Shown here: positions 1-64,000 of the stretch, one piece after another
Numbering within the stretch: the stretch's first letter is position 1
How the letters are laid out: the number at the start of each line of letters is the position of its first letter
Assembly (NCBI RefSeq): GCF_001698225.1
Contig: NZ_CP016594.1
Coordinates: 2,356,001 to 2,420,000 of the forward strand
Length of the DNA stretch: 64,000 nucleotides
Direction: 5' to 3'
From: Gordonia terrae
GTDB taxonomy: Bacteria; Actinomycetota; Actinomycetes; Mycobacteriales; Mycobacteriaceae
Position numbers and translations under genes: made by a program
Notes under the pieces: generated by a model
What the model saw: the letters and a program-made list of their open reading frames with translations, nothing else
Told to the model about the DNA's origin: nothing
Database searches by the model: none

Positions 1-1
1 T

Positions 2-190
2 CCGATGGCGGGCATCTACCGCACGGACGCGGCCGGACTGATCGCCGACATCGTCGCCGGCGGCGAACGACGGATGCTGGGGGCGATCGAGGCACTCACC
101 ACCCACCGTGTCGGAATCTCCGATCCGGACTGGCTCGTCAACGTCAACGCACCCGAGGACCTGCACAGGTTGCGCGTGTCGGCGGGCTAG
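2..190 (+). CDS. mobA: MobA C-terminal end (molybdenum cofactor guanylyltransferase), partial
   Basis: Only the last ~62 codons lie in the window; the 5' end is cut off by the window start. The family transfers GMP from GTP to molybdopterin to make the guanine dinucleotide form of molybdenum cofactor, in the cytoplasm. The visible tail ends with the pattern [11 protein letters not shown], which matches the NVNTPEDL motif near the C-terminus of MobA-type nucleotidyltransferases. It sits just upstream of valS in the same direction, as in mycobacteria. The catalytic N-terminal GGxSxRMG loop is outside the window, so the call rests on the tail motif and on synteny. Confidence 0.7.
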
Positions 191-245
191 CGGCGGGCGC
201 GGTCGCGCGGACGGGTCCCGGGCGAGGTCCGGCCCGGCGAAAACA

Positions 246-251
246 TAGAAT
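246..251 (+). promoter_or_regulatory. Putative -10 element of valS (leaderless start)
   Basis: TAGAAT lies 7 nt before the GTG of valS. This fits the TANNNT -10 consensus of mycobacterial SigA, with transcription starting at the initiation codon. No ribosome binding site is visible before the GTG. No good -35 was seen. Confidence 0.45.
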
Positions 252-258
252 AGCGCCC

Positions 259-2945
<2,687 letters not shown>

Positions 2946-2949
<4 letters not shown>

Positions 2950-4478
2950 GCGACGACACCGGTTTTCCCGAAGAGGATCCCGCCGTCCTGGGAATGGATG
3001 CGGCGGGCGACCCCCTGGGTCTGTCCGCGATCCTGGGAGAGGACGAACCGGATCCGGATGCCGAGCCGGCTCGGTTGCGCGTCACCGACAGCGCCGACGA
3101 TCTCGCCGAACTCGCCGAGGTCGAGGCCGAACTCGACACCCGGTGGCCCGAGACGAAGATCGAGCCGTCGCTGACCCGCATCGCCACGCTCATGGACCTG
3201 CTCGGTTCTCCGCAGCACGGGTACCCGGCGATCCACATCGCCGGGACGAACGGCAAGACATCGGTCACCCGCATGGTCGATGCCCTGCTGTCGGCGTTGC
3301 ACCGGCGCACCGGACGGATCACGAGTCCGCACCTGCAACGCGTCACCGAGCGGATCTCGGTGGACGGCAAGCCCATTGCGGCCCGCACGTACATCGACAC
3401 CTATCGGGAACTCGAGCCGTACATCACCATGGTCGACGATTCGTCGACCGCCGCGGGTGGGCCGCGGATGAGCAAGTTCGAGGTCTTGACCGCGATGGCG
3501 TACGCGGTGTTCGCCGAGGCGCCGGTCGACGTGGCCGTCGTCGAGACCGGTATGGGCGGACGCTGGGACGCGACCAACGTCATCGACGGCACGGTCTCGG
3601 TCATCACGCCGATCGCGATGGATCACGCGGACTATCTCGGCGACACCCTGACCGCGATCGCGGGGGAGAAGGCGGGAATCATCAAAGCCGCCGAAGCCGA
3701 TGCCGCCGGAACCGTCGACCCCGTCACGGTGATCGCCGAACAGAGCCCCGAGGTCATGGACGTGCTGCTGCGCGCGGCCGTCGACGCGGGCACCATCGTC
3801 GCCCGCCAGGGTTCGGAGTTCGCGGTCCTCGACGCGGGCATCGCGGTGGGCGGACAGATGCTGACCATCCAGGGGCTCGGCGGTGTCTACGACGAGATCT
3901 TCGTGCCGTTGCACGGCGCGCACCAGGCGGCGAACGCCGCGCTGGCCCTCGCGGCGGTGGAGGCGTTCTTCGGTGCGGGTGCCGATCGGCAACTCGACAT
4001 CGACGCCGTCCGTGCGGGTTTCTCGACGGTCGACAACCCCGGGCGGCTCGAACGGTTGCGCAGCGCGCCGACGGTGTTCGCCGACGCGGCACACAACCCG
4101 CACGGGGCGGCCGCACTGGCGCAGGCCCTGGCCGAGGAATTCGACTTCCGCCGTCTCGTCGGCGTGGTCGGCGTGCTCGGCGACAAAGACGCCCGTGGGG
4201 TCATCGAGGCCCTGGAGCCGGTGCTCGACGCGGTGGTCGTCACCGACAACGGATCACCGCGCGCCCTCGACCCCGAGACGCTCGCGGAGTACGCGCGCGA
4301 GGTGTTCGGTGAAGACCGCGTCGTCGTCAAACCCTTCCTGCCCGACGCCGTCGAAGAGGCCATCGCCCTGGCCGAGGAAGCCGACGGGGAGCGTGTGTCG
4401 GGCGCGGGCGTGGTCATCACCGGGTCCGTCGTGACCGCAGGCGCCGCGCGAACACTCTTCGGGAAGGAACCTTCATGA
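2946..4478 (+). CDS. folC: Folylpolyglutamate / dihydrofolate synthase
   Basis: Adds glutamate to dihydropteroate and/or folates, using ATP. The 510-residue protein has the Mur-ligase-type ATP loop GTNGKTS at residues 100-106 and the downstream [10 protein letters not shown] segment typical of FolC. It carries an unusually long acidic N-terminal extension of about 70 residues before the conserved core, so translation might start later, but the GTG overlapping the valS stop (GTGA) supports the long form. The stop in turn overlaps the next gene (ATGA). The valS-folC-DUF4233 order is conserved in mycobacteria. Confidence 0.95.
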
Positions 4479-4867
4479 CCACCCGATACACCCCACCCAC
4501 GAACGATCCGTGGAAGGGGCTGCGCGGCGTGATGGCCGGCACGATGATCCTCGAGGTCATCGTCATGATCCTGGCGTTCCCGATCGTGTGGCGCCTGGGC
4601 GATGGGCTGACCTGGTTGTCCGGTGGTTATCTCACGGTGGTCGTCATCGCGATGATCGTCGCCGCGGGGATGCAGGGCAGGCCGTATGCCATCAACCTCG
4701 ACCTCGGCTTGCAGATCGTCGTGATCGCCGGCGGGGTCTTCCACTGGTCGATCGCGGTGGTGGGCGTCGTCTTCGGGTCGGTCTGGCTCTACATCCGCTA
4801 CATCAAGGGCGATGTCGAGAAACGCGTCGAGCGCGGAATGCTGCCCGGCCAGGAACCGATCGACTAG
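4475..4867 (+). CDS. DUF4233 small membrane protein
   Basis: A 130-residue protein with about four hydrophobic segments (roughly residues 18-38, 46-64, 72-92 and 94-110) and a polar, charged C-terminus. This matches the DUF4233 family found directly after folC in Mycobacteriales (Rv2446c position in M. tuberculosis). It overlaps the folC stop by 4 nt (ATGA), so it is the last gene of the valS-folC operon. No function is established for the family; a folate link is only suggested by position. Confidence 0.85.
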   Translation: MTTRYTPPTNDPWKGLRGVMAGTMILEVIVMILAFPIVWRLGDGLTWLSGGYLTVVVIAMIVAAGMQGRPYAINLDLGLQIVVIAGGVFHWSIAVVGVVFGSVWLYIRYIKGDVEKRVERGMLPGQEPID

Positions 4868-5086
4868 CGGGAGCGGTTCGGCACCGTCTGCACGGGCACC
4901 TGACCAGCCGTGTTCGCGGTGCTCAGTACGGGCTTTGGTGGCCGCAAGAGCTGTGGCCGGACCGTTACCGCCGAACCCGGGCGGCCCGGCGGGTCGGCTG
5001 CAACAATGGCCCAAGCCGCGGGGGCGACAGGTCGTTCCTCGCAGCCTGTCGAACCACTTCCCGCTACACCCGATGTGAGGACATAC

Positions 5087-5548
5087 GTGCAGTTCCAGCT
5101 CTCCCGGACCGTCATCTCCGACCGCGCCCGCCGCACCGCGCTGCCCGCGGGTCTGCTCGCCGCCGCGGCACTCGCGCTGACCGTCCCGGCGACGGCCGCC
5201 GCCGCGCCCGAGGACGAACAGGCCCCGCTCGCGATCGTGAACCTCACGGGTGCGCCGGAAGCCGGTGCGCCGGTTCCCGTCGGGCCGGGGGAGTACAGCT
5301 ACGTCGCCACGCACGCGATCACCGAGCGTGCCGCGTCGATGAAGGCGCCCGAGGCGATCGCCGGCCTGCCGGTACCCGCCCAGTACCGGCCCGCGAATCT
5401 CGGTCTGGCGCAACAGTTCGACCTCGCGTTGGCCGGGGCTCTCGCCTCACCGGGCGGCTGCATCCAGGTGGTCGTCGATCCGCGGTCCCGAACCGGCAGC
5501 CTGTTCAATTACGGTTTCTTCCCGGTCGCGGGTGAGTACTGCTCCTGA
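5087..5548 (+). CDS. Secreted protein of unknown function
   Basis: A product of about 153 residues. The start chosen is GTG 5087, preceded at a good distance by GAGG (5077-5080); another in-frame GTG lies at 5075. The N-terminus has Arg residues, then a hydrophobic stretch (LPAGLLAAAALALTVPATA) and an Ala-rich cleavage region before APEDEQ, so it looks like a Sec signal peptide. The mature part is about 115 residues and contains two Cys near the C-terminal half (GGCIQVV and EYCS), which could form a disulfide. I do not recognise a domain. It lies between the valS operon and ndk and is followed by a small hairpin. Confidence 0.75.
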   Translation: MQFQLSRTVISDRARRTALPAGLLAAAALALTVPATAAAAPEDEQAPLAIVNLTGAPEAGAPVPVGPGEYSYVATHAITERAASMKAPEAIAGLPVPAQYRPANLGLAQQFDLALAGALASPGGCIQVVVDPRSRTGSLFNYGFFPVAGEYCS

Positions 5549-5571
5549 CCGGTGCGGAAGCGTCACCGGTC
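5547..5571 (+). terminator. Hairpin between the secreted-protein gene and ndk
   Basis: GACCGGTG and CACCGGTC form a perfect 8-bp stem with a 9-nt loop, overlapping the stop codon of the secreted-protein gene. There is no U-tract, as is usual for actinobacterial terminators. The ndk -10 element follows immediately. Confidence 0.45.
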
Positions 5572-5573
5572 GA

Positions 5574-5579
5574 TAGGGT
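5574..5579 (+). promoter_or_regulatory. Putative -10 element of ndk (leaderless start)
   Basis: TAGGGT (TANNNT class) ends 7 nt before the ndk GTG. There is no ribosome binding site, so a leaderless mRNA is likely. Position directly after a hairpin terminator supports an independent ndk promoter. Confidence 0.45.
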
Positions 5580-5586
5580 GTGAGTC

Positions 5587-6003
5587 GTGACTGAACGCAC
5601 TCTCGTACTCATCAAGCCGGACGGCGTCGAACGCGGCCTCGTCGGCGACATCATCAGCCGTATCGAGCGCAAGGGACTGACCCTGGTGGCACTCGAGCTC
5701 AAGACCGCGGACGACGCGGTCGCCCGTGGGCACTACGCCGAGCACGAGGGAAAACCGTTCTATCCCTCGCTGCTCGATTTCATCACCTCGGGTCCGCTGG
5801 TCGCGGCGGTCCTCGAGGGGGACCGCGCGGTGGCCGCGTTCCGGCAGATCGCCGGCGGCACCGATCCGGTGGAGAAAGCCGTGCCCGGAACCATCCGTGC
5901 CGACTTCGCCCTCAACACTCAGTACAACCTGGTCCACGGGTCCGATTCGCCCGAATCGGCGGAGCGTGAGATCGCGCTCTGGTTCCCCGGCCTCACGGGC
6001 TGA
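5587..6003 (+). CDS. ndk: Nucleoside diphosphate kinase
   Basis: Balances nucleoside triphosphate pools by moving the gamma-phosphate of ATP to other NDPs through a phosphohistidine. The 138-residue product has the complete short NDK fold, with N-terminal [13 protein letters not shown] and the active-site NLVHGSDS, where His117 is the phosphorylated residue. Length matches the family. The start is GTG with a -10-like TAGGGT 7 nt upstream. It precedes rne, as in mycobacteria. Confidence 0.97.
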
Positions 6004-6429
6004 AACAGGTTCGTCAGCTCGACGCGCGCCGTCAAACGCTCATCCTTTGCGGTCATCCGACCGCGGTGTGGGATACTTGTGCAGTTATCGCCGACACACT
6101 TTGTCGACGGCAACCGGATGACGCGCCCTGGTTCCGGCGCGTCGCGGTGCGTCACCGACGCATCGCGACGCCACGGAACCGCAGCTGACCCCACCGAGTT
6201 CGCACTGCTGCCAGCAGCCGAACACTCAGGTTCTCCTGTGCCCGGTGGCGTGGAAGGCGTCCGGGGATGCGGTCATCGACACAGCAAGAGCGTCGTCGGG
6301 TGACCCGCAGATCGGGTCGTCGCAACGACGCGCAGACCACACAACACCGGTCCGATCAGGTCCGGGACACAGAGCAGACCCTCGCGTGGCCGCGTCAGCC
6401 CGACGCGCCCGGGGGTTCGAGGAGACTGA
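6004..6429 (+). promoter_or_regulatory. rne upstream region and long leader (426 bp, no gene)
   Basis: No plausible coding sequence is seen in this interval. It holds a candidate promoter, TTGCGG (6047-6052) and GATACT (6072-6077) with a 19-nt spacer, which would give a leader of about 345 nt. Inside the leader are two overlapping hairpins at 6120-6169 and smaller stems, for example GACCCG/CGGGTC near 6303-6319. In E. coli, RNase E represses its own synthesis through a long structured leader; a similar role here is inference. Confidence 0.5.
6120..6169 (+). other. Two mutually exclusive hairpins in the rne leader
   Basis: Stem 1 is GACGCGCC (6120-6127) with GGCGCGTC (6136-6143). Stem 2 is a 13-bp helix of 6141-6153 with 6157-6169, containing one G-U pair and a 3-nt loop. 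The stems share bases 6141-6143, so both cannot be complete at once. This could be a terminator of ndk or a switch in the rne leader. Confidence 0.5.
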
Positions 6430-9400
6430 GTGACCGACAACGGGTCGCCGGCTGACGCGAACGCAGCGTCGGAATCGGCGGAGGAATTTCCCAGCAAACT
6501 TCGTGTGCACGCCCTGGCGCGCTTCTTGGGCCTGACGAGCCGACAGGTGCTGGCTCACCTGGCGAGCCTCGGTGTGCAGACCCGCAGCCCGCAGTCCAGC
6601 GTCGAACGCGACCTGGCGAAAGCCGTGGCCGACCGGGTCCGCGCCGGGGTCGACGAGACCGCGGCGACGCCGGCCGCAGACGGCCCGGCGGAGGCTCCGG
6701 CGGCGCAGTCCACGCCGGCCCAGGCCGAAACAGCCGAGGCCCGATCTGACCAGGCTGAACCAGCCCAGGCTGAACCAGCCCAGGCGGAAACAGCCCAGGC
6801 GGAAACAACCGAGACCGGTTCAGCCGCTCCGGCGCCGGCCGCGGTCGAGGAGACCGAGACCGAACCGATCCCGTCGCCGACGGAGACGTCGGCGGACGAG
6901 GCCGGCTCGACGTCGGCAGCGGAGGCCCCGACACTGTTCTCGGCGGCGTCGGCGCAGTACAACGCGCCGGTGGCGCCGTCAGCAGGCGAGGCCGAGCCAT
7001 CTGCCGGCGTGCAACCGCTGTTCTTGCAGCCGCAGGCCCCGGCCGAGAAGCCCCGCTCCGCCCGGTCCGGGCGCGCGAAGGCCAAGGCCGACGCGAATGC
7101 CCCTGCGGCGACCACCGACGACGAGTCGGCCGGCTCCCCGACCTCCGAGGCCCCGACCTCCCAGGCCGCGACAACCGAGGCAGAGACAACCGACGCCGCG
7201 ACACCCGAGGCCGCGTCACCCGAATCCGGGGCAGGCGGAGCGGCGGACCGGCCGGTGGTCGACGAGTCGAAGGCCGACGACGCCGGCGATTCGAACGCCA
7301 CCGATTCGAATGCCGAAGACTCGAACGCCGATGACTCGAACGCCGAGGACTCGAACGCCGAGGATTCGAACGACGACGATTCTGCCGACGATTCGGGTTC
7401 GGGTCGGAGCCGCCGTCGTCGTCGTGGGCGTCGTGGTCGCGGACGCGGTCGAGGCGACCAGGGCGGAGACGGTGAGTCCGACTCCGACGAGTCGGATGCC
7501 GACGACTCCGCCGGTACCGACGCGTCGAGCGACGCCGCGACCCGTGATTCCGACAGCACCGCCGGTGAGACGGACTCCGAGGACAGCTCGTCCGAGGACG
7601 AGTCGGCCGACGAGTCACGCTCGGATGAGGGCCGCCCGTCGGGGAAGCGCACACGGCGCCGCAGCCGCAGGTCGGGTTCGGAGAAGTCGGCCGACGCCGA
7701 GTCCGCGGGTGCATCGAGCGGCCGCGCCGAGGAGGCCGGCGACGACGCCGACACCGGTGATGATGACGGTGACGACGCGTCCGGCGACGATGACAACGGC
7801 GATTCGTCGTCGACCCGCCGCCGGCGCCGGCGCCGCCGCCGCAAGGGCGGGGGCGAGGCCGACGAGGCGTCTCCCGACGATCCGCCGAACACGGTGGTGC
7901 ACGAGCGTGAGCCGCGCAGCAAGCGGGCCCGCGACGAGGTGCAGGGCATCTCGGGCTCGACCCGCCTGGAGGCCAAGCGTCAGCGTCGTCGCGACGGCCG
8001 CGATGCCGGTCGCCGTCGGCCGCCGATCCTGACCGAGTCGGAGTTCCTCGCGCGCCGCGAGGCGGTCGACCGTGTCATGGTCGTCCGGGAACGCAGCGCC
8101 AACAGTCGCATCTCCGGCAACGACGGGCACGAACACGCCGCGGTCGAGGACTACACCCAGGTCGCGGTCCTCGAGGACGGCGTCCTCGTCGAACACTTCG
8201 TCACCACCGCGACGTCGTCGTCGATGGTCGGCAACATCTACCTCGGCCGGGTTCAGAACGTCCTGCCGGGCATGGAAGCCGCGTTCGTCGACATCGGCCG
8301 CGGACGCAACGGCGTGCTGTACGCGGGCGAGGTCAACTGGGACGCCGCCGGACTCGACGGCGGTTCGCGCAAGATCGAACAGGCACTCAAGCCGGGCGAC
8401 AATGTCCTCGTCCAGGTCAGCAAGGACCCGGTCGGGCACAAGGGCGCTCGTCTGACCACCCAGATCTCCCTCGCCGGTCGCTACCTGGTGTATGTGCCCG
8501 GTGGTTCGTCGACCGGGATCAGCCGCAAGCTGCCCGACGTCGAACGCAAGCGTCTCAAGCAGATCCTGGCCAAGCTCGTCCCCGACGAGGCCGGCGTCAT
8601 CATCCGCACCGCGTCAGAGGGGGTCAGCGCCGAGGAACTCGGAGCCGACATCGCACGCCTCGAGTCGCAGTGGAAGACCATCGACGAGGCGGTCGCACAG
8701 GCCAAGAAGGGCGGGTCGTCGAACCCCAAACCGCTGTACGAGGAGCCCGATCTCCTGGTGCGTGTGGTCCGCGACCTGTTCAACGAGGACTTCAAGAAGC
8801 TCGTCGTCGAGGGCGACAAGGCCTGGAACCTGGTCGAGGGCTACGTCAGCTCAGTGGCGTCGGACCTGATGGAGCGTGTCGAGAAGTTCGACAAGCCGCA
8901 CGCCGACGCGCCGGATTCGTTCGTGGTGCATCGCATCGACGAGCAGCTCGCGAAGGCGCTCGACCGCAAGGTGTGGCTGCCGTCCGGCGGCACGCTGATC
9001 ATCGAGCACACCGAGGCGATGACCGTCGTCGACGTGAACACCGGCAAGTTCACCGGCTCGGGGGGCAACCTCGAGGAGACGGTGACGCGCAACAACCTCG
9101 AGGCCGCCGAGGAGATCGTGCGCCAGATGCGGCTGCGCGACATCGGCGGCATGATCATCGTCGACTTCATCGACATGGTCCTCGAGTCCAACCGGGATCT
9201 GGTGCTGCGCAGGCTCACCGAGGCCCTCGCTCGTGATCGCACCCGCCACCAGGTCTCCGAGGTGACCTCGCTCGGTCTCGTCCAGATGACCCGCAAACGC
9301 CTGGGAACGGGTCTGCTCGAAGCCTTCTCGACCACCTGCACGGCATGCAGCGGCCGGGGCATCATCGTGCACGCGAATCCCGTCGAGGTGAAGACCGAGG

Positions 9401-10041
9401 ACTCCTCGCGGGGGGAGGGCTCGGGCTCGAAGCGGTCGCGTCGCGGCAAGAAGAAGGCCGACGCACAGCCGGAGGCCGCTCCGGCGGTCGCGCCGGCCCA
9501 CAAGCCCGCCGAGCATCCGATGTTCCGGGCGATGGCCGCGCACTCCCATGACGACGAGCACGCCGAGGACAACGGCGGAGACCAGCCGGACCGTGACACG
9601 CCGCGCGGTTCCGGCGGGGACGCGGCACCGGGCGTCGACGCGCCGGCCGGACAGCCGGTCACCGACGCCGAGTCGGACGCAGCTGCGGACAGCTCGACTC
9701 CGGCCGCCGACACCTCCGCGGAGCCGGTCGGGGCACAACCGGTCGAGGCGGAAGCGGACACGACCGAACGGGAAGCGCCGGAACCGGCGGCTGCCGGGAC
9801 CCCCGCGTCCGACGGTCAGGCGCCGGCGCGACGACGGCGTCGGGTCGTCCGTCGTCCGGCCCAGACGACCACGGCACCCGAGAACGTGGTGATGACCGCG
9901 GTGGACGTGGTCCCGGACACCCCGCTGACGACCTCGGGGCCGGTCTCCTCCGAAACTCCGCAGACGGCGGTCGCGGTCCGGCGCCGACCGCGTAAACGCG
10001 GCGCCGGGCGTCCCGCGGGACCACCGCCGGCCGACGACTGA
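6430..10041 (+). CDS. rne: Ribonuclease E/G
   Basis: The main endoribonuclease of mRNA turnover and rRNA processing. The 1203-residue product begins with a segment resembling the IF2_N domain (KLRVHALARFLGLTSRQVLA, residues ~22-41). A long disordered acidic/Pro-Ala region follows (to ~residue 530), with 15-nt tandem repeats and basic patches such as RRRRRGRRGRGRGRG. The S1 and catalytic core comes next (MVGNIYLGRVQNVLPGMEAA; metal-binding DVNTGKFTG and IIVDFIDM), then the Zn-link CTACSGRG. The C-terminal tail is again basic/acidic. The layout, with disordered arms on both sides of the core, is that of mycobacterial RNase E. Start GTG 6430 follows GGAG at a short distance. Confidence 0.96.
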   Translation: MTDNGSPADANAASESAEEFPSKLRVHALARFLGLTSRQVLAHLASLGVQTRSPQSSVERDLAKAVADRVRAGVDETAATPAADGPAEAPAAQSTPAQAETAEARSDQAEPAQAEPAQAETAQAETTETGSAAPAPAAVEETETEPIPSPTETSADEAGSTSAAEAPTLFSAASAQYNAPVAPSAGEAEPSAGVQPLFLQPQAPAEKPRSARSGRAKAKADANAPAATTDDESAGSPTSEAPTSQAATTEAETTDAATPEAASPESGAGGAADRPVVDESKADDAGDSNATDSNAEDSNADDSNAEDSNAEDSNDDDSADDSGSGRSRRRRRGRRGRGRGRGDQGGDGESDSDESDADDSAGTDASSDAATRDSDSTAGETDSEDSSSEDESADESRSDEGRPSGKRTRRRSRRSGSEKSADAESAGASSGRAEEAGDDADTGDDDGDDASGDDDNGDSSSTRRRRRRRRRKGGGEADEASPDDPPNTVVHEREPRSKRARDEVQGISGSTRLEAKRQRRRDGRDAGRRRPPILTESEFLARREAVDRVMVVRERSANSRISGNDGHEHAAVEDYTQVAVLEDGVLVEHFVTTATSSSMVGNIYLGRVQNVLPGMEAAFVDIGRGRNGVLYAGEVNWDAAGLDGGSRKIEQALKPGDNVLVQVSKDPVGHKGARLTTQISLAGRYLVYVPGGSSTGISRKLPDVERKRLKQILAKLVPDEAGVIIRTASEGVSAEELGADIARLESQWKTIDEAVAQAKKGGSSNPKPLYEEPDLLVRVVRDLFNEDFKKLVVEGDKAWNLVEGYVSSVASDLMERVEKFDKPHADAPDSFVVHRIDEQLAKALDRKVWLPSGGTLIIEHTEAMTVVDVNTGKFTGSGGNLEETVTRNNLEAAEEIVRQMRLRDIGGMIIVDFIDMVLESNRDLVLRRLTEALARDRTRHQVSEVTSLGLVQMTRKRLGTGLLEAFSTTCTACSGRGIIVHANPVEVKTEDSSRGEGSGSKRSRRGKKKADAQPEAAPAVAPAHKPAEHPMFRAMAAHSHDDEHAEDNGGDQPDRDTPRGSGGDAAPGVDAPAGQPVTDAESDAAADSSTPAADTSAEPVGAQPVEAEADTTEREAPEPAAAGTPASDGQAPARRRRRVVRRPAQTTTAPENVVMTAVDVVPDTPLTTSGPVSSETPQTAVAVRRRPRKRGAGRPAGPPPADD
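6751..6810 (+). repeat. 15-nt tandem repeat within rne (four units)
   Basis: Four consecutive 15-nt units, CAGGCTGAACCAGCC or CAGGCGGAAACAGCC types, encode Gln-Ala-Glu-Pro/Thr-Ala. A related unit begins at 6721. Repeat number in the disordered arm is likely to vary between strains. Confidence 0.85.
7288..7377 (+). repeat. 15-nt tandem repeat within rne (six units, D-S-N-A-E)
   Basis: Six in-frame 15-nt units of the type GAC-TCG-AAC-GCC-GAG encode a negatively charged Asp-Ser-Asn-Ala-Glu repeat just before a very basic Arg-rich segment. It is a coding minisatellite, not a CRISPR array: there are no spacers. Confidence 0.9.
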
Positions 10042-10082
10042 GGGGCGGTGGCCGGACGGTGACGGGCCGGCGTCGGGTGAGT

Positions 10083-10112
10083 TTGACCCGACCGCCGACA
10101 TTCCCGTAACCT
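10083..10112 (+). promoter_or_regulatory. Candidate promoter of rplU-rpmA
   Basis: TTGACC (10083-10088) and TAACCT (10107-10112) with an 18-nt spacer, a good housekeeping-sigma match. The leader to rplU would be about 205 nt. It contains small stems (CCTCC/GGAGG near 10125) and the motif GGTGCGAA twice. I do not recognise a known riboswitch or L21-leader class in it. Confidence 0.55.
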
Positions 10113-10324
10113 TGGAAAGTCGCCTCCCGCGGAGGGTCTGCGCTGTTCTGCCCGCTTCGGCACAGCAACGGTGCGAATCCCGTCGGCAGGCCCTCTGGTG
10201 CGAACCGCAGCTTCCCGGCCACGTGACTGGGTGCCCTGCGGCCCGCCCCGGCACGCACAACACAAACGCCCCAGGAGCGCCCGCGCCCCGAGGGTCCGAG
10301 TAGACGAGTAAGAGGAATACTTCG

Positions 10325-10636
10325 ATGGCAACGTACGCGATCGTCAAGACCGGCGGAAAGCAGTACAAGGTCGCTGAGGGCGACACTGTGAAGGTCGAGA
10401 AGATCGACGGAGAGATCGGCAGCACGGTGAGTCTGCCGGTCGCGTTGGTCGTCGACGGGTCGAATCTGACCACCGATGCCGACAAGCTGGCCAAGATCTC
10501 GGTCACCGGCGAGGTCGTCGACCACGTCAAGGGCCCCAAGATCCGCATCCACAAGTTCAAGAACAAGACCGGCTACCACAAGCGCCAGGGTCACCGTCAG
10601 AAGCTGACGGTCCTCAAGGTCACCGGCATCAAGTAG
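10325..10636 (+). CDS. rplU: 50S ribosomal protein L21
   Basis: A 103-residue large-subunit protein. Start [16 protein letters not shown] is the L21 signature, and the C-terminal [14 protein letters not shown] is the conserved rRNA-contacting tail. Length is normal. A purine-rich GAGGAA lies upstream of the ATG. It heads the rplU-rpmA pair, which is followed downstream by obg, a conserved arrangement in bacteria. Confidence 0.98.
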
Positions 10637-10674
10637 TTCGACCCGCTTCGAGAAGACCTCAGGAGGACTGACAC

Positions 10675-10938
10675 ATGGCACACAAGAAGGGCGCGTCCAG
10701 CTCGCGCAACGGTCGCGATTCCAACGCCCAGCGACTCGGCGTGAAGCGCTTCGGCGGCCAGCAGGTGAGCGCAGGCGAGATCCTGGTCCGCCAGCGCGGC
10801 ACCAAGTTCCACCCCGGCGTCAATGTGGGTCGCGGTGGCGACGACACCCTGTTCGCGCTGGCCGCGGGCGCGGTGGAGTTCGGCTCCAAGCGTGGCCGCA
10901 AGACGGTCAACATCGTCCCGGAAACCGCTTCGGTCTGA
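10675..10938 (+). CDS. rpmA: 50S ribosomal protein L27
   Basis: An 87-residue ribosomal protein placed near the peptidyl transferase centre. It starts [16 protein letters not shown], the typical unprocessed actinobacterial N-terminus, with no Firmicutes-type cleavable extension, and has the conserved [10 protein letters not shown] core. The ATG is preceded by AGGAGG. It lies 38 nt after rplU and is followed by a strong intrinsic terminator, so rplU-rpmA form a closed two-gene unit. Confidence 0.98.
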
Positions 10939-10967
10939 CCTGAGCAACCGGCACGACACAGCTCTAC

Positions 10968-11015
10968 ACAGGGCGGGCAGGGTCATCGCGTACCCCGCCC
11001 GCCCTGTTCTTTTTT
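10968..11015 (+). terminator. Intrinsic terminator after rpmA
   Basis: ACAGGGCGGGC (10968-10978) pairs perfectly with GCCCGCCCTGT (10997-11007) and is followed by a T-rich run to 11015. It is a true hairpin-plus-U-tract terminator, less common in high-GC actinobacteria, and separates rplU-rpmA from obg. Confidence 0.9.
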
Positions 11016-11033
11016 GACGGAAGAAGGATTTCG

Positions 11034-12503
11034 ATGTCTCGGTTCGTCGACCGCGTGACCATTCACGTCGCCGCGGGGAACGGCGGCCACGGCTGCGCGT
11101 CGGTCCATCGCGAGAAGTTCAAGCCTCTCGGCGGACCGGACGGCGGCAACGGCGGCAACGGCGGCTCGGTGCGCCTCGTCGTCGACCCCCAGGTGCACAC
11201 CCTGCTCGACTTCCACTTCCACCCGCACGCCAAGGCGTCGAACGGCAAGCCCGGAGCCGGCGACAACCGTGACGGGGCCACCGGAGGCGACCTCGTCCTG
11301 AAGGTGCCCGACGGCACGGTCGTCCTCGACGAGCGCGGCACGATCCTCGCCGACCTGGTCGGGGAGGGTGCGGTCTTCGAAGCCTCGCAGGGCGGTCGCG
11401 GCGGACTGGGGAACGCGGCGCTCGCGTCGAAGGCCCGCAAGGCCCCCGGCTTCGCCTTGCTGGGGGAGGAGGGCCAGCAGCGTTCGCTCGTCCTCGAACT
11501 CAAGTCCGTGGCCGATGTCGGCCTCGTGGGGTTCCCGTCGGCGGGCAAGTCCTCGCTCGTTTCGGTGCTCTCGGCCGCGAAACCGAAGATCGCGGATTAC
11601 CCCTTCACCACGCTCGTCCCGAACCTCGGGGTCGTGCAGACCGCCGGCGACGTCTTCACGATCGCCGACGTCCCCGGTCTGATCCCGGGCGCCTCGACCG
11701 GCCGCGGGCTCGGACTGGAGTTCCTCCGACACCTCGAGCGCTGCGCGGTGCTCGCGCACGTCGTCGATTGCGCCACACTGGAACCCGGGCGCGACCCGAT
11801 CTCCGACATCGATGCGCTGGAGGCCGAGCTGGCCGCCTACGTCCCGGCACTCGACGACGATCACGGACTCGGCGACCTCGCCTCTCGCCCGCGTGTGGTG
11901 ATCCTCAACAAGCTGGACGTACCCGACGCCGCCGAGCTCGCCGATCTGATCGAACCCGAACTGGCCGAACGCGGTTGGCCGGTGTTCCGGATCTCGGCGG
12001 TCGCCCACGAAGGTCTGCGCGAGCTCACCTTCGCACTGGCGCGAATGGTGCGCGAGTACCGGGAGTCCCAGCCCGCCAAGGTCGCCCGGCGTGCGATCAT
12101 CCGGCCCAAGGCCGTCGACGACACGGGCTTCACGATCGAGACCGATCCCGACAACGAGGGCGGGTTCATCGTCCGCGGCACACGCCCGGAACGCTGGATC
12201 GCGCAGACCCAGTTCGACAACGACGAGGCCGTGGGCTACCTGGCCGACCGGCTCAACCGTCTCGGCGTCGAAGACGAACTGGTGAAGCGGGGTGCGCAAC
12301 CGGGTGCGCCCGTCACCATCGGTGCGGTCACGTTCGACTGGGAACCGTCGACGCCCATGGGCGACGACGTCCCGATCACCGGCCGCGGCACCGACATCCG
12401 CCTCGACCGCTCCGATCGCGTGGGTGCCGCCGAACGCAAGCAGGCACGACGCCTGCGGCGCGGCCTGCCGGACGAGGACGGCGGGGAGCGGGACCTCCCG
12501 TGA
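11034..12503 (+). CDS. obgE: Obg GTPase (ribosome assembly, growth control)
   Basis: A GTPase that binds the 50S subunit and links ribosome maturation to nutrient state. The 489-residue protein has the glycine-rich Obg fold first ([12 protein letters not shown] region), then the G domain with P-loop GFPSAGKSS, switch segment [10 protein letters not shown] and NKLD, and a C-terminal OCT-type domain, in the usual order. The ATG follows GAAGAAGG. It overlaps proB by 4 nt (GTGA), giving an obg-proB transcript as in mycobacteria. Confidence 0.96.
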
Positions 12504-13651
12504 CCGCCGGCTCCGTCGATCGGGTCCACGACGGATCGGTGCGCGACCGGATCGCCCACGCGCGCAGCGTGGTCGTGAAGATCGGGTCGTCGGCGCTGAC
12601 AGACCTCACCGAGGGACTCGACCGCAACCGACTCGACGCTCTGGCCGACGCCCTCGAGGCCCGGATGCGGGCCGGGTCGGATGTGATCGTCGTGTCCTCG
12701 GGGGCCATCGGCGCCGGGATCGCACCCCTCGGCCTCAAGCGACGGCCCACTGATCTGGCCACCAAGCAGGCGGCGGCCAGCGTCGGGCAGCTGGCCCTCG
12801 CGCACGCGTGGGGTACGTCGTTCGCTCGGTACGGCCGCACGGTCGGTCAGGTCCTGCTCACCGCCGACGACATCTCCAACCGCAGTCATCACGCGAATGC
12901 GCAACGGACGCTTGACCGTCTGCGTTCGCTCGGCGCCGTCGCGGTGGTCAACGAGAACGACACCGTGGCCACCAACGAGATCCGCTTCGGCGACAACGAC
13001 CGCCTCGCCGCGCTCGTCGCCCATCTGTCGGGAGCCGATGCACTGATCCTGCTCTCCGATGTCGACGGCCTCTACGACGGCGATCCGCGCAAGGTCGACG
13101 TCGACGGACGGCGTGCCCGGCTGATCCCGGAGGTCAACGGTCCCGAGGATCTCGACGGGGTGATCGCCGGATCCGGCGGCGCGCTGGGCACCGGCGGCAT
13201 GGCGTCCAAGCTGGCCGCCGCACGGTTGTCGGCCGACGCCGGCGTGCCCGTGCTGCTGGCGGCCGCCTCGTCGGCGGCTCAGGCGCTGGCCGACGCCTCG
13301 GTGGGGACGGTGTTCGCCGCGCGACCCGAGCGACTGTCCGCCCGGCGCTTCTGGGTACGTCATGCCGCCGACGCGCGGGGCCGGATCGCGCTCGACGACG
13401 GAGCGGTCGATGCGGTGTCGCGCAAACGGCGTTCCCTGCTCGCCGCGGGGATCGTCGGGGTGACGGGCAGGTTCTTCGAGGGCGACGTCGTCGAACTCGT
13501 CGACCGGTACGACACCGTGCGGGCCAGGGGAGTCGCGGCCTACGGTGTCGACGACGTGACGTCGATGGTCGGTCGTTCCACGCGTGACCTCCCGCCCGAG
13601 CTGCAGCGTCCGGTGGTCCACGCGGACGATCTCGTGGTCGTCTCGCGCTGA
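12500..13651 (+). CDS. proB: Glutamate 5-kinase
   Basis: Phosphorylates glutamate, the first step of proline synthesis. The 383-residue protein starts at the GTG overlapping the obg stop. The amino-acid kinase motif [11 protein letters not shown] (residues ~24-34) follows a short extension. [17 protein letters not shown] marks the substrate/ATP site, and a C-terminal PUA-like domain (from about residue 280) is present. Length matches ProB with PUA. ProA is not downstream here, because the conserved block ends and a variable region begins. Confidence 0.95.
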
Positions 13652-13666
13652 GCTGTCGCTCGGATG

Positions 13667-14545
13667 TCAGAAGGTCGCCAGCGCCGGGAGAACGAAGCCG
13701 GCCTCGTGATCGATCTTCAGGGTCGCGATCTCATCGGCACGCGTCACTCCCCGGTTGACGATGATCAGCGGCTTGCCGGCGCGGTGCGCCCGCCGCGCGA
13801 ACCGCAGACCGGACATGACGGTGAGTGACGATCCGACGACCACCAGGGCGTCGGCATCGTCGACCACCGAATATGAATCGTCCACAACGTCTTTGGCGAC
13901 GGTCTCGCCGAAGTAGACGATGTCGGGCTTGAGGATGCCGCCACAGTTCGGGCAGTCGATCATCACGAAGTCCGATGTGTCCGACAGGGTGGCATCGGCA
14001 TCGGGGGCGACCTCGATGGCCCCGCGCCCGCGGACCCGCCGGGCGAACTCGATGTTGACCTCCTCGAGGAGTTCGGCGAGGCGGTGCCGCGAGATCCGCC
14101 AGTCGCAGTCGAGGCAGCGGACTCGTCCGTAACACCCGTGCAGCTCGATGACCCCGCGTGTGCCGGCCTTGGTGTGCAGCATGTCGACGTTCTGCGTCAG
14201 GACCCGGGAGAGCCATCCGCGCTGCTGTAGCCCGGTCAGTGCGAGATGAGCGCGGTTGGGGACCGCGGCGTCCATGTGCCGCCAGCCGAGGTGATTGCGG
14301 GCCCAGTAGTGGCGGCGGAAGTCGGCGGAGGACAGGAACATCTCGAGGGTCATCGGCGTGCGCGGCGGCGACCCGGGGCTCCGGTAGTCGGGAATACCGG
14401 AATCGGTGGAGATGCCCGCTCCGGTGAGCACCGCGAAACGGCGCCCGGCGAGGATGTCGGCGGCCAGCGCGATCCGGTCCGCGACGTCGTCGTCGAGCGG
14501 GGTGTGCTCGGCCGGGGTGGAGCCGAGCTGGAGACGAGTACGCAC
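13667..14545 (-). CDS. NAD-dependent protein deacylase, sirtuin family
   Basis: Removes acyl groups from protein lysines using NAD+. The 292-residue product has the NAD-binding GAGIS (42-46), the TQNVD motif (117-121), catalytic His136 in IELHGC, two Zn-binding Cys pairs (C144/C147 and C198/C201) and GSSLTVMSG near the C-terminus. The set of sirtuin residues is complete. The start is GTG, with TATCCT on the same strand 7 nt upstream, so a leaderless transcript is likely. It faces proB tail to tail and is divergent from nothing; the next gene upstream is a TetR on the same strand. Confidence 0.93.
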   Translation of the reverse strand: MRTRLQLGSTPAEHTPLDDDVADRIALAADILAGRRFAVLTGAGISTDSGIPDYRSPGSPPRTPMTLEMFLSSADFRRHYWARNHLGWRHMDAAVPNRAHLALTGLQQRGWLSRVLTQNVDMLHTKAGTRGVIELHGCYGRVRCLDCDWRISRHRLAELLEEVNIEFARRVRGRGAIEVAPDADATLSDTSDFVMIDCPNCGGILKPDIVYFGETVAKDVVDDSYSVVDDADALVVVGSSLTVMSGLRFARRAHRAGKPLIIVNRGVTRADEIATLKIDHEAGFVLPALATF

Positions 14546-14552
14546 TCTCGCC

Positions 14553-14558
14553 AGGATA
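14553..14558 (-). promoter_or_regulatory. Putative -10 element of the sirtuin gene
   Basis: On the minus strand TATCCT ends 7 nt before the GTG start. It has the TANNNT form used for leaderless starts elsewhere in the window. It lies in the 21-nt gap after the tetR stop. Confidence 0.4.
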
Positions 14559-14566
14559 GGCCGGTC

Positions 14567-15202
14567 TCAGATCTCGTCGATACGGTCCGCCGTGGCCGTG
14601 GTCTGCGCGATGAACCACTGCTCCCATCGGGCCGCGGTCCAGCCGCGCTCCCGCGTGAGGCGGAGCCACAGGGTTCTCGAGGCGAGCATCCACATCGAGT
14701 CCACGGTGTGGTCGTCCGGCTCCCGGTCGAGGACGAGTGTGAGGGCAAAGCGGACCTCGTGCCAGCGGGTCTGCTCGCGTGCACTGCGAAGCGCCGCCGC
14801 GTCGCCGTCGGTGACCGCGGCTTCGTCGAGAACGTGCTGGATGGCCGCCGATCGGAGGTGCGCGTCGCGCAACCACGAGGCCGCCGCGCGAATGCGAGCG
14901 TGCCGGTCGCCGCGTCCCATGGCCTGGTAGTCGGAACTGTCGCGAACCGGGACGTCCTCGTCTCGTCGCAGGGCCGAGACGATGCAGGCGTTGAGCAGGT
15001 CGAGCTTGTTGTCGAACTGTCGGTAGACGGTCGGTCGGGTGAGTCCCGCGCGGGTCGCCACCCCCGACATCGTCGTCGCCACCCACCCGTCTTCGCAGAA
15101 CATCTCGGTGGCGGTCTCGAGGACCAGGGCGCGGTTGTCGCGGGCTCGCTCCGCGCGAACTTCCGATGAGTAGGTCCTGGCCACGTCGACGAGTCTAGAC
15201 AT
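14567..15202 (-). CDS. TetR-family transcriptional regulator
   Basis: A 211-residue protein with an N-terminal TetR helix-turn-helix (residues ~15-60, including TMSGVATRAGLTRPTVYRQF) and a helical ligand-binding C-terminal part. The start ATG (15202) directly abuts a symmetric operator-like sequence at 15203-15231. TATCTT lies within that operator a few bases upstream, so the gene may be leaderless and self-repressed. The divergent neighbour is a hydrolase-fold gene, the classic TetR/target arrangement. The ligand cannot be told from sequence. Confidence 0.9.
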   Translation of the reverse strand: MSRLVDVARTYSSEVRAERARDNRALVLETATEMFCEDGWVATTMSGVATRAGLTRPTVYRQFDNKLDLLNACIVSALRRDEDVPVRDSSDYQAMGRGDRHARIRAAASWLRDAHLRSAAIQHVLDEAAVTDGDAAALRSAREQTRWHEVRFALTLVLDREPDDHTVDSMWMLASRTLWLRLTRERGWTAARWEQWFIAQTTATADRIDEI

Positions 15203-15231
15203 AATTGAAGATACACTGTGTAATGTGAATT
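15203..15231. promoter_or_regulatory. Symmetric operator in the tetR / hydrolase-fold divergent region
   Basis: A 29-bp element centred on T15217: TACAC-T-GTGTA (15212-15222) is a perfect inverted repeat, and AATT boxes lie exactly 11 nt from the centre on both sides. It overlaps the likely -10 of tetR and the leader of the divergent gene. Size and symmetry suit a TetR dimer pair. Confidence 0.6.
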
Positions 15232-15279
15232 AAAAGGGTGGTCCGACTCGAGTGCCACCTCGTCAGGCAGGGAGCACCG

Positions 15280-16134
15280 ATGGACGACTTCTTCGTACCG
15301 ACGACGCTGGGGCGTCTGCACGTCCGTGCTGTGGGCAACGGGCCCCCGGCGGTGCTGTGGCACAGCATGTTCGTCGACTCGGCGGCCTGGGATCGTGTGG
15401 TCCCGGGCCTGGCGACACACCGGCGTCTGTTCATCGTCGATGCGCCCTGGTGTGGGGAGAGTGACAAGTCGGCCGAGCCCGCCGACATCGCCGCGTGTGC
15501 GGACGCCGCGGTCGAGATCATCGCGACCGTTCGCGACCTCACCGGTTCGGCCGCGGTGGACTGGGTCGGCAACGCCTGGGGTGGGCACGTCGGCCTGCAC
15601 CTGGCCGCGGTCGAACCCACACTCGTCACCACGCTGGTGGCGATGAGTGCGCCGACGGGTCCGATCGAACGCGACCTACGACGACGGATTCGGCTCCTGC
15701 TGCCGATCTATCGGGTGATCGGCGCACGCGGCCCGGTGTGGTCGGCGATCGTGGCGACGTTGTTCACCGACGACACACGTCGCGACGATCCCGAGGCGAT
15801 CGACCTGCTGCGGCGCGCTGTACGGGTTTCCGGACGGTCGATGATCCGAGCCGTCCGCACCGCCATTCTCCACCGCACCGACCTGACCTGGGCGGCCGAG
15901 GCGATCACCTGTCCGGTGCTGTTCGTGACGACCGATGATCGAGGAGAGTGGACTCCCGAGGAGGCGAGGTCGGTGGCGCGCACAATGCATGATGCGCGCG
16001 AGATCACCGTTCGCGGGGCCCGGGTGATCCCGTCGGTCGAGCAGGCGGCTCAGACGGTCGACGCGGTGCTGGCGTTCTGGGAGGCGATAGAACGACAATC
16101 GCCACCTCCGAGGGCAGTCGCGACAGACATCTGA
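15280..16134 (+). CDS. Alpha/beta-hydrolase-fold protein lacking catalytic residues
   Basis: A 284-residue protein from ATG 15280, chosen for its GGGAG ribosome binding site; a GTG at 15238 would add 14 residues. It has the alpha/beta hydrolase layout: oxyanion region LWHSMFVDS, DAPWCGESD strand, and the nucleophile elbow. The elbow reads GNAWGG (97-102), with Ala99 where the Ser nucleophile belongs. Near the C-terminus the usual catalytic His position (GxGHxPxxE) reads GARVIPSVE, with Arg in place of His. The fold is clear but hydrolase activity is doubtful. It may bind a ligand or partner. It is divergent from a TetR gene with an operator between them. Confidence 0.85.
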   Translation: MDDFFVPTTLGRLHVRAVGNGPPAVLWHSMFVDSAAWDRVVPGLATHRRLFIVDAPWCGESDKSAEPADIAACADAAVEIIATVRDLTGSAAVDWVGNAWGGHVGLHLAAVEPTLVTTLVAMSAPTGPIERDLRRRIRLLLPIYRVIGARGPVWSAIVATLFTDDTRRDDPEAIDLLRRAVRVSGRSMIRAVRTAILHRTDLTWAAEAITCPVLFVTTDDRGEWTPEEARSVARTMHDAREITVRGARVIPSVEQAAQTVDAVLAFWEAIERQSPPPRAVATDI

Positions 16135-16161
16135 GCGACTGCCACGCGGGGTGGCGATTGT
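16095..16161. terminator. Nested inverted repeat between convergent genes
   Basis: An outer perfect 12-bp stem (16095-16106 with 16150-16161) encloses an inner perfect 9-bp stem (16113-16121 with 16135-16143). It spans the stop of the hydrolase-fold gene and lies just before the ectC stop on the other strand, so it probably terminates both transcripts. Confidence 0.65.
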
Positions 16162-16181
16162 TGGGGGCTTGTGTCAGCAGA

Positions 16182-16616
16182 TCAGGAGGACACGGCCTCG
16201 TCGGCGTGCTTGCCGGTCGGTTGCGGCACGGCCACCAGCGGATACACGCCGTTCTCGTCATGCACCTCGGTGCCGACGACCGGCGGGTTGAACACGCACA
16301 GCATGCGCATCTGCGTGTCGGCGGTCACCGTGTGGCGCTCGTGTCCGTTGAGCAGGTACATGGTGCCGGGCGCCAGGGGATAGGTCTCGCCCGTCTCACG
16401 ATCGAGCAGGTTGCCGGTGCCCTCGACGAGCCAGACCGCCTCGACGTGATTGGCGTAGTGGAATTCGTTCACCGAACCGGCCTTGATGGTGGTCTCGTGG
16501 AACGAGAAGCCCACCTGGTCGCCGCCGAGCACGATGCGCTTGGAGACCCAGTTTCCCTTCGGGTCGGCGACCTCGCGTTCGGTACCGGTGATCTCTTCTG
16601 TGGTGCGGACGATCAT
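16182..16616 (-). CDS. ectC: L-ectoine synthase
   Basis: Closes the ring of N-gamma-acetyl-diaminobutyrate to make the compatible solute ectoine. The 144-residue product (ATG at 16616) is a one-domain cupin. It starts [16 protein letters not shown] and has the EctC core [20 protein letters not shown] with metal/substrate residues, followed by [17 protein letters not shown]. Length is normal for EctC (~130-140). The start overlaps the ectB stop by 4 nt (ATGA), so ectB and ectC are translationally coupled. No ectD (hydroxylase) is in the window. Confidence 0.95.
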
Positions 16617-17884
16617 CCGATCACCTCCTTGACTGCGTCGGACAGGATGGTCAGGCCGCGGTCGAGATCCTCGCGGGAGATGGTCAGCGGCGGGAGCAGC
16701 TTGACGACCTCGTCGGACGGACCCGACGTCTCGGCCAGGAGCCCCGCGCCGAAGGCCTGCGCGCAGACCTTGCCGGCGGCGGTGTGGTCGTCGAAGGCGA
16801 GTCCGCGCACCATGCCGCGACCGCGGGTGGAGATGCCGTCGTAGCGGCTGCACAGGTCGGTGAAGACCTCGTGGATCCGCTCACCCTTGGCATGGATGTC
16901 GCGGGTCAGCGCGTCATCGGCCCAGTAGGTCTCGATGGCCTTGGCGGCGGTGACGAACGCGGGATTGTTGCCGCGGAAGGTCCCGTTGTGCTCGCCGGGG
17001 GTCCACACGTCGAGCTCGGGCTTGAACAGGGTCAGCGCGAACGGCAGGCCGTAACCGCTGATCGACTTCGACAGCGTGACGATGTCGGGCTTGATGCCGG
17101 CTTCCTCGAACGAGAAGAACTCGCCGGTGCGGCCACAGCCCATCTGCACGTCGTCGACGATCAGCAGGATGTCGCGACGCTCACAGAGCTCGGAGAGCGC
17201 GCGCAGCCACTCGGCGCGGGCCACGTTCACGCCGCCCTCACCCTGGACCGTCTCCACGATGACCGCTGCCGGACGGTTCAGGCCGCTGCCCGAGTCGTCG
17301 AGCACGCGCTCGAACCAGTGGAAGTCCTCCATGACACCGTCGAAGTAGTTGTCGAACGGCATCGGGGTCGCGTGGACGAGGGGGATACCGGCGCCGGCGC
17401 GCTTCATTGAGTTTCCGGTCACCGACAGCGACCCGAGGGTCATGCCGTGAAAAGCGTTGGTGAAGCTGATGATCGACGTACGTCCGGTCACCTTGCGGGC
17501 CAGCTTCAGCGCCGACTCGACCGCGTTTGTGCCCGTCGGTCCGGGGAACTGGATCTTGTAGTCCAGTCCGCGCGGCTCGAGGATGTGGCTGGTGAACTTC
17601 TCGATGAAGTTCCCCTTGGCGGCGGTCGCCATGTCGAGACCGTGCGTGATGCCGTCGGCTTCGATGTACTCGAGGAGCGCCTTCTTCAGGACCGGGTTGT
17701 TGTGGCCGTAGTTCAGCGAACCGGCGCCGGCGAAAAAGTCGAGGTACTCGCGACCGTCTTGGTCCTTGATGTGGGAGCCCTTGGCGGTGGTGAAGACGGC
17801 AGGCCAGTTGCGGCAGTAGCTGCGCACCTCGGACTCATGGGTGGTGAATATGGCGTCATCGATCTGGGTGTCGAGAAGTTGCAT
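16613..17884 (-). CDS. ectB: Diaminobutyrate-2-oxoglutarate aminotransferase
   Basis: A PLP enzyme that makes L-2,4-diaminobutyrate from aspartate semialdehyde and glutamate, the first ectoine step. The start was set at ATG 17884, giving 423 residues, because [17 protein letters not shown] near the N-terminus matches EctB starts and GGAAG precedes the ATG; an upstream in-frame extension to 18022 looks spurious. Class III aminotransferase motifs are visible: [25 protein letters not shown] and the PLP-lysine segment [12 protein letters not shown]. It is coupled to ectC. The gap to ectA is 239 bp, unusually large. Confidence 0.95.
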
Positions 17885-18082
17885 GTCTTGTGCTTCCTTC
17901 TGGTGTGACAATGTGGGGCTCTTCAGGTGTGCCCGGCTCGTCATTCGCTTCGTTGCGATCGCCGGAGGAGGATGGGTCCCACGGGGCGGGGTCGGCGATG
18001 GTCGAGATGTCGTCGGGGACAATCGATCACGGGGTCTGTGTCCGACAAGTGGTGTGCGGGCCGGAAGCCCGGACGTGCAGCG

Positions 18083-18107
18083 TCCACCTGCGATCTGCGC
18101 AGGCGGA
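18083..18107 (-). terminator. Hairpin between ectA and ectB
   Basis: Read on the minus strand, TCCGCCTGCG pairs with CGCAGGTGGA as a 10-bp stem with one G-U pair and a 5-nt loop, 17 nt after the ectA stop. A second small stem (CGGGC/GCCCG) lies near 18058-18072. These could act as a partial terminator or an mRNA processing/stability element that unbalances ectA and ectBC expression. Confidence 0.45.
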
Positions 18108-18123
18108 CCCAGTGCTCAGAACC

Positions 18124-18651
18124 TCAGGGCTCGGGGATCTCCGGTTCGAGCATGTAGAGGTCCTCCGGCTCATGAGAGTCGGGGAACGTGTTGGCAGCGA
18201 ACAGATCCCGGCGTTCGAAGCGGAGTCCGCGAGCCTTGGCGACCGACGCGAACAAGCGCTGCGACGGGATGTTGTCCGGGCTGATGGTCGTGTGCATGGC
18301 CACCATGCCCTGCTGGTTGACGCGATCGAACAGTTGATGGAGCATCGTCGCGGCGATGCCGTGTCCACGGACGTCGTCGTCGACGGCGACCTGCCACACC
18401 ATGAGGGTGGACGGATCGCTCTGCCGACGGTAGCCGGTGACGAAACCGACTGCGCGACCGTCTACTTCGGCGACGATGGACGTGCTGGCGAAATCGTGGC
18501 ACCACAGGACGTAGGAGTAGCTCGAGTTGACGTCGAGAACCTTTGAGTCCGAAGCGATTTCCCAGAGGCGGGTGCCGTCGTCGACTGTGGGTGTCCGATA
18601 GTCGACGGCGAGGGTGGTTGTTGGGGCCGTTCTTGTTTGGGAAGGGCTCAT
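18124..18651 (-). CDS. ectA: L-2,4-diaminobutyric acid acetyltransferase
   Basis: Acetylates the gamma-amino group of diaminobutyrate with acetyl-CoA, the middle ectoine step. A GNAT-fold protein of 175 residues from ATG 18651; an upstream in-frame ATG at 18690 would give 188. The acetyl-CoA-binding loop WQVAVDDDVRGHGIAATML and the EctA-typical YVLWCHDFASTSIVAE and TTISPDNIPSQRLF segments are present. It is first in the ectABC order on the minus strand. Expression is expected to be osmotically induced, but no clear promoter was recognised in the 18691-18815 gap. Confidence 0.93.
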   Translation of the reverse strand: MSPSQTRTAPTTTLAVDYRTPTVDDGTRLWEIASDSKVLDVNSSYSYVLWCHDFASTSIVAEVDGRAVGFVTGYRRQSDPSTLMVWQVAVDDDVRGHGIAATMLHQLFDRVNQQGMVAMHTTISPDNIPSQRLFASVAKARGLRFERRDLFAANTFPDSHEPEDLYMLEPEIPEP

Positions 18652-18815
18652 AACGCATTCGACGTTAACAACGCGTGTCGGCGAAGTCATGTACCTGCGG
18701 AAATTGGTCCGCGGAACACCTACCTTGTCCCTGATCAGACATGCAATGTGAAGTGGGTCACAAAGACGTGATTCATGATTGGTTCGGGCGGCTTCCCGGG
18801 TTGCAGAATGGCTTC

Positions 18816-19367
18816 ATGACGAGGATCATCGCCGGCCGCTTGGGGGGTCGCCGGCTGCGCGTTCCGGGAGAGGGCACCCGACCCACGTCGGACCGGGTTC
18901 GCGAGTCGGTGTTCAACATGCTCGCCGCCCGATCCGACCTGGACGGACTCTGGGTGCTCGATCTGTATGCGGGGTCGGGGGCGCTGGGGCTCGAGGCGAT
19001 CTCACGGGGGGCCGCCGGGGCGACGTTCGTGGACTCCGGCCGCCGGGCCGCCGCCACGATCGCCGCGAACGTGCGGGCCTGCGGGGTGGCCTCGAACGCC
19101 ACCGTACATACGCGTGCGGTGTCCGCCTACCTCGCCGGCGCCCCGGAACGGCGCTTCGGAGTGGTCTTCGCCGACCCGCCGTACGACGTCGTCGCCGAAC
19201 GGATCGCCGAGGACCTGACCCTGCTGACCGCACATCTGGACGACGACGCGCTGGTGGTCGTCGAACGGTCGACGCGGTCCATCGGGGAGGTCTGGCCGTC
19301 GGACTACGAGGTGATCGTCGACAAGTCCTACGGAGACACCCGGGTGGAGATCGGCCGCCTGGTCTGA
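18816..19367 (+). CDS. rsmD: 16S rRNA (guanine-N2)-methyltransferase RsmD
   Basis: Methylates G966 (E. coli numbering) of 16S rRNA with S-adenosylmethionine. A 183-residue Rossmann methyltransferase starting MTRIIAGRLGGRRL, with SAM motif VLDLYAGSGALGLEA and catalytic FADPPYD (the N/DPPY-class motif). The start was chosen at ATG 18816 because RIIAG immediately after it is the conserved RsmD N-terminus. It is followed 16 nt later by coaD, a pairing conserved across many bacteria. It is divergent from ectA. Confidence 0.95.
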   Translation: MTRIIAGRLGGRRLRVPGEGTRPTSDRVRESVFNMLAARSDLDGLWVLDLYAGSGALGLEAISRGAAGATFVDSGRRAAATIAANVRACGVASNATVHTRAVSAYLAGAPERRFGVVFADPPYDVVAERIAEDLTLLTAHLDDDALVVVERSTRSIGEVWPSDYEVIVDKSYGDTRVEIGRLV

Positions 19368-19371
19368 CCGG

Positions 19372-19377
19372 TAGGTT
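19372..19377 (+). promoter_or_regulatory. Putative -10 element of coaD
   Basis: TAGGTT (TANNNT) ends 6 nt before the coaD ATG, and no ribosome binding site is present, so a leaderless coaD transcript is possible in addition to read-through from rsmD. Confidence 0.35.
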
Positions 19378-19383
19378 CGGACC

Positions 19384-19872
19384 ATGACGACGGCTGTGTG
19401 TCCCGGTTCCTTCGATCCCTTCACCCTCGGTCATCGATACGTGGTCGAACGCGCTGCGGCGTGTTTCGACGAGGTCGTGATCACGGTGGTGGTCAATCCC
19501 AACAAGCGCGGCATGTTCGCGGTCGACGAGCGCATCGCACTCATCGAGGAGGACTGCGCCGACATCCCGAACGTGCGGGTCGATCGGTGGGAGGGCCTCC
19601 TCGTCGACTATCTACGCCAGGAGTCGATCCACACGATCGTCAAGGGGCTGCGTTCCGCGGTGGACTTCGACTACGAGGTGCCGATGGCCCAGATGAATCG
19701 CGAGCTCGCCGACGTGGAGACCGTTTTCCTGCTCACCGACCCGCGGTTCGCGCACGTGTCGAGTTCGCTCGTGAAAGAGGTGGCGAAATTGGGAGGCGAC
19801 GTCTCGCCGTTCCTGTCGAAACACGTGCACGGCCGATTGCTGGGTCGACTGTCCGGCGAGCTGACGGCCTGA
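19384..19872 (+). CDS. coaD: Phosphopantetheine adenylyltransferase
   Basis: Transfers AMP from ATP to 4'-phosphopantetheine, the penultimate step of coenzyme A synthesis. A 162-residue nucleotidyltransferase with CPGSFDPFTLGHRYVVERA at the N-terminus (TxGH catalytic motif), the RSAVDFDYEVPMAQMN segment and HVSSSLVKEVAKLGG at the C-terminus. Length and motifs are fully typical. It forms the conserved rsmD-coaD pair (Rv2966c-Rv2965c order in M. tuberculosis). Confidence 0.97.
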   Translation: MTTAVCPGSFDPFTLGHRYVVERAAACFDEVVITVVVNPNKRGMFAVDERIALIEEDCADIPNVRVDRWEGLLVDYLRQESIHTIVKGLRSAVDFDYEVPMAQMNRELADVETVFLLTDPRFAHVSSSLVKEVAKLGGDVSPFLSKHVHGRLLGRLSGELTA

Positions 19873-19930
19873 TCGGACACCCGCTGCGACACACCCCACG
19901 CGCTTCACGAGTCACAGACGCACCATTCGG

Positions 19931-19936
19931 CACAAT
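19931..19936 (+). promoter_or_regulatory. Putative -10 (GGCACAAT motif) upstream of sepIVA
   Basis: CACAAT preceded by GG (GGCACAATAG) lies about 55 nt before the sepIVA start. The same GGCACAAT string occurs before rpsP and rplS in this window, which supports it as a promoter element rather than chance. Confidence 0.4.
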
Positions 19937-19989
19937 AGTCACAGATTCACCAACTGTTGCAACCAGGCAAGCGCCGGATTGGGGTGGCT

Positions 19990-20841
19990 GTGTACCGGGT
20001 ATTTGAGGCTCTCGACGAGCTGGTCGCGATCGTCGAAGAGGCACGAAGTGTGCCGATGACCGCAGGCTGCGTCGTCCCGCGCGGCGATGTGCTGGAACTC
20101 CTCGACGACATCAAGGACTCCATCCCCGGCGAGCTCGACGACGCGCAGGACGTGCTCGATCAGCGCGACACGCTCATCGGCGATGCCCGCGAGCATGCCG
20201 AGACGACGGTGGCGAAGGCGGATTCGGAGTCCGAGGCCGTTCTCGCGCACGCCCGCGCCGAGGCGGACCGGATTCTGTCCGAGGCGAAGGCGCAGGCCGA
20301 CCGAATGGTCGACGAGGCGAGCGCGCACTCGAACTCGCTGGTCGGGGATGCCTCCGAGGAGGCCCATCGCCTGCAGACGAGCGCTGCTCGCGAATTCGAG
20401 GCCGTCACGGGTCGGGCGCGGGCCGAGGCCCAGCGCACCATCGACGCGGCCAACAACTCCTACGACAAGTCGGTGGCCGACGGCATCGCCGAGCAGCAGC
20501 GGCTGGTCTCCGAGACCGAGGTCGTCGGCGCGGCGAAGTCCGAGGCGGAGCGCATCATCGATGCCGCCCACGCGGAGGCGGATCGTCTGCGCGGTGATTG
20601 CGATGTCTACGTCGACGAGAAGCTCGCCCAGTTCGAAGAGGTCCTGACCGGCACGCTGCGATCGGTGAACCGTGGGCGGCACCAGCTGCGCACCGGTGCC
20701 GGAATGCACGATTACGTCGAGTACCCCCGCGGCGTCGACGAGTCCGGCCGGACCGAGAACAAGGGTGACGGTTCACGCTCACGCGAGGCGTCCGCGCGTC
20801 ACACCTACGACCGCGATCATGGTTCGCCGCTCGCGGTGTGA
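19990..20841 (+). CDS. sepIVA: DivIVA-like coiled-coil cell-division protein SepIVA
   Basis: A 283-residue protein. The GTG at 19990 was chosen because VYRVFEALDELVAIVEEA aligns with the start of the mycobacterial protein (Rv2927c) and GGGG precedes it. After a short N-terminal segment (MTAGCVVPRGDVLELLDD) it is almost entirely a heptad-rich Ala/Glu/Arg coiled coil (about residues 60-220), then a polar disordered tail. In mycobacteria the homologue localises to the septum and intracellular membrane domain and is needed for division. It lies upstream of DUF177-rnc-mutM, as in M. tuberculosis. Confidence 0.88.
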   Translation: MYRVFEALDELVAIVEEARSVPMTAGCVVPRGDVLELLDDIKDSIPGELDDAQDVLDQRDTLIGDAREHAETTVAKADSESEAVLAHARAEADRILSEAKAQADRMVDEASAHSNSLVGDASEEAHRLQTSAAREFEAVTGRARAEAQRTIDAANNSYDKSVADGIAEQQRLVSETEVVGAAKSEAERIIDAAHAEADRLRGDCDVYVDEKLAQFEEVLTGTLRSVNRGRHQLRTGAGMHDYVEYPRGVDESGRTENKGDGSRSREASARHTYDRDHGSPLAV

Positions 20842-20931
20842 CCCTGGGTGTGACACGGTCGTCGACCCGGCTGTCCACACGCCGCCGGCGTCGGTCGATC
20901 ATTCGGGGACGCCAGCGTATGGTGGGCGTCT

Positions 20932-21594
20932 GTGGCTGATCATGCTGTGACATCAGAGCCGTCGCACGGTCCCGGTTCGACCCCCAGGCGCGAGCCGTTC
21001 GTGCTGGATGTGCGTTCGATGGGACGCCGCCCGGGCACCATGTCCGAGGTGCACCGAACGGTGCGTACACCCGAGCGGCTCGGCGTCGAGATGGTCGGTA
21101 TCCCGGCGGATTCCGACGTCGATCTCGACCTGCGCCTCGAGGCGGTGTCCGAGGGGATCCTGGTGACCGGCACGGTGTGCGGCGAGACCGTCGGTCAATG
21201 TTCACGGTGCCTCGAACCCGTCGACGGAACGGTCACGGTCTTCCTCACCGAACTCTTCGCCTATCCGGACAGCGCGACCGAACAGACGACCGACGCCGAC
21301 GACATCCATCGCATCGCCGATGACCGCATCGATCTCGAGCAGTCGATCATCGATGCGGTCGCGCTCGAGCTGCCGATGTCGCCGTTGTGTTCCGAGGACT
21401 GTCAAGGTCTGTGCCAGGTGTGCGGCGTCCGGCTCGCCATCGCCGAGCCGGGCCACTCCCACGAGGTCATCGACCCCCGGTGGGCTGGTCTCGCGAGCAA
21501 GTTCGCCGACCTCGACGCCGACGACTCGGCATCGGCGTCGGAGGGCGACGCCGCCGACACCGCGGATCCCGACCGGAAACGACATCGTGACTGA
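20932..21594 (+). CDS. YceD / DUF177 family protein
   Basis: A 220-residue protein with the DUF177 features: [17 protein letters not shown] near the N-terminus, a CSRCLEP motif, and a second Cys group ([13 protein letters not shown]) that probably binds metal. The C-terminal tail is acidic. The family is associated with 23S rRNA and 50S assembly and is often next to rpmF; in Mycobacteriales it precedes rnc instead, as here. The start could be GTG 20932 or GTG 20947. It overlaps the rnc start by 8 nt. Confidence 0.85.
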
Positions 21595-22312
21595 GGCCGT
21601 GCGGGAGGATGGACCGCGAGCCGCGCTGCTCGACGCCCTGGACACCGACATCCCCGATGAGCTCCTCACGCTGGCGCTGACCCATCGGTCCTACGCCTAC
21701 GAACACGGCGGTCTCCCCACCAACGAGCGCCTGGAGTTCCTCGGCGACTCGGTGCTGGGCGTCGTCATCACCGAGCGTCTCTATCTGCGCTATCCCGATC
21801 GTCCCGAGGGTGAACTGGCCAAGATCCGCGCGAGCGTCGTCAACATGCACGCCCTCGCCGATGTGGCTCGCGGGCTCGGGGACGAGGGCGGGCTCGGAAA
21901 ATACCTGTTCCTCGGTCGCGGCGAGGAGATGACGGGCGGCCGCGACAAGGACTCGATCCTGGCAGACGGTCTGGAATCACTGTTCGGCGCGGTCTTCCTC
22001 AGCCATGGTCTCGAGACCTCGCAGCGGGTCATCCTGCGCTTGTTCGACGAGCGTCTCGACCGTGCCGGCAGCCTCGGCGCGGGCCTGGACTGGAAGACCT
22101 CGCTCCAGGAGCTGAGTTCCGAGCGCGGCTTCGGTCCGCCGCAGTACCAGATCAGCGCGACCGGTCCAGACCACAACAAGGAGTTCACCGCGACCGCGCT
22201 GGTCGCGGGCGAGAGTCTCGGCGAGGGCGTCGGCCGGACCAAGAAGGAAGCGGAGCAGCAGGCGGCTGCGCATGCCTGGAAAGTGCTCACCGAGCGCGCT
22301 TCCGCCTCGTGA
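21587..22312 (+). CDS. rnc: Ribonuclease III
   Basis: A double-strand-specific endoribonuclease for rRNA maturation and antisense regulation. 241 residues from GTG 21587, inside the end of the DUF177 gene. The catalytic signature [15 protein letters not shown] and the second acidic site ([14 protein letters not shown]) are intact. A C-terminal dsRNA-binding domain ([19 protein letters not shown] ... [16 protein letters not shown]) follows. The size is standard. It is followed by mutM after 51 nt. Confidence 0.96.
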
Positions 22313-22363
22313 AACCCGGCTTCGTGATCTTCCGTCTCGTGCACGACCTGCCCGCGGTGTCGC

Positions 22364-23269
22364 ATGCCTGAACTGCCCGAGGTCGAGACCGTCCGCAGCG
22401 GTCTCGAGACCCATCTCGTCGGGCGCGTGGTGACCTCGACCGAGGTCCTCCATCCCCGCGCGATCCGTCGTCATGCCGGGGGTGAGCCGGATCTGATCGG
22501 CCGGCTCGCCGGCAAGCAGGTGACCGGCGTCCGCCGCCGCGGCAAGTACCTGTGGATCGATCTCGCCGACTCCACCGACCGGGCGGCGCTCGTGGTCCAT
22601 CTCGGGATGAGCGGGCAGATGCTCATCGCGCGGGTCGGAACCCCCGACCACACGCATCTGCGGGTCCGCGCCGTCCTCGACGACGAGAACGAACTCCGCT
22701 TCGTCGACCAACGCACCTTCGGCGGCTGGCATCTCGACGACTACACCCCTGATGTGTATGCGCCCCAGCATAATTCGGGCACGACCGACTCGGCATCCGC
22801 TGACGTCCCGACGTCGGTGGCGCACATCGCCACCGATCCCTTCGATCCGGCTTTCGATCCCGGCCGTGTCGTGGATCGCATGCGCGCCAAGCACTCCGAG
22901 ATCAAACGGGTGCTGCTGGACCAGACCGTCATCTCCGGGGTCGGCAACATCTACGCCGACGAGGCGCTCTGGCGCGCGCGCCTGCACGGTGCGCGGATCG
23001 CCGAGACCATCAGTCGCAAGAAGCTACGCGAACTGATCGACGCCGTCACCGACGTGATGGCGGCGGCGCTGAAGGTCGGCGGGACATCCTTCGACGCGCT
23101 GTATGTGAACGTCAACGGACAGTCCGGGTACTTCGAACGGTCCCTGAACGCCTACGGGCGGGCGGGGGAGCCGTGTCGCAGGTGCGGCGCGATCATGCGG
23201 CGGGAGCAGTTCATGAACCGGAGCTCGTTCTTCTGCCCGAAGTGCCAGCGGCCGCTGCGAACTCTGTAA
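22364..23269 (+). CDS. mutM: Formamidopyrimidine-DNA glycosylase
   Basis: Removes 8-oxoguanine and ring-opened purines from DNA. The 301-residue enzyme starts [15 protein letters not shown] (catalytic Pro2 and Glu3), has the beta-hairpin lysine in [11 protein letters not shown], a helix-two-turn-helix ([17 protein letters not shown]) and a C-terminal zinc finger with four Cys ([11 protein letters not shown] to FFCPKCQ). It is complete and looks functional. Its last ~100 nt (23147-23248) have a second, 81% identical copy 3.17 kb downstream (26318-26419), so the gene end appears to be the insertion point of an accessory island. Confidence 0.96.
23147..23248 (+). repeat. mutM 3'-end copy 1 (possible left attachment site)
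   Basis: These 102 nt encode the MutM zinc finger and align without gaps to 26318-26419 with 83 of 102 bases identical by hand count. Together the two copies bracket the accessory genes, as expected when an element integrates into the 3' end of a gene and carries a replacement end. Confidence 0.7.
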
Positions 23270-23868
23270 AGCCTCTGCCTGGACAGCGATCGTTCCCGGA
23301 GCGCTGCGATGTACGTTGTACGTTTTGGTCGCGTGCGCATCACCGTGATCCTGCGAAAGTCGGATCGACCTAAGGAGTCGGAAGGTAGGTTTCAGGCTCC
23401 CGAAGCCCTATCGCCACCGCCAACGTGACCTGCTTTGACGGTTGAAAGTAGGCGGTTGGCTCCTGTCGATCTGCGCGTGGCAACGCCAGGTGACCGCTCG
23501 CATCGAGATTGGCAGCTGGGGGACTAGGTGCAGTGACTTGACAGGGTGTTGTCAAGCGGCGAGCACGCAGTCAAAGCAAGTCCCCTCGATCGACCGCTCT
23601 GGGTAACGCTTGGGCTTGGTGCGAAGCTTCAACAAGAAAGCGTGACTAGCAGTGATGGCATCACGCCCGGACAACCCCGGGGGCACATCATCCGGTGGGG
23701 GACGAACCGGGAATCCTGCAAGGGGCGTCCCGCGGCACAACGTCCCGACGACCGGGCACTGGTGCTGAACTGCGAGTACATCAAGACCGTCGTGCCTGAC
23801 GTCGCTGAGACTGATGGACTGACATGATGAGTGTTTGAGGCCCATCAGGAGACGAGTTAAGAGGCTGC
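23270..23868 (+). other. 600-bp region without a convincing gene
   Basis: Short open frames exist on both strands, for example 23546-23827 (+) and 23552-23845 (-), but neither has a ribosome binding site or a recognisable product. The region contains the inverted repeat CTTGACA-N6-TGTCAAG at 23537-23556. Just after the mutM stop is a degenerate look-alike of the palindrome found at 26451-26468 (GATCGTTCCCGGAGCGCTGCG near 23290). It may hold regulatory sequence for the downstream pair, or a decayed gene. Confidence 0.4.
23537..23556. promoter_or_regulatory. Inverted repeat CTTGACA-N6-TGTCAAG
   Basis: Perfect 7-bp arms with a 6-nt spacer, about 310 bp before the first island gene. The left arm contains a consensus -35 hexamer, TTGACA, so the repeat may be a promoter-operator. 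No matching -10 was seen at the right distance. Confidence 0.35.
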
Positions 23869-25038
23869 ATGAGTTTGGTGAATCAGATCCACGACACGCG
23901 AACCGATTGCTACTCAGTTATGACCGAGATGAAGGTAGGGGACTATCTGAAGGTCGTTGAGAAGGCGCATGCCGATAGGGGAGGTATTGAGGGCCAGCGC
24001 GCGGTCTTGGGGACTACTACCGCGCGGCGCATCCGAGACCGGATGGTCTCGGATATCACGCAAGGTGCTGTTCTGCCCCCGATTGTCATCGGCCTGGTCG
24101 TTGACGTGGAGACCTTCAATGCCGGGCCTCTGTCGACATTCGAAGAACTGCAAACGATTCTTGCCGGAGCACCGGGTGAGGACGTCGCGATTATCGACGG
24201 TATGCAACGCACTGCCGCCCTGCTCGCAGCAAGCGAGCAGGACGAGTCAGTAAGCGACCGGCCAATGCGAGTTGAGTTCTGGCTGACGCGGGGCGTTCGC
24301 GCTTTGATCTACAGGATGCTGGTACTCAACACCGGTCAGGTTCCGTGGACACTCGATCGACAGATAGCTGTGGTGTTCGCGTCGATGCTTGGAGAGGTCC
24401 GTGACCGTGTCCCTTCAATTGAGAAGCTGATCACGCCTGATGAACCCGGCCGACGCGTTGGCGCCGCGCAATTGAGGTTTGACTCCATTGTCGAGATGTA
24501 TATGGCCTTCTCACTACGAAAGGCGACGGTCGATACAAAAGAGCAGGTTTCTGACGAGTTCTCGCGCCTCGACTTTGTTGAGAACTTAGATGACACCAAT
24601 TTCCAGGCCCAATTCTACGGAGTGCTGGAGATGCTCGTTGATCTCGACAAGGAATTCTCACGAGCGGCAGCTTCTCCAGGTGTGCCGCTCAGTAGCGGGC
24701 GTCGGGTATTTGATCGGCAGCCGGCACGAATCGGCTTCTCCGTGGCCTTCGGCCTCAAAATAATCGGCCGTCCGGGCGAGAGTCGCAGCTCGGAGAAAAA
24801 GGCGCGCGCTTTGCAGACCCTACAATCGCAACATCAGGATTTTCTCGATCAGCTGAAAAGGCTTAATGACCAAGAACTCGTCGACTTTCTGCGCCTGGAT
24901 GTTCTTGGGGAGGTTCTCGATAAACGTGTTGGTCAGGTTGGTCGTTATGAACGCGGAGTCTTTCAGGAGGCTTTCAAGGTGCTCATTGAAGAGCAGTTCG
25001 ATGTGACGTCGATGGAGATATGCTGGAGGGCAGCGTAG
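23869..25038 (+). CDS. DGxQR-motif (DGQHR/ParB-like fold) protein of unknown function
   Basis: A 389-residue protein with ATG preceded by AAGAGG. The N-terminal half has the pattern of DGQHR/DndB and DUF262-type domains, which share the ParB/sulfiredoxin fold: an early GQRAV (residues 42-46), a hydrophobic strand LPPIVIGLVV (69-78), then IIDGMQRTAALL (108-119), where DGMQR replaces DGQHR/DGQQR, and LNTGQVPW (153-160) plus DRQ (163-165), resembling the N-x-x-Q-x-P segment of those families. The C-terminal half is helical and unrecognised. These families act in phosphorothioation control and in defence systems. The next gene starts at or within its end, so the two form an operon. TTA codons and lower GC mark it as foreign. 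The family assignment is by motif only. Confidence 0.7.
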   Translation: MSLVNQIHDTRTDCYSVMTEMKVGDYLKVVEKAHADRGGIEGQRAVLGTTTARRIRDRMVSDITQGAVLPPIVIGLVVDVETFNAGPLSTFEELQTILAGAPGEDVAIIDGMQRTAALLAASEQDESVSDRPMRVEFWLTRGVRALIYRMLVLNTGQVPWTLDRQIAVVFASMLGEVRDRVPSIEKLITPDEPGRRVGAAQLRFDSIVEMYMAFSLRKATVDTKEQVSDEFSRLDFVENLDDTNFQAQFYGVLEMLVDLDKEFSRAAASPGVPLSSGRRVFDRQPARIGFSVAFGLKIIGRPGESRSSEKKARALQTLQSQHQDFLDQLKRLNDQELVDFLRLDVLGEVLDKRVGQVGRYERGVFQEAFKVLIEEQFDVTSMEICWRAA

Positions 25039-25040
25039 TA

Positions 25041-26126
25041 GTGTCTCGGAATGCCAAAGACACTGCAGCCACGATCTTCGATCGGCTCGTGCGGTACGCA
25101 GCGGACCGAGGAGTGCAAATCCCGCTCGGCGAACGATACATATTTCTCGATGAGGCCGAGTACGACATCCTCGTGAGGACTAAACGGCTTGCGCACGTCA
25201 AGTTCGGGAGGAACCAGGCCGCTGCGCTGATCAAGTCACAGAACACGGTGGTACTGGCGATTGCAGGGTTTGAGGCCGAGGCAGTGGTATCGACCTCCCA
25301 GACTCGCGAGGTGGAGATGACTGCTGGACTCGCGGTCGCGATGCTGGCTGATCTGGAAGTGAATCCATCAGCTAGTCCAGCGTCCGTCCTTGATGTCGCT
25401 GGAGCGGGCAGCGCGGCGGATGGCGGGTATCAGGGTCACGACCTCGATCTGGTGTTGGGGCTCTATCCAGACATGCAGGCCCTCGAGATCGACGACCTGG
25501 CCGCCGGATGGACGGATCTTGACGCCAACTTATTACCCACGTGTGCTCGTCAGGGCGCCCACGGCAACGGCTGGGTCAACAGTGAACTCGCTGGTGAACT
25601 TGCAATGCTTGGGGAGCAACGTATTGCGGGCATCCCGTACGAGTTCCTGACCCGGGCGGTCCTTGATCTGAACCCCACAAGTCTCTTCCTATCGCTGTAT
25701 CGCTGTCTGGAGGCCACTTACGCGTATACAAAGGCTTCAGAACTCGCTACCACTCTTGGGATATCCAAGCCCTGGATTGAGATTGCCGAAGCGTTGGGAA
25801 ACACCCTCAGCTGGTATCCACGCCACGATCAGGGTTTGGCTGCAGTCCTGGCTATGCCTACGGTTGGCAGTGACGAACTTGAGGCACTGGCCGTCGCTCT
25901 TGGCCGCGACGAAGGTGCGGATGCACTCTCAACTCGTGTTGCCGCTGGCGTGCGAGAGCTACGAAATAGCTTAGTGCACTACGGCCCAACGACACGTCAG
26001 GTGGCTATCTTGAACGACGATTGGAATGCGCTATGCATTCCTCTTGCACGAGTCGTGGGGAGCGTATTCGCGCATGCGTATGCGGGCGACTTACCGGCAG
26101 TCTCATCGACGTTAGGTGATCGTTAG
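25041..26126 (+). CDS. Unknown protein with C-terminal HEPN-like RNxxxH motif
   Basis: A product of about 361 residues from GTG 25041 (GGAGGG lies 10 nt upstream); an ATG at 25020 overlapping the previous gene would give 368. The N-terminal ~100 residues look like a small alpha/beta domain (YIFLDEAEYDILVRTKRLAH). The C-terminal third is helical and contains ELRNSLVHYG, with R308-N309-x3-H313. This is the RNxxxH (Rx4-6H) motif of HEPN-domain ribonucleases and related Apea-like HEPN proteins. It is coupled to the upstream DGxQR gene and has several TTA codons (for example two in a row near 25529). A defence or toxin role is inference; no homologue is recognised outright. Confidence 0.65.
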   Translation: MSRNAKDTAATIFDRLVRYAADRGVQIPLGERYIFLDEAEYDILVRTKRLAHVKFGRNQAAALIKSQNTVVLAIAGFEAEAVVSTSQTREVEMTAGLAVAMLADLEVNPSASPASVLDVAGAGSAADGGYQGHDLDLVLGLYPDMQALEIDDLAAGWTDLDANLLPTCARQGAHGNGWVNSELAGELAMLGEQRIAGIPYEFLTRAVLDLNPTSLFLSLYRCLEATYAYTKASELATTLGISKPWIEIAEALGNTLSWYPRHDQGLAAVLAMPTVGSDELEALAVALGRDEGADALSTRVAAGVRELRNSLVHYGPTTRQVAILNDDWNALCIPLARVVGSVFAHAYAGDLPAVSSTLGDR

Positions 26127-26317
26127 AGCGGCGCTGTTTGCCCGCGCGGATAGAGGCGAAAGTTGCCTCGATCTACCCGCTGCGGAAATACCTCGATGGT
26201 GACGCCAGGCAATCTCTCGACGGCGAGGTCGGCTGGTCGGGTGCATCTGTCCTGCTCAAAGAACACGCGAGATCAAAACTCTTTAACCGTCTTCATCGCG
26301 TACCTCGGCTGTCCTTC

Positions 26318-26440
26318 AACCCCTACGGACGCGAAGGGCAGCCGTGCCGCAGCTGCGGGGCAATCATGCGCCGAGAGTCGTTCATGAACCGCAGCTCGTA
26401 CTTCTGCGCGCGGTGCCAGACCGTGCCTCGGCGCCGCCCA
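26318..26440 (+). pseudogene. Displaced mutM 3' end (zinc-finger fragment)
   Basis: Encodes NPYGREGQPCRSCGAIM and continues through FMNRSSYFCARCQ, matching the MutM C-terminus at 26 of 34 residues over 26318-26419, with all four zinc Cys kept. Of 34 codons most DNA differences are silent, so this segment evolved as the end of a working mutM. Homology stops abruptly just upstream of 26318 and fades after the last Cys. It is best read as the former chromosomal mutM end, or an incoming one, left over after integration or recombination. Confidence 0.75.
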
Positions 26441-26481
26441 CGTCGCTACGAGCGTTCCGCGGAACGCTCGTAGCGACGTGG
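26438..26481. repeat. 44-bp perfect palindrome with no loop
   Basis: Bases 26438-26459 are the exact reverse complement of 26460-26481, centred on CCGCGG. The central 18 bp (AGCGTTCCGCGGAACGCT, 26451-26468) occur again inside the HNH gene at 27195-27212. It could be a REP-like element, a recombinase site or a bidirectional terminator. Confidence 0.85.
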
Positions 26482-26579
26482 CCACCCATTTTGTCGGTGG
26501 GCGCCGCTACGTTGTTCGCATATCCGTTCGAACAGCTGGGGGGCTCGGGGTGTCGGTTTCGGTATTGCACGGTGAGAAC

Positions 26580-27983
26580 GTGTCGTCGATGTTCGATGGC
26601 GCGGATCCGGCGTCGTTGTCCGATGACGCGTTGGAAAGCAGGGTGCTGGTTCATGCCGCGCAGATCACCGCTCTCACCGCCGAGTTCTTGTCTCTGGTGG
26701 CGGAGTTGAATGAGCGGCAGTCGTGGCGGGGGCCGGGTGTTCACTCCCTGGCGCATTGGCTGTCGTGGAAGGCGGGTGTCTCTCGGCGCACGGCGCAGGA
26801 GCAGGTACGGGTGGCGAAGGCACTGACGGAGTTGCCGCTGATCCGGCAGGCGTTCGGTGCGGGGCGGTTGTCATATTCGAAGGTGCGGGCGCTGACGCGG
26901 GTGGCGACCCCGTTGCGGGAGAAAGAGCTGGTGAACCTGGCGTTGTCGTGTACGGCCTCCCAGCTGGAGCGGGCGGTACGTGCGATGGGACGGATCGATA
27001 TGGATCGTGGCATCGAGGCGGAGAATCGCCCGCCGGTGGAGTCGACAGGCCGGTGGAAGTGGAATGCCGATGGTTCCTTGTCTGTGTCGCTGACGCTGTC
27101 TCCGCTGGATGGTGCCAGGGTCCTTGCCGGTGCGGTCCGTGCGGAGTACGAACGCACCCGGACCTGCGACGATTCGGATCTGCCCGCGGTGTCGAGCGTT
27201 CCGCGGAACGCTGCGAGCGAGTTGGAGACCGTGGAGGGAGAACCGGATTTCGAGGTCAAGCCGGCGAATCGGCGGGACCTGTGGCGGAATGTGCCGTCGA
27301 ATCTGGCTCCCGCGATGGTGGCCATGGCCGACATGGTGCACGACGGGATCGCGATGCCTGATCTCGCTCCGGGCGCCGAGATCCTGATCCACACCGACGA
27401 GGGTGGAGAACTGGCCCACCTCGATGACGGGCCGGCGCTGTCGGTGGCCGAGTTGGAGGAGGTGCACTGTGGTGCTGCGGTCCGGAAGGCGTTGTCCAGG
27501 AAGGTGTCCGGCGCTCCAGGGAAGTTGGCATTGTTGGGGCTGGGGCGTAAGTCGCGAACGCCGAACAGGGCACTGGTCAGGGCGTTGTTCGTGAGAGACC
27601 GGTGCTGTCAGATGCCCGGCTGTGAACGCACACGGCATCTGCACGCCCATCACGTGGTGTTCTGGTCGGCCGGTGGGGAGACCGACCTGGACAACCTGAT
27701 TCTGTTGTGTGGGAGCTGTCACCGTGCGTTGCATCGGGGTGAGTTCAGTATCACCGGTCATCGGTCGCAACAGTTTTCGTTCCACAGGCCGGGTGGTTCG
27801 GTGATCGACGTAAGTCCCGCGACACGCGCGCCGGGGCAGTGGTCGCCGGATGAACGGGTGGCGGCGGATGCGACGGTGCCCGTGGGTGGCGGCAAGCTTG
27901 ACCTCGGGTACGCGACCGAGGTGATCTATGCGGTGTGGGAATGGAAGGAACGCAGCGCACGCCGAGACGCGGCAGCGGCCTGA
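26580..27983 (+). CDS. DUF222 / HNH endonuclease-domain protein (13E12 family)
   Basis: A protein of about 467 residues; start set at GTG 26580 (GGTGAG upstream), with ATG 26589 as alternative and an in-frame opening back to 26478. The N-terminal two thirds fit DUF222 (helical, LAHWLSWKAGVSRRTAQEQV). The C-terminal HNH nuclease motif is CQMPGCERTRHLHAHHVVFW, then GGETDLDNLILLCGSCHRALH, with the His-His pair, Asn and final His in place. These 13E12-type genes occur in many copies in Gordonia and mycobacteria; their role is unsettled. The codons around PAVSSVPRNAAS contain the 18-bp palindrome also found just upstream, in a spot where this family is variable. Confidence 0.85.
   Translation: MSSMFDGADPASLSDDALESRVLVHAAQITALTAEFLSLVAELNERQSWRGPGVHSLAHWLSWKAGVSRRTAQEQVRVAKALTELPLIRQAFGAGRLSYSKVRALTRVATPLREKELVNLALSCTASQLERAVRAMGRIDMDRGIEAENRPPVESTGRWKWNADGSLSVSLTLSPLDGARVLAGAVRAEYERTRTCDDSDLPAVSSVPRNAASELETVEGEPDFEVKPANRRDLWRNVPSNLAPAMVAMADMVHDGIAMPDLAPGAEILIHTDEGGELAHLDDGPALSVAELEEVHCGAAVRKALSRKVSGAPGKLALLGLGRKSRTPNRALVRALFVRDRCCQMPGCERTRHLHAHHVVFWSAGGETDLDNLILLCGSCHRALHRGEFSITGHRSQQFSFHRPGGSVIDVSPATRAPGQWSPDERVAADATVPVGGGKLDLGYATEVIYAVWEWKERSARRDAAAA
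27195..27212. repeat. 18-bp palindrome, second copy, inside the HNH gene
   Basis: AGCGTTCCGCGGAACGCT is identical to the centre of the 44-bp palindrome at 26451-26468. Here it is in-frame and encodes SVPRNA-type residues within a variable segment. Confidence 0.85.
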
Positions 27984-28031
27984 CGACGTCGGAAGCGGCC
28001 GGTGCGGGAATCTTTCCTGATCCTCGGCTCT

Positions 28032-28037
28032 TACTAT
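28032..28037 (+). promoter_or_regulatory. Putative -10 element upstream of the OsmC-like gene
   Basis: TACTAT (TANNNT) about 50 nt before the ATG, in the short gap after the HNH gene. This would give the osmC-acyP pair its own promoter, outside the island. Confidence 0.35.
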
Positions 28038-28086
28038 GGTCTGCGGTGCCAGCGCCGCCCCGCCGCCTGAGAGGACCCATCCCAGC

Positions 28087-28545
28087 ATGACGATCGAACA
28101 GAACACCGCCGCCCCGGCACAGGCCGCGGAGCCCGCGTACACCGACCTCTGGGTCGAGCGCACCGGCACGCGCCGCTACACCGGACGCAGCTCGCGCGGT
28201 GGCGAGGTGCTGATCGGCTCACAGGATGTCGATGGTGTGTTCACCCCGGGTGAGCTGCTCAAGATCGCATTGGCAGCCTGCACCGGCATGTCCTCGGACC
28301 GGCCGCTGGCGCGTCGCCTCGGTGACGACTACGACGCGACGATCCGGGTGAGCGGCGACGCGGACCGCGACAACGAGGTCTACCCGCGCATCGAGGAGAC
28401 CCTCGAGATCGACCTGTCCGAACTCGACCCCGATGCCGCCGCGCGCCTGCTGGTCGTCGTCGAACGGGCCATCGACGCGGTGTGCACGGTCGGGCGCACG
28501 GTGAAGGCCGGTGCCGAGGTGGATCTGCGGATCGAGACGGACTGA
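28087..28545 (+). CDS. OsmC/Ohr-family protein
   Basis: A 152-residue protein of the OsmC family, which reduces organic peroxides with a Cys pair. The first Cys lies in LAACTGMSSDRPLARRLG and the second in DAVCTVGRTVKAG, the two positions used by OsmC/Ohr. The start ATG 28087 was chosen over an in-frame start at 28036 that lies inside the probable promoter. It occupies the Rv2923c position and runs into acyP 5 nt later. Whether it is a true peroxidase is not decided by sequence. Confidence 0.88.
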   Translation: MTIEQNTAAPAQAAEPAYTDLWVERTGTRRYTGRSSRGGEVLIGSQDVDGVFTPGELLKIALAACTGMSSDRPLARRLGDDYDATIRVSGDADRDNEVYPRIEETLEIDLSELDPDAAARLLVVVERAIDAVCTVGRTVKAGAEVDLRIETD

Positions 28546-28549
28546 CCCG

Positions 28550-28855
28550 ATGACCGACGAGACCCGGATTGGGGACGGCGCCGACCGCATCAGGCTGACC
28601 GCGCATGTCCACGGACACGTGCAGGGCGTGGGCTTCCGGTGGTGGACGCGGTCCCGCGCCCTCGAACTCGGTCTGGTCGGCTACGCATCGAACCAGGCCG
28701 ACGGCCGGGTGCTCGTCGTCGCCGAAGGGACACGGGACTCGGCGCTCGCCCTGCTGGAGGCGCTCCGGTCCGGCACCACGCCGGGACGGGTCGACCTGGT
28801 CGTCGAGCGTGTGGATGAACCGCGCGGGGACCTCGACGGCTTCGTCGAACGGTGA
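28550..28855 (+). CDS. acyP: Acylphosphatase
   Basis: Hydrolyses acyl phosphates such as carbamoyl phosphate. A 101-residue protein with the motif VHGHVQGVGFRWWTRSRA, containing the catalytic Arg in GVGFRWW, and GYASNQADGRVLVVAEG with the catalytic Asn. Length is standard. It lies between osmC and smc, matching Rv2922A in M. tuberculosis. Confidence 0.93.
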   Translation: MTDETRIGDGADRIRLTAHVHGHVQGVGFRWWTRSRALELGLVGYASNQADGRVLVVAEGTRDSALALLEALRSGTTPGRVDLVVERVDEPRGDLDGFVER

Positions 28856-28885
28856 GCGGAGCCCGGAACATGTCGCGATGGTGAG

Positions 28886-28891
28886 TAGTCT
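28886..28891 (+). promoter_or_regulatory. Putative -10 element of smc
   Basis: TAGTCT (TANNNT) ends 8 nt before the smc GTG. No Shine-Dalgarno is visible, so a leaderless smc-ftsY transcript is plausible. Confidence 0.4.
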
Positions 28892-28899
28892 GTACCGTC

Positions 28900-31800
28900 G
28901 TGCACCTCAAAAGCCTGACCCTGAAGGGCTTCAAGTCGTTCGCCTCGGCGACGACCCTGCGCTTCGAGCCGGGTATCACGTGCGTGGTGGGCCCCAACGG
29001 CTCCGGTAAGTCGAACGTCGTCGACGCCCTGACCTGGGTGATGGGCGAGCAGGGCGCCAAGGCGCTACGCGGCGGGAAGATGCAGGACGTCATCTTCGCC
29101 GGCACATCCGGCCGGCCGCCGCTGGGCCGCGCCGAGGTGACATTGACGATCGACAATGCCGACGGCGCGCTGCCCATCGAGTACTCCGAGGTCTCCATCA
29201 CCCGCCGGATGTTCCGCGACGGTGCCGGCGAGTACGAGATCAACGGCAGTTCGTGCCGGCTGATGGATGTGCAGGAGCTGCTCTCGGATTCGGGTATCGG
29301 CCGCGAGATGCACGTGATCGTCGGCCAGGGCCGGCTGTCGGCGATCCTCGAGTCCCGGCCCGAAGACCGCCGCGCGTTCATCGAAGAAGCCGCGGGTGTA
29401 CTCAAGCACCGCAAGCGCAAGGAAAAGGCGGTCCGCAAGCTCGACGCGATGCAGGCCAACCTCGCGCGCCTGACGGACCTGACCGCCGAACTCCGTCGCC
29501 AGCTCAAGCCGCTCGGCCGGCAGGCCGAGGTGGCACGCCGTGCCCAGACCGTGCAGGCCGACCTCCGCGACGCCCGGTTGCGTCTTGCCGCCGACGACCT
29601 CGTCACCCGCCGGACCGAGATGGCCGAACACGCCGCCGTCGAGGACGAGGTCCGTCGCAGGCAGGATGAGGTGGCCGCCGAGCTGGACCGCGCGAACGCG
29701 GAAGTGGCCGAACACGAACAGCATCTCGCCGAGATCACGCCCGCCGCGGCCGCCGCGAACCGCGCGTGGTTCCGGCTGTCGGCGCTGGCCGAGCGCGTCG
29801 ACGCGACCCGCCGGGTCGCCGCCGAACGCAGCCGGTACCTCAGTGAACCGTCCGGCGAGGCGTCCGGACCCGACCCCGACGAGCTCGACGAGCAGGCCCT
29901 CGAGGCCGCCGAACTCGAAGCCGAACTCACCGAGGGCGTCGAGATCGCCGCCGAACAGCTCGAGACCGCCAGAGAAGTCCTCGGCGAGCGCGAGTCGATC
30001 GCCGAAGCCGCCGAGGCCGCTCACCTCGCCGCCGTCCGCGCCATCGCCGACCGTCGGGAGGGATTGGCGCGTCTGGAAGGGCAGGTCGACAACCTACGGA
30101 CGCGTTCGGAGTCGGTCGACGCCGAGGCGCAACGCCTCACGAACGCGATCTCGGCGGCCACCGAGCGCGCCGAAGGTGCTGTGACGCAACAAGACTCGGC
30201 CGCCGGAGAGCTGGCGCAACTCGAGGCCGCCGAACGCGCTCTCGACGAACATCACGAACGCTGCGTCGCCGCGCTCAACCTGTCCAACGAGCGCGTCGCG
30301 ACCCTGCAGGCATCCCACCGCGAGGCCGAGCACGCCATCGCCTCGCTGTCGGCGCGGGTGGACGCGCTCGCCATGGGACTCGAACGGGGCGACGGCGGTG
30401 CCTGGTTGCTGGAGAACGCGCCCGAGGGTCTCCTGGGTCCGATGTCCGAGCTGGTCACGGTCGAGGCGGGCTTCGAGACGGCCATCGCCGGGGCGCTCGG
30501 ACCCGCCGTCGACGGCATCGTCACCGTCGACGGGATCGCCGCGGTGCGAGCGCTGGCGGCCCTCAAATCCGGCGACGGTGGACGGGCGGCGCTGATCTGC
30601 GGCGGGCTCACCGGTCCGGACCGGAAGAGTGAGGTCGCGTTGCCGGACGGGGCCAGGTGGGCCGCCTCGGTGGTCGACACCCGGCCCGAGATCCGCGGTG
30701 CCATCGACACCGTCCTGGCCGACACCGTCATCGTCGACGATCCCGCCCAGGGACTCGAACTCGCCCGCCGCCTCGGGGTGCGGGCGGTGACCCCCGCGGG
30801 CGACCGCATCTCGGCAGCGTCGGTCGAGGGGGGTTCGTCGCGCCGACCCTCCACGCTGGAGGTCCAGTCCGCGATCGATGCGGCGACCGCCGAACTCGGC
30901 GCGACGCGCCGACGCGTCGAAGAACTGGAGGCGGCGCTCGACGGTGCGCTGACCGAACAGCACGAGCGACGCGAAGCGGCCGAGGAGGCGCTCGCCGCGC
31001 TGCACGAGTCCGACGCCGGCGTCGGCGCCGCGTACGAGCAGATGGCCCGGCTCGGTCAGGAGATCCGGGCGTCGCGCGCCGAGGCCGACAAACTGACGCG
31101 CCAGCGGAACCTCCTCGAGAAGGGCCGCGCGGAGACCCTCGAATCGTTGCAGGAACTCACCGAGCGGCTTCGGCTCGCGCGCGACGAGCCCGAGGTGGGG
31201 ACCGAGATGTCGGCCGACGACTCCGAGCGCGCGACCGCATCGGCGGCGGTCGGGGTGGCGCGCAGCGCCGAGATGGAGGCGCGTCTGACGTTGCGGACCG
31301 CCGAGGAACGCCTCGCCTCGGTCCGGGGCAAGGCCGACTCGCTGCGTCGCGCCGCCCAGCGCGAGCGGGAGGCGCGCGAACGAGCCCGCCGCCAGGACGA
31401 GATCCGGCGACAGGCCGCCGGCGTCGCGGTGGCCGTCGAACGCGCGGGCGCGCAGGTCAGTGAGCGCCTCGCGGCAGCGGTGGCCTCGGCGCAGGCCGGG
31501 CGCGACGAACTCGAGGAGATCCGGACCGCACGTACCGCAACCCTGGACGAGCTCCGCGTTCGGGCGGGCGAGCTGACGACCACGCTGAACTCACTGCGCG
31601 ACACCGTCCACCGCGACGAGGTGGCGCGAGCCCAGGTCGCGCTCCGCATCGAGCAACTCGAAGAGCAGGTGCTCGAGACGTTCGCGATGGCACCCGACGA
31701 TCTGATCGCCGAATACGGCCCCGACGTGCCGATGCCCCCGTCGGCGCTGGAGATGGCCGAGTACGAGCAGGCGAGGGAACGCGGCGAGCAGGTCGTCGCG

Positions 31801-32508
31801 CCGGCGCCGATGCCGTACAACCGGGCGACCCAGGAAGCCCGCGCGAAGAAGGCGCAGAAGGACCTCAACACGCTCGGCAAGGTCAACCCGCTCGCACTCG
31901 AGGAGTTCGCCGCACTCGAGGAGCGATACAACTTCCTGTCCTCACAGCTCGAAGACGTCAAGGCGGCGCGCAAGGATCTCCTCGACGTGGTCGAGGAGGT
32001 CGACGCCCGCATCCTGCGGGTGTTCACCGAGGCCTACGCCGACGTCGAACGCGAATTCGCGCAGGTCTTCCAGACGCTGTTCCCGGGCGGCGAAGGGCGA
32101 CTGGTCCTCACCGAACCCGGCGACATGCTCACGACCGGCATCGAGGTCGAGGCGCGTCCGCCCGGCAAGAAGGTCAAGCGGCTGTCACTGCTGTCGGGTG
32201 GGGAGAAGTCGCTCACGGCCGTCGCGATGCTGGTGGCGATCTTCCGGGCACGGCCGTCACCCTTCTACGTCATGGACGAGGTCGAGGCCGCTCTCGACGA
32301 CACCAACCTGCGGCGACTCATCACATTGTTCGAGCAACTGCGGGAGAAGTCCCAGCTCATCGTCATCACCCACCAGAAGCCCACGATGGAGGTCGCGGAT
32401 GCGCTCTACGGGGTCAGCATGCGCGGCGACGGCATCACGACGGTCATCTCACAACGCATGCGCGGAGTGAACATGCCCGTCGGACAACAGGAGGACACCA
32501 GCCAGTGA
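28900..32508 (+). CDS. smc: Chromosome segregation protein SMC
   Basis: The ATPase core of the condensin-like complex (with ScpA/ScpB) that organises and segregates the nucleoid. The 1202-residue protein begins [18 protein letters not shown], has Walker [10 protein letters not shown] (31-39), the Q-loop region, two long coiled coils (~170-500 and ~660-1030) around a hinge (residues ~510-640, [10 protein letters not shown] onward), and a C-terminal head with signature [11 protein letters not shown] and Walker [14 protein letters not shown]. All parts are intact and of normal size. It overlaps ftsY by 4 nt (GTGA). Confidence 0.97.
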
Positions 32509-34082
32509 ACACCGGAATCATCATCGGCATCGTCGTCGCGGTGCTCGTCGTGATCGCGTTGATCGTGCTCGGTCTGGTGCTGTCGCGCCGCCGGCGCATC
32601 TCGCTCACCGACGAACGACAGCCAGAGGTCGTCGACGGCACGACCCGTCAGGTCGACCGGTCGGGCGGTTACCAGGCCGGGTCGGGCTTCAGTTTCAGCC
32701 GCGGGGACGCCGGTACGGCGCTCGCGGAACCGCCTGCGCGCAAGCCCGAACCCGTGCGCAAGCCGGCCGAGCCAACCGTGCGGCCGCCGGGAGATCGCAC
32801 CGACGTGGACGGTCAGCCGGGTGTCGGCGACGACGCCGCGGTCCCGCGTGACTCGATTCGACGCGGCGTCACCGACGTATCCCTTCCCGAGCCGGACACC
32901 GCCGAGCCGGACACCGTCGAGCCGGAGGCTAGCGAGCCCGGGACAGCCGAGCCCGAGGCTGCAGAGCCCGAGACGGTTGAGCCCGAGACGGTGGAACCGG
33001 AGGCCGCCCGGCCTGCGACTGCACCGCCGGACACGGTGGTTCCGGACACGGCTGAACCGGACACGGCGGAACCCGCGGCAGTCGAGCCGGAGATCGTCGA
33101 ACCCGAGACGCGGGTGCCCGACGATGTCGCGGAGGCGACCACGGCGCCGCCGCTGGACGACATCGCGCCGACGGCGGGCCGGATCGGTCGGCTGCGTGGC
33201 CGGCTGTCCCGGTCGCAGGGCGCGATCGGCAAGGGTGTGCTGGGACTCCTCGGTGCGGGCGATCTCGACGAGGAGAGCTGGGAGGAGATCGAGGACACGC
33301 TGGTGATGGCCGACCTCGGCGCCGCGACCACCGCCACCGTCGTCGAGACGTTGCGAACCGAACTCGCGGCCAATCCGGTCCGGACCGCGGGGGAGGCCCG
33401 GGCCTTGCTCAAGCGGGTCCTGATCGAGCAGCTCGACCCGACCCTCGACCGGTCGATCCGGGCGCTGCCGCACGCCGGTCGCCCCGCCGTCGTGCTCGTC
33501 GTCGGGGTCAACGGCACCGGCAAGACGACCACGACCGGCAAACTGGCGCGCGTGCTCGTCGCCGATGGTCGTCGCGTCCTGCTCGGAGCCGCCGACACCT
33601 TCCGCGCCGCCGCCGCCGATCAGCTGCAGACCTGGGGTGAGCGTGTCGGTGCCGAGATCGTGCGCGGCAAGGAACAGGCCGATCCCGCCGCGGTCGCGTT
33701 CGACGCGGTCGACCGCGGCATCGAGACGGGTGTCGACGTGGTCATGATCGACACCGCGGGCCGCCTGCACACCAAGACCGGCCTGATGGACGAGCTGGGC
33801 AAGGTCAAACGCGTCGTCGAGAAGAAGGCACCCGTCGACGAGGTGCTGCTGGTCCTCGATGCGACCGTCGGACAGAACGGCCTCATGCAGGCCCGCGTGT
33901 TCGCCGAAGTCGTGAACATCACCGGTGTGGTGTTGACGAAGCTCGACGGCACCGCGAAGGGTGGCATCGTCTTCCACGTCCAGAAGGAACTCGGGGTACC
34001 GGTCAAGCTCGTCGGGCTCGGCGAGGGAGCCGACGATCTCGCGCCGTTCGAACCGGACGCATTCGTCGACGCCCTGCTGTGA
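32505..34082 (+). CDS. ftsY: Signal recognition particle receptor FtsY
   Basis: The membrane-bound receptor for the SRP (Ffh), targeting nascent membrane proteins to the translocon. The 525-residue protein has an N-terminal membrane anchor (residues 4-26, [20 protein letters not shown]), then an acidic linker of about 180 residues dominated by Glu-Pro-(Asp/Glu)-Thr repeats, then the helical N domain and the G domain with [31 protein letters not shown] and [10 protein letters not shown]. The G domain is complete. The Pro-Glu repeat is unusually long. It is coupled to smc, as in mycobacteria. Confidence 0.97.
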
Positions 34083-34179
34083 ACTCCGCTGCCGCTGTGA
34101 ATTCCGAATCTGTGATCGGAAATGTCGGGTTAGACGTCGGCCGAGGAGTCTGAGAGTCGGCTCAGAGCCGAACTGGGAC

Positions 34180-34227
34180 GTTACCTGTGCGCAATACAAA
34201 CCACTCAGGGGGTTACGCGCCCGAAAC
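34180..34227 (+). promoter_or_regulatory. Two GlnR-like boxes upstream of amtB
   Basis: GTTAC-N6-GCAAT (34180-34195) and GTTAC-N6-GAAAC (34212-34227), 32 bp apart, match the actinobacterial GlnR pattern gTnAc-N6-GaAAc. GlnR activates amtB-glnB-glnD under nitrogen limitation in mycobacteria and Streptomyces, so activation here is a fair inference. The 228-bp gap 34083-34310 holds nothing else I recognise. Confidence 0.6.
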
Positions 34228-34310
34228 GTCAGGGCACCACGGCTGAAACCGACTGCCGACAATCTCTGTGGAGGCGCCGAGCCGTCGGCGCATCCTGAGG
34301 AGGTTTCGTA

Positions 34311-35660
<1,350 letters not shown>

Positions 35661-35707
35661 CGCTCGAAGCCATTCGCTACTACGCTGAATCCTGTGGAGA
35701 GGGATAA

Positions 35708-36049
<342 letters not shown>

Positions 36050-36082
36050 CGAGCCCGTGCCGCGTTGACGAACTCCCGGTGA

Positions 36083-36121
36083 ACGGCCCCGTGCCCGACG
36101 ACCAGTCGGACGCGGGGCCGT
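36083..36121 (+). terminator. Hairpin between glnB and glnD
   Basis: ACGGCCCCG (36083-36091) pairs with CGGGGCCGT (36113-36121), enclosing an inner CCGAC/GTCGG stem. There is no U-tract. It may partly terminate the amtB-glnB transcript, lowering glnD expression. Confidence 0.5.
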
Positions 36122-36160
36122 ACCGTTCGACAGCTCGAGATCATCTCTCTCCCACACACT

Positions 36161-38701
36161 TTGGAGGCAGTCGTAAGCGCCGCAGACCTGGCCAAGACCC
36201 GACGGCAACTCACCGAGTCCGGCCGCTCGGGAAAACTCGATGCACCGGCGCTGCGCCAGGTGCTCGTCGACCTGCACGAGTTCTGGCTGACCAGCAAGGG
36301 TGCCGAACTCGGCATCAAGCCGCACAGCGGTTTTGCGATCGTCGCCGTGGGCGGGCTCGGTCGCGGTGAGATGCTCCCGTACTCCGACCTCGACCTGATC
36401 CTGTTGCACGACGACATGCCCGTCGAACGGGTGTCCGAGGTGGCCGATGGGCTCTGGTATCCGTTGTGGGACGCCAACATCCCGCTCGACCACAGCGTGC
36501 GGACGGTGCCGCAGGCGCTGCAGGTCGCGGGGGAGGACGTCACCGCGGCGCTCGGCTTGCTCGAGGCCCGCCACATCGCGGGTGACGAGGATCTGTCCAC
36601 GTTGCTGATCGGCGGCGTCCGTCAGCAGTGGCGCAACGACATCCGCACCCGGTTCCCCGAAGTCGTCTCCCACGCCCAGGACCGCTGGCGGCGCGCCGGC
36701 GACATCGCGCACCGTGCCGAACCCGATCTCAAGAACGGCCGGGGCGGGTTGCGCGACGTGCAGTTGCTGGGAGCGCTGGCGATCGCGCAGCTCACCCATG
36801 GGATGGCGAGCCTGCGGCCCGACTCGCCCGGTGCCGGACCGCAGGTCGCCTACACCAGGCTCCTCGACATCCGCACCGAGTTGCATCGCATCGCCGGGCG
36901 TCCCCGCGAGCACGTGCAGGCGCAGGACGCCGACGAGATCGGGGCAGCACTCCGGATCGGGGACCGGTTCGACCTCGCGCGGGTCATCAGCGACTCGGCC
37001 CGCACCATCAGCTACTCCATCGACGCCGGCCTGCGGACAGCAGGCAACGCCCTGCCGCGTCGCGGTCTGGCCAAGCTGCGGCGCTCGCCGCTGCGTCGTC
37101 CGCTCGACGAGGGCGTCGTCGAGCACAGCGGCGAGATCGTGTTGGCGCGCAACGCGATCCCGAGCAAGGACCCGGGACTCATCCTGCGGGTGGCGGCGGC
37201 GTCGGCACGCACCGGTCTGCCGATCGGCGCATCGACGCTGAGCCGACTCGCCGACTACGCGCCGGAACTGCGTGAGCCGTGGCCGGCCGAGGCGCGCAGC
37301 GACCTGCTGGTGCTGCTCAGTTCGGGGCACCACATGGTGGATCCGATCGAGGCCCTCGACCGCACGGGTCTGTGGGGCCGGCTGCTGCCGGAGTGGGGCG
37401 CCGTCCGCGACCTGCCGCCCCGCGACGCCATCCACACCTGGACCGTCGACCGTCACCTCGTGGAGACCGCCGCGTACGCGAGCGCGATGACCACGCGGGT
37501 GTCCCGGCCCGATCTCCTCGTACTCGGCGCGCTCATCCACGATCTGGGCAAGGGGCGGGGTGCCGATCACAGCATCGTCGGCGCGGATCTGGCCGTTCAG
37601 GTCGGCAACCGGTTCGGGCTCTGGCCCCAGGACGTGACGATCCTGTCGGACATGGTCCGGCATCACCTGCTGCTGCCCCAGGTCGCCACCCGCCGCGACC
37701 TCGACGACCCCGCCACGGCCGAGTCCGTCGTCGAGACCCTCGGGCACAACCGTGTTCTCCTGGAACTCCTTGCCGCACTCGCCGAGGCGGACTCGCTCGC
37801 CACCGGACCGGGGGTGTGGGGGGAGTGGAAGGCCTCGCTGATCCTCGACCTCGTCCGCCGGTCGATGCGGCTCATCGACGGGGAGAAGCCGAGCGCTCCC
37901 GACCCGCTGACCGCCGAGCAGCTCGCGACCGCGGCCGAAGGTGATTTCGCAGTGCGGCTCGTCCGGGCCGAGGGCCAGCACACCTATCGCGTCACCATGG
38001 TCGCGCCCGATCAGCCCGGCCTGTTGTCGAAGATGGCCGGGGTCCTCGCCCTCGGCGGGCTGCGGTCGCACTCCGCCTGCGCTCAGAGCGCCGACGGCAA
38101 GGCGATCAACTCGTTCCTCGTGGTGCCGATGTTCGGCAGTCCGCCCGATGCCGGACTGCTGCGCCAGCAGCTCATCGCCGCGATCGACGGCAAGATCGAC
38201 GTCCTCGCGCGGCTCGACGCGCGCGAACGGGACTCGCCGGTCCCGACGATCGGCACGGTTACCACGATCCCCGGCACCGTCGTGACCATCGGCGCCAGCG
38301 CCGGCAGCACCGATCCCGAGGTGGACGGGGCAGGCCATCCGAAGAACGCGGTTCCCGCGCTGTTCGCCGTCGCGCCGCCACGGGTGACGTGGCTCGAGGC
38401 GCCGGCGGGGCAGGCAGTGCTCGAGGTCCGCTCGGACGACCGGATCGGCCTGCTCAGCCGGGTCAGCGCGGTCCTGGAACGGCACGGCGCCGACATCCGG
38501 TGGGCCAAGGTCGCGACCCTGGGTGCGACCGGCGTGGACATCTTCGGCCTGCGACTGGCGACCGACACCGACGCCGCACGGGCGGAGCTGGCCGACGCCG
38601 TCGTGGCGGTCTGCCCGCCTCCGCAACCGGTGCGCGAGGAAGACGGCGACGGGCCGCAGTCCTACGGCGGGACCGGGCGGTCCGGAGTGCCGATCTCCTA
38701 G
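36161..38701 (+). CDS. glnD: PII nucleotidyltransferase GlnD
   Basis: Modifies and demodifies PII at Tyr51 in response to glutamine. The 846-residue protein has the nucleotidyltransferase motif GGLGRGEMLPYSDLDLI (64-80; Asp76 and Asp78 bind metal), an HD phosphohydrolase domain (LGALIHDLGKGRGADHS) and two C-terminal ACT domains (YRVTMVAPDQPGLL and VLEVRSDDRIGLLSRV). The only start consistent with homologues is TTG at 36161, since mycobacterial GlnD also begins M-E-A; GGAGG falls inside the codons after it, so it cannot serve as its Shine-Dalgarno sequence. Confidence 0.95.
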   Translation: MEAVVSAADLAKTRRQLTESGRSGKLDAPALRQVLVDLHEFWLTSKGAELGIKPHSGFAIVAVGGLGRGEMLPYSDLDLILLHDDMPVERVSEVADGLWYPLWDANIPLDHSVRTVPQALQVAGEDVTAALGLLEARHIAGDEDLSTLLIGGVRQQWRNDIRTRFPEVVSHAQDRWRRAGDIAHRAEPDLKNGRGGLRDVQLLGALAIAQLTHGMASLRPDSPGAGPQVAYTRLLDIRTELHRIAGRPREHVQAQDADEIGAALRIGDRFDLARVISDSARTISYSIDAGLRTAGNALPRRGLAKLRRSPLRRPLDEGVVEHSGEIVLARNAIPSKDPGLILRVAAASARTGLPIGASTLSRLADYAPELREPWPAEARSDLLVLLSSGHHMVDPIEALDRTGLWGRLLPEWGAVRDLPPRDAIHTWTVDRHLVETAAYASAMTTRVSRPDLLVLGALIHDLGKGRGADHSIVGADLAVQVGNRFGLWPQDVTILSDMVRHHLLLPQVATRRDLDDPATAESVVETLGHNRVLLELLAALAEADSLATGPGVWGEWKASLILDLVRRSMRLIDGEKPSAPDPLTAEQLATAAEGDFAVRLVRAEGQHTYRVTMVAPDQPGLLSKMAGVLALGGLRSHSACAQSADGKAINSFLVVPMFGSPPDAGLLRQQLIAAIDGKIDVLARLDARERDSPVPTIGTVTTIPGTVVTIGASAGSTDPEVDGAGHPKNAVPALFAVAPPRVTWLEAPAGQAVLEVRSDDRIGLLSRVSAVLERHGADIRWAKVATLGATGVDIFGLRLATDTDAARAELADAVVAVCPPPQPVREEDGDGPQSYGGTGRSGVPIS

Positions 38702-38738
38702 CTGTTCGGTCCCGGGACCCACATGGAAGGATGGGGCC

Positions 38739-40316
38739 ATGTTCGATTCCCTCTCCGACCGGTTGACCGGTGCCCTGAAGGACCTGCGTGGCAAGGGGCG
38801 GCTCTCCGACGCCGACATCGACCGCACCTGTCGCGAGATCCGGCTCGCCCTGCTCGAGGCGGATGTCTCGCTCGCCGTGGTCCGGTCCTTCATCGCCCGG
38901 ATCAAGGAGCGAGCGAAGGGCGCAGAGGTCTCCGCGGCGCTGAACCCGGCGCAGACGGTCGTCAAGATCGTCAACGAGGAACTCATCGGCATCCTCGGCG
39001 GCGAGACCCGCCGCGTGCGGTTCGCCAAGAACCCGCCGACCGTCATCATGCTGGCCGGCCTGCAGGGCGCGGGTAAGACGACCCTCGCCGGAAAGCTGGG
39101 CAACTGGCTCAAGCAGCAGGGTCACACGCCCCTGCTCGTCGCCTGTGACCTGCAGCGTCCGGGGGCCGTGTCGCAGCTCCAGATCGTCGGCGAACGCGCC
39201 GGCGTCCCGGTGTTCGCGCCCCATCCGGGCACGAGCGTCGGCGGCGACGGCGTCCTCGGTGTGACCTCGGGCGATCCGGTCTCGGTCGCGCAGGCAGGCG
39301 TGGACGAGGCGCGGGCCAAGCACTACGACGTCGTGGTCATCGACACCGCCGGTCGCCTGGGTATCGACGCGGAGCTGATGAAGCAGGCGTCCGACATCCG
39401 GGATGCGACCTCGCCCGACGAGGTGCTCTTCGTCGTCGACGCCATGATCGGTCAGGACGCGGTGACCACCGCCGAGGCGTTCGCCGACGGTGTGGGGTTC
39501 ACCGGAGTCGTGCTGACCAAGCTCGACGGTGACGCACGCGGTGGTGCGGCGCTGTCGGTGCGCGAGGTGACCGGCCAGCCGATCATGTTCGCGTCCTCGG
39601 GCGAGAAGCTCGAGGACTTCGACGTCTTCCACCCCGACCGCATGGCCAGCCGCATCCTCGGCATGGGCGACGTGCTGTCCCTCATCGAGCAGGCCGAACA
39701 GCACTGGGATGCCGAACAGGCCGAGGCCGCGGCCGCCAAGATCACGCAGGGCGAGCTCACCCTCGAGGACTTCCTCGACCAGATGCTGATGATCCGCAAG
39801 ATGGGACCCATCGGCAACATCCTGGGCATGTTGCCCGGCGCGGGCCAGATGAAGGACGCGCTGTCGCAGGTCGACGACAAGCAGCTCGACCGGGTGCAGG
39901 CGATCATCCGCGGCATGACGCCCGCCGAGCGTGACAATCCGAAGATCATCAACGCCTCCCGCCGCATCCGGATCGCGAACGGCTCGGGGGTGACGGTCAG
40001 CGAGGTCAACCAGCTCGTCGATCGGTTCTTCGAGGCCCGCAAGATGATGGCGCAGATGTCGGGACGCATGGGCATGGGCGGGATGAACCGCAAGTCCAAC
40101 CGCAAGAAGGGCAAGGGCAAGAAGGGCGGCGGAAAGAAGAGCACCGGCCGCGGCCCCACGCCGCCGAAGGTCCGCGGCGGCTTCCCGGGCATGCCCGGGG
40201 GAATGCCGGCCGGGTTCCCGGACCTGTCGAACATGCCGGCCGGCCTCGACCAGCTGCCGCCGGGACTCGAAGGTCTCGACGTGTCGCAGTTCCAGCAGCC
40301 CAAGAAGAAGAAATAG
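38739..40316 (+). CDS. ffh: Signal recognition particle protein Ffh
   Basis: The GTPase of the SRP, which binds signal sequences on the ribosome and docks with FtsY. 525 residues from ATG 38739 (AAGGA upstream). N domain first, then the G domain with GLQGAGKTTLAGKL, DLQRPGAVSQL, DTAGRLGID and TKLDGDARGG, then the Met-rich M domain (FLDQMLMIRKMGPIGNILGM) with the RNA-binding helix GSGVTVSEVN. The C-terminal tail is rich in Lys, Gly and Pro, ending KKKK. The order glnD-ffh-amidohydrolase is as in mycobacteria. No 4.5S RNA gene was noticed. Confidence 0.97.
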   Translation: MFDSLSDRLTGALKDLRGKGRLSDADIDRTCREIRLALLEADVSLAVVRSFIARIKERAKGAEVSAALNPAQTVVKIVNEELIGILGGETRRVRFAKNPPTVIMLAGLQGAGKTTLAGKLGNWLKQQGHTPLLVACDLQRPGAVSQLQIVGERAGVPVFAPHPGTSVGGDGVLGVTSGDPVSVAQAGVDEARAKHYDVVVIDTAGRLGIDAELMKQASDIRDATSPDEVLFVVDAMIGQDAVTTAEAFADGVGFTGVVLTKLDGDARGGAALSVREVTGQPIMFASSGEKLEDFDVFHPDRMASRILGMGDVLSLIEQAEQHWDAEQAEAAAAKITQGELTLEDFLDQMLMIRKMGPIGNILGMLPGAGQMKDALSQVDDKQLDRVQAIIRGMTPAERDNPKIINASRRIRIANGSGVTVSEVNQLVDRFFEARKMMAQMSGRMGMGGMNRKSNRKKGKGKKGGGKKSTGRGPTPPKVRGGFPGMPGGMPAGFPDLSNMPAGLDQLPPGLEGLDVSQFQQPKKKK

Positions 40317-40320
40317 TCAC

Positions 40321-41418
40321 GTGGGCGCGAGCAGGGACGGGATGGGAGCGCCGAAGCACTACCGCGGCACCGACCCGCTGACCGCGGAGCCGGTCGAGTT
40401 CTGGGTCAGCGGTGACACCATCAGTGCGACACCGGTTCCCGACGCCGAGACGGCCGTCGACGGCGGCTGGATACTGCCGGGCCTCGTCGATGCCCACAAT
40501 CATGTGGGCATCGCCCCCGGTCTCGGGGTCGACATCGAGCAGGCCCGCGGCTTCGCCTATGCCGATGCGCGCGCCGGCACCCTGCTGATCCGCGAGGTCG
40601 GGTCGCCGCTGGACACGCACCCGCTGGACGACGATCCCGCATGCCCGCGCTTCATCCGATCGGGCAAGCACATCGCGCGACCCAAGCGATATCTGCGCGA
40701 CTACGGCGTCGACCTCGACGATCCGAACGAACTGGCCGCCGAGGTGGCCCGGCAGGCGCAGGCCGGCGACGGCTGGGTGAAGATCGTCGGGGACTGGATC
40801 GATCGCGAGGTCGGCGATCTGGCCCCGCTGTGGACGCGAGCGCAGATCGAGTCGGCGGTCGCGGTCGCGCACGAGCACGGTGCGCGGATCACCGCCCACG
40901 TCTTCGGAACCGACGCCCTGGTCGACCTGATCGGCGCGGGTGTGGACTGCATCGAGCACGGCACCGGACTGACCGGTGATCTCGTCGACCAGCTCGTCGA
41001 ACGCTCGATTGCCTTGGTGCCCACCATGATCCAGGTCGAGAACTTCCCCGGGATCGCCGACGGCGCCGAGCGCTTCCCGACCTACGCCGCGCACATGCGG
41101 GCTCTGCACGCGGGTGCGCCGAGCGTGTTCGACGCCGCGTACGAGGCCGGAGTGCAGATCTTCGCCGGAACGGACGCGGGCGGATTCGTCGAGCACGGTC
41201 GCATCGTCGACGAGATCGAGGCGCTGTCGGGCATCGGCCTCGGTCCCGCGGCCGCGATCGCGGCGGCGTCGACGGCGGCGCGGGGCTGGCTCGGTGCCGA
41301 CGTCCTCGAAGACGGTCATCGTGCCGACTTCGTGGTCTACGCAGACAACCCATGTGACGATCTGGGCACGCTGCGGCACCCGGTGGCAGTGGTGTCGTCG
41401 GGTCGCCACATCGTGTGA
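40321..41418 (+). CDS. Amidohydrolase-family metal-dependent hydrolase
   Basis: A 365-residue TIM-barrel hydrolase of unknown substrate (Rv2915c position). The N-terminal metal-binding HNH (His59 and His61 in VDAHNHVG), later His in ITAHVFG and IEHGTG, and Asp in FAGTDAGGF give the usual amidohydrolase metal set. The GTG start is 4 nt after the ffh stop; an internal ATG seven codons in is also possible. It is closest in layout to imidazolonepropionase/prolidase-like members, but the substrate cannot be named. Confidence 0.85.
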   Translation: MGASRDGMGAPKHYRGTDPLTAEPVEFWVSGDTISATPVPDAETAVDGGWILPGLVDAHNHVGIAPGLGVDIEQARGFAYADARAGTLLIREVGSPLDTHPLDDDPACPRFIRSGKHIARPKRYLRDYGVDLDDPNELAAEVARQAQAGDGWVKIVGDWIDREVGDLAPLWTRAQIESAVAVAHEHGARITAHVFGTDALVDLIGAGVDCIEHGTGLTGDLVDQLVERSIALVPTMIQVENFPGIADGAERFPTYAAHMRALHAGAPSVFDAAYEAGVQIFAGTDAGGFVEHGRIVDEIEALSGIGLGPAAAIAAASTAARGWLGADVLEDGHRADFVVYADNPCDDLGTLRHPVAVVSSGRHIV

Positions 41419-41434
41419 GCAACGCCACACGATG
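41409..41434 (+). terminator. Hairpin at the end of the amidohydrolase gene
   Basis: CATCGTGTG (41409-41417) pairs perfectly with CACACGATG (41426-41434), spanning the stop codon. It separates the ffh unit from rpsP. Confidence 0.55.
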
Positions 41435-41643
41435 GCATCTGGTTGCTCTTCTTACCGCCGCGTAACGTAGCAACGGCGTTGCAACGGTTCGGCCCACGAT
41501 GCCGACCAGTCCACGCCGGAATCACTTCAGCCTGGGTCCGGCGACGCGGAACCGTCGGAGCCGGGGGTCGAGGGAGGCTCCGGCGGTGTCGTGATCTCGG
41601 ACACCGATGAGCCGACACCGATGAGTGACGGAATGGCGACGTG

Positions 41644-41684
41644 CGGCATGTGGTCGCCTTCGCGGGGTGGGTGACCACATGCCG
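41644..41684. other. 12-bp perfect hairpin upstream of the rpsP promoter
   Basis: CGGCATGTGGTC (41644-41655) and GACCACATGCCG (41673-41684) are exact reverse complements with a 17-nt loop, 70 bp before the rpsP -10 motif. It could be a terminator or a protein-binding site. Confidence 0.5.
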
Positions 41685-41753
41685 GTACATCGGCCGCCTT
41701 CGTCGGCATGGACGCCGGTCATGGTCGCCGGATTCGGTGTCCGTCGTCTGGTC

Positions 41754-41762
41754 TGGCACAAT
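41754..41762 (+). promoter_or_regulatory. Extended -10 of rpsP (TGG-CACAAT)
   Basis: TGGCACAAT, an extended -10 form, ends about 125 nt before the rpsP start. TTCGGT at 41733-41738 could be a weak -35 (18-nt spacer). The identical TCTGGCACAAT string occurs before rplS. Confidence 0.5.
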
Positions 41763-41888
41763 GGCTCGCTGGTTCGTCGGATCCGGTCACGGCCGCCCGA
41801 CGGTCACACCGATACAGACGCAAAACCGGGTCCGCCATTCCGGGCGGTCTGCTGAATTGCGCAGTGACCATACGAAAGAGAAGTAGAC

Positions 41889-42326
41889 ATGGCTGTCAAG
41901 ATCAAGCTCACGCGGCTCGGCAAGATCCGCAACCCGCAGTACCGCATCGTCGTCGCCGATGCCCGCACCCGCCGCAACGGCCGGGTCATCGAGACCATCG
42001 GCAAGTACCACCCGAAGGAAGAGCCCTCGCTGATCGAGGTCGACTCCGAGCGCGCACAGTACTGGCTGGGAGTCGGCGCGCAGCCGACCGAGCCCGTCGC
42101 CGCGATCCTCAAGGTGACCGGTGACTGGCAGAAGTTCAAGGGCCTGCCGGGCGCCGAGGGCACCCTGAAGACCGCCGAGGCCAAGCCGTCGAAGCTCGAC
42201 CTGTTCAACGCTGCGCTCGCCGCCGCCGACAACGAGCCCGTCGCCGCCGCGACCACCCCGAAGAAGAAGGCCGCCAAGAAGGACGACGAGGCAGCCGAGG
42301 CGCCCGCCGCCGAGGGTGACGCGTGA
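41889..42326 (+). CDS. rpsP: 30S ribosomal protein S16
   Basis: A 145-residue small-subunit protein. The conserved S16 core [20 protein letters not shown] occupies the first ~85 residues. A Lys/Ala-rich C-terminal extension ([19 protein letters not shown]) is typical of actinobacterial S16. ATG preceded by GAGAAG. The stop overlaps the KH-protein start by 4 nt (GTGA). It heads the rpsP-KH-rimM-trmD operon. Confidence 0.97.
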
Positions 42327-42565
42327 GCGCAGTCGTCGCCGACGCGGTCGAACATCTCGTCCGCGGAATCGTCTCCAACCCCGATGACGTCCGGGTCGAC
42401 CTCGTCACCGGCCGCCGCGGCCGGCTCGTCGAGGTCCACGTGAACCCCGACGATCTCGGCAAGGTGATCGGACGCAACGGTCGGACCGCGACCGCACTGC
42501 GGACCCTGGTCTCCGGAATCGGCGGACGCGGGATGCGCGTCGACATCGTCGACACCGACCGCTGA
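42323..42565 (+). CDS. khpA: KH-domain RNA-binding protein (KhpA/YlqC type)
   Basis: An 80-residue single KH domain with the GxxG loop in [16 protein letters not shown]. It is the Rv2908c position, between rpsP and rimM, where this small RNA chaperone is almost always found. KhpA-type proteins bind small RNAs and affect cell size in Gram-positives; the role here is inferred. Start GTG overlaps rpsP. Confidence 0.93.
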
Positions 42566-42591
42566 CCGAGAACCCGAACACCGAACGCATC

Positions 42592-43125
42592 GTGGATCTC
42601 GTCGTCGGCCGTGTGGTCAAGTCGCATGGAATCCGTGGCGAACTCGTCGTGGACGTCCGCACGGACGAGCCCGAGATGCGTTTCGCACCGAACTCGGTGC
42701 TGCGTGGCCGTCTGCCGCGCGGCGCCGGGGAGCGGGACTTCACCGTCACAGCCGCCCGGGAACATTCCGGGCGGCTGTTGGTGTCCCTGGCCGGTGTCGC
42801 CGACCGGAATTCGGCCGACGCCCTGCGCGGCACGCTGTTCCTCATCGACTCCTCGCAGGTCGAGCCGTCCGACGACCCGGATGAGTTCTACGACCACGAA
42901 CTCGAGGGCGTCCCCGTACAACTCGTCGACGGTTCCGCGGTCGGCGTCGTCGAATCGGTCCTGCACCTGCCCGGCGGTGAGCTGCTGTCGGTGCGGACCA
43001 CCGACGACCGCGAGGTGCTCGTCCCGTTCGTGCGGGAGATCGTGCCGGGCGTCAGCCGCGAACTCATCGTGATCGACCCACCCGACGGACTGCTGAATCC
43101 GGACTCGCTCGACGAGGCGCCCTGA
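42592..43125 (+). CDS. rimM: Ribosome maturation factor RimM
   Basis: Needed for 30S assembly around the 3' domain of 16S rRNA; binds S19. The 177-residue protein has the N-terminal beta-barrel ([19 protein letters not shown]) and the C-terminal PRC-barrel domain ([33 protein letters not shown]). Length is normal. GTG start. The last base of its stop codon is the first base of the trmD ATG. Confidence 0.95.
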
Positions 43126-43844
43126 TGCGTCTCGACGTCGTGTCGATCTTTCCCGAGTACCTCGATCCGCTCCGAGTCGCCCTGCTGGGCAAGGCGATCG
43201 ACGCCGGACGGATCAGCGTCGCGGTCCATGATCTACGAAACTGGGCCCACGACGTCCACCGCAGCGTGGACGACTCGCCCTACGGCGGCGGACCCGGGAT
43301 GGTCATGAAACCCGAGGTGTGGGGACCGTGCCTCGACGAGGTGTGCCCCGACGACGCCCTGCTGATCGTGCCGACGCCCGCCGGTGTGCCGTTCACCCAG
43401 GAGACCGCGCGTCGCTGGAGCGCCGAGAAGCACCTGGTGTTCGCCTGCGGCCGGTATGAGGGCATCGACCAGCGCGTCTTCGACGACGCCGCCCGACGCG
43501 TGCGCGTCGAAGAGGTCTCCCTGGGCGACTTCGTCCTCATCGGGGGAGAGGTCGCGGTCATGGCCATGATCGAGGCGACCGTGCGTCTCCTCGACGGCGT
43601 GCTCGGCAATCCCCGGTCGCATCAAGAGGATTCCTTCTCCGACGGACTCCTCGAAGGTCCGAGCTACACGAGGCCGGTGAGCTGGCGCGGCCTCGACGTC
43701 CCGCCCGTGTTGCTCAGCGGCGACCACGCGAAGGTGGCCCGCTGGCGTGCCGAGCAGGCCCTCGAGCGCACGCGTGTGCGGCGCCCCGACCTGCTTCCGG
43801 ACGCTGTGGACACCGCCACGGACCATCCGGGCGATTCCGGCTAG
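43125..43844 (+). CDS. trmD: tRNA (guanine-N1)-methyltransferase TrmD
   Basis: Methylates G37 of tRNAs using SAM, preventing frameshifting. The 239-residue SPOUT protein starts [16 protein letters not shown], has the knot motifs ([13 protein letters not shown] and [20 protein letters not shown]) and the [16 protein letters not shown] segment. Length and motifs are typical. It overlaps rimM by one base (TGATG). In mycobacteria lppW and rplS follow; here a three-gene cassette is inserted before rplS. Confidence 0.96.
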
Positions 43845-43884
43845 GATCTGCCGGAGAGTCGACTCGCAGGGGGTTCGGGGGACG

Positions 43885-44229
43885 ATGCAGGGGTATTCGG
43901 CCATGGTCGACGAGCTCGACCGTCAGCGCACCGAACTCGAGCGCATCCGGAAGATTCTGTCGCAGCTGACCTCTCGGGCGACCAGTCACGACCGGCTCGT
44001 CGCGGTGACGGTCGACGCACGCGGGCTCGCGGTGGACATCATCATCGAACCCGCCGCGCTGCGGCGCTACCGCGCGGATCAGTTGTCGACCCTGCTCACC
44101 ACGCTGATCGCCGAGGCGGACACCGCCCTGCGCGTCCGTGTCGCCGAAGTGCTCTCCGGCGCACCGGATCTGGCGATCGACTACGCCGACATCCGCCTCG
44201 AGAGCGTGATGGCCGATGACGAATCCTGA
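43885..44229 (+). CDS. YbaB/EbfC-like protein (EspL-like)
   Basis: A 114-residue protein from ATG 43885. The N-terminal coiled coil (MVDELDRQRTELERIRKILS) and the following beta segment (RLVAVTVDARGLAVDIIIE) fit the YbaB/EbfC fold. In mycobacteria a YbaB-like protein of the same size, EspL, belongs to the ESX-1 locus; size and neighbours here suggest an ESX accessory protein rather than the RecR-linked YbaB. A TAGGAT at 43842-43847 may be its -10. The next gene begins 14 nt before its stop. The role is inference. Confidence 0.65.
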   Translation: MQGYSAMVDELDRQRTELERIRKILSQLTSRATSHDRLVAVTVDARGLAVDIIIEPAALRRYRADQLSTLLTTLIAEADTALRVRVAEVLSGAPDLAIDYADIRLESVMADDES

Positions 44230-44572
44230 TCCGGTCGCCGGAGGACAGAACCACGCCCACCGGGTGAGCGCCGATCCCGCCGCGGCCGTCGCCCTCGCGC
44301 TGCGTCTTGCGCAGGCCGCCGAGGGGCTGGCGGCGGTGCGCGGCGAACTGTCCACGCTGCTTCTCGACATCGATGCGGCGGTGGGCGCCGATGGCGCGGC
44401 TGGTGCATTCCGGACGGGGTTCGCGCCGGCGGCCACGGAGGTCGCCGCGTCCCTGCGGGACGCCGAGGAGCGACTCGGAGAACACCGTCGGGCCCTCGAG
44501 ACCGGCGTCGACGCACTGGTCGGCGCCGACGCCGACGCGTCCGCGCATCTCGGCCGGAGCGCGGCGCGATGA
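44216..44572 (+). CDS. EspC/WXG100-like small helical protein
   Basis: A 118-residue, Ala-rich protein predicted as a helical hairpin: helix ~22-50, turn around GADGAAGAFRTGF, helix ~70-100. It lacks a true WXG but has the size and shape of EspC/DUF2580 and WXG100 proteins exported by type VII systems. It overlaps the upstream gene by 14 nt and the downstream gene by 4 nt (ATGA), so the three are one operon. I cannot find a YxxxD/E secretion signal in it with confidence. Confidence 0.6.
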   Translation: MTNPDPVAGGQNHAHRVSADPAAAVALALRLAQAAEGLAAVRGELSTLLLDIDAAVGADGAAGAFRTGFAPAATEVAASLRDAEERLGEHRRALETGVDALVGADADASAHLGRSAAR

Positions 44573-45540
44573 CGCCGGGCGAGGCCGAGCGGATCGCGGA
44601 GGGGCTGGCACCAGGGGTGTGGCCGAGCGCCGACGCCGTCGCCCTGCACGACTCGGCGCAGCGCGCCCGCGCGCTGGCCGCGACGCTGGACGGCCTCGCC
44701 GAGACGGTGACGTCGGCGATCGGGTCGTACACGGCCGGCGACGTGACCGCAGGCCGGTTCCATGAGGCCGTCGTGGGCGGGCTCGGGCGCACTGCCGGCG
44801 CCGACCTGCCCGGAGCGGCGGAACGACTCCGTGCGCTGGGGACGTCGTTGGACGCCTATGCCCGGACGGTGGCCGATACCCGACAGCAGATGACGGTGAT
44901 CGCGCTGATCGCCGACCGCGACGCGCGGCGGGCCGAGGTGAACGCCGCCGTCGGAGACGACACGTGGCGGGTGGAGGCCGCGGGTGCGGGCCGGATGGCA
45001 CTCACCGCCGCCGGTGACGACCACACCGAACGGTCGGAGGACGCGGGTCAGAGTGCCGGCGCGCCTGCGGCGACGAGCGGCATGATGCCGATGATGCCGC
45101 TCGGGGCGATGGGCGCGGCAGGGGCGGTGGCGGCCGGCGTCGGGGGTCTGGCCGGTGGGCGGGCTCATGCCGTCCACAGCGGCGTCGGCGCGAGCGATCT
45201 CACCTGGCTGCGGACCCGCGCCGAGAAATTGCAGACAACGGTTCCGTCGTCGATCGCCGGGTGGTTCCGGACGGCGGTCGGGTTGGGGACCGGTGACCGC
45301 GGTACCCGGGTGGTCGTCGTGGGGACGAACGATCCGCAGCCCTACCAGCGGGCCGGCGTCGAGCTCGCCGACGACGAGGCGATCACGGCCAACGGTCGGG
45401 CGCCGGAGCTCGCGATCCTCGACCACATGGTGCACGCCGGTGTCACGCCCAGGGCGATCGCGGCGGCGACCCCGATGGACGCCGCCACCATCTCCGCCCT
45501 ACAGGCCGAGGACGTCGTGGTCATCGGGCCGCGCGCATAG
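44569..45540 (+). CDS. Large ESX-associated-like protein, unknown function
   Basis: A 323-residue protein. Residues 1-~125 are helical and WXG/PPE-like ([20 protein letters not shown] onward). A Met/Gly/Ala-rich low-complexity linker follows ([20 protein letters not shown], about residues 170-190). The C-terminal ~120 residues form a separate alpha/beta-looking domain ([30 protein letters not shown]). The layout of a helical export domain, flexible linker and C-terminal domain resembles ESX substrates such as EspB/EspE or polymorphic-toxin carriers. I do not recognise the C-terminal domain. No immunity-like gene follows; rplS is next. Confidence 0.6.
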
Positions 45541-45573
45541 CCACTCCGCGATTTCGTCGGCTCGGGGTGTCTC

Positions 45574-45582
45574 TGGCACAAT
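45574..45582 (+). promoter_or_regulatory. Extended -10 of rplS (TGG-CACAAT)
   Basis: TGGCACAAT (45574-45582), identical to the rpsP element, about 167 nt before the rplS ATG. The leader contains a CCCCGG/CCGGGG-like stem near 45605-45622 and could carry autoregulatory structure. Confidence 0.5.
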
Positions 45583-45748
45583 AGTCGGGTTGCCTGTCGA
45601 CGATGCCCCGGCCACGGGGCCGTCCATGACCGCGATGTCAGTGACACCGTCGACAGTGACGCCAACGACTCGGAGCACGAACCGGTCGAGCCCTCGGGCC
45701 GCCAGGTTCCTCTGCTCAACGTTTCCCGCCAGACAAGGACCACGACAC

Positions 45749-46090
45749 ATGAACACGCTCGACTTCCTCGACAAGCAGTCCCTCCGCGACGACGTGCCGG
45801 ACTTCGGCCCCGGCGACACCCTCGACGTCCACGTCAAGGTCATCGAGGGCAGCAAGGAGCGCGTGCAGGTGTTCAAGGGTGTCGTCATCCGCCGCCAGGG
45901 CGGCGGCGTGCGCGAGACCTTCACCGTCCGCAAGGTGTCCTTCGGCGTCGGCGTCGAGCGCACCTTCCCCGTGCACAGCCCGAACATCGCCAAGATCGAC
46001 GTCCTCACCCGCGGTGACGTCCGTCGCGCCAAGCTGTACTACCTGCGCGATCTGCGCGGCAAGGCAGCCAAGATCAAGGAAAAGCGCTGA
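45749..46090 (+). CDS. rplS: 50S ribosomal protein L19
   Basis: A 113-residue protein at the 30S/50S interface. Start [20 protein letters not shown] and the conserved [32 protein letters not shown] and [19 protein letters not shown] segments identify L19. An AAGGA lies upstream of the ATG. In mycobacteria it is transcribed with lepB-rnhB downstream, as here. Confidence 0.98.
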
Positions 46091-46096
46091 CGCGTC

Positions 46097-46102
46097 TAAC
46101 CT
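46097..46102 (+). promoter_or_regulatory. Putative -10 element of lepB
   Basis: TAACCT (TANNNT) ends 6 nt before the lepB GTG in the 18-nt gap after rplS; no Shine-Dalgarno is present. A leaderless lepB transcript is plausible. Confidence 0.4.
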
Positions 46103-46108
46103 GACGAG

Positions 46109-46963
46109 GTGGCCGACACACAGCGACCCCACGATGCACCCGACGGTGACCGCGACGAGGACGCCAAGCGTCCGTGGCGGTTGAAGACCGACCGGGACGA
46201 CCCCACCGACGACCGCGGAAAGCGTAAGTCCGGATCGGGCTCGCTCCTACGCGAAGTCGTGATCATCGTGGGGTGCGTCCTGCTCCTCACCTGGGTTCTG
46301 CAGACCTTCATCGGTCGGCAGTACGTGATCCCGTCGGAGTCGATGGAGTCGACGCTCATCGGCTGCGACGGGTGCACCAACGACCGCATCGTCATCGACA
46401 AGCTGACGTACCGGTTCGGCGATCCGCAGCCCGGTGACGTCGTCGTGTTCAAGGGTCCGTCGGAGTCGTGGAACGGCGCCTGGGTGTCACCCCGGTCGAC
46501 GAACCCGGTGATGCACAAGGCGCAGGATGCCCTCTCGTGGTTCGGGTTCGCGCCACCGGACGAGAACAATCTCGTCAAGCGCGTCATCGCCACCGGTGGT
46601 CAGACCGTCGAATGTCGCAACGACGAGGGCGTCGGCGTCAAGGTCGACGGGCGACCGCTGCGTGAGCCCTACATCGACATGAAGCTCCAGGAGGAGACGG
46701 TCACCTCGTTCGGCCCCGGCGTCGCCGGGCCGGGCAACCAGGTGCCGCCGTGTCTGGGTCCGGACTTCGGTCCGATCAAGGTCCCCGAGGGCAACGTGTG
46801 GGTGATGGGCGACAACCGGCTGAACTCCCAGGACTCCCGGTACCACGTGGACGACCAGTATCAGGGCACGGTCCCAGTCAGTGACATCCGCGGCAAGGTG
46901 CGCTTCATCATCTACCCCTTCTCGCGGATCGGTGGTGTCGGTTCGTTCAATCCGCAGCAGTGA
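46109..46963 (+). CDS. lepB: Signal peptidase I
   Basis: Cleaves signal peptides from exported proteins on the outer face of the membrane. The 284-residue protein has a charged cytoplasmic N-terminus, one membrane helix (residues ~48-68, [18 protein letters not shown]), catalytic Ser79 in [10 protein letters not shown], catalytic Lys157 in [11 protein letters not shown] and the box [17 protein letters not shown]. All type I signal peptidase boxes are present. GTG start. Confidence 0.96.
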
Positions 46964-46973
46964 TGGGTGCACT

Positions 46974-47663
46974 GTGACGACTCGATGGCCTCCGCGCTCT
47001 CCCGTCCGCCGCGCCGCGGGGCTGCGGACGTTCGAATTCGCGTTGCATCGCCAGGGCCTCGGACCTGTTGCCGGCGTCGACGAGGCCGGTCGCGGTGCCT
47101 GCGCCGGGCCGCTCGTGGTCGCGGCGTGTGTGCTCAAACCCACGCAGCTCGTCTCGCTGGCGGAACTCGACGATTCCAAGCGTCTCTCCGAGCGCACGCG
47201 CGAGGGTTTGTACCGCTCGGTGACGCGCTACGCCCAGAGCTGGAGCGCGGTGGTCATCGAGGCCGCGGAGATCGATCGCATCGGGATCCACGTCGCCAAC
47301 ATCGAGGGCATGCGACGTGCGGTGGCGGCGCTCGACGTGAAACCCGGATACGTATTGTCCGACGGCTTCGCGGTGCCGGGACTGACCGCGCCGTCACTGC
47401 CGGTGATCGGGGGAGACGGGGCGGCCGCGTGCATCGCCGCCGCCAGCATCATCGCCAAGGTCACCCGAGACCGCATCATGGTCGCGATGGACGACGACCT
47501 GCCCGGCTACGACTTCGCCATCCACAAGGGCTACAGCACGGCGCTGCACATGTCGCGCATCGACGCGGCAGGCCCCTCACCCCAACACCGCATGTCGTAC
47601 CGTAATGTCGCGGCACGTGTGGTCACCAGCGCAAACGACAACAGGGATAGGCTGACAGGATGA
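46974..47663 (+). CDS. rnhB: Ribonuclease HII
   Basis: Cuts RNA in RNA-DNA hybrids and removes single ribonucleotides from DNA. 229 residues from GTG 46974. The catalytic DE of [13 protein letters not shown] (Asp36, Glu37) is present, along with LDDSKRLSE, the later DGDG-like Asp region ([18 protein letters not shown]) and GYSTALH. Length is normal. It lies 10 nt after lepB and overlaps the DUF2469 gene by 4 nt (ATGA). Confidence 0.95.
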
Positions 47664-47971
47664 GTGCTGAGGATCTCGAGAAGTACGAAACCGAGATGGA
47701 ACTCTCTCTGTACCGCGAGTACAAGGACATCGTCGGGCAGTTCACGTATGTGGTGGAGACAGAGCGGCGCTTCTACCTCGCCAACGCGGTCGAGATGATC
47801 CCGCGCAACACCGACGGCGAGGTCTACTTCGAACTCCGCATGAGCGATGCGTGGGTGTGGGACATGTACCGGCCCGCGCGTTTCGTCAAACAGGTTCGCG
47901 TGATCACGTTCAAGGACGTCAACATCGAAGAGCTGGAGAAGTCGGAACTCCGCCTGCCCGACGAGCCCTGA
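47660..47971 (+). CDS. DUF2469 family protein
   Basis: A 103-residue acidic protein ([20 protein letters not shown], then [15 protein letters not shown] and [19 protein letters not shown]). It matches the small actinobacterial family DUF2469 that always follows rnhB (Rv2901c in M. tuberculosis). Function is unknown; the tight coupling to rnhB (ATGA overlap) suggests a shared role in RNA:DNA handling, but that is only positional. A strong hairpin follows. Confidence 0.9.
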
Positions 47972-47991
47972 TCGAGATCGAAGCCTGTTGA

Positions 47992-48024
47992 CAACGCCCT
48001 GATCCTCCACAGATCAGGGCGTTG
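47992..48024 (+). terminator. Terminator after the lepB-rnhB-DUF2469 unit
   Basis: CAACGCCCTGATC (47992-48004) and GATCAGGGCGTTG (48012-48024) form a perfect 13-bp stem with a 7-nt loop, 21 nt after the stop. There is no U-tract, only a short pyrimidine-rich stretch. Confidence 0.75.
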
Positions 48025-48073
48025 CTCGCTCTCGAGGGGTCGGCGAAAGCGGTTCTGCGCGAAGCTGATCGGC

Positions 48074-48478
48074 ATGAGTTCTGAACCGCGCGGACATCCC
48101 TGCCCCGATCGACGTGGCCACATCGGCCGACTCGGCGAGGACGTGGCCGCGGACTACGCGACGTCGCTGGGTTGGGTTGTCCTGGATCGCAATTGGCGTA
48201 CCAGATATGGCGAGCTCGATCTCGTTGCGTGCGATGGGTCGATCCTGGTGATCGTCGAGGTCAAGACGCGAGCGAGCCGCACCTACGATGATCCGGTCAT
48301 GGCGGTGACGCCGACCAAGCTCACCCGGATGCGTCGACTCGCCCGGTTGTGGCTGGCCGCGCAGGACCGCCGGTGGTCGCAGATCCGGTTCGACGTCGTC
48401 AGCGTGCGGCTCGATCAGGCCACGCCCGATGATCTGGCTCGCGCGCGGGTGCGGCATCACCGAGGCGTGTACGTGTGA
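48074..48478 (+). CDS. YraN-family putative endonuclease (UPF0102)
   Basis: A 134-residue protein of the UPF0102/YraN family with a restriction-endonuclease-like core: RHIGRLGEDVAADY-type start, NWRTRYGELDLVACDG and VIVEVKTRAS, giving the D-x-n-E-x-K catalytic pattern. The function is not settled. Its position before comM and dprA is conserved in Mycobacteriales, but here a DUF4185 gene and bluB on the other strand are inserted between. Confidence 0.88.
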   Translation: MSSEPRGHPCPDRRGHIGRLGEDVAADYATSLGWVVLDRNWRTRYGELDLVACDGSILVIVEVKTRASRTYDDPVMAVTPTKLTRMRRLARLWLAAQDRRWSQIRFDVVSVRLDQATPDDLARARVRHHRGVYV

Positions 48479-48484
48479 GGTGCG

Positions 48485-49825
48485 TCAGAGTTTGCTCAGG
48501 TCCGTGCGGATCAGCATCACGTTGTAGTCGCTCCACCGCGACGCATTGAAGTACAGGTCCTTCGAGTCACTCTGCAAGGCAGGGGAGTTCGGCAGCATCA
48601 TCGGCCCGTACAGCACCAGTGCGCCGCGGGGCACGATGGTTTTCGGAGCGCTCCACGGTCCTTCGGGATGGTCGGAGGTGCGCAGCGTGATGTCGTTGTC
48701 GCCGGCGAGCATGATGTATTTCTCGAGGTATGGGCTCCAGGCGACCGAGAGTTCGGTGACCGGCTGTCGGACGACCACCGCGGAGCCGTCGTCGGGGATG
48801 GCGGCGATGTCGTCCACCCACCCCCGGCTGGTTCCCGCCCAGTACTCGTAGGCGTCGAGTTTCAGGATGTCGGCCGGCTTGAACCGTGCGAGGAACGCGG
48901 CGCCGAAGCGGCCGTTCGGCGTGCCGTACTGGTAGACGTAGTCCGCTTCGGGCGTCCCGGGCCGACCGCGGACGTAGGCGTTCTGCTGGAACTTGCCGTT
49001 GTTGAACTCCACCGGACGGAACTCGCCGGGGAGTCGGAGCGAGACCGGCGCGTTGACGAGGATCGTGTCCTGGTCGGTGACCCAGGTCTGGCCGTTGTCG
49101 TCGGAATGGGCGATCGCCGAGAAGTTGGTGACCCAGTTGCCCGGCGATCCCCACGATCGCACCGACATGTAGTTGATGTACTGGCGGAAGCCGTCACCGT
49201 ATGGGAGGGAGATGGCCGCGGTCGGGATGGTCGTGACCTCGACGTTGGAGATGCCGACCGACGGGATGAGTTCCTGCGCGTAGTTCGGTTGTCCGGGCGC
49301 GATGACCGAACCGGACGTCACGTCGCCGGCCCGGCCGTCGGGAACGGACAGCCCGTTGGCGAGGTTGTCGTCGTCGGTGCGCAGCAGCACGTTGTGACGC
49401 CACTGCTGTCTCGGGGCGTTGCAGTTGCCGAACGTGTCCCCGAACGCCATCAGGGTCTGGCCGCGCCCGTTGTCCCAGGCGACGCCTAGGTCGGTGCCGC
49501 CGATGCCGAACCGGCTGAACGTCCGGTTGGCGCTGAGCGGGCCCGTCACCCAGCCGACGGTGCGGGACTTGGCGCCGACGTAGGGCACGAGCGGGGCCTG
49601 CGGACCCGGATTCGGGATGTTCGAGCTGCCGGAGGAGCCTGCCGATCCGCTCGATCCGCTCGAACCGCTGGATCCGAAGCCGAGAAAGCTCGATCCGGTG
49701 CTCGCGTTGCCACAGGGTGCAGCGTGCGCGACGCCGGCGCCGGTCGTCAGGGCGATTGCGGTACCGCTGAACGCGATGACCCCGGCGAGCGCCAGCCGGA
49801 CACTCGTGGTGAGACGGCTCGACAC
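48485..49825 (-). CDS. Secreted DUF4185 domain protein
   Basis: A 446-residue protein from GTG 49825 (GGAGG 6 nt upstream). A Sec signal peptide (LALAGVIAFSGTAIALTTGA, cleavage near AHAAP) is followed by a Gly/Ser linker (residues ~45-65) and a five-bladed-looking DUF4185 domain with repeated motifs (GGTDLGVAWDNGRGQTLMAFGD; SDDNGQTWV; RTSDHPEGPW) reminiscent of sialidase/glycoside-hydrolase Asp boxes. It is probably exported to the cell envelope and may act on or bind a glycan; the substrate is unknown. It is not part of the conserved block. Confidence 0.85.
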   Translation of the reverse strand: MSSRLTTSVRLALAGVIAFSGTAIALTTGAGVAHAAPCGNASTGSSFLGFGSSGSSGSSGSAGSSGSSNIPNPGPQAPLVPYVGAKSRTVGWVTGPLSANRTFSRFGIGGTDLGVAWDNGRGQTLMAFGDTFGNCNAPRQQWRHNVLLRTDDDNLANGLSVPDGRAGDVTSGSVIAPGQPNYAQELIPSVGISNVEVTTIPTAAISLPYGDGFRQYINYMSVRSWGSPGNWVTNFSAIAHSDDNGQTWVTDQDTILVNAPVSLRLPGEFRPVEFNNGKFQQNAYVRGRPGTPEADYVYQYGTPNGRFGAAFLARFKPADILKLDAYEYWAGTSRGWVDDIAAIPDDGSAVVVRQPVTELSVAWSPYLEKYIMLAGDNDITLRTSDHPEGPWSAPKTIVPRGALVLYGPMMLPNSPALQSDSKDLYFNASRWSDYNVMLIRTDLSKL

Positions 49826-49923
49826 GCGCGTCCTCCAGTTACTTTTGTGGCAGAAGTGAATGACGTGACTATTGTTACTGGAGTTACCGTCGGATCGCGC
49901 AGTCCGAGGGTCACGATCTGGTG

Positions 49924-50562
49924 TCAGCGCACGAAGAACCGCTCCTGGTAACCCGTCCGTGACTGCCAACCGACACGCTCGAGTTCCGGCGTCTCCGAGT
50001 CGTGGGCAGGGTGGCCGATGCACAGATAGGCGACCAACTTCCAGGAAGACGGTACGTCGAGTGCCGTGGTAACCCGGTCGGGTTCGATGATCGACACCCA
50101 CCCGACACCGACGCCCCGCGCCCGCGCCGCGAGCCAGAGTGTGGAGATCGCGGTGACGACCGAATACTCCAGCGTCTCGGGCACTGTTTGTCGGCCGAGT
50201 CCCCGGCCCTGCTCGACAGCGGGTTCGCAGAACACGGCGAGGTGGACGGGAGCGTCATCCAGACCGGAGAGCTTGAGCGACGAATACAGCTGTGCGCGTT
50301 CGCCCGTATAACCGTCCAGCGCGTCGGCGTTGCAGCGAGTGAAGCTGTCGCGCACCGATTGTCGGGCTTCGGCGGACCGCACCTCGACCCAGCGCCACGG
50401 CTGACTGTTGCCCACGGACGGTGCCAATTCGGCCGCCTCGAGGATCTCGGGAAGCACGTGGGGTTCGAGTGGTTCGCGGCGGAAGCGACGGACGTCGCGC
50501 CGCCATCGAAGTAGTCGGTCGAGATCGCCGACGAACTCATCGTCGAAAGTTTTGTCGCTCAT
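49924..50562 (-). CDS. bluB: 5,6-dimethylbenzimidazole synthase
   Basis: Fragments FMN with oxygen to make the lower ligand of vitamin B12. The 212-residue flavin-destructase has the BluB pattern RWRRDVRRFRREPLEPHVLP at the N-terminus, APSVGNSQPWRWV, and the ARARGVGVGWVSI segment with C-terminal hydrophobic residues. It is a nitroreductase-fold protein of typical length. The gene is on the minus strand between the DUF4185 gene and comM, with no other cobalamin gene nearby. Confidence 0.92.
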   Translation of the reverse strand: MSDKTFDDEFVGDLDRLLRWRRDVRRFRREPLEPHVLPEILEAAELAPSVGNSQPWRWVEVRSAEARQSVRDSFTRCNADALDGYTGERAQLYSSLKLSGLDDAPVHLAVFCEPAVEQGRGLGRQTVPETLEYSVVTAISTLWLAARARGVGVGWVSIIEPDRVTTALDVPSSWKLVAYLCIGHPAHDSETPELERVGWQSRTGYQERFFVR

Positions 50563-50571
50563 CGATGGTCG

Positions 50572-50577
50572 AGCCTA
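50572..50577 (-). promoter_or_regulatory. Putative -10 element of bluB
   Basis: Minus-strand TAGGCT (TANNNT) ends 9 nt before the bluB ATG. No ribosome binding site was seen. It lies in the 122-bp divergent gap with comM. Confidence 0.35.
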
Positions 50578-50684
50578 GTCGGGCCGCTGTGAACGGCGGT
50601 GCACAACCGCGGGGTCATCCACAGATCGGTTGTCTGAGCGGTTCGGCGCCGCCCGCCACGCGCGTCACCGCCGAGACTGTGCTC

Positions 50685-52193
50685 ATGCTGGGGCAAACAC
50701 AGGCGGTGGGGCTCAATGCCTTTGCCGCAAGCGTCGTCGACGTGCAGGCGAGTGTCAGTTCGGGGTTGCCGGGATTCGCGGTGACCGGCAACCCGGATCC
50801 GTCGGTGCGAGAGGCGCGGGACCGGGTGCGGGCCGCGATCAAGAACTCCGGGTTCAGTTTTCCCGAGTTGAAGGTGACGGTGGCTCTGTCGCCGGCCGAC
50901 ATACCGAAGATCGGTTCGGGGTTCGATCTGTCGATGGCCGTCGCGATCCTGGCTGCCACCCAACAGGTGTCGGCGGAGAGGCTGTCATCGACGATCTTCT
51001 TGGGCGAACTCGGTCTGGACGGCAACGTGCGGCCGATCCGCGGAGTCCTGCCGGCGGTGATCGCGGCGCGGCAGGCGGGCTACTGCCGGGCGGTCGTGCC
51101 GATCGAGACGGTCGCCGAGGCGGCGCTGGTCGTGGGGATGGACGTCGGTGGTGCGACGAGTCTCAAGGAGGTGACGCAGTGGCTGGCCGGTGACCACGTG
51201 CTCGACACCGTGCACGAGGCGACGACGACGAAGCCGCCGCCGATCCCGGACATGGCCGACGTCGTGGGGCAGCAGGAGGCCCGGCATGCGCTCGAGATCG
51301 CCGCGGCCGGAGCGCATCACGTGTTGATGACCGGATCGCCGGGGATCGGCAAGACGATGTTGGCGCGGCGGTTGCCGGGTATTCTCCCGCCGCTGGGCCT
51401 CGAGGATTCCCTGGAGGTGACGGCCATCCATTCTCTGGTGGGCGAGTTGTCGCCCGGGCGTCCGCTGATCACCGAGCCACCGTTCATCGCCCCGCATCAC
51501 AGTTCGACGACCACAGCCCTGCTCGGAGGGGGTACGGGTTTCGCGCGTCCGGGTGCGGTGTCCAAGGCACACCGAGGGGTGTTGTTCCTCGACGAGTGCG
51601 CCGAGATGAGTGTCAAATCCCTGGAGTCGCTTCGAGAACCCCTCGAGGACGGTGAGGTCCGGGTGCCGCGACGAGACGGCGTGGCGGTCTACCCCTCCAG
51701 GTTCCAGCTGATCCTGGCGGCGAACCCGTGTCCGTGTGCGCCCGCCCACGACGTGGATTGTGTGTGCTCGGCCGTCGTCCGACGACGCTATCTGGGCAAG
51801 CTGTCGGGGCCACTGCTGGACCGCGTGGACATCCGCGTACGCATGGATCCGCCGGGAAACACGGCCCTGATGAGCGGTGCGGGGGAGTCCAGCGCCGATG
51901 TCCGGGCCCGCGTGACCACTGCGCGCGCCACCGCGATCGACCGGTGGGCGGAGTTCGGGTGGCGCACCAATGCCGAGGTCCCCGGGTCCGCGCTGCGACA
52001 GCGGTTCCGACTGCCGCCGGACGTGTTGCGGCCCATCGAATTGTTCCTGCGCGACGGCCGCGTGACGGCTCGCGGTGCCGATCGCGCGCTGCGCCTGGCG
52101 TGGACCCTCTGTGATCTGCGCGGTACGGGTCGTCCCGTGGAAGACGATGTCGCGCAGGCGCTTCTGTACCGAGACCGAGGAGCGACCTGGTGA
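50685..52193 (+). CDS. comM: ComM/YifB-family Mg-chelatase-like ATPase
   Basis: An AAA+ hexameric helicase related to ComM, which promotes branch migration during natural transformation. 502 residues from ATG 50685. An N-terminal ribosomal-S5-like domain (VGLNAFAASVVDVQASVSSG) is followed by the ATPase with Walker A GSPGIGKTML, Walker B GVLFLDECAEM, and a small Zn-type Cys cluster (NPCPCAPAHDVDCVC). It overlaps dprA by 4 nt (GTGA), the conserved comM-dprA (Rv2897c-Rv2896c) pair. Confidence 0.94.
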   Translation: MLGQTQAVGLNAFAASVVDVQASVSSGLPGFAVTGNPDPSVREARDRVRAAIKNSGFSFPELKVTVALSPADIPKIGSGFDLSMAVAILAATQQVSAERLSSTIFLGELGLDGNVRPIRGVLPAVIAARQAGYCRAVVPIETVAEAALVVGMDVGGATSLKEVTQWLAGDHVLDTVHEATTTKPPPIPDMADVVGQQEARHALEIAAAGAHHVLMTGSPGIGKTMLARRLPGILPPLGLEDSLEVTAIHSLVGELSPGRPLITEPPFIAPHHSSTTTALLGGGTGFARPGAVSKAHRGVLFLDECAEMSVKSLESLREPLEDGEVRVPRRDGVAVYPSRFQLILAANPCPCAPAHDVDCVCSAVVRRRYLGKLSGPLLDRVDIRVRMDPPGNTALMSGAGESSADVRARVTTARATAIDRWAEFGWRTNAEVPGSALRQRFRLPPDVLRPIELFLRDGRVTARGADRALRLAWTLCDLRGTGRPVEDDVAQALLYRDRGATW

Positions 52194-53332
52194 CCGCCCA
52201 TCCGTCGGAGTCCCGTTCTCCCGAATCGATCGCGTGGGCTTATCTGGCGCGGGTGGCCGAACCGCCGTGTGCCGCGCTCATCGCGCTCGTCGACGACATC
52301 GGTCCGGTCGAGGCCGCATCGGCGATTCGTCGACGCACCGTGCCCGGGAGTCACGACGCGGTGCTCGCCGCGACCGCGGCCCGGTGTGATTCCGACTGTG
52401 CGAGAGACGACCTCGACACCGCCGACCGGATCGGCGCTCGGTTGGTGACCCGCGCCGACCCGGAATGGCCTGCCTGGTCGATGCTGGCACTGGGACAGGC
52501 AGACACAGCGGCGCGTGGGGGCGAACCGCTCGCCCTGTGGGTGCGCGGTCCCGCGCGCCTCGACGATCTCGCCGCCGCGTCGGTGGCGCTGATCGGGTCC
52601 CGCGCCGCGTCGGCCTATGGCGAACACGTCACGCAGACACTCGCGTCGGGACTGTCAGGGGAAGGTTTCGCGGTGCTGTCCGGGGGTGCGTTCGGCATCG
52701 ATGGCGCCGCCCACCGTGCGGTGGTCGCGGCGGGTGGAGTGACCGCGGCGGTGATGGCGTGCGGCATCGACCGGGACTATCCGGCGTCGCACTCGGCTCT
52801 GCTGACCGCGATCGCGCGCACGGGTGCGGTGATCAGCGAGTATCCGCCGGGGACGACGGCCGCCAAACATCGGTTCCTCACCCGGAACCGTCTCGTGGCG
52901 GCGATGAGCGGTGCGACCGTGGTGGTCGAGGCCGGGCGACGGTCCGGCGCGGCGAACACCGCCGCGTGGGCGCGCAAGCTCGGGCGGCCGCTGGGCGCGG
53001 TGCCCGGCCCGGTCACCTCGGCGACCTCGGTCGGCTGCCACCGCATGATCGCCGACGACCTCGCGGTGCTGGTCTCCGACGTCGCCTCGATCGTCAACCT
53101 GGTGCGCCCCGACGGAGGGGGCGACATCGGCCGCGGTCGCACGAAGCCGACGGACGGACTCGACGCCGAGCAACTGCGTGTCCACGACGCCATTCCCGGC
53201 CGCGGCGCCGTGGGGATCGACGAGATCGCCTTCGCCGCGGGTCTCGACATCGGGGCGGTCCGGTCGGCGTTGGCGCACCTCGACATCAGGGGGTATGTGC
53301 AGAACGTCGATGGACGATGGCGGCTGGCGTGA
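52190..53332 (+). CDS. dprA: DNA-processing protein DprA (Smf)
   Basis: Binds incoming single-stranded DNA and loads RecA. The 380-residue protein has a helical N-terminal part, a Rossmann-like core (VALIGSRAASAYGEH; LSGGAFGIDGAAHRA; ISEYPPGT; RFLTRNRLVAAMSGATVVVEAG) and a C-terminal winged-helix DML1/WH domain (from ~315). All conserved DprA segments are present. It is paired with comM; its role in most actinobacteria lacking obvious competence genes is unclear. Confidence 0.95.
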   Translation: MTAHPSESRSPESIAWAYLARVAEPPCAALIALVDDIGPVEAASAIRRRTVPGSHDAVLAATAARCDSDCARDDLDTADRIGARLVTRADPEWPAWSMLALGQADTAARGGEPLALWVRGPARLDDLAAASVALIGSRAASAYGEHVTQTLASGLSGEGFAVLSGGAFGIDGAAHRAVVAAGGVTAAVMACGIDRDYPASHSALLTAIARTGAVISEYPPGTTAAKHRFLTRNRLVAAMSGATVVVEAGRRSGAANTAAWARKLGRPLGAVPGPVTSATSVGCHRMIADDLAVLVSDVASIVNLVRPDGGGDIGRGRTKPTDGLDAEQLRVHDAIPGRGAVGIDEIAFAAGLDIGAVRSALAHLDIRGYVQNVDGRWRLA

Positions 53333-53334
53333 GC

Positions 53335-53913
53335 TCAGCGGCGGGTGAGGACGTCGATGATGACGCGCAGATCGTCGGCGGTCGCCTCGTTCAACCGGCC
53401 GTGCGCGTGGACATAGCCGATGCCCGCGTACAGCAACGTCGTGGCCCGAGCGTGTGTCTCGGCCTCCGAGAAGCCGAGCTCGCGCATCGCCGAGATCGCG
53501 ATCGAGAAGATCCGGCAGTCGAGCTGGTCGACCGAGTCCGCGATCGAAGCGTCGGTGTCGGCCCACCGGCGCAGAGCCGACTCCATCGCCCAGCGGCGCG
53601 GGTCGGACAGCAGGCGTGCCATCCCTTCCAGCCGTTCGACCGGTGGTAGGGCTTCGAGCGCCTCGATCCGATCGGCTGCCGCCGACTGAGCCCGCCGACA
53701 GTGTTCCGCGAGCGCGGCCTTCAATGCCCCGATATCGGTGAAATGCCAGTAGAAACTGCCCTTGGTCACACCGAGACGCGCGCTCAGACGCGAGATCTTC
53801 AGTGCATCGATGCCGTCGTCGACCAAGATCTGGGTCGCGGCCTCCAGCCAGTCGTCCACGCTCAACCGCGAGCCGCGGCGCGGGGTGGATTGATCCACGG
53901 GCTGATCCGGCAT
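53335..53913 (-). CDS. TetR-family transcriptional regulator
   Basis: A 192-residue repressor with an N-terminal helix-turn-helix (SRLSARLGVTKGSFYWHF, about residues 42-59) and a helical ligand domain. It ends 2 nt after the dprA stop on the opposite strand. Its ATG (53913) has GAGG upstream, and TAAAAT (minus strand, 53947-53952) may be its -10. It is divergent from the siderophore-interacting protein gene. The effector cannot be inferred. Confidence 0.9.
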   Translation of the reverse strand: MPDQPVDQSTPRRGSRLSVDDWLEAATQILVDDGIDALKISRLSARLGVTKGSFYWHFTDIGALKAALAEHCRRAQSAAADRIEALEALPPVERLEGMARLLSDPRRWAMESALRRWADTDASIADSVDQLDCRIFSIAISAMRELGFSEAETHARATTLLYAGIGYVHAHGRLNEATADDLRVIIDVLTRR

Positions 53914-54029
53914 GGAGTCACCTCTGGTCGGGTCTCGCGACGTCTGATTTTAGTAATGGCAAAGTCTCAGATACACATCGCTCGATCGAAGAGAAACCTT
54001 ACAACCGCGGATGGGTGGTTCGCTCGACT

Positions 54030-54048
54030 AAAGCTAAGGGTCACCTAA
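54030..54048 (+). promoter_or_regulatory. IdeR/DtxR-like iron box upstream of the siderophore-interacting protein
   Basis: The 19 bp here match the mycobacterial iron box TTAGGTTAGSCTAACCTAA at 13 of 19 positions, with a perfect right half (CACCTAA). It overlaps a possible -10, TAATCT (54046-54051), so repression by iron-loaded IdeR is plausible. Confidence 0.5.
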
Positions 54049-54087
54049 TCTGGAAGGCGTAGGGTTGACGCCTGAAAGGGAGGTTCG

Positions 54088-54954
54088 ATGGCGAAACGCG
54101 TGAACACGATGACGGTGCTGCGGAGCGAGCGGATCAGTCCGCACTTCGTGCGCCTGTTCCTGGGTGGAGAAGGATTCGACGACTTCCAGCCGGCGCTGGG
54201 GAAGTCCGGGGAGCCCGACACCGACATGTACGTGAAGTTCGTCTTCGCGCCGCCGGGTGTCACCTACCCGGAGCCGTTCGATCTCCAGGAGATCCGTTCC
54301 GCCGAGCCGGCGGAACGCCAACCGGTGCTGCGGACCTACACCGTCCGCCGCGTGGATGCGGCGGCCCGCGAGCTCGTCGTCGACTTCGTCGTCCACGGCA
54401 GCGAGGGCATCGCCGGCCCCTGGGCGGCGTCGGTCCAGCCGGGGGAGACGATCCGGTTCATCGGCCCGGGCAGCGGTTACCGCCCGCGGACCGACGCTCC
54501 CTGGCACCTGCTGGCCTGTGATGAGGCCGGACTCCCTGCGGTGGCGGCCGCACTGGAGGCGCTGCCCGCCGACGCCGTCGCCAAGGTCTTCATCGAGGTG
54601 GCCGGTCCCGAGGACGAGCTCGAACTCCGGGCGCCGGTCGGGGCGGAGATCTCCTGGGTGCATCGCGGCGGACCCGCGGGCGAGGTGGGCGACTCACTCG
54701 CCGGCGACAACGCCCCGCTGATCGAGGCGGTCCGCGCGGCGGAATGGCTCGACGGCGAGCCGCACGTGTTCATCCACGGTGAGGCGCAGGCGGTCATGCA
54801 CAACCTGCGGGCCTATGTCCGCAAGGAACGCGGAGTGGGGGCGGCGAACGCGTCGATCTCCGGCTACTGGCGGCGCGGACGGACCGAGGAGGGCTTCCGG
54901 CAGTGGAAGGCCGACCTGCGTGCCGAGGAAGAGGGTGTCGGCGCCCAGGGCTGA
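54088..54954 (+). CDS. viuB: Siderophore-interacting protein (FAD-dependent ferric-siderophore reductase)
   Basis: Reduces ferric siderophores in the cytoplasm to release iron. The 288-residue protein has an FAD-binding barrel ([20 protein letters not shown], with the RTYT flavin motif and [14 protein letters not shown]) and the SIP C-terminal domain ([33 protein letters not shown]). GGGAGG precedes the ATG. It sits in the viuB (Rv2895c) position. The iron-box-like element upstream fits iron control. Confidence 0.93.
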
Positions 54955-55040
54955 CGCGAACCGACCATCGTGGCACCGATTCGGCCACGACGCCGCGTGT
55001 GCTGTTGCGCCCGGCTGCCCGACACGGTGAGGTCGTGACC

Positions 55041-55925
55041 ATGCTCGACGACTTCGCCGACCACCTGCGCCTCGAGAAAGGGCGCAGTGAGCACACGATC
55101 CGTGCCTACGTCGGTGGTGCTCGTGCGCTTGTCTCGTTCGCCGGTGCCCGGGGGATCGAGGTCGGCGCCATCGACCTCGCACTGCTGCGGGCCTGGCTCG
55201 CCGAACTGACCCGTCGTGGCGCTGCGCGGACGACCGTCGCCCGACAGGTCTCGGCGGCGAAGACCTTCTGCGCGTGGGCGGTCCGCGAGGGCTACCTGGC
55301 CACCGACCCGTCGCAGCGACTGAAGGCGCCCAAGGCGCACCGGACCCTGCCCGCGGTCCTGGCCCCCGCCCAGGCCGAAGCCGCGATCGCGGCCACCGGC
55401 GTGGACCGAGCGGCCGACGACCCGATCGCACTACGCGACCGGGTGATCCTGGAGCTGTTGTACGCGAGCGGGGTTCGCGTGGGGGAGCTGTGCGGGCTGG
55501 ACGTCGGTGACGTCGATGCCGACCGGCGGGTGGTGCGCGTGATCGGCAAAGGCGACAAGGAACGGTCGGTGCCCTACGGCGAGCCGGCCGCGCGCGCGAT
55601 CGACGACTGGCTCCGGACCGGACGCCCGGCCCTGGTGACCGACGCCTCGGGGGCGGCGCTGCTCCTCGGTGCCCGCGGGGGCCGGTTGGACCAGCGGATG
55701 GCGCGCTCGGTCGTGGCACGGGCGGTCCACGCGAGCGGCGGGCCGGCGACCGGACCGCACGGGCTCCGCCACAGCGCCGCCACACACCTGCTCGAGGGCG
55801 GTGCCGACCTGCGCGTCGTCCAGGAACTGCTCGGGCACTCGTCGCTCGCGACGACACAGATCTACACCCATGTGAGCGTCGAGCGCCTGCGCGCCGTCCA
55901 TCGTCAGGCGCACCCGCGGGCCTGA
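55041..55925 (+). CDS. xerC: Tyrosine recombinase XerC
   Basis: Resolves chromosome dimers at dif with XerD. 294 residues from ATG 55041 (GAGG 8 nt upstream; GTG 55035 is the alternative). The N-terminal SAM-like core-binding domain ([20 protein letters not shown]) is followed by the catalytic domain with Arg in [13 protein letters not shown], Lys in [25 protein letters not shown] (His-x-x-Arg), the HSSLATTQ His and the nucleophile Tyr in IYTHV. All six catalytic positions are present. The location between viuB and rpsB is conserved (Rv2894c), so this is the housekeeping enzyme, not a phage integrase. Confidence 0.95.
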
Positions 55926-55931
55926 GGACTC

Positions 55932-55946
55932 CGGGCGGCGCGCCCG
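55932..55946. terminator. Small hairpin between convergent xerC and the M23 gene
   Basis: CGGGCG-GCG-CGCCCG, a 6-bp stem with a 3-nt loop, between two converging genes. Weak, but well placed. Confidence 0.35.
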
Positions 55947-55950
55947 TCGG

Positions 55951-56508
55951 TCATCCAACCGGTTTGAGTCGGACTCGGACCGCGCCGAGCAGTCCCAGCG
56001 GGTCCATGTAGTCCGACCCGCGGCCGCTGCCGCGCCGAGCTCCCCAGTGCAGGCAGACGACCACCGGGCAGCCCGGATGCCCGCCGATCACCGTCCCGAT
56101 GATCTCGCCACGAGAGACGTGGTCACCCGCCGCGACGCGGGCCTCCACCGGCTCGTACGTCGTGATCACACCGTCGGGATGCGCCACCGAGACGACCGGC
56201 CGTCCCACGACCGTTCCCGCGAACCGCACCCGCCCGGCACCGGCCGCGCGGACGGCCTGTCCGGGCCCGGCGGCGAGGTCGACGCCCCGGTGCCCCCGCT
56301 GCCAGCGTTTCTCCGGTTCGTCGAAGGCCGTCACCACGGTCGGCCGAGGTGTCAGCGGGGCCGAGTACACCCCGTCGGTGGAGGCAGTGGCGATCGGACC
56401 GGCACACCAGAGGGCGGCGAGCACGAGCGTGGCCACGACACGCGGTGAAGGAAATGGCACCTGGATTGGACGCAGCAGAGGCCGTGCGGGATCCGCCGGT
56501 CGGTGCAC
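55951..56508 (-). CDS. Secreted LytM/M23-type protein
   Basis: A 185-residue protein with an N-terminal hydrophobic segment (VVATLVLAALWCAGPIATA) for export and an M23 domain. The first zinc motif HRGVD is intact (His73, Asp77). In the second motif, CLHWG, the usual HxH reads C152-L-H154, so the first His is replaced by Cys; I believe this CLHWG form is common in this mycobacterial/corynebacterial subgroup (Rv2891 type). It may be a cell-wall endopeptidase or a regulator of one. The gene is convergent with xerC and divergent from rpsB. Confidence 0.85.
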   Translation of the reverse strand: MHRPADPARPLLRPIQVPFPSPRVVATLVLAALWCAGPIATASTDGVYSAPLTPRPTVVTAFDEPEKRWQRGHRGVDLAAGPGQAVRAAGAGRVRFAGTVVGRPVVSVAHPDGVITTYEPVEARVAAGDHVSRGEIIGTVIGGHPGCPVVVCLHWGARRGSGRGSDYMDPLGLLGAVRVRLKPVG

Positions 56509-56546
56509 CGGTGCCGGATTCGCACTCCGACGTGGGCGAAGGCGTT

Positions 56547-56575
56547 TTGGTGTTCCTTCCGCGGCGGCGTAAACT
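56547..56575 (+). promoter_or_regulatory. Candidate promoter of rpsB-tsf
   Basis: TTGGTG (56547-56552) and TAAACT (56570-56575) with an ideal 17-nt spacer. Transcription would start near 56582, giving a leader of about 210 nt. Confidence 0.6.
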
Positions 56576-56583
56576 TCTCACCG

Positions 56584-56608
56584 CACCTCATCGATCGTTG
56601 ATGAGGTG
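56584..56608 (+). other. 5'-terminal hairpin and structured leader of rpsB
   Basis: CACCTCATC pairs with GATGAGGTG (9 bp, 7-nt loop) right at the expected transcript start. Further on, CCCGGAACGG/CCGTCCCGGG (near 56698-56725, one mismatch) and the palindrome GTCGGTACCGAC (near 56750) add structure. In E. coli, rpsB is autoregulated through its leader by S2; a similar role here is inference. Confidence 0.45.
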
Positions 56609-56793
56609 ACTTCGCGCGCCTGCATTCGGTTCCGTGTTGCTCAGCGGCTTCGACGCCCTGACCAGCACAGTCGAGAAAACACACGCCAAGTGAGCAGTCC
56701 CGGAACGGTCCATGCCGTCCCGGGTGGCACTCGGCCGCAGGCGCCAGGGTCGGTACCGACGGTGCCGACGACAACTGCGAGAAAAGGACGATC

Positions 56794-57615
56794 ATGGCTG
56801 TCGTGACCATGAAGCAGCTGCTTGACAGCGGCGCACACTTCGGGCACCAGACCCGCCGTTGGAACCCGAAGATGAAGCGATTCATCTTCACCGACCGCAA
56901 CGGCATCTACATCATCGATTTGCAGCAGACGCTGACCTACATCGACAAGGCGTACGAGTTCGTCAAGGAGACGGTCGCCCACGGTGGCACCATCCTCTTC
57001 GTCGGCACCAAGAAGCAGGCGCAGGAGTCGATCGCCGCGGAGGCGACCCGTGTCGGCATGCCGTACGTCAACCAGCGCTGGCTCGGTGGCATGCTCACCA
57101 ACTTCTCGACCGTCCACAAGCGCCTGCAGCGCCTGAAGGAACTCGAGACCATGGAGCAGACCGGTGGCTTCGAGGGTCGCACCAAGAAGGAAATCCTCAT
57201 GCTCACGCGTGAGAAGAACAAGCTCGAGCGCACGCTCGGCGGTATCCGTGACATGGCCAAGGTCCCCTCGGCCGTGTGGGTCGTCGACACCAACAAAGAG
57301 CACATCGCCGTCGGTGAGGCGCGCAAGCTGAACATCCCGGTCATCGCGATCCTCGACACCAACTGCGATCCCGACCTCGTCGACTACCCGATCCCGGGCA
57401 ACGACGACGCCATCCGCAGCGCCGCGCTGCTCACCCGTGTCGTGGCCTCGGCCGTGGCCGAGGGTGTCCAGGCCCGTGCCGGTGCCGCCAGTGGCGACGC
57501 CAAGCCCGAGGCCGGCGGCGGCGAGCCCCTGGCAGAGTGGGAGCAGGAACTGCTGACCCAGGCTGCCGCGCCGACAGGCGGCGACGCCGCGACCGACGCA
57601 CCGGCCGCTCAGTAG
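56794..57615 (+). CDS. rpsB: 30S ribosomal protein S2
   Basis: A 273-residue small-subunit protein that joins last and contacts S1-region mRNA. Start [20 protein letters not shown] and the conserved [35 protein letters not shown] and [19 protein letters not shown] segments identify S2. A Gly/Ala-rich C-terminal tail is typical of actinobacteria. GAAAAGGA precedes the ATG. It is followed by tsf after 56 nt. Confidence 0.98.
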
Positions 57616-57671
57616 TCCCGACTGCTCTGCAGTCCGGTCCCAACACACTTCCCGAAGGAGGCTCGCCGACG

Positions 57672-58496
57672 ATGGCGAACTACACCGCAGCTGATGTGAA
57701 GCGTCTCCGTGAGCTCACCGGCTCTGGAATGCTCGACTGCAAGAACGCGCTGGCCAACAACGACGGCGATTTCGACAAGGCCGTGGAAGAGCTGCGCATC
57801 AAGGGTGCCAAGGACGTGGGCAAGCGCGCTGAGCGTTCCACCGCCGAGGGCCTGGTCGCGGCCAAGGACGGCGCGCTCATCGAGATCAACTCCGAGACCG
57901 ACTTCGTCGCGAAGAACGGTGAGTTCCAGCAGCTCGCCGACGACATCGTGAACGCGGCGGCCGCGGCCAAGACGAACGATCTCGACGAACTGAAGAAGGC
58001 TCCGCTCGGCGACGGCACCGTCGACGAAGCGGTCGCCGCCCTCTCGGCCAAGATCGGCGAGAAGCTCGAGCTCCGTCGCGTGGCGTACTACGACGGCCCG
58101 GTGGCCGTGTACCTGCACAAGCGTGCCTCCGATCTGCCCCCGGCGGTCGGTGTGCTCGTGTCCTACACCGGTGAGGGCGAGGGTGCCGAAGAGGCCGCTC
58201 GCGGCGCCGCGATGCAGGTCGCTGCTCTGAAGGCGCGCTACGCCACTCGTGACGAGGTTCCCGCGGACGTCGTCGAGAACGAGCGTCGTATCGCCGAGCA
58301 GACCGCCAAGGAGGAGGGCAAGCCGGAGCAGGCTCTGCCCAAGATCGTGGAGGGTCGCGTCAACGGCTTCTACAAGGATGTCGTGCTGCTCGACCAGTCG
58401 TCGGTGCAGGACTCCAAGAAGACCGTGAAGGCACTGCTCGACGAGGCCGGCGTGACCATCAAGGGCTTCACCCGGTTCGAGGTCGGCCAGGCCTGA
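57672..58496 (+). CDS. tsf: Elongation factor Ts
   Basis: The nucleotide-exchange factor for EF-Tu. 274 residues from ATG 57672 (AAGGAGG upstream). It begins [20 protein letters not shown] (UBA-like domain) and has [19 protein letters not shown] and the [10 protein letters not shown] motif that inserts into EF-Tu. Length is normal. It is the second gene of the rpsB-tsf operon and is followed by a very strong terminator. Confidence 0.98.
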
Positions 58497-58508
58497 TCGA
58501 ACTCGCTC

Positions 58509-58547
58509 CACATCGCCCCGTCTCCGTCGAGGAGACGGGGCGATGTG
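58509..58547. terminator. Bidirectional terminator between tsf and the exporter gene
   Basis: A perfect 17-bp stem (58509-58525 with 58531-58547, core CATCGCCCCGTCTCC) with a 5-nt loop lies between the converging tsf and MFS genes. Its strength suits termination of a highly expressed operon. Confidence 0.85.
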
Positions 58548-58550
58548 CGT

Positions 58551-60236
58551 TCACGGGGTCTGTCGTGTCCGCAGAGCAATCGTGAGTGCCGCGATCGCCA
58601 TGGCGACGAGGCCCAATGTCACCAGGGTCGTCTGCAGCGCGGCCAGGAACGTCCGGGCGGTCACCGACCGCGCCGCATCCTGGGTCCAGGGTCGGGCTTG
58701 CGCGGCGACCGCGGCGACCGCCGGCGACGTCGGTCCGCCTGCGCAGGCGGGCGCCGGTCGCTCCGGATGAGCGGACCGCAGCTGATCGCTCGCGCAGGAG
58801 GCGAAACGGTCGGCGACCGCCTCGTGGAGCATCGGCTGAACGGGTGACTCCGACAGCGAGGCAACGAGTTCGGCTCGCACGGCCGGAACCGTCTCGGTTG
58901 TCTGGCCGGCCACCTGGCCGAAGAAGAAGAGGGTGACGACCGCCAGACCGAGCGAGGCGCCGATCTGCTGGACCGTGGGGATCGTCCCGGTTGCTGTGCC
59001 CACCGTGGCCTCGGTCGTGTCGGAGAGGATCGCCGCCTGCAGTGGTGCGATGAACAGACCCGTGCCCACGCCGCCGAGTACGAGGGGACCGAGAATCCCG
59101 GGCATCGGCAAGCTCTCCGCTGCCGGTTCGATGATCATCGCGAGCCAGACGAATCCGGCTCCGACGGCGACGGATCCGGTCGTCAGAGTGAACGGAGCCG
59201 TGAACCGGGCAACCACCCGGGGCGAGCAGAGCGAGCCGACGGCGGCGCCGATCGCGAAGGGCAGGGCCAGCATCCCGGTTCGGAACGCCGAGTAGCCGAG
59301 TCCGAACTGGGCCGAGATCGACACGGTGAAGAAAAATCCCGCGAACACGCTGAAGAACACGAGGGACAGGAGAAGTCCGACCGCGAACCGGCGCGAGGCG
59401 AACAGCTGTGGTCGCAACAGGGGAGTGCCACCGCGGGCGTCGACGCGCACCTCGTGAAGGGCGAACAGCGCCAACAGGACTCCGGCTGCCCCGATCATCA
59501 TCCACAGGATCGGGGGCCACCCCATCTCGCGTCCGAGGGCCAGTGGGTACAGCAGCAGGAACAGCGCCGTCGCCGACAGAACCACGCCCGGGACGTCCAC
59601 GCGTCCCGGCGCCGGCTCGCGCGCGTCGGGTAGGCGGCGGTGGGCGAGCAGACAGGAGAGCAGGCCGAGCGGGACGTTGACGAAAAAGATCGCGCGCCAG
59701 CCCCATCCGAGGACGTCGGCGTCGACGAGCACGCCGCCGATCACCGGACCGAGGATGGCGGCGAGACCGGCGACGGCCCCGTAGACGCCGAAGACGAGTC
59801 CGTGACGCCTCTTGTCGAACAGGGCCGCGATGAGCGCCAGGGTCTGTGCGGACATGAGCGCCGCACTGACGCCTTGTATCCCGCGGAGGGCGATGAGCTC
59901 ACCAGGGCCGGTCGCCACCCCGCACAGGACCGAGGTCAGCGTGAACGCCACCATCCCGGCGACGAACATCCGGCGGCGTCCGACTCGCGCCCCGAGCGTT
60001 GCCGCGGTCAGCAGGGTGCAGGCGAACGACAGCGTGTACACGGTCAGCACCAGGAGTTGCTGCGAGGTCGACGCACCGAGATCCCGTGCGAGATCGGGCA
60101 GAGCGATGTTGACGATGGTGGTGTCCAGCATCTGCATGAACACACCGAGCAGGCATCCCGCGAGGGCCGCCCATGCGCCCGGACGATCGCGCAGAGCGCC
60201 GGCGGTCTCCCGGCCCGCCGCGGGACCGGCGGTCAC
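58551..60236 (-). CDS. DHA2-family MFS transporter (drug or lipid exporter)
   Basis: A 561-residue protein from GTG 60236, overlapping the upstream acyltransferase stop by 4 nt (GTGA). About fourteen hydrophobic helices. Family motifs include MLDTTIVNIALPDLARDL in helix 1 (DHA2 motif) and LGARVGRRRMF between helices 2 and 3. A long polar loop near residues 440-520, with three Cys (FASCASDQL; PACAGG), precedes the last helix. This 14-helix class exports drugs, and in mycobacteria also lipids. Coupling to a PapA-like acyltransferase suggests export of the acylated product. Confidence 0.88.
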   Translation of the reverse strand: MTAGPAAGRETAGALRDRPGAWAALAGCLLGVFMQMLDTTIVNIALPDLARDLGASTSQQLLVLTVYTLSFACTLLTAATLGARVGRRRMFVAGMVAFTLTSVLCGVATGPGELIALRGIQGVSAALMSAQTLALIAALFDKRRHGLVFGVYGAVAGLAAILGPVIGGVLVDADVLGWGWRAIFFVNVPLGLLSCLLAHRRLPDAREPAPGRVDVPGVVLSATALFLLLYPLALGREMGWPPILWMMIGAAGVLLALFALHEVRVDARGGTPLLRPQLFASRRFAVGLLLSLVFFSVFAGFFFTVSISAQFGLGYSAFRTGMLALPFAIGAAVGSLCSPRVVARFTAPFTLTTGSVAVGAGFVWLAMIIEPAAESLPMPGILGPLVLGGVGTGLFIAPLQAAILSDTTEATVGTATGTIPTVQQIGASLGLAVVTLFFFGQVAGQTTETVPAVRAELVASLSESPVQPMLHEAVADRFASCASDQLRSAHPERPAPACAGGPTSPAVAAVAAQARPWTQDAARSVTARTFLAALQTTLVTLGLVAMAIAALTIALRTRQTP

Positions 60237-61654
60237 GGAGCGAGAGCCGGCAGCGATGGTCGGTAATCGCCGAGGTCGGCGACCGCCGACATCACCGCGA
60301 CGAATCGTTCGACGTACTGCGCCACGGAGTCGTGCGCGATCTCGGTGTCGGGGTACAGCAACGTGATCGAGGTCTGGCCGGAGAACCGGTTGACCCACAT
60401 GTACACCTCTTCGCTGCTCCCGCGATTGCCGAAGAGGCACCCGTTCCCGGCCTCGAAGATCTCGACGCCGGGCAGTTTGCGGACGTCGATGTAGGACACC
60501 ATCGGTACCGCCCAGCCGGACCGGACCGCGATCTCGTCACCGGGTTCCACGAGTTCGAGCACCCGGTGAAACGAGATGTCGGTCAGCTCTTTTCCGGATT
60601 CGTAGCTACGCGCGGCCGCCGGCGCGAGGGAGCGGAACGTGGTGTCGTCGCCGACGGTGAGCGGAACGGGGATCAGGCTCGTGAACCAGCCCACCGACTT
60701 CAGTTCCGCGGCACCCGATCTCGTGCTCTTCGGGGTCATCCCGAAATACTCGGTCCGACCGGTGAACTCGGCATACACGAGGGCGGCCGCCGTCATGATC
60801 CCGGCGATCATGTTGGCGCCCAGATCGCGACAGATCTGCTCGAATCGCGCGGCCGTGAGCTCGTCGAACAGGGTCGAGTTCACGATTGCGCTGCGGGTGT
60901 AGGTCTGCGCGCCGGTGCCGAGCGGCAGCGGGAAGCCGGGCAGGTGCCCACCGTTGGCCTGCACCAGGTCGATCCAGCGCTGGACGTGCGGTGATCGGCG
61001 GGTCAGCCGGCGCGACACGGCGCGCTCGCGCACGCAGTAGTCGAGGTAGCTGCCGACCGGGGGCAGCTCGGCATCGCCGCCGAAGGCCTCGTTCATGTAG
61101 AGCGTCAACAGGTCCACGCAGGTGATGGCCTGGGAGATCCCGTCGGTGTTGAGATGGTCGGCCGCGGCGTAGAGGGTGAACCCGCCCTCCCACTCGATGG
61201 CCCCGAAGGTGAAACAGTCCCAGTTGAACGGCCCGGAGGTCTCGTCCTGCACGTGCGTCCGCAGTTGCGACGCGTCGCGGTCGCCGTGTGCGACCGGAAC
61301 CAGTTCGACGACCTCCGGGGGCACGAGATGGCGGAGGACCGAACCGTCGTCCTCCATCGAGAACCAGGACCGAAAACTGTCGTGGCGCTTCACGAACTCG
61401 TTGACCGCCTTCGTCATCGCGGACACGTCGAGCGGTGCCGAGACGTCGAAGGCCATCAGGCAGAGCCGCGCGAAGCGGAACCCCGCGGACTCGTTGCGCC
61501 ACGCCACCCGCAGGTACTCCTCCTGCTGGTGGGACGGCGGGGAGGGATGCACAGGAGCCCGATCGGCATTCGTCACCGAAGCGAGGGAGGCGACCCAGCT
61601 GGTCAGGTGACCGGGACGGGGCTCCCATTGCTCGATGAGGCCGAACTTCATCAT
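60233..61654 (-). CDS. Condensation-domain acyltransferase (PapA-like)
   Basis: A 473-residue protein of the condensation/PapA acyltransferase superfamily. The catalytic HxxxD is at His167-Asp171 (AADHLNTDGIS), and the structural segment YFGMTPKSTRSG corresponds to the second subdomain. Mycobacterial PapA proteins esterify trehalose or other carriers with polyketide or fatty acyl chains. The ATG (61654) has GAGGAA upstream. The coupled MFS exporter downstream and the divergent antigen-85-like gene support a role in envelope lipid assembly. No polyketide synthase is in the window. Confidence 0.87.
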   Translation of the reverse strand: MMKFGLIEQWEPRPGHLTSWVASLASVTNADRAPVHPSPPSHQQEEYLRVAWRNESAGFRFARLCLMAFDVSAPLDVSAMTKAVNEFVKRHDSFRSWFSMEDDGSVLRHLVPPEVVELVPVAHGDRDASQLRTHVQDETSGPFNWDCFTFGAIEWEGGFTLYAAADHLNTDGISQAITCVDLLTLYMNEAFGGDAELPPVGSYLDYCVRERAVSRRLTRRSPHVQRWIDLVQANGGHLPGFPLPLGTGAQTYTRSAIVNSTLFDELTAARFEQICRDLGANMIAGIMTAAALVYAEFTGRTEYFGMTPKSTRSGAAELKSVGWFTSLIPVPLTVGDDTTFRSLAPAAARSYESGKELTDISFHRVLELVEPGDEIAVRSGWAVPMVSYIDVRKLPGVEIFEAGNGCLFGNRGSSEEVYMWVNRFSGQTSITLLYPDTEIAHDSVAQYVERFVAVMSAVADLGDYRPSLPALAP

Positions 61655-61957
61655 GTGTGTTCCTCGATTCGCCTGTGGGAAAGTGGATCCGGCGACCGCT
61701 CGCTCGAGAGGCGTCCGAGGTCTCCCGGACGGTGGAGCGGCCGACCGGGACGCACCCTACCGCACGGTAACCTCGACGGTCGGGGAAACGGGACAACCTC
61801 GATGCGATGAGACGGTGTATCGGTTCGTGTATCTCTGTGTCATCGAATGCCGTTGCGGTGCTGGACGATTGACCCATGTGGACATCGGGCGGTGCGTCGG
61901 GCACACTGCCGGGGTTGCGCGTGTGACGCCGGTCGCACCCGAATGAAGGCGAGGGGT
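61655..61957. promoter_or_regulatory. Divergent promoter region of the acyltransferase and antigen-85-like genes
   Basis: About 300 bp without a gene. It contains the inverted repeat TACCG-CA-CGGTA at 61758-61769, a possible operator for both directions, and TTGACC near 61869. No convincing -10/-35 pair was identified. Confidence 0.4.
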
Positions 61958-62989
61958 ATGGACGACGGGTCTGTCAACGAGGACCGACCACGGCACCGGC
62001 ACACGCCGGTGCGACCGGCCGTGCTCGTGATCGCGCTGGTCGCTGCGACTCTCGGGCTGGCGGTGCCCGCCGCCGCGACACCCGCGCCCGCTCGCATCGT
62101 CGGCGAGACGGTTCAACGCGGTGGTGAGATCGACGTCGCCGTCCGGTCGGCGGCGATGCGCCGGGTGGTCCCGGTCAAGGTGTGGCCCGCCCGCGGGAAC
62201 CGGCCCGCGCCGACGCTCTATCTCCTCAACGGCGCGGCCGGCGGCGAAGGTGGGAGCAGTTGGTTCGACCGGACCGACATCCGGACCTTCTTCGCCGACG
62301 AGAACGTCAACGTCGTCGTCCCGATGGGCGGTGCGGCGAGCTACTTCACCGACTGGCACCGCCCCGATCCCGTGTTGGGGAGGCAGAAATGGGCGACCTT
62401 CCTCACCGAGGAACTGCCCGGGACGATCGACGACCGATTCGGCGGCACTGGGCGCAACGCGATCGCCGGGATCTCGATGGCGGGCACGTCGGTGTTCCAG
62501 TTGGCCTTGCACGCGCCGTCGGTGTACCGGGCGATCGGCTCGTTCAGCGGCTGCGCCCAGACCAGCGATCCGCTCGGCCAGGCTGTCGTCCGGATGGTCG
62601 TCGAGGGGCGTGGCGGCGCCAACACCCTGAACATGTGGGGACCCCCCGACGATCCCGCCTGGCGTGCCAACGACCCCTATCTGCATGCCGAGGCGTTCCG
62701 GGGGATGTCGATCTATGTCTCGAACGGGTCCGGGATGCCGGGACGGTACGACACCCTCGACGGCCCCGGCATCGACGGCAACGGCTCCAAGCTGTTCGAC
62801 CAGATCGCGGTCGGGGCGGTGATCGAGACCGCCACGGCCCAGTGCACGCGGAATCTCCAGCGCCGGATGCGCGACATCGGTGTGCCTGCGACGTTCCACC
62901 TCTACGAGGGCGGCACGCATGCGTGGCCGTACTGGCAGGACGAACTGCATCGCGCCTGGCCGCAGTTCGAGGCGGCGCTGCGCGGCTGA
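61958..62989 (+). CDS. Antigen-85-like mycolyltransferase / esterase
   Basis: A 343-residue exported protein from ATG 61958 (GAGGGG close upstream; ATG 61943 is the alternative). A charged N-terminus and hydrophobic segment ([19 protein letters not shown]) form a signal peptide. The alpha/beta hydrolase domain has the antigen-85-type elbow GISMAG with Ser173, LLNGAAGG near the oxyanion hole, and the catalytic His321 in [13 protein letters not shown], matching the HxWxYW pattern of mycolyltransferases. These enzymes transfer mycolic acids to trehalose and arabinogalactan. It supports a mycolate-bearing envelope. Confidence 0.88.
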
Positions 62990-63090
62990 CCTCGCGCGAG
63001 GCGGTTTCCCGAGGCGCGCACGACGCGTGTCGCGGGTCGGTTCCGGTGACGACGTACGATAGTTCACCGAACCGACGAGTGAGGAAGCCG

Positions 63091-63825
63091 ATGAGTGAAG
63101 CGTCCGACCCCATCCGGCGGGATGGATTCCGTAGGGTCTTGCTGAAGTTGGGCGGCGAGATGTTCGGTGGCGGCGAGGTCGGGCTCGATCCCGACGTCGT
63201 GGGCACCGTCGCCGACCAGATCGCCGACGTCGTCAATTCCGGTGTCCAGGTCGCTGTCGTGATCGGCGGCGGAAACTTCTTCCGCGGCGCCGAGCTGCAG
63301 CAACGAGGCCTCGACCGGAGCCGCTCGGACTACATGGGCATGCTCGGCACGGTCATGAATTGCCTTGCACTGCAGGACTTCCTGGAGAAGCGGGGAGTCT
63401 CGACCCGCGTGCAGACAGCCATCACGATGGGACAGGTCGCCGAGCCGTATCTGCCGCTGCGCGCGCAGCGGCATCTGGAGAAGGGGCGCGTGGTCATCTT
63501 CGGCGCCGGCATGGGCATGCCGTACTTCTCCACCGACACCACCGCCGCCCAGCGCGCGCTGGAGATCAAGGCCGAGGTGGTCCTGATGGCCAAGGCGGTC
63601 GACGGTGTGTACGACGCCGACCCGCGCACCAACCCCGATGCCACCCTCTTCACCGAGATCACCCATCGCGAGGTGCTCGACAAGGAACTCAAGGTCGCCG
63701 ACGCGACGGCCTTCAGCCTGTGTATGGACAACAAGATGCCGATCTTGGTGTTCAATTTGCTCCAACAGGGCAATATCGCCCGTGCGGTCGCAGGCGATCG
63801 CATCGGCACCCTGGTCAGCACCTGA
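63091..63825 (+). CDS. pyrH: UMP kinase
   Basis: Phosphorylates UMP to UDP in pyrimidine nucleotide synthesis. 244 residues from ATG 63091 (GAGGAAG upstream). The amino-acid-kinase-type fold shows [14 protein letters not shown] at the N-terminus, [16 protein letters not shown]-equivalent segments [19 protein letters not shown] and [12 protein letters not shown]. Length is normal. It is followed by frr, the universal pyrH-frr pair. Confidence 0.97.
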
Positions 63826-63882
63826 CCCGACGCCCCACCCCGAGATCGACGAGAACCCCGACCGAACGGAACAAGGACGAAC

Positions 63883-64000
63883 ATGATCGACGACGCGTTG
63901 CTCGACGCCGAGGAGAAGATGGAGAAGGCGGTCAACGTCGCCAAGGAGGACATGGGTTCGATCCGGACCGGGCGCGCCAACCCGGCCATGTTCAACAAGG
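63883..64000 (+). CDS. frr: Ribosome recycling factor, 5' part
   Basis: The first 39 codons of frr, cut by the window end. [20 protein letters not shown] and the [12 protein letters not shown] segment are the RRF N-terminal helix and its conserved motif. The factor splits ribosomes after termination with EF-G. ATG preceded by AAGGA, 57 nt after pyrH. Confidence 0.95.

Follow-up and report, generated by a model that had tools for sequence, protein, structure and literature searches.

The two genes described here lie in a stretch of 64,000 nucleotides of Gordonia terrae DNA (contig NZ_CP016594.1, positions 2,356,001 to 2,420,000; the window) and probably form a divergent Dazbog system, in which a DUF262-type sensor, DzbA, would restrain a HEPN-type RNase, DzbB, until infection. 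We give this reading, which draws on protein sequences and predicted structures, a probability of about 0.62. The pair belongs with Dazbog because its first protein is a DzbA over the full length; as a system it is thus already known by name, and the view of an earlier note on this DNA, that the pair was an undescribed system, has to be given up. If confirmed, the divergence of the second protein and the explicit proposal of an RNase for Dazbog would be new.

Gene pair and base composition

Both reading frames lie, adjacent, where they had been noted before (Table 1). The pair is foreign in composition: GC content is 0.559 for gene 1 and 0.586 for gene 2, compared with 0.65–0.71 for four neighbouring genes, and third-position GC is 0.628 and 0.613, compared with 0.77–0.88. 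The TTA leucine codons attributed earlier to both genes are a property of gene 2 (5 of 47 leucine codons), and hardly of gene 1 (1 of 37); the four neighbours have none. The second gene had been thought to begin at or inside the end of the first. An ATG at 25020 is a possible start (frame 25020–26126, 368 aa, overlapping gene 1); the GTG at 25041, 2 bases past the gene 1 stop and with a GGAGG 11 bases before it, is more likely, and the same two-base intergenic gap was seen in two plasmid relatives. The residue numbers R308 and H313 given earlier are right when counted from the GTG, and correspond to R315 and H320 from the ATG.

Table 1. Features of the dzbAB locus and its surroundings (positions within the window).
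Feature	Position	Strand	Remarks
dzbA-like gene	23869..25038	+	389 aa; DzbA, DUF262-DndB-like (ParB-Srx type); proposed sensor
dzbB-like gene	25041..26126	+	361 aa from GTG; C-terminal HEPN-type domain, proposed RNase effector
DGMQR core motif of DzbA	24196..24210	+	codons 110-114
Glu224 codon of DzbB	25710..25712	+	invariant acidic residue, end of helix 212-224
RNSLVH, HEPN Rx4H motif of DzbB	25962..25979	+	codons 308-313
mutM, intact, resident-type allele adjoining insertion	22364..23269	+	protein 94% identical to that of G057
second mutM 3' tail, zinc-finger codons	26311..26419	+	81% identical to 23140-23248
44-base perfect palindrome	26438..26481		between second mutM tail and HNH gene
HNH/DUF222 gene	26478..27983	+	Pfam DUF222 and HNH matches

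Insertion behind mutM

In G057, the closest relative compared, mutM is followed directly by an OsmC gene, and the site in G047 is likewise empty. Similarity to G057 at the DNA level is lost from 23255, close to the end of mutM, until 28139 (28026 for G047), so that about 4.8 kb is extra at the window site. The extra DNA holds dzbAB, the second mutM tail, the 44-base palindrome and the HNH/DUF222 gene, the last of which is part of the same variable stretch and lies outside Dazbog; it occurs without dzb genes at the same site in G002 and G018, and is absent from G057 and G047. The 20-base core of the palindrome is found once in the genome, and an Rfam search of 22000–29000 gave three sub-threshold miRNA matches, all on the palindrome. 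No integrase was recognised among the open reading frames of the insert, of which five were searched with Pfam.

A hot spot in mutM had been proposed. The variable site is real; insertion inside the gene was rejected, since mutM is whole, with the OsmC gene directly behind it in G057 and G047, and the insert lies behind an intact copy. In 11 of 59 genomes of the genus (counted by reading the rows) a second mutM tail lies within 22 kb downstream of mutM, sharing its strand and contig. Cargo identified at the site included HNH genes in G005 (Pfam-tested) and G015 (a look-alike), a ParD-type antitoxin gene in G008, SIR2 plus HerA in G044 and, in G020, a 22-kb stretch with a resolvase; the large gene at the site in G046 gave no PDB relative. 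Several kb separate mutM and OsmC in G053 and G017, where no second tail was seen. This suggests that the mutM-OsmC interval is a recurrent integration site, variable within the genus. In a literature search for mutM as an insertion site the word mutM was absent among the matches listed.

The first idea, in which the tail of the full mutM was imported and 26311–26419 was the resident one, was dropped because the mutM tail of G057 is identical to that of the window at the protein level over 55 residues, and because the fragment and the HNH gene resemble G018, whose mutM tail, HNH gene and OsmC gene align to the window as a single 3.2-kb stretch. Any order of insertion events at mutM is a guess.

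Protein 1 is a full-length DzbA

The PADLOC DzbA model PDLC03835 matched protein 1 with E 7.7e-49 over residues 1–389, that is, over its full length; searched alone, the protein gave no Pfam match and one sub-threshold NCBIfam match. An alignment of 78 DzbA sequences, the window included, was prepared, each of which matches the PADLOC model at E <= 0.01. The resemblance to ParB, DUF262 and DndB proteins proposed earlier is supported, through weak matches, at the level of this family: Pfam GmrSD_N (DUF262) matched 67 of the 78 and Pfam DndB 24 of the 78 at E <= 0.1 (best 1e-6 and 1.9e-6, respectively), the window protein itself matching neither, and the curated GmrSD_N cut-off of 33.2 bits was reached by none of three scores among the matches listed. 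Profile comparison of five DzbA, the window included, with four canonical DzbA gave probability 99.8 and E 9.8e-29 over 348 columns. Window DzbA is 20 and 21% identical to the DzbA of L006 and L007, whose partners are strong DzbB matches.

Protein 1 carries IIDGMQR at residues 108–114 and, as had been read from the sequence, LNTGQVPW at 153–160. D110, G111, Q113 and R114 are invariant, and a core IDG[MIV]QR, with M, I or V as middle residue, is present in 78/78 aligned DzbA. The AF2 model of window DzbA has a mean pLDDT of 91.8, and Foldseek gave no PDB match to it at E <= 0.001; among the non-significant matches SspE and BrxU took ranks 1–3 and the ParB-like PadC ranks 8 and 10, with E values from 0.1 to 2.4.

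Protein 2 has a probable HEPN-type C-terminal half

Window DzbB matched no PADLOC, Pfam or NCBIfam model. The DzbB alignment A4 (68 rows, the window included) was assembled from sequences chosen for carrying R-x4-H; 45 of these match the PADLOC DzbB model at E <= 0.01 and 23, the window among them, are missed. The six canonical DzbB used for comparison, all of which have the Rx4H, were two strong PADLOC matches, two close relatives of these and two moderate matches. Compared with them as profiles, the DzbB family gave probability 93.7 and E 1.9e-7, in the C-terminal domain only; the window with its nearest relatives (the 14 closest sequences only) gave a weak match, with probability 15.6 and E 0.0017. 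Mean identity to window DzbB amounts to 0.17 for the N-terminal half and to 0.24 for the C-terminal half.

The earlier assignment of a HEPN-type C-terminus holds on the motif, an invariant acidic residue, the helix layout and the profile matches. Protein 2 carries ELRNSLVHYG, as noted before. E224, R308 and H313 occur in 68/68 rows of A4 and N309 in 58/68; the invariance of the Rx4H is partly circular, the rows having been chosen for the motif, and E224 formed no part of that choice. Among eight pairs chosen by adjacency alone (the window and seven plasmid loci, taken from ten records with a DzbA match), all eight keep the R and H of the motif. In HEPN domains, by the partial text of PMC3710099, helix 3 closes with an Rx4-6H whose R is followed by a polar residue, helix 2 bears a conserved acidic residue, additional elements separate helices 2 and 3, and helix 4 comes after the motif. 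In the AF2 model of DzbB (mean pLDDT 93.4) R308-N309 end helix 296–312, with H313 just beyond it, so that R308-N309-x3-H313 corresponds to the Rx4-6H (the numbering as helix 3 is ours); E224 closes helix 212–224 and would be the acidic residue, helices 228–286 lie between as inserted elements, and the last helix, 328–346, follows as helix 4.

HEPN_Apea was the commonest Pfam match (12 of the 68 aligned DzbB, best E 1.1e-3); the pEK499_p136, RiboL-PSP, MAE_28990, Csm6 and Swt1 HEPN models and Abi_2 had one or two matches each. Single HEPN matches count for little, because about 17 unrelated Pfam families also match singly at E <= 0.1 in this set. Foldseek with the DzbB model gave no match at E <= 0.001 in the PDB or in BFVD (a viral library), and the Foldseek check suggested earlier gave no PDB match for either protein at this threshold; the HEPN fold of DzbB therefore rests on motif, layout and profiles. 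By sequence and model, the C-terminal half of DzbB resembles a HEPN domain whose Rx4H site is intact. The HEPN reading concerns the C-terminal domain; the N-terminal 190 residues are unaccounted for by it. At L074, L076 and L104 the DzbB reading frame is about 640–650 aa. The literature passages on Dazbog that were available hold no statement naming DzbB as HEPN; other papers may.

The two genes travel together

A survey of co-occurrence, as the earlier note had advised, bore out the pairing beyond chance. DzbA loci numbered 97 (the best 80 of 90 genomes, one per species, and 17 viral contigs), of which the 5 ending less than 1 kb from DzbA were left out. DzbB lies downstream of DzbA on the same strand in 89 of the 92 assessable loci, as judged with a search profile also built from A4, and DzbA stands alone at L031, L034 and L046. 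R-[NHC]-x3-H is present in 88 of the 89 DzbB; the one at L058 breaks off ahead of the motif. Across 61 rows the distance matrices of the two proteins are correlated (r 0.844, a value reached in 0 of 2000 permutations; uncorrected for shared species history). dzbA and dzbB travel together. Not all loci are independent, because L047 and L095 share an identical DzbA.

By record titles the DzbA loci come from actinobacteria, proteobacteria, Bacillota, Bacteroidota, cyanobacteria and others; phage records gave no DzbA match. Close to the window genome Dazbog is rare: among 121 relatives, and again among 396 genomes from the phylum, the single carrier is the window genome itself. Seen from DzbB, support for the pairing is thin: of 193 genomes in a single Bacillus-type (Bacillaceae) family, 6 had a match to the DzbB model, and tblastn of flanks up to about 1.5 kb placed a DzbA beside DzbB at 1 of 5 of these loci (L159; L162 was left out).

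Neighbours within about 6 kb were clustered for 101 loci (L095, L099 and L036 left out). A C5-cytosine methyltransferase cluster lies near 16 of the 101 (a raw count, with three members Pfam-tested), one methyltransferase subfamily apparently accounting for 8 of the 16; labels from sequence reading place tyrosine integrases at 5 loci, serine recombinases at 5 and Vsr-like genes at 4. Of the 166 immediate neighbours, 147 were scanned with PADLOC, 19 being left out as long or surplus; at least 7 of the 147 have hits to cytosine methyltransferase models (E <= 1e-10), among the best 25 of 152 families. A special methyltransferase partner of Dazbog was considered and dropped, since three of five tested genes beside the methyltransferases were restriction-type (Eco29kI, HpaII or GIY-YIG-type; the other two had no match); the methyltransferases are read as ordinary neighbours in defence islands.

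Comparison with known systems

Several systems share parts with the pair. The DUF262 proteins of GmrSD, BrxU and SspE have weak profile similarity to DzbA and a DGxQR core in common with it; their core motif is given as (I/V)DGQQR in the portion of PMC10952713 available, whereas the middle Q is replaced by M, I or V in 78/78 DzbA, and the partner of DzbA is a HEPN-type protein. The HEPN-type partner also sets DzbA apart from the DndB/DGQHR proteins, which it resembles through the 24 Pfam DndB matches. Genes for MAE_28990 and RiboL-PSP HEPN proteins share, like dzbB, an operon with a ParB-like gene, that of MAE_28990 also holding DNA methylase genes (PMC3710099, in part); at E <= 0.1, however, their Pfam models find just 1 and 2, respectively, of the 68 aligned DzbB. 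ApeA is a single-protein system, likened to DzbB by the HEPN_Apea matches; the PDB profile match of DzbB to Ec4ApeA was non-significant (E 0.74).

The likeness to Dazbog itself consists of the full-length DzbA match, a second gene directly behind on the same strand, dzbA being first, and the Rx4H in canonical DzbB; the difference is that window DzbB fails the PADLOC model and aligns to canonical DzbB in its C-terminal half only. That difference leaves room for a sister system with Dazbog ancestry through DzbA only, its original second protein having given way to another HEPN protein whose N-terminus differs. We think this rather unlikely, as DzbA matches at full length and the 45 of 68 aligned DzbB that match the DzbB model are of the same family, so that intermediates link window-type and canonical DzbB; the matter is one of filing and compatible with the main mechanism.

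The tight coupling of the two genes and their correlated distances would also be expected of a toxin-antitoxin module, in which DzbB would be the HEPN toxin, DzbA would act simply as a protein antitoxin that senses no DNA, and defence would arise once shut-off by the phage removes DzbA. HEPN proteins are known in both toxin-antitoxin and defence modules (PMC9519451, in the part available), and the antitoxin gene of G008 occupies the same genomic site. However, conservation is much higher in DzbA than in DzbB (mean column identity 41% vs 20%), its invariant DGxQR/LN core resembles an active pocket, three loci retain DzbA alone, and the review excerpts report activation by methylases; we consider such a module unlikely. 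The third alternative makes DzbA a nuclease or nickase on modified DNA, like the restriction enzymes of the ParB/DUF262 type, and DzbB a nucleic-acid-binding helper, in line with the DUF262 and DndB profile similarity and with the restriction proteins SspE and BrxU as best, non-significant, Foldseek matches. It appears very unlikely: the cutting domain of GmrSD, BrxU and SspE is DUF1524 according to the section of PMC10952713 available, whereas no DUF1524 or HNH model was found for DzbA among the best 25 of 29 Pfam families, and an Rx4H kept in 88/89 loci would be needless for a mere helper.

Proposed mechanism and significance

We prefer to view the pair as a divergent Dazbog with a sensor gating an RNase. 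In the excerpts available, phage methylases can activate Dazbog by a mechanism called unclear (PMC12409349) or listed as unknown (PMC12926258), and reviews hold that Dazbog probably senses methylated DNA or is switched on by phage methylases. From these statements and the anatomy of the proteins, we infer that DzbA would gate DzbB. DzbA would be a ParB/DUF262-type nucleotide-binding sensor that keeps DzbB inactive in uninfected cells; a cue made by the phage would change DzbA, the likeliest candidates being phage DNA that is methylated or modified in another way, or else the methylase. DzbA would then free or activate DzbB, and active DzbB would cut RNA and stop growth before phage release. 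In effect, a sensor of the type IV restriction kind would here drive an RNase in place of a DNase. More tentatively, and with somewhat less than even confidence, the scheme may extend to all Dazbog systems, a DUF262-related pocket with a signature of its own (DG[MLIV]QR) sensing methylated phage DNA and switching on a HEPN enzyme whose N-terminal half can be exchanged from one subfamily to another.

The HEPN-type site kept in 88/89 loci offers a direct and cheap way to test the Dazbog effector, and the DUF262-like DzbA a handle for testing its trigger. Dazbog may be undercounted, because the PADLOC model misses 23 of 68 aligned DzbB at E <= 0.01, and the mutM-OsmC site is an apparent place to seek defence genes in this actinobacterial genus. 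If true, the wider scheme would convert type IV restriction logic into abortive infection by RNA cutting, and would account for the triggering of Dazbog by phage methylases.

The mutM-OsmC site across the genus

The interval from mutM to the OsmC gene, in which dzbAB is inserted in the window, was found to vary within the genus. An extra mutM 3' tail was present downstream of mutM in 11 of the 59 genomes (the window's own counted), and the cargo at the site, where it was read, differed from genome to genome, part of it being defence-like. In one relative (G044) the mutM site holds a SIR2-like gene and, after it, one for a HerA-type ATPase; sequence matches in the PDB to SIR2 proteins (E 5.3e-6) and to HerA (E 1.2e-71), respectively, were obtained. 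In G020 (L167, L168), 22 kb containing a serine resolvase separate mutM from the second mutM tail, and this stretch looks like a mobile element. In G016, an N-terminal mutM fragment (codons 1–197) lies directly 5' of a complete mutM.

A perfect palindrome stands beside the HNH/DUF222 gene of the window; its 33-base inverted partner (85%) is within that gene, and its 20-base core occurs once in the genome.

Features at the mutM-OsmC site and at DzbA-bearing loci
Feature	Locus or genome	Coordinates
mutM-to-OsmC interval	window	23270-28025
Perfect palindrome, 44 bases	window	26438-26481
Inverted partner of palindrome	window	27193-27225
SIR2-like, then HerA-type ATPase gene, mutM site	L170 (G044)	3690-6511
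mutM fragment and complete mutM	L149 (G016)	2392-3898
Extra mutM 3' tail, besides window	G005, G008, G011, G015, G020, G025, G030, G044, G046, G052	
Long DzbB reading frame	L074	6986-8932
Long DzbB reading frame	L076	7004-8965
Long DzbB reading frame	L104	1013-2941
FFEFFAGGGM-like C5-cytosine methyltransferase near dzbAB	L002, L005, L020, L021, L027, L028, L040, L094	

Variation among DzbA-bearing loci

No DzbB was found downstream of DzbA in three loci (L031, L034 and L046), on Parabeggiatoa and Desulfobacterales contigs. Three others, two of them from Pseudomonas sagittaria and Achromobacter aestuarii and one on a viral contig, have DzbB reading frames of 642–653 aa with a long putative N-terminal extension. 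In alphaproteobacteria, C5-cytosine methyltransferases sharing an FFEFFAGGGM-like start are encoded close to dzbAB, often immediately after dzbB.
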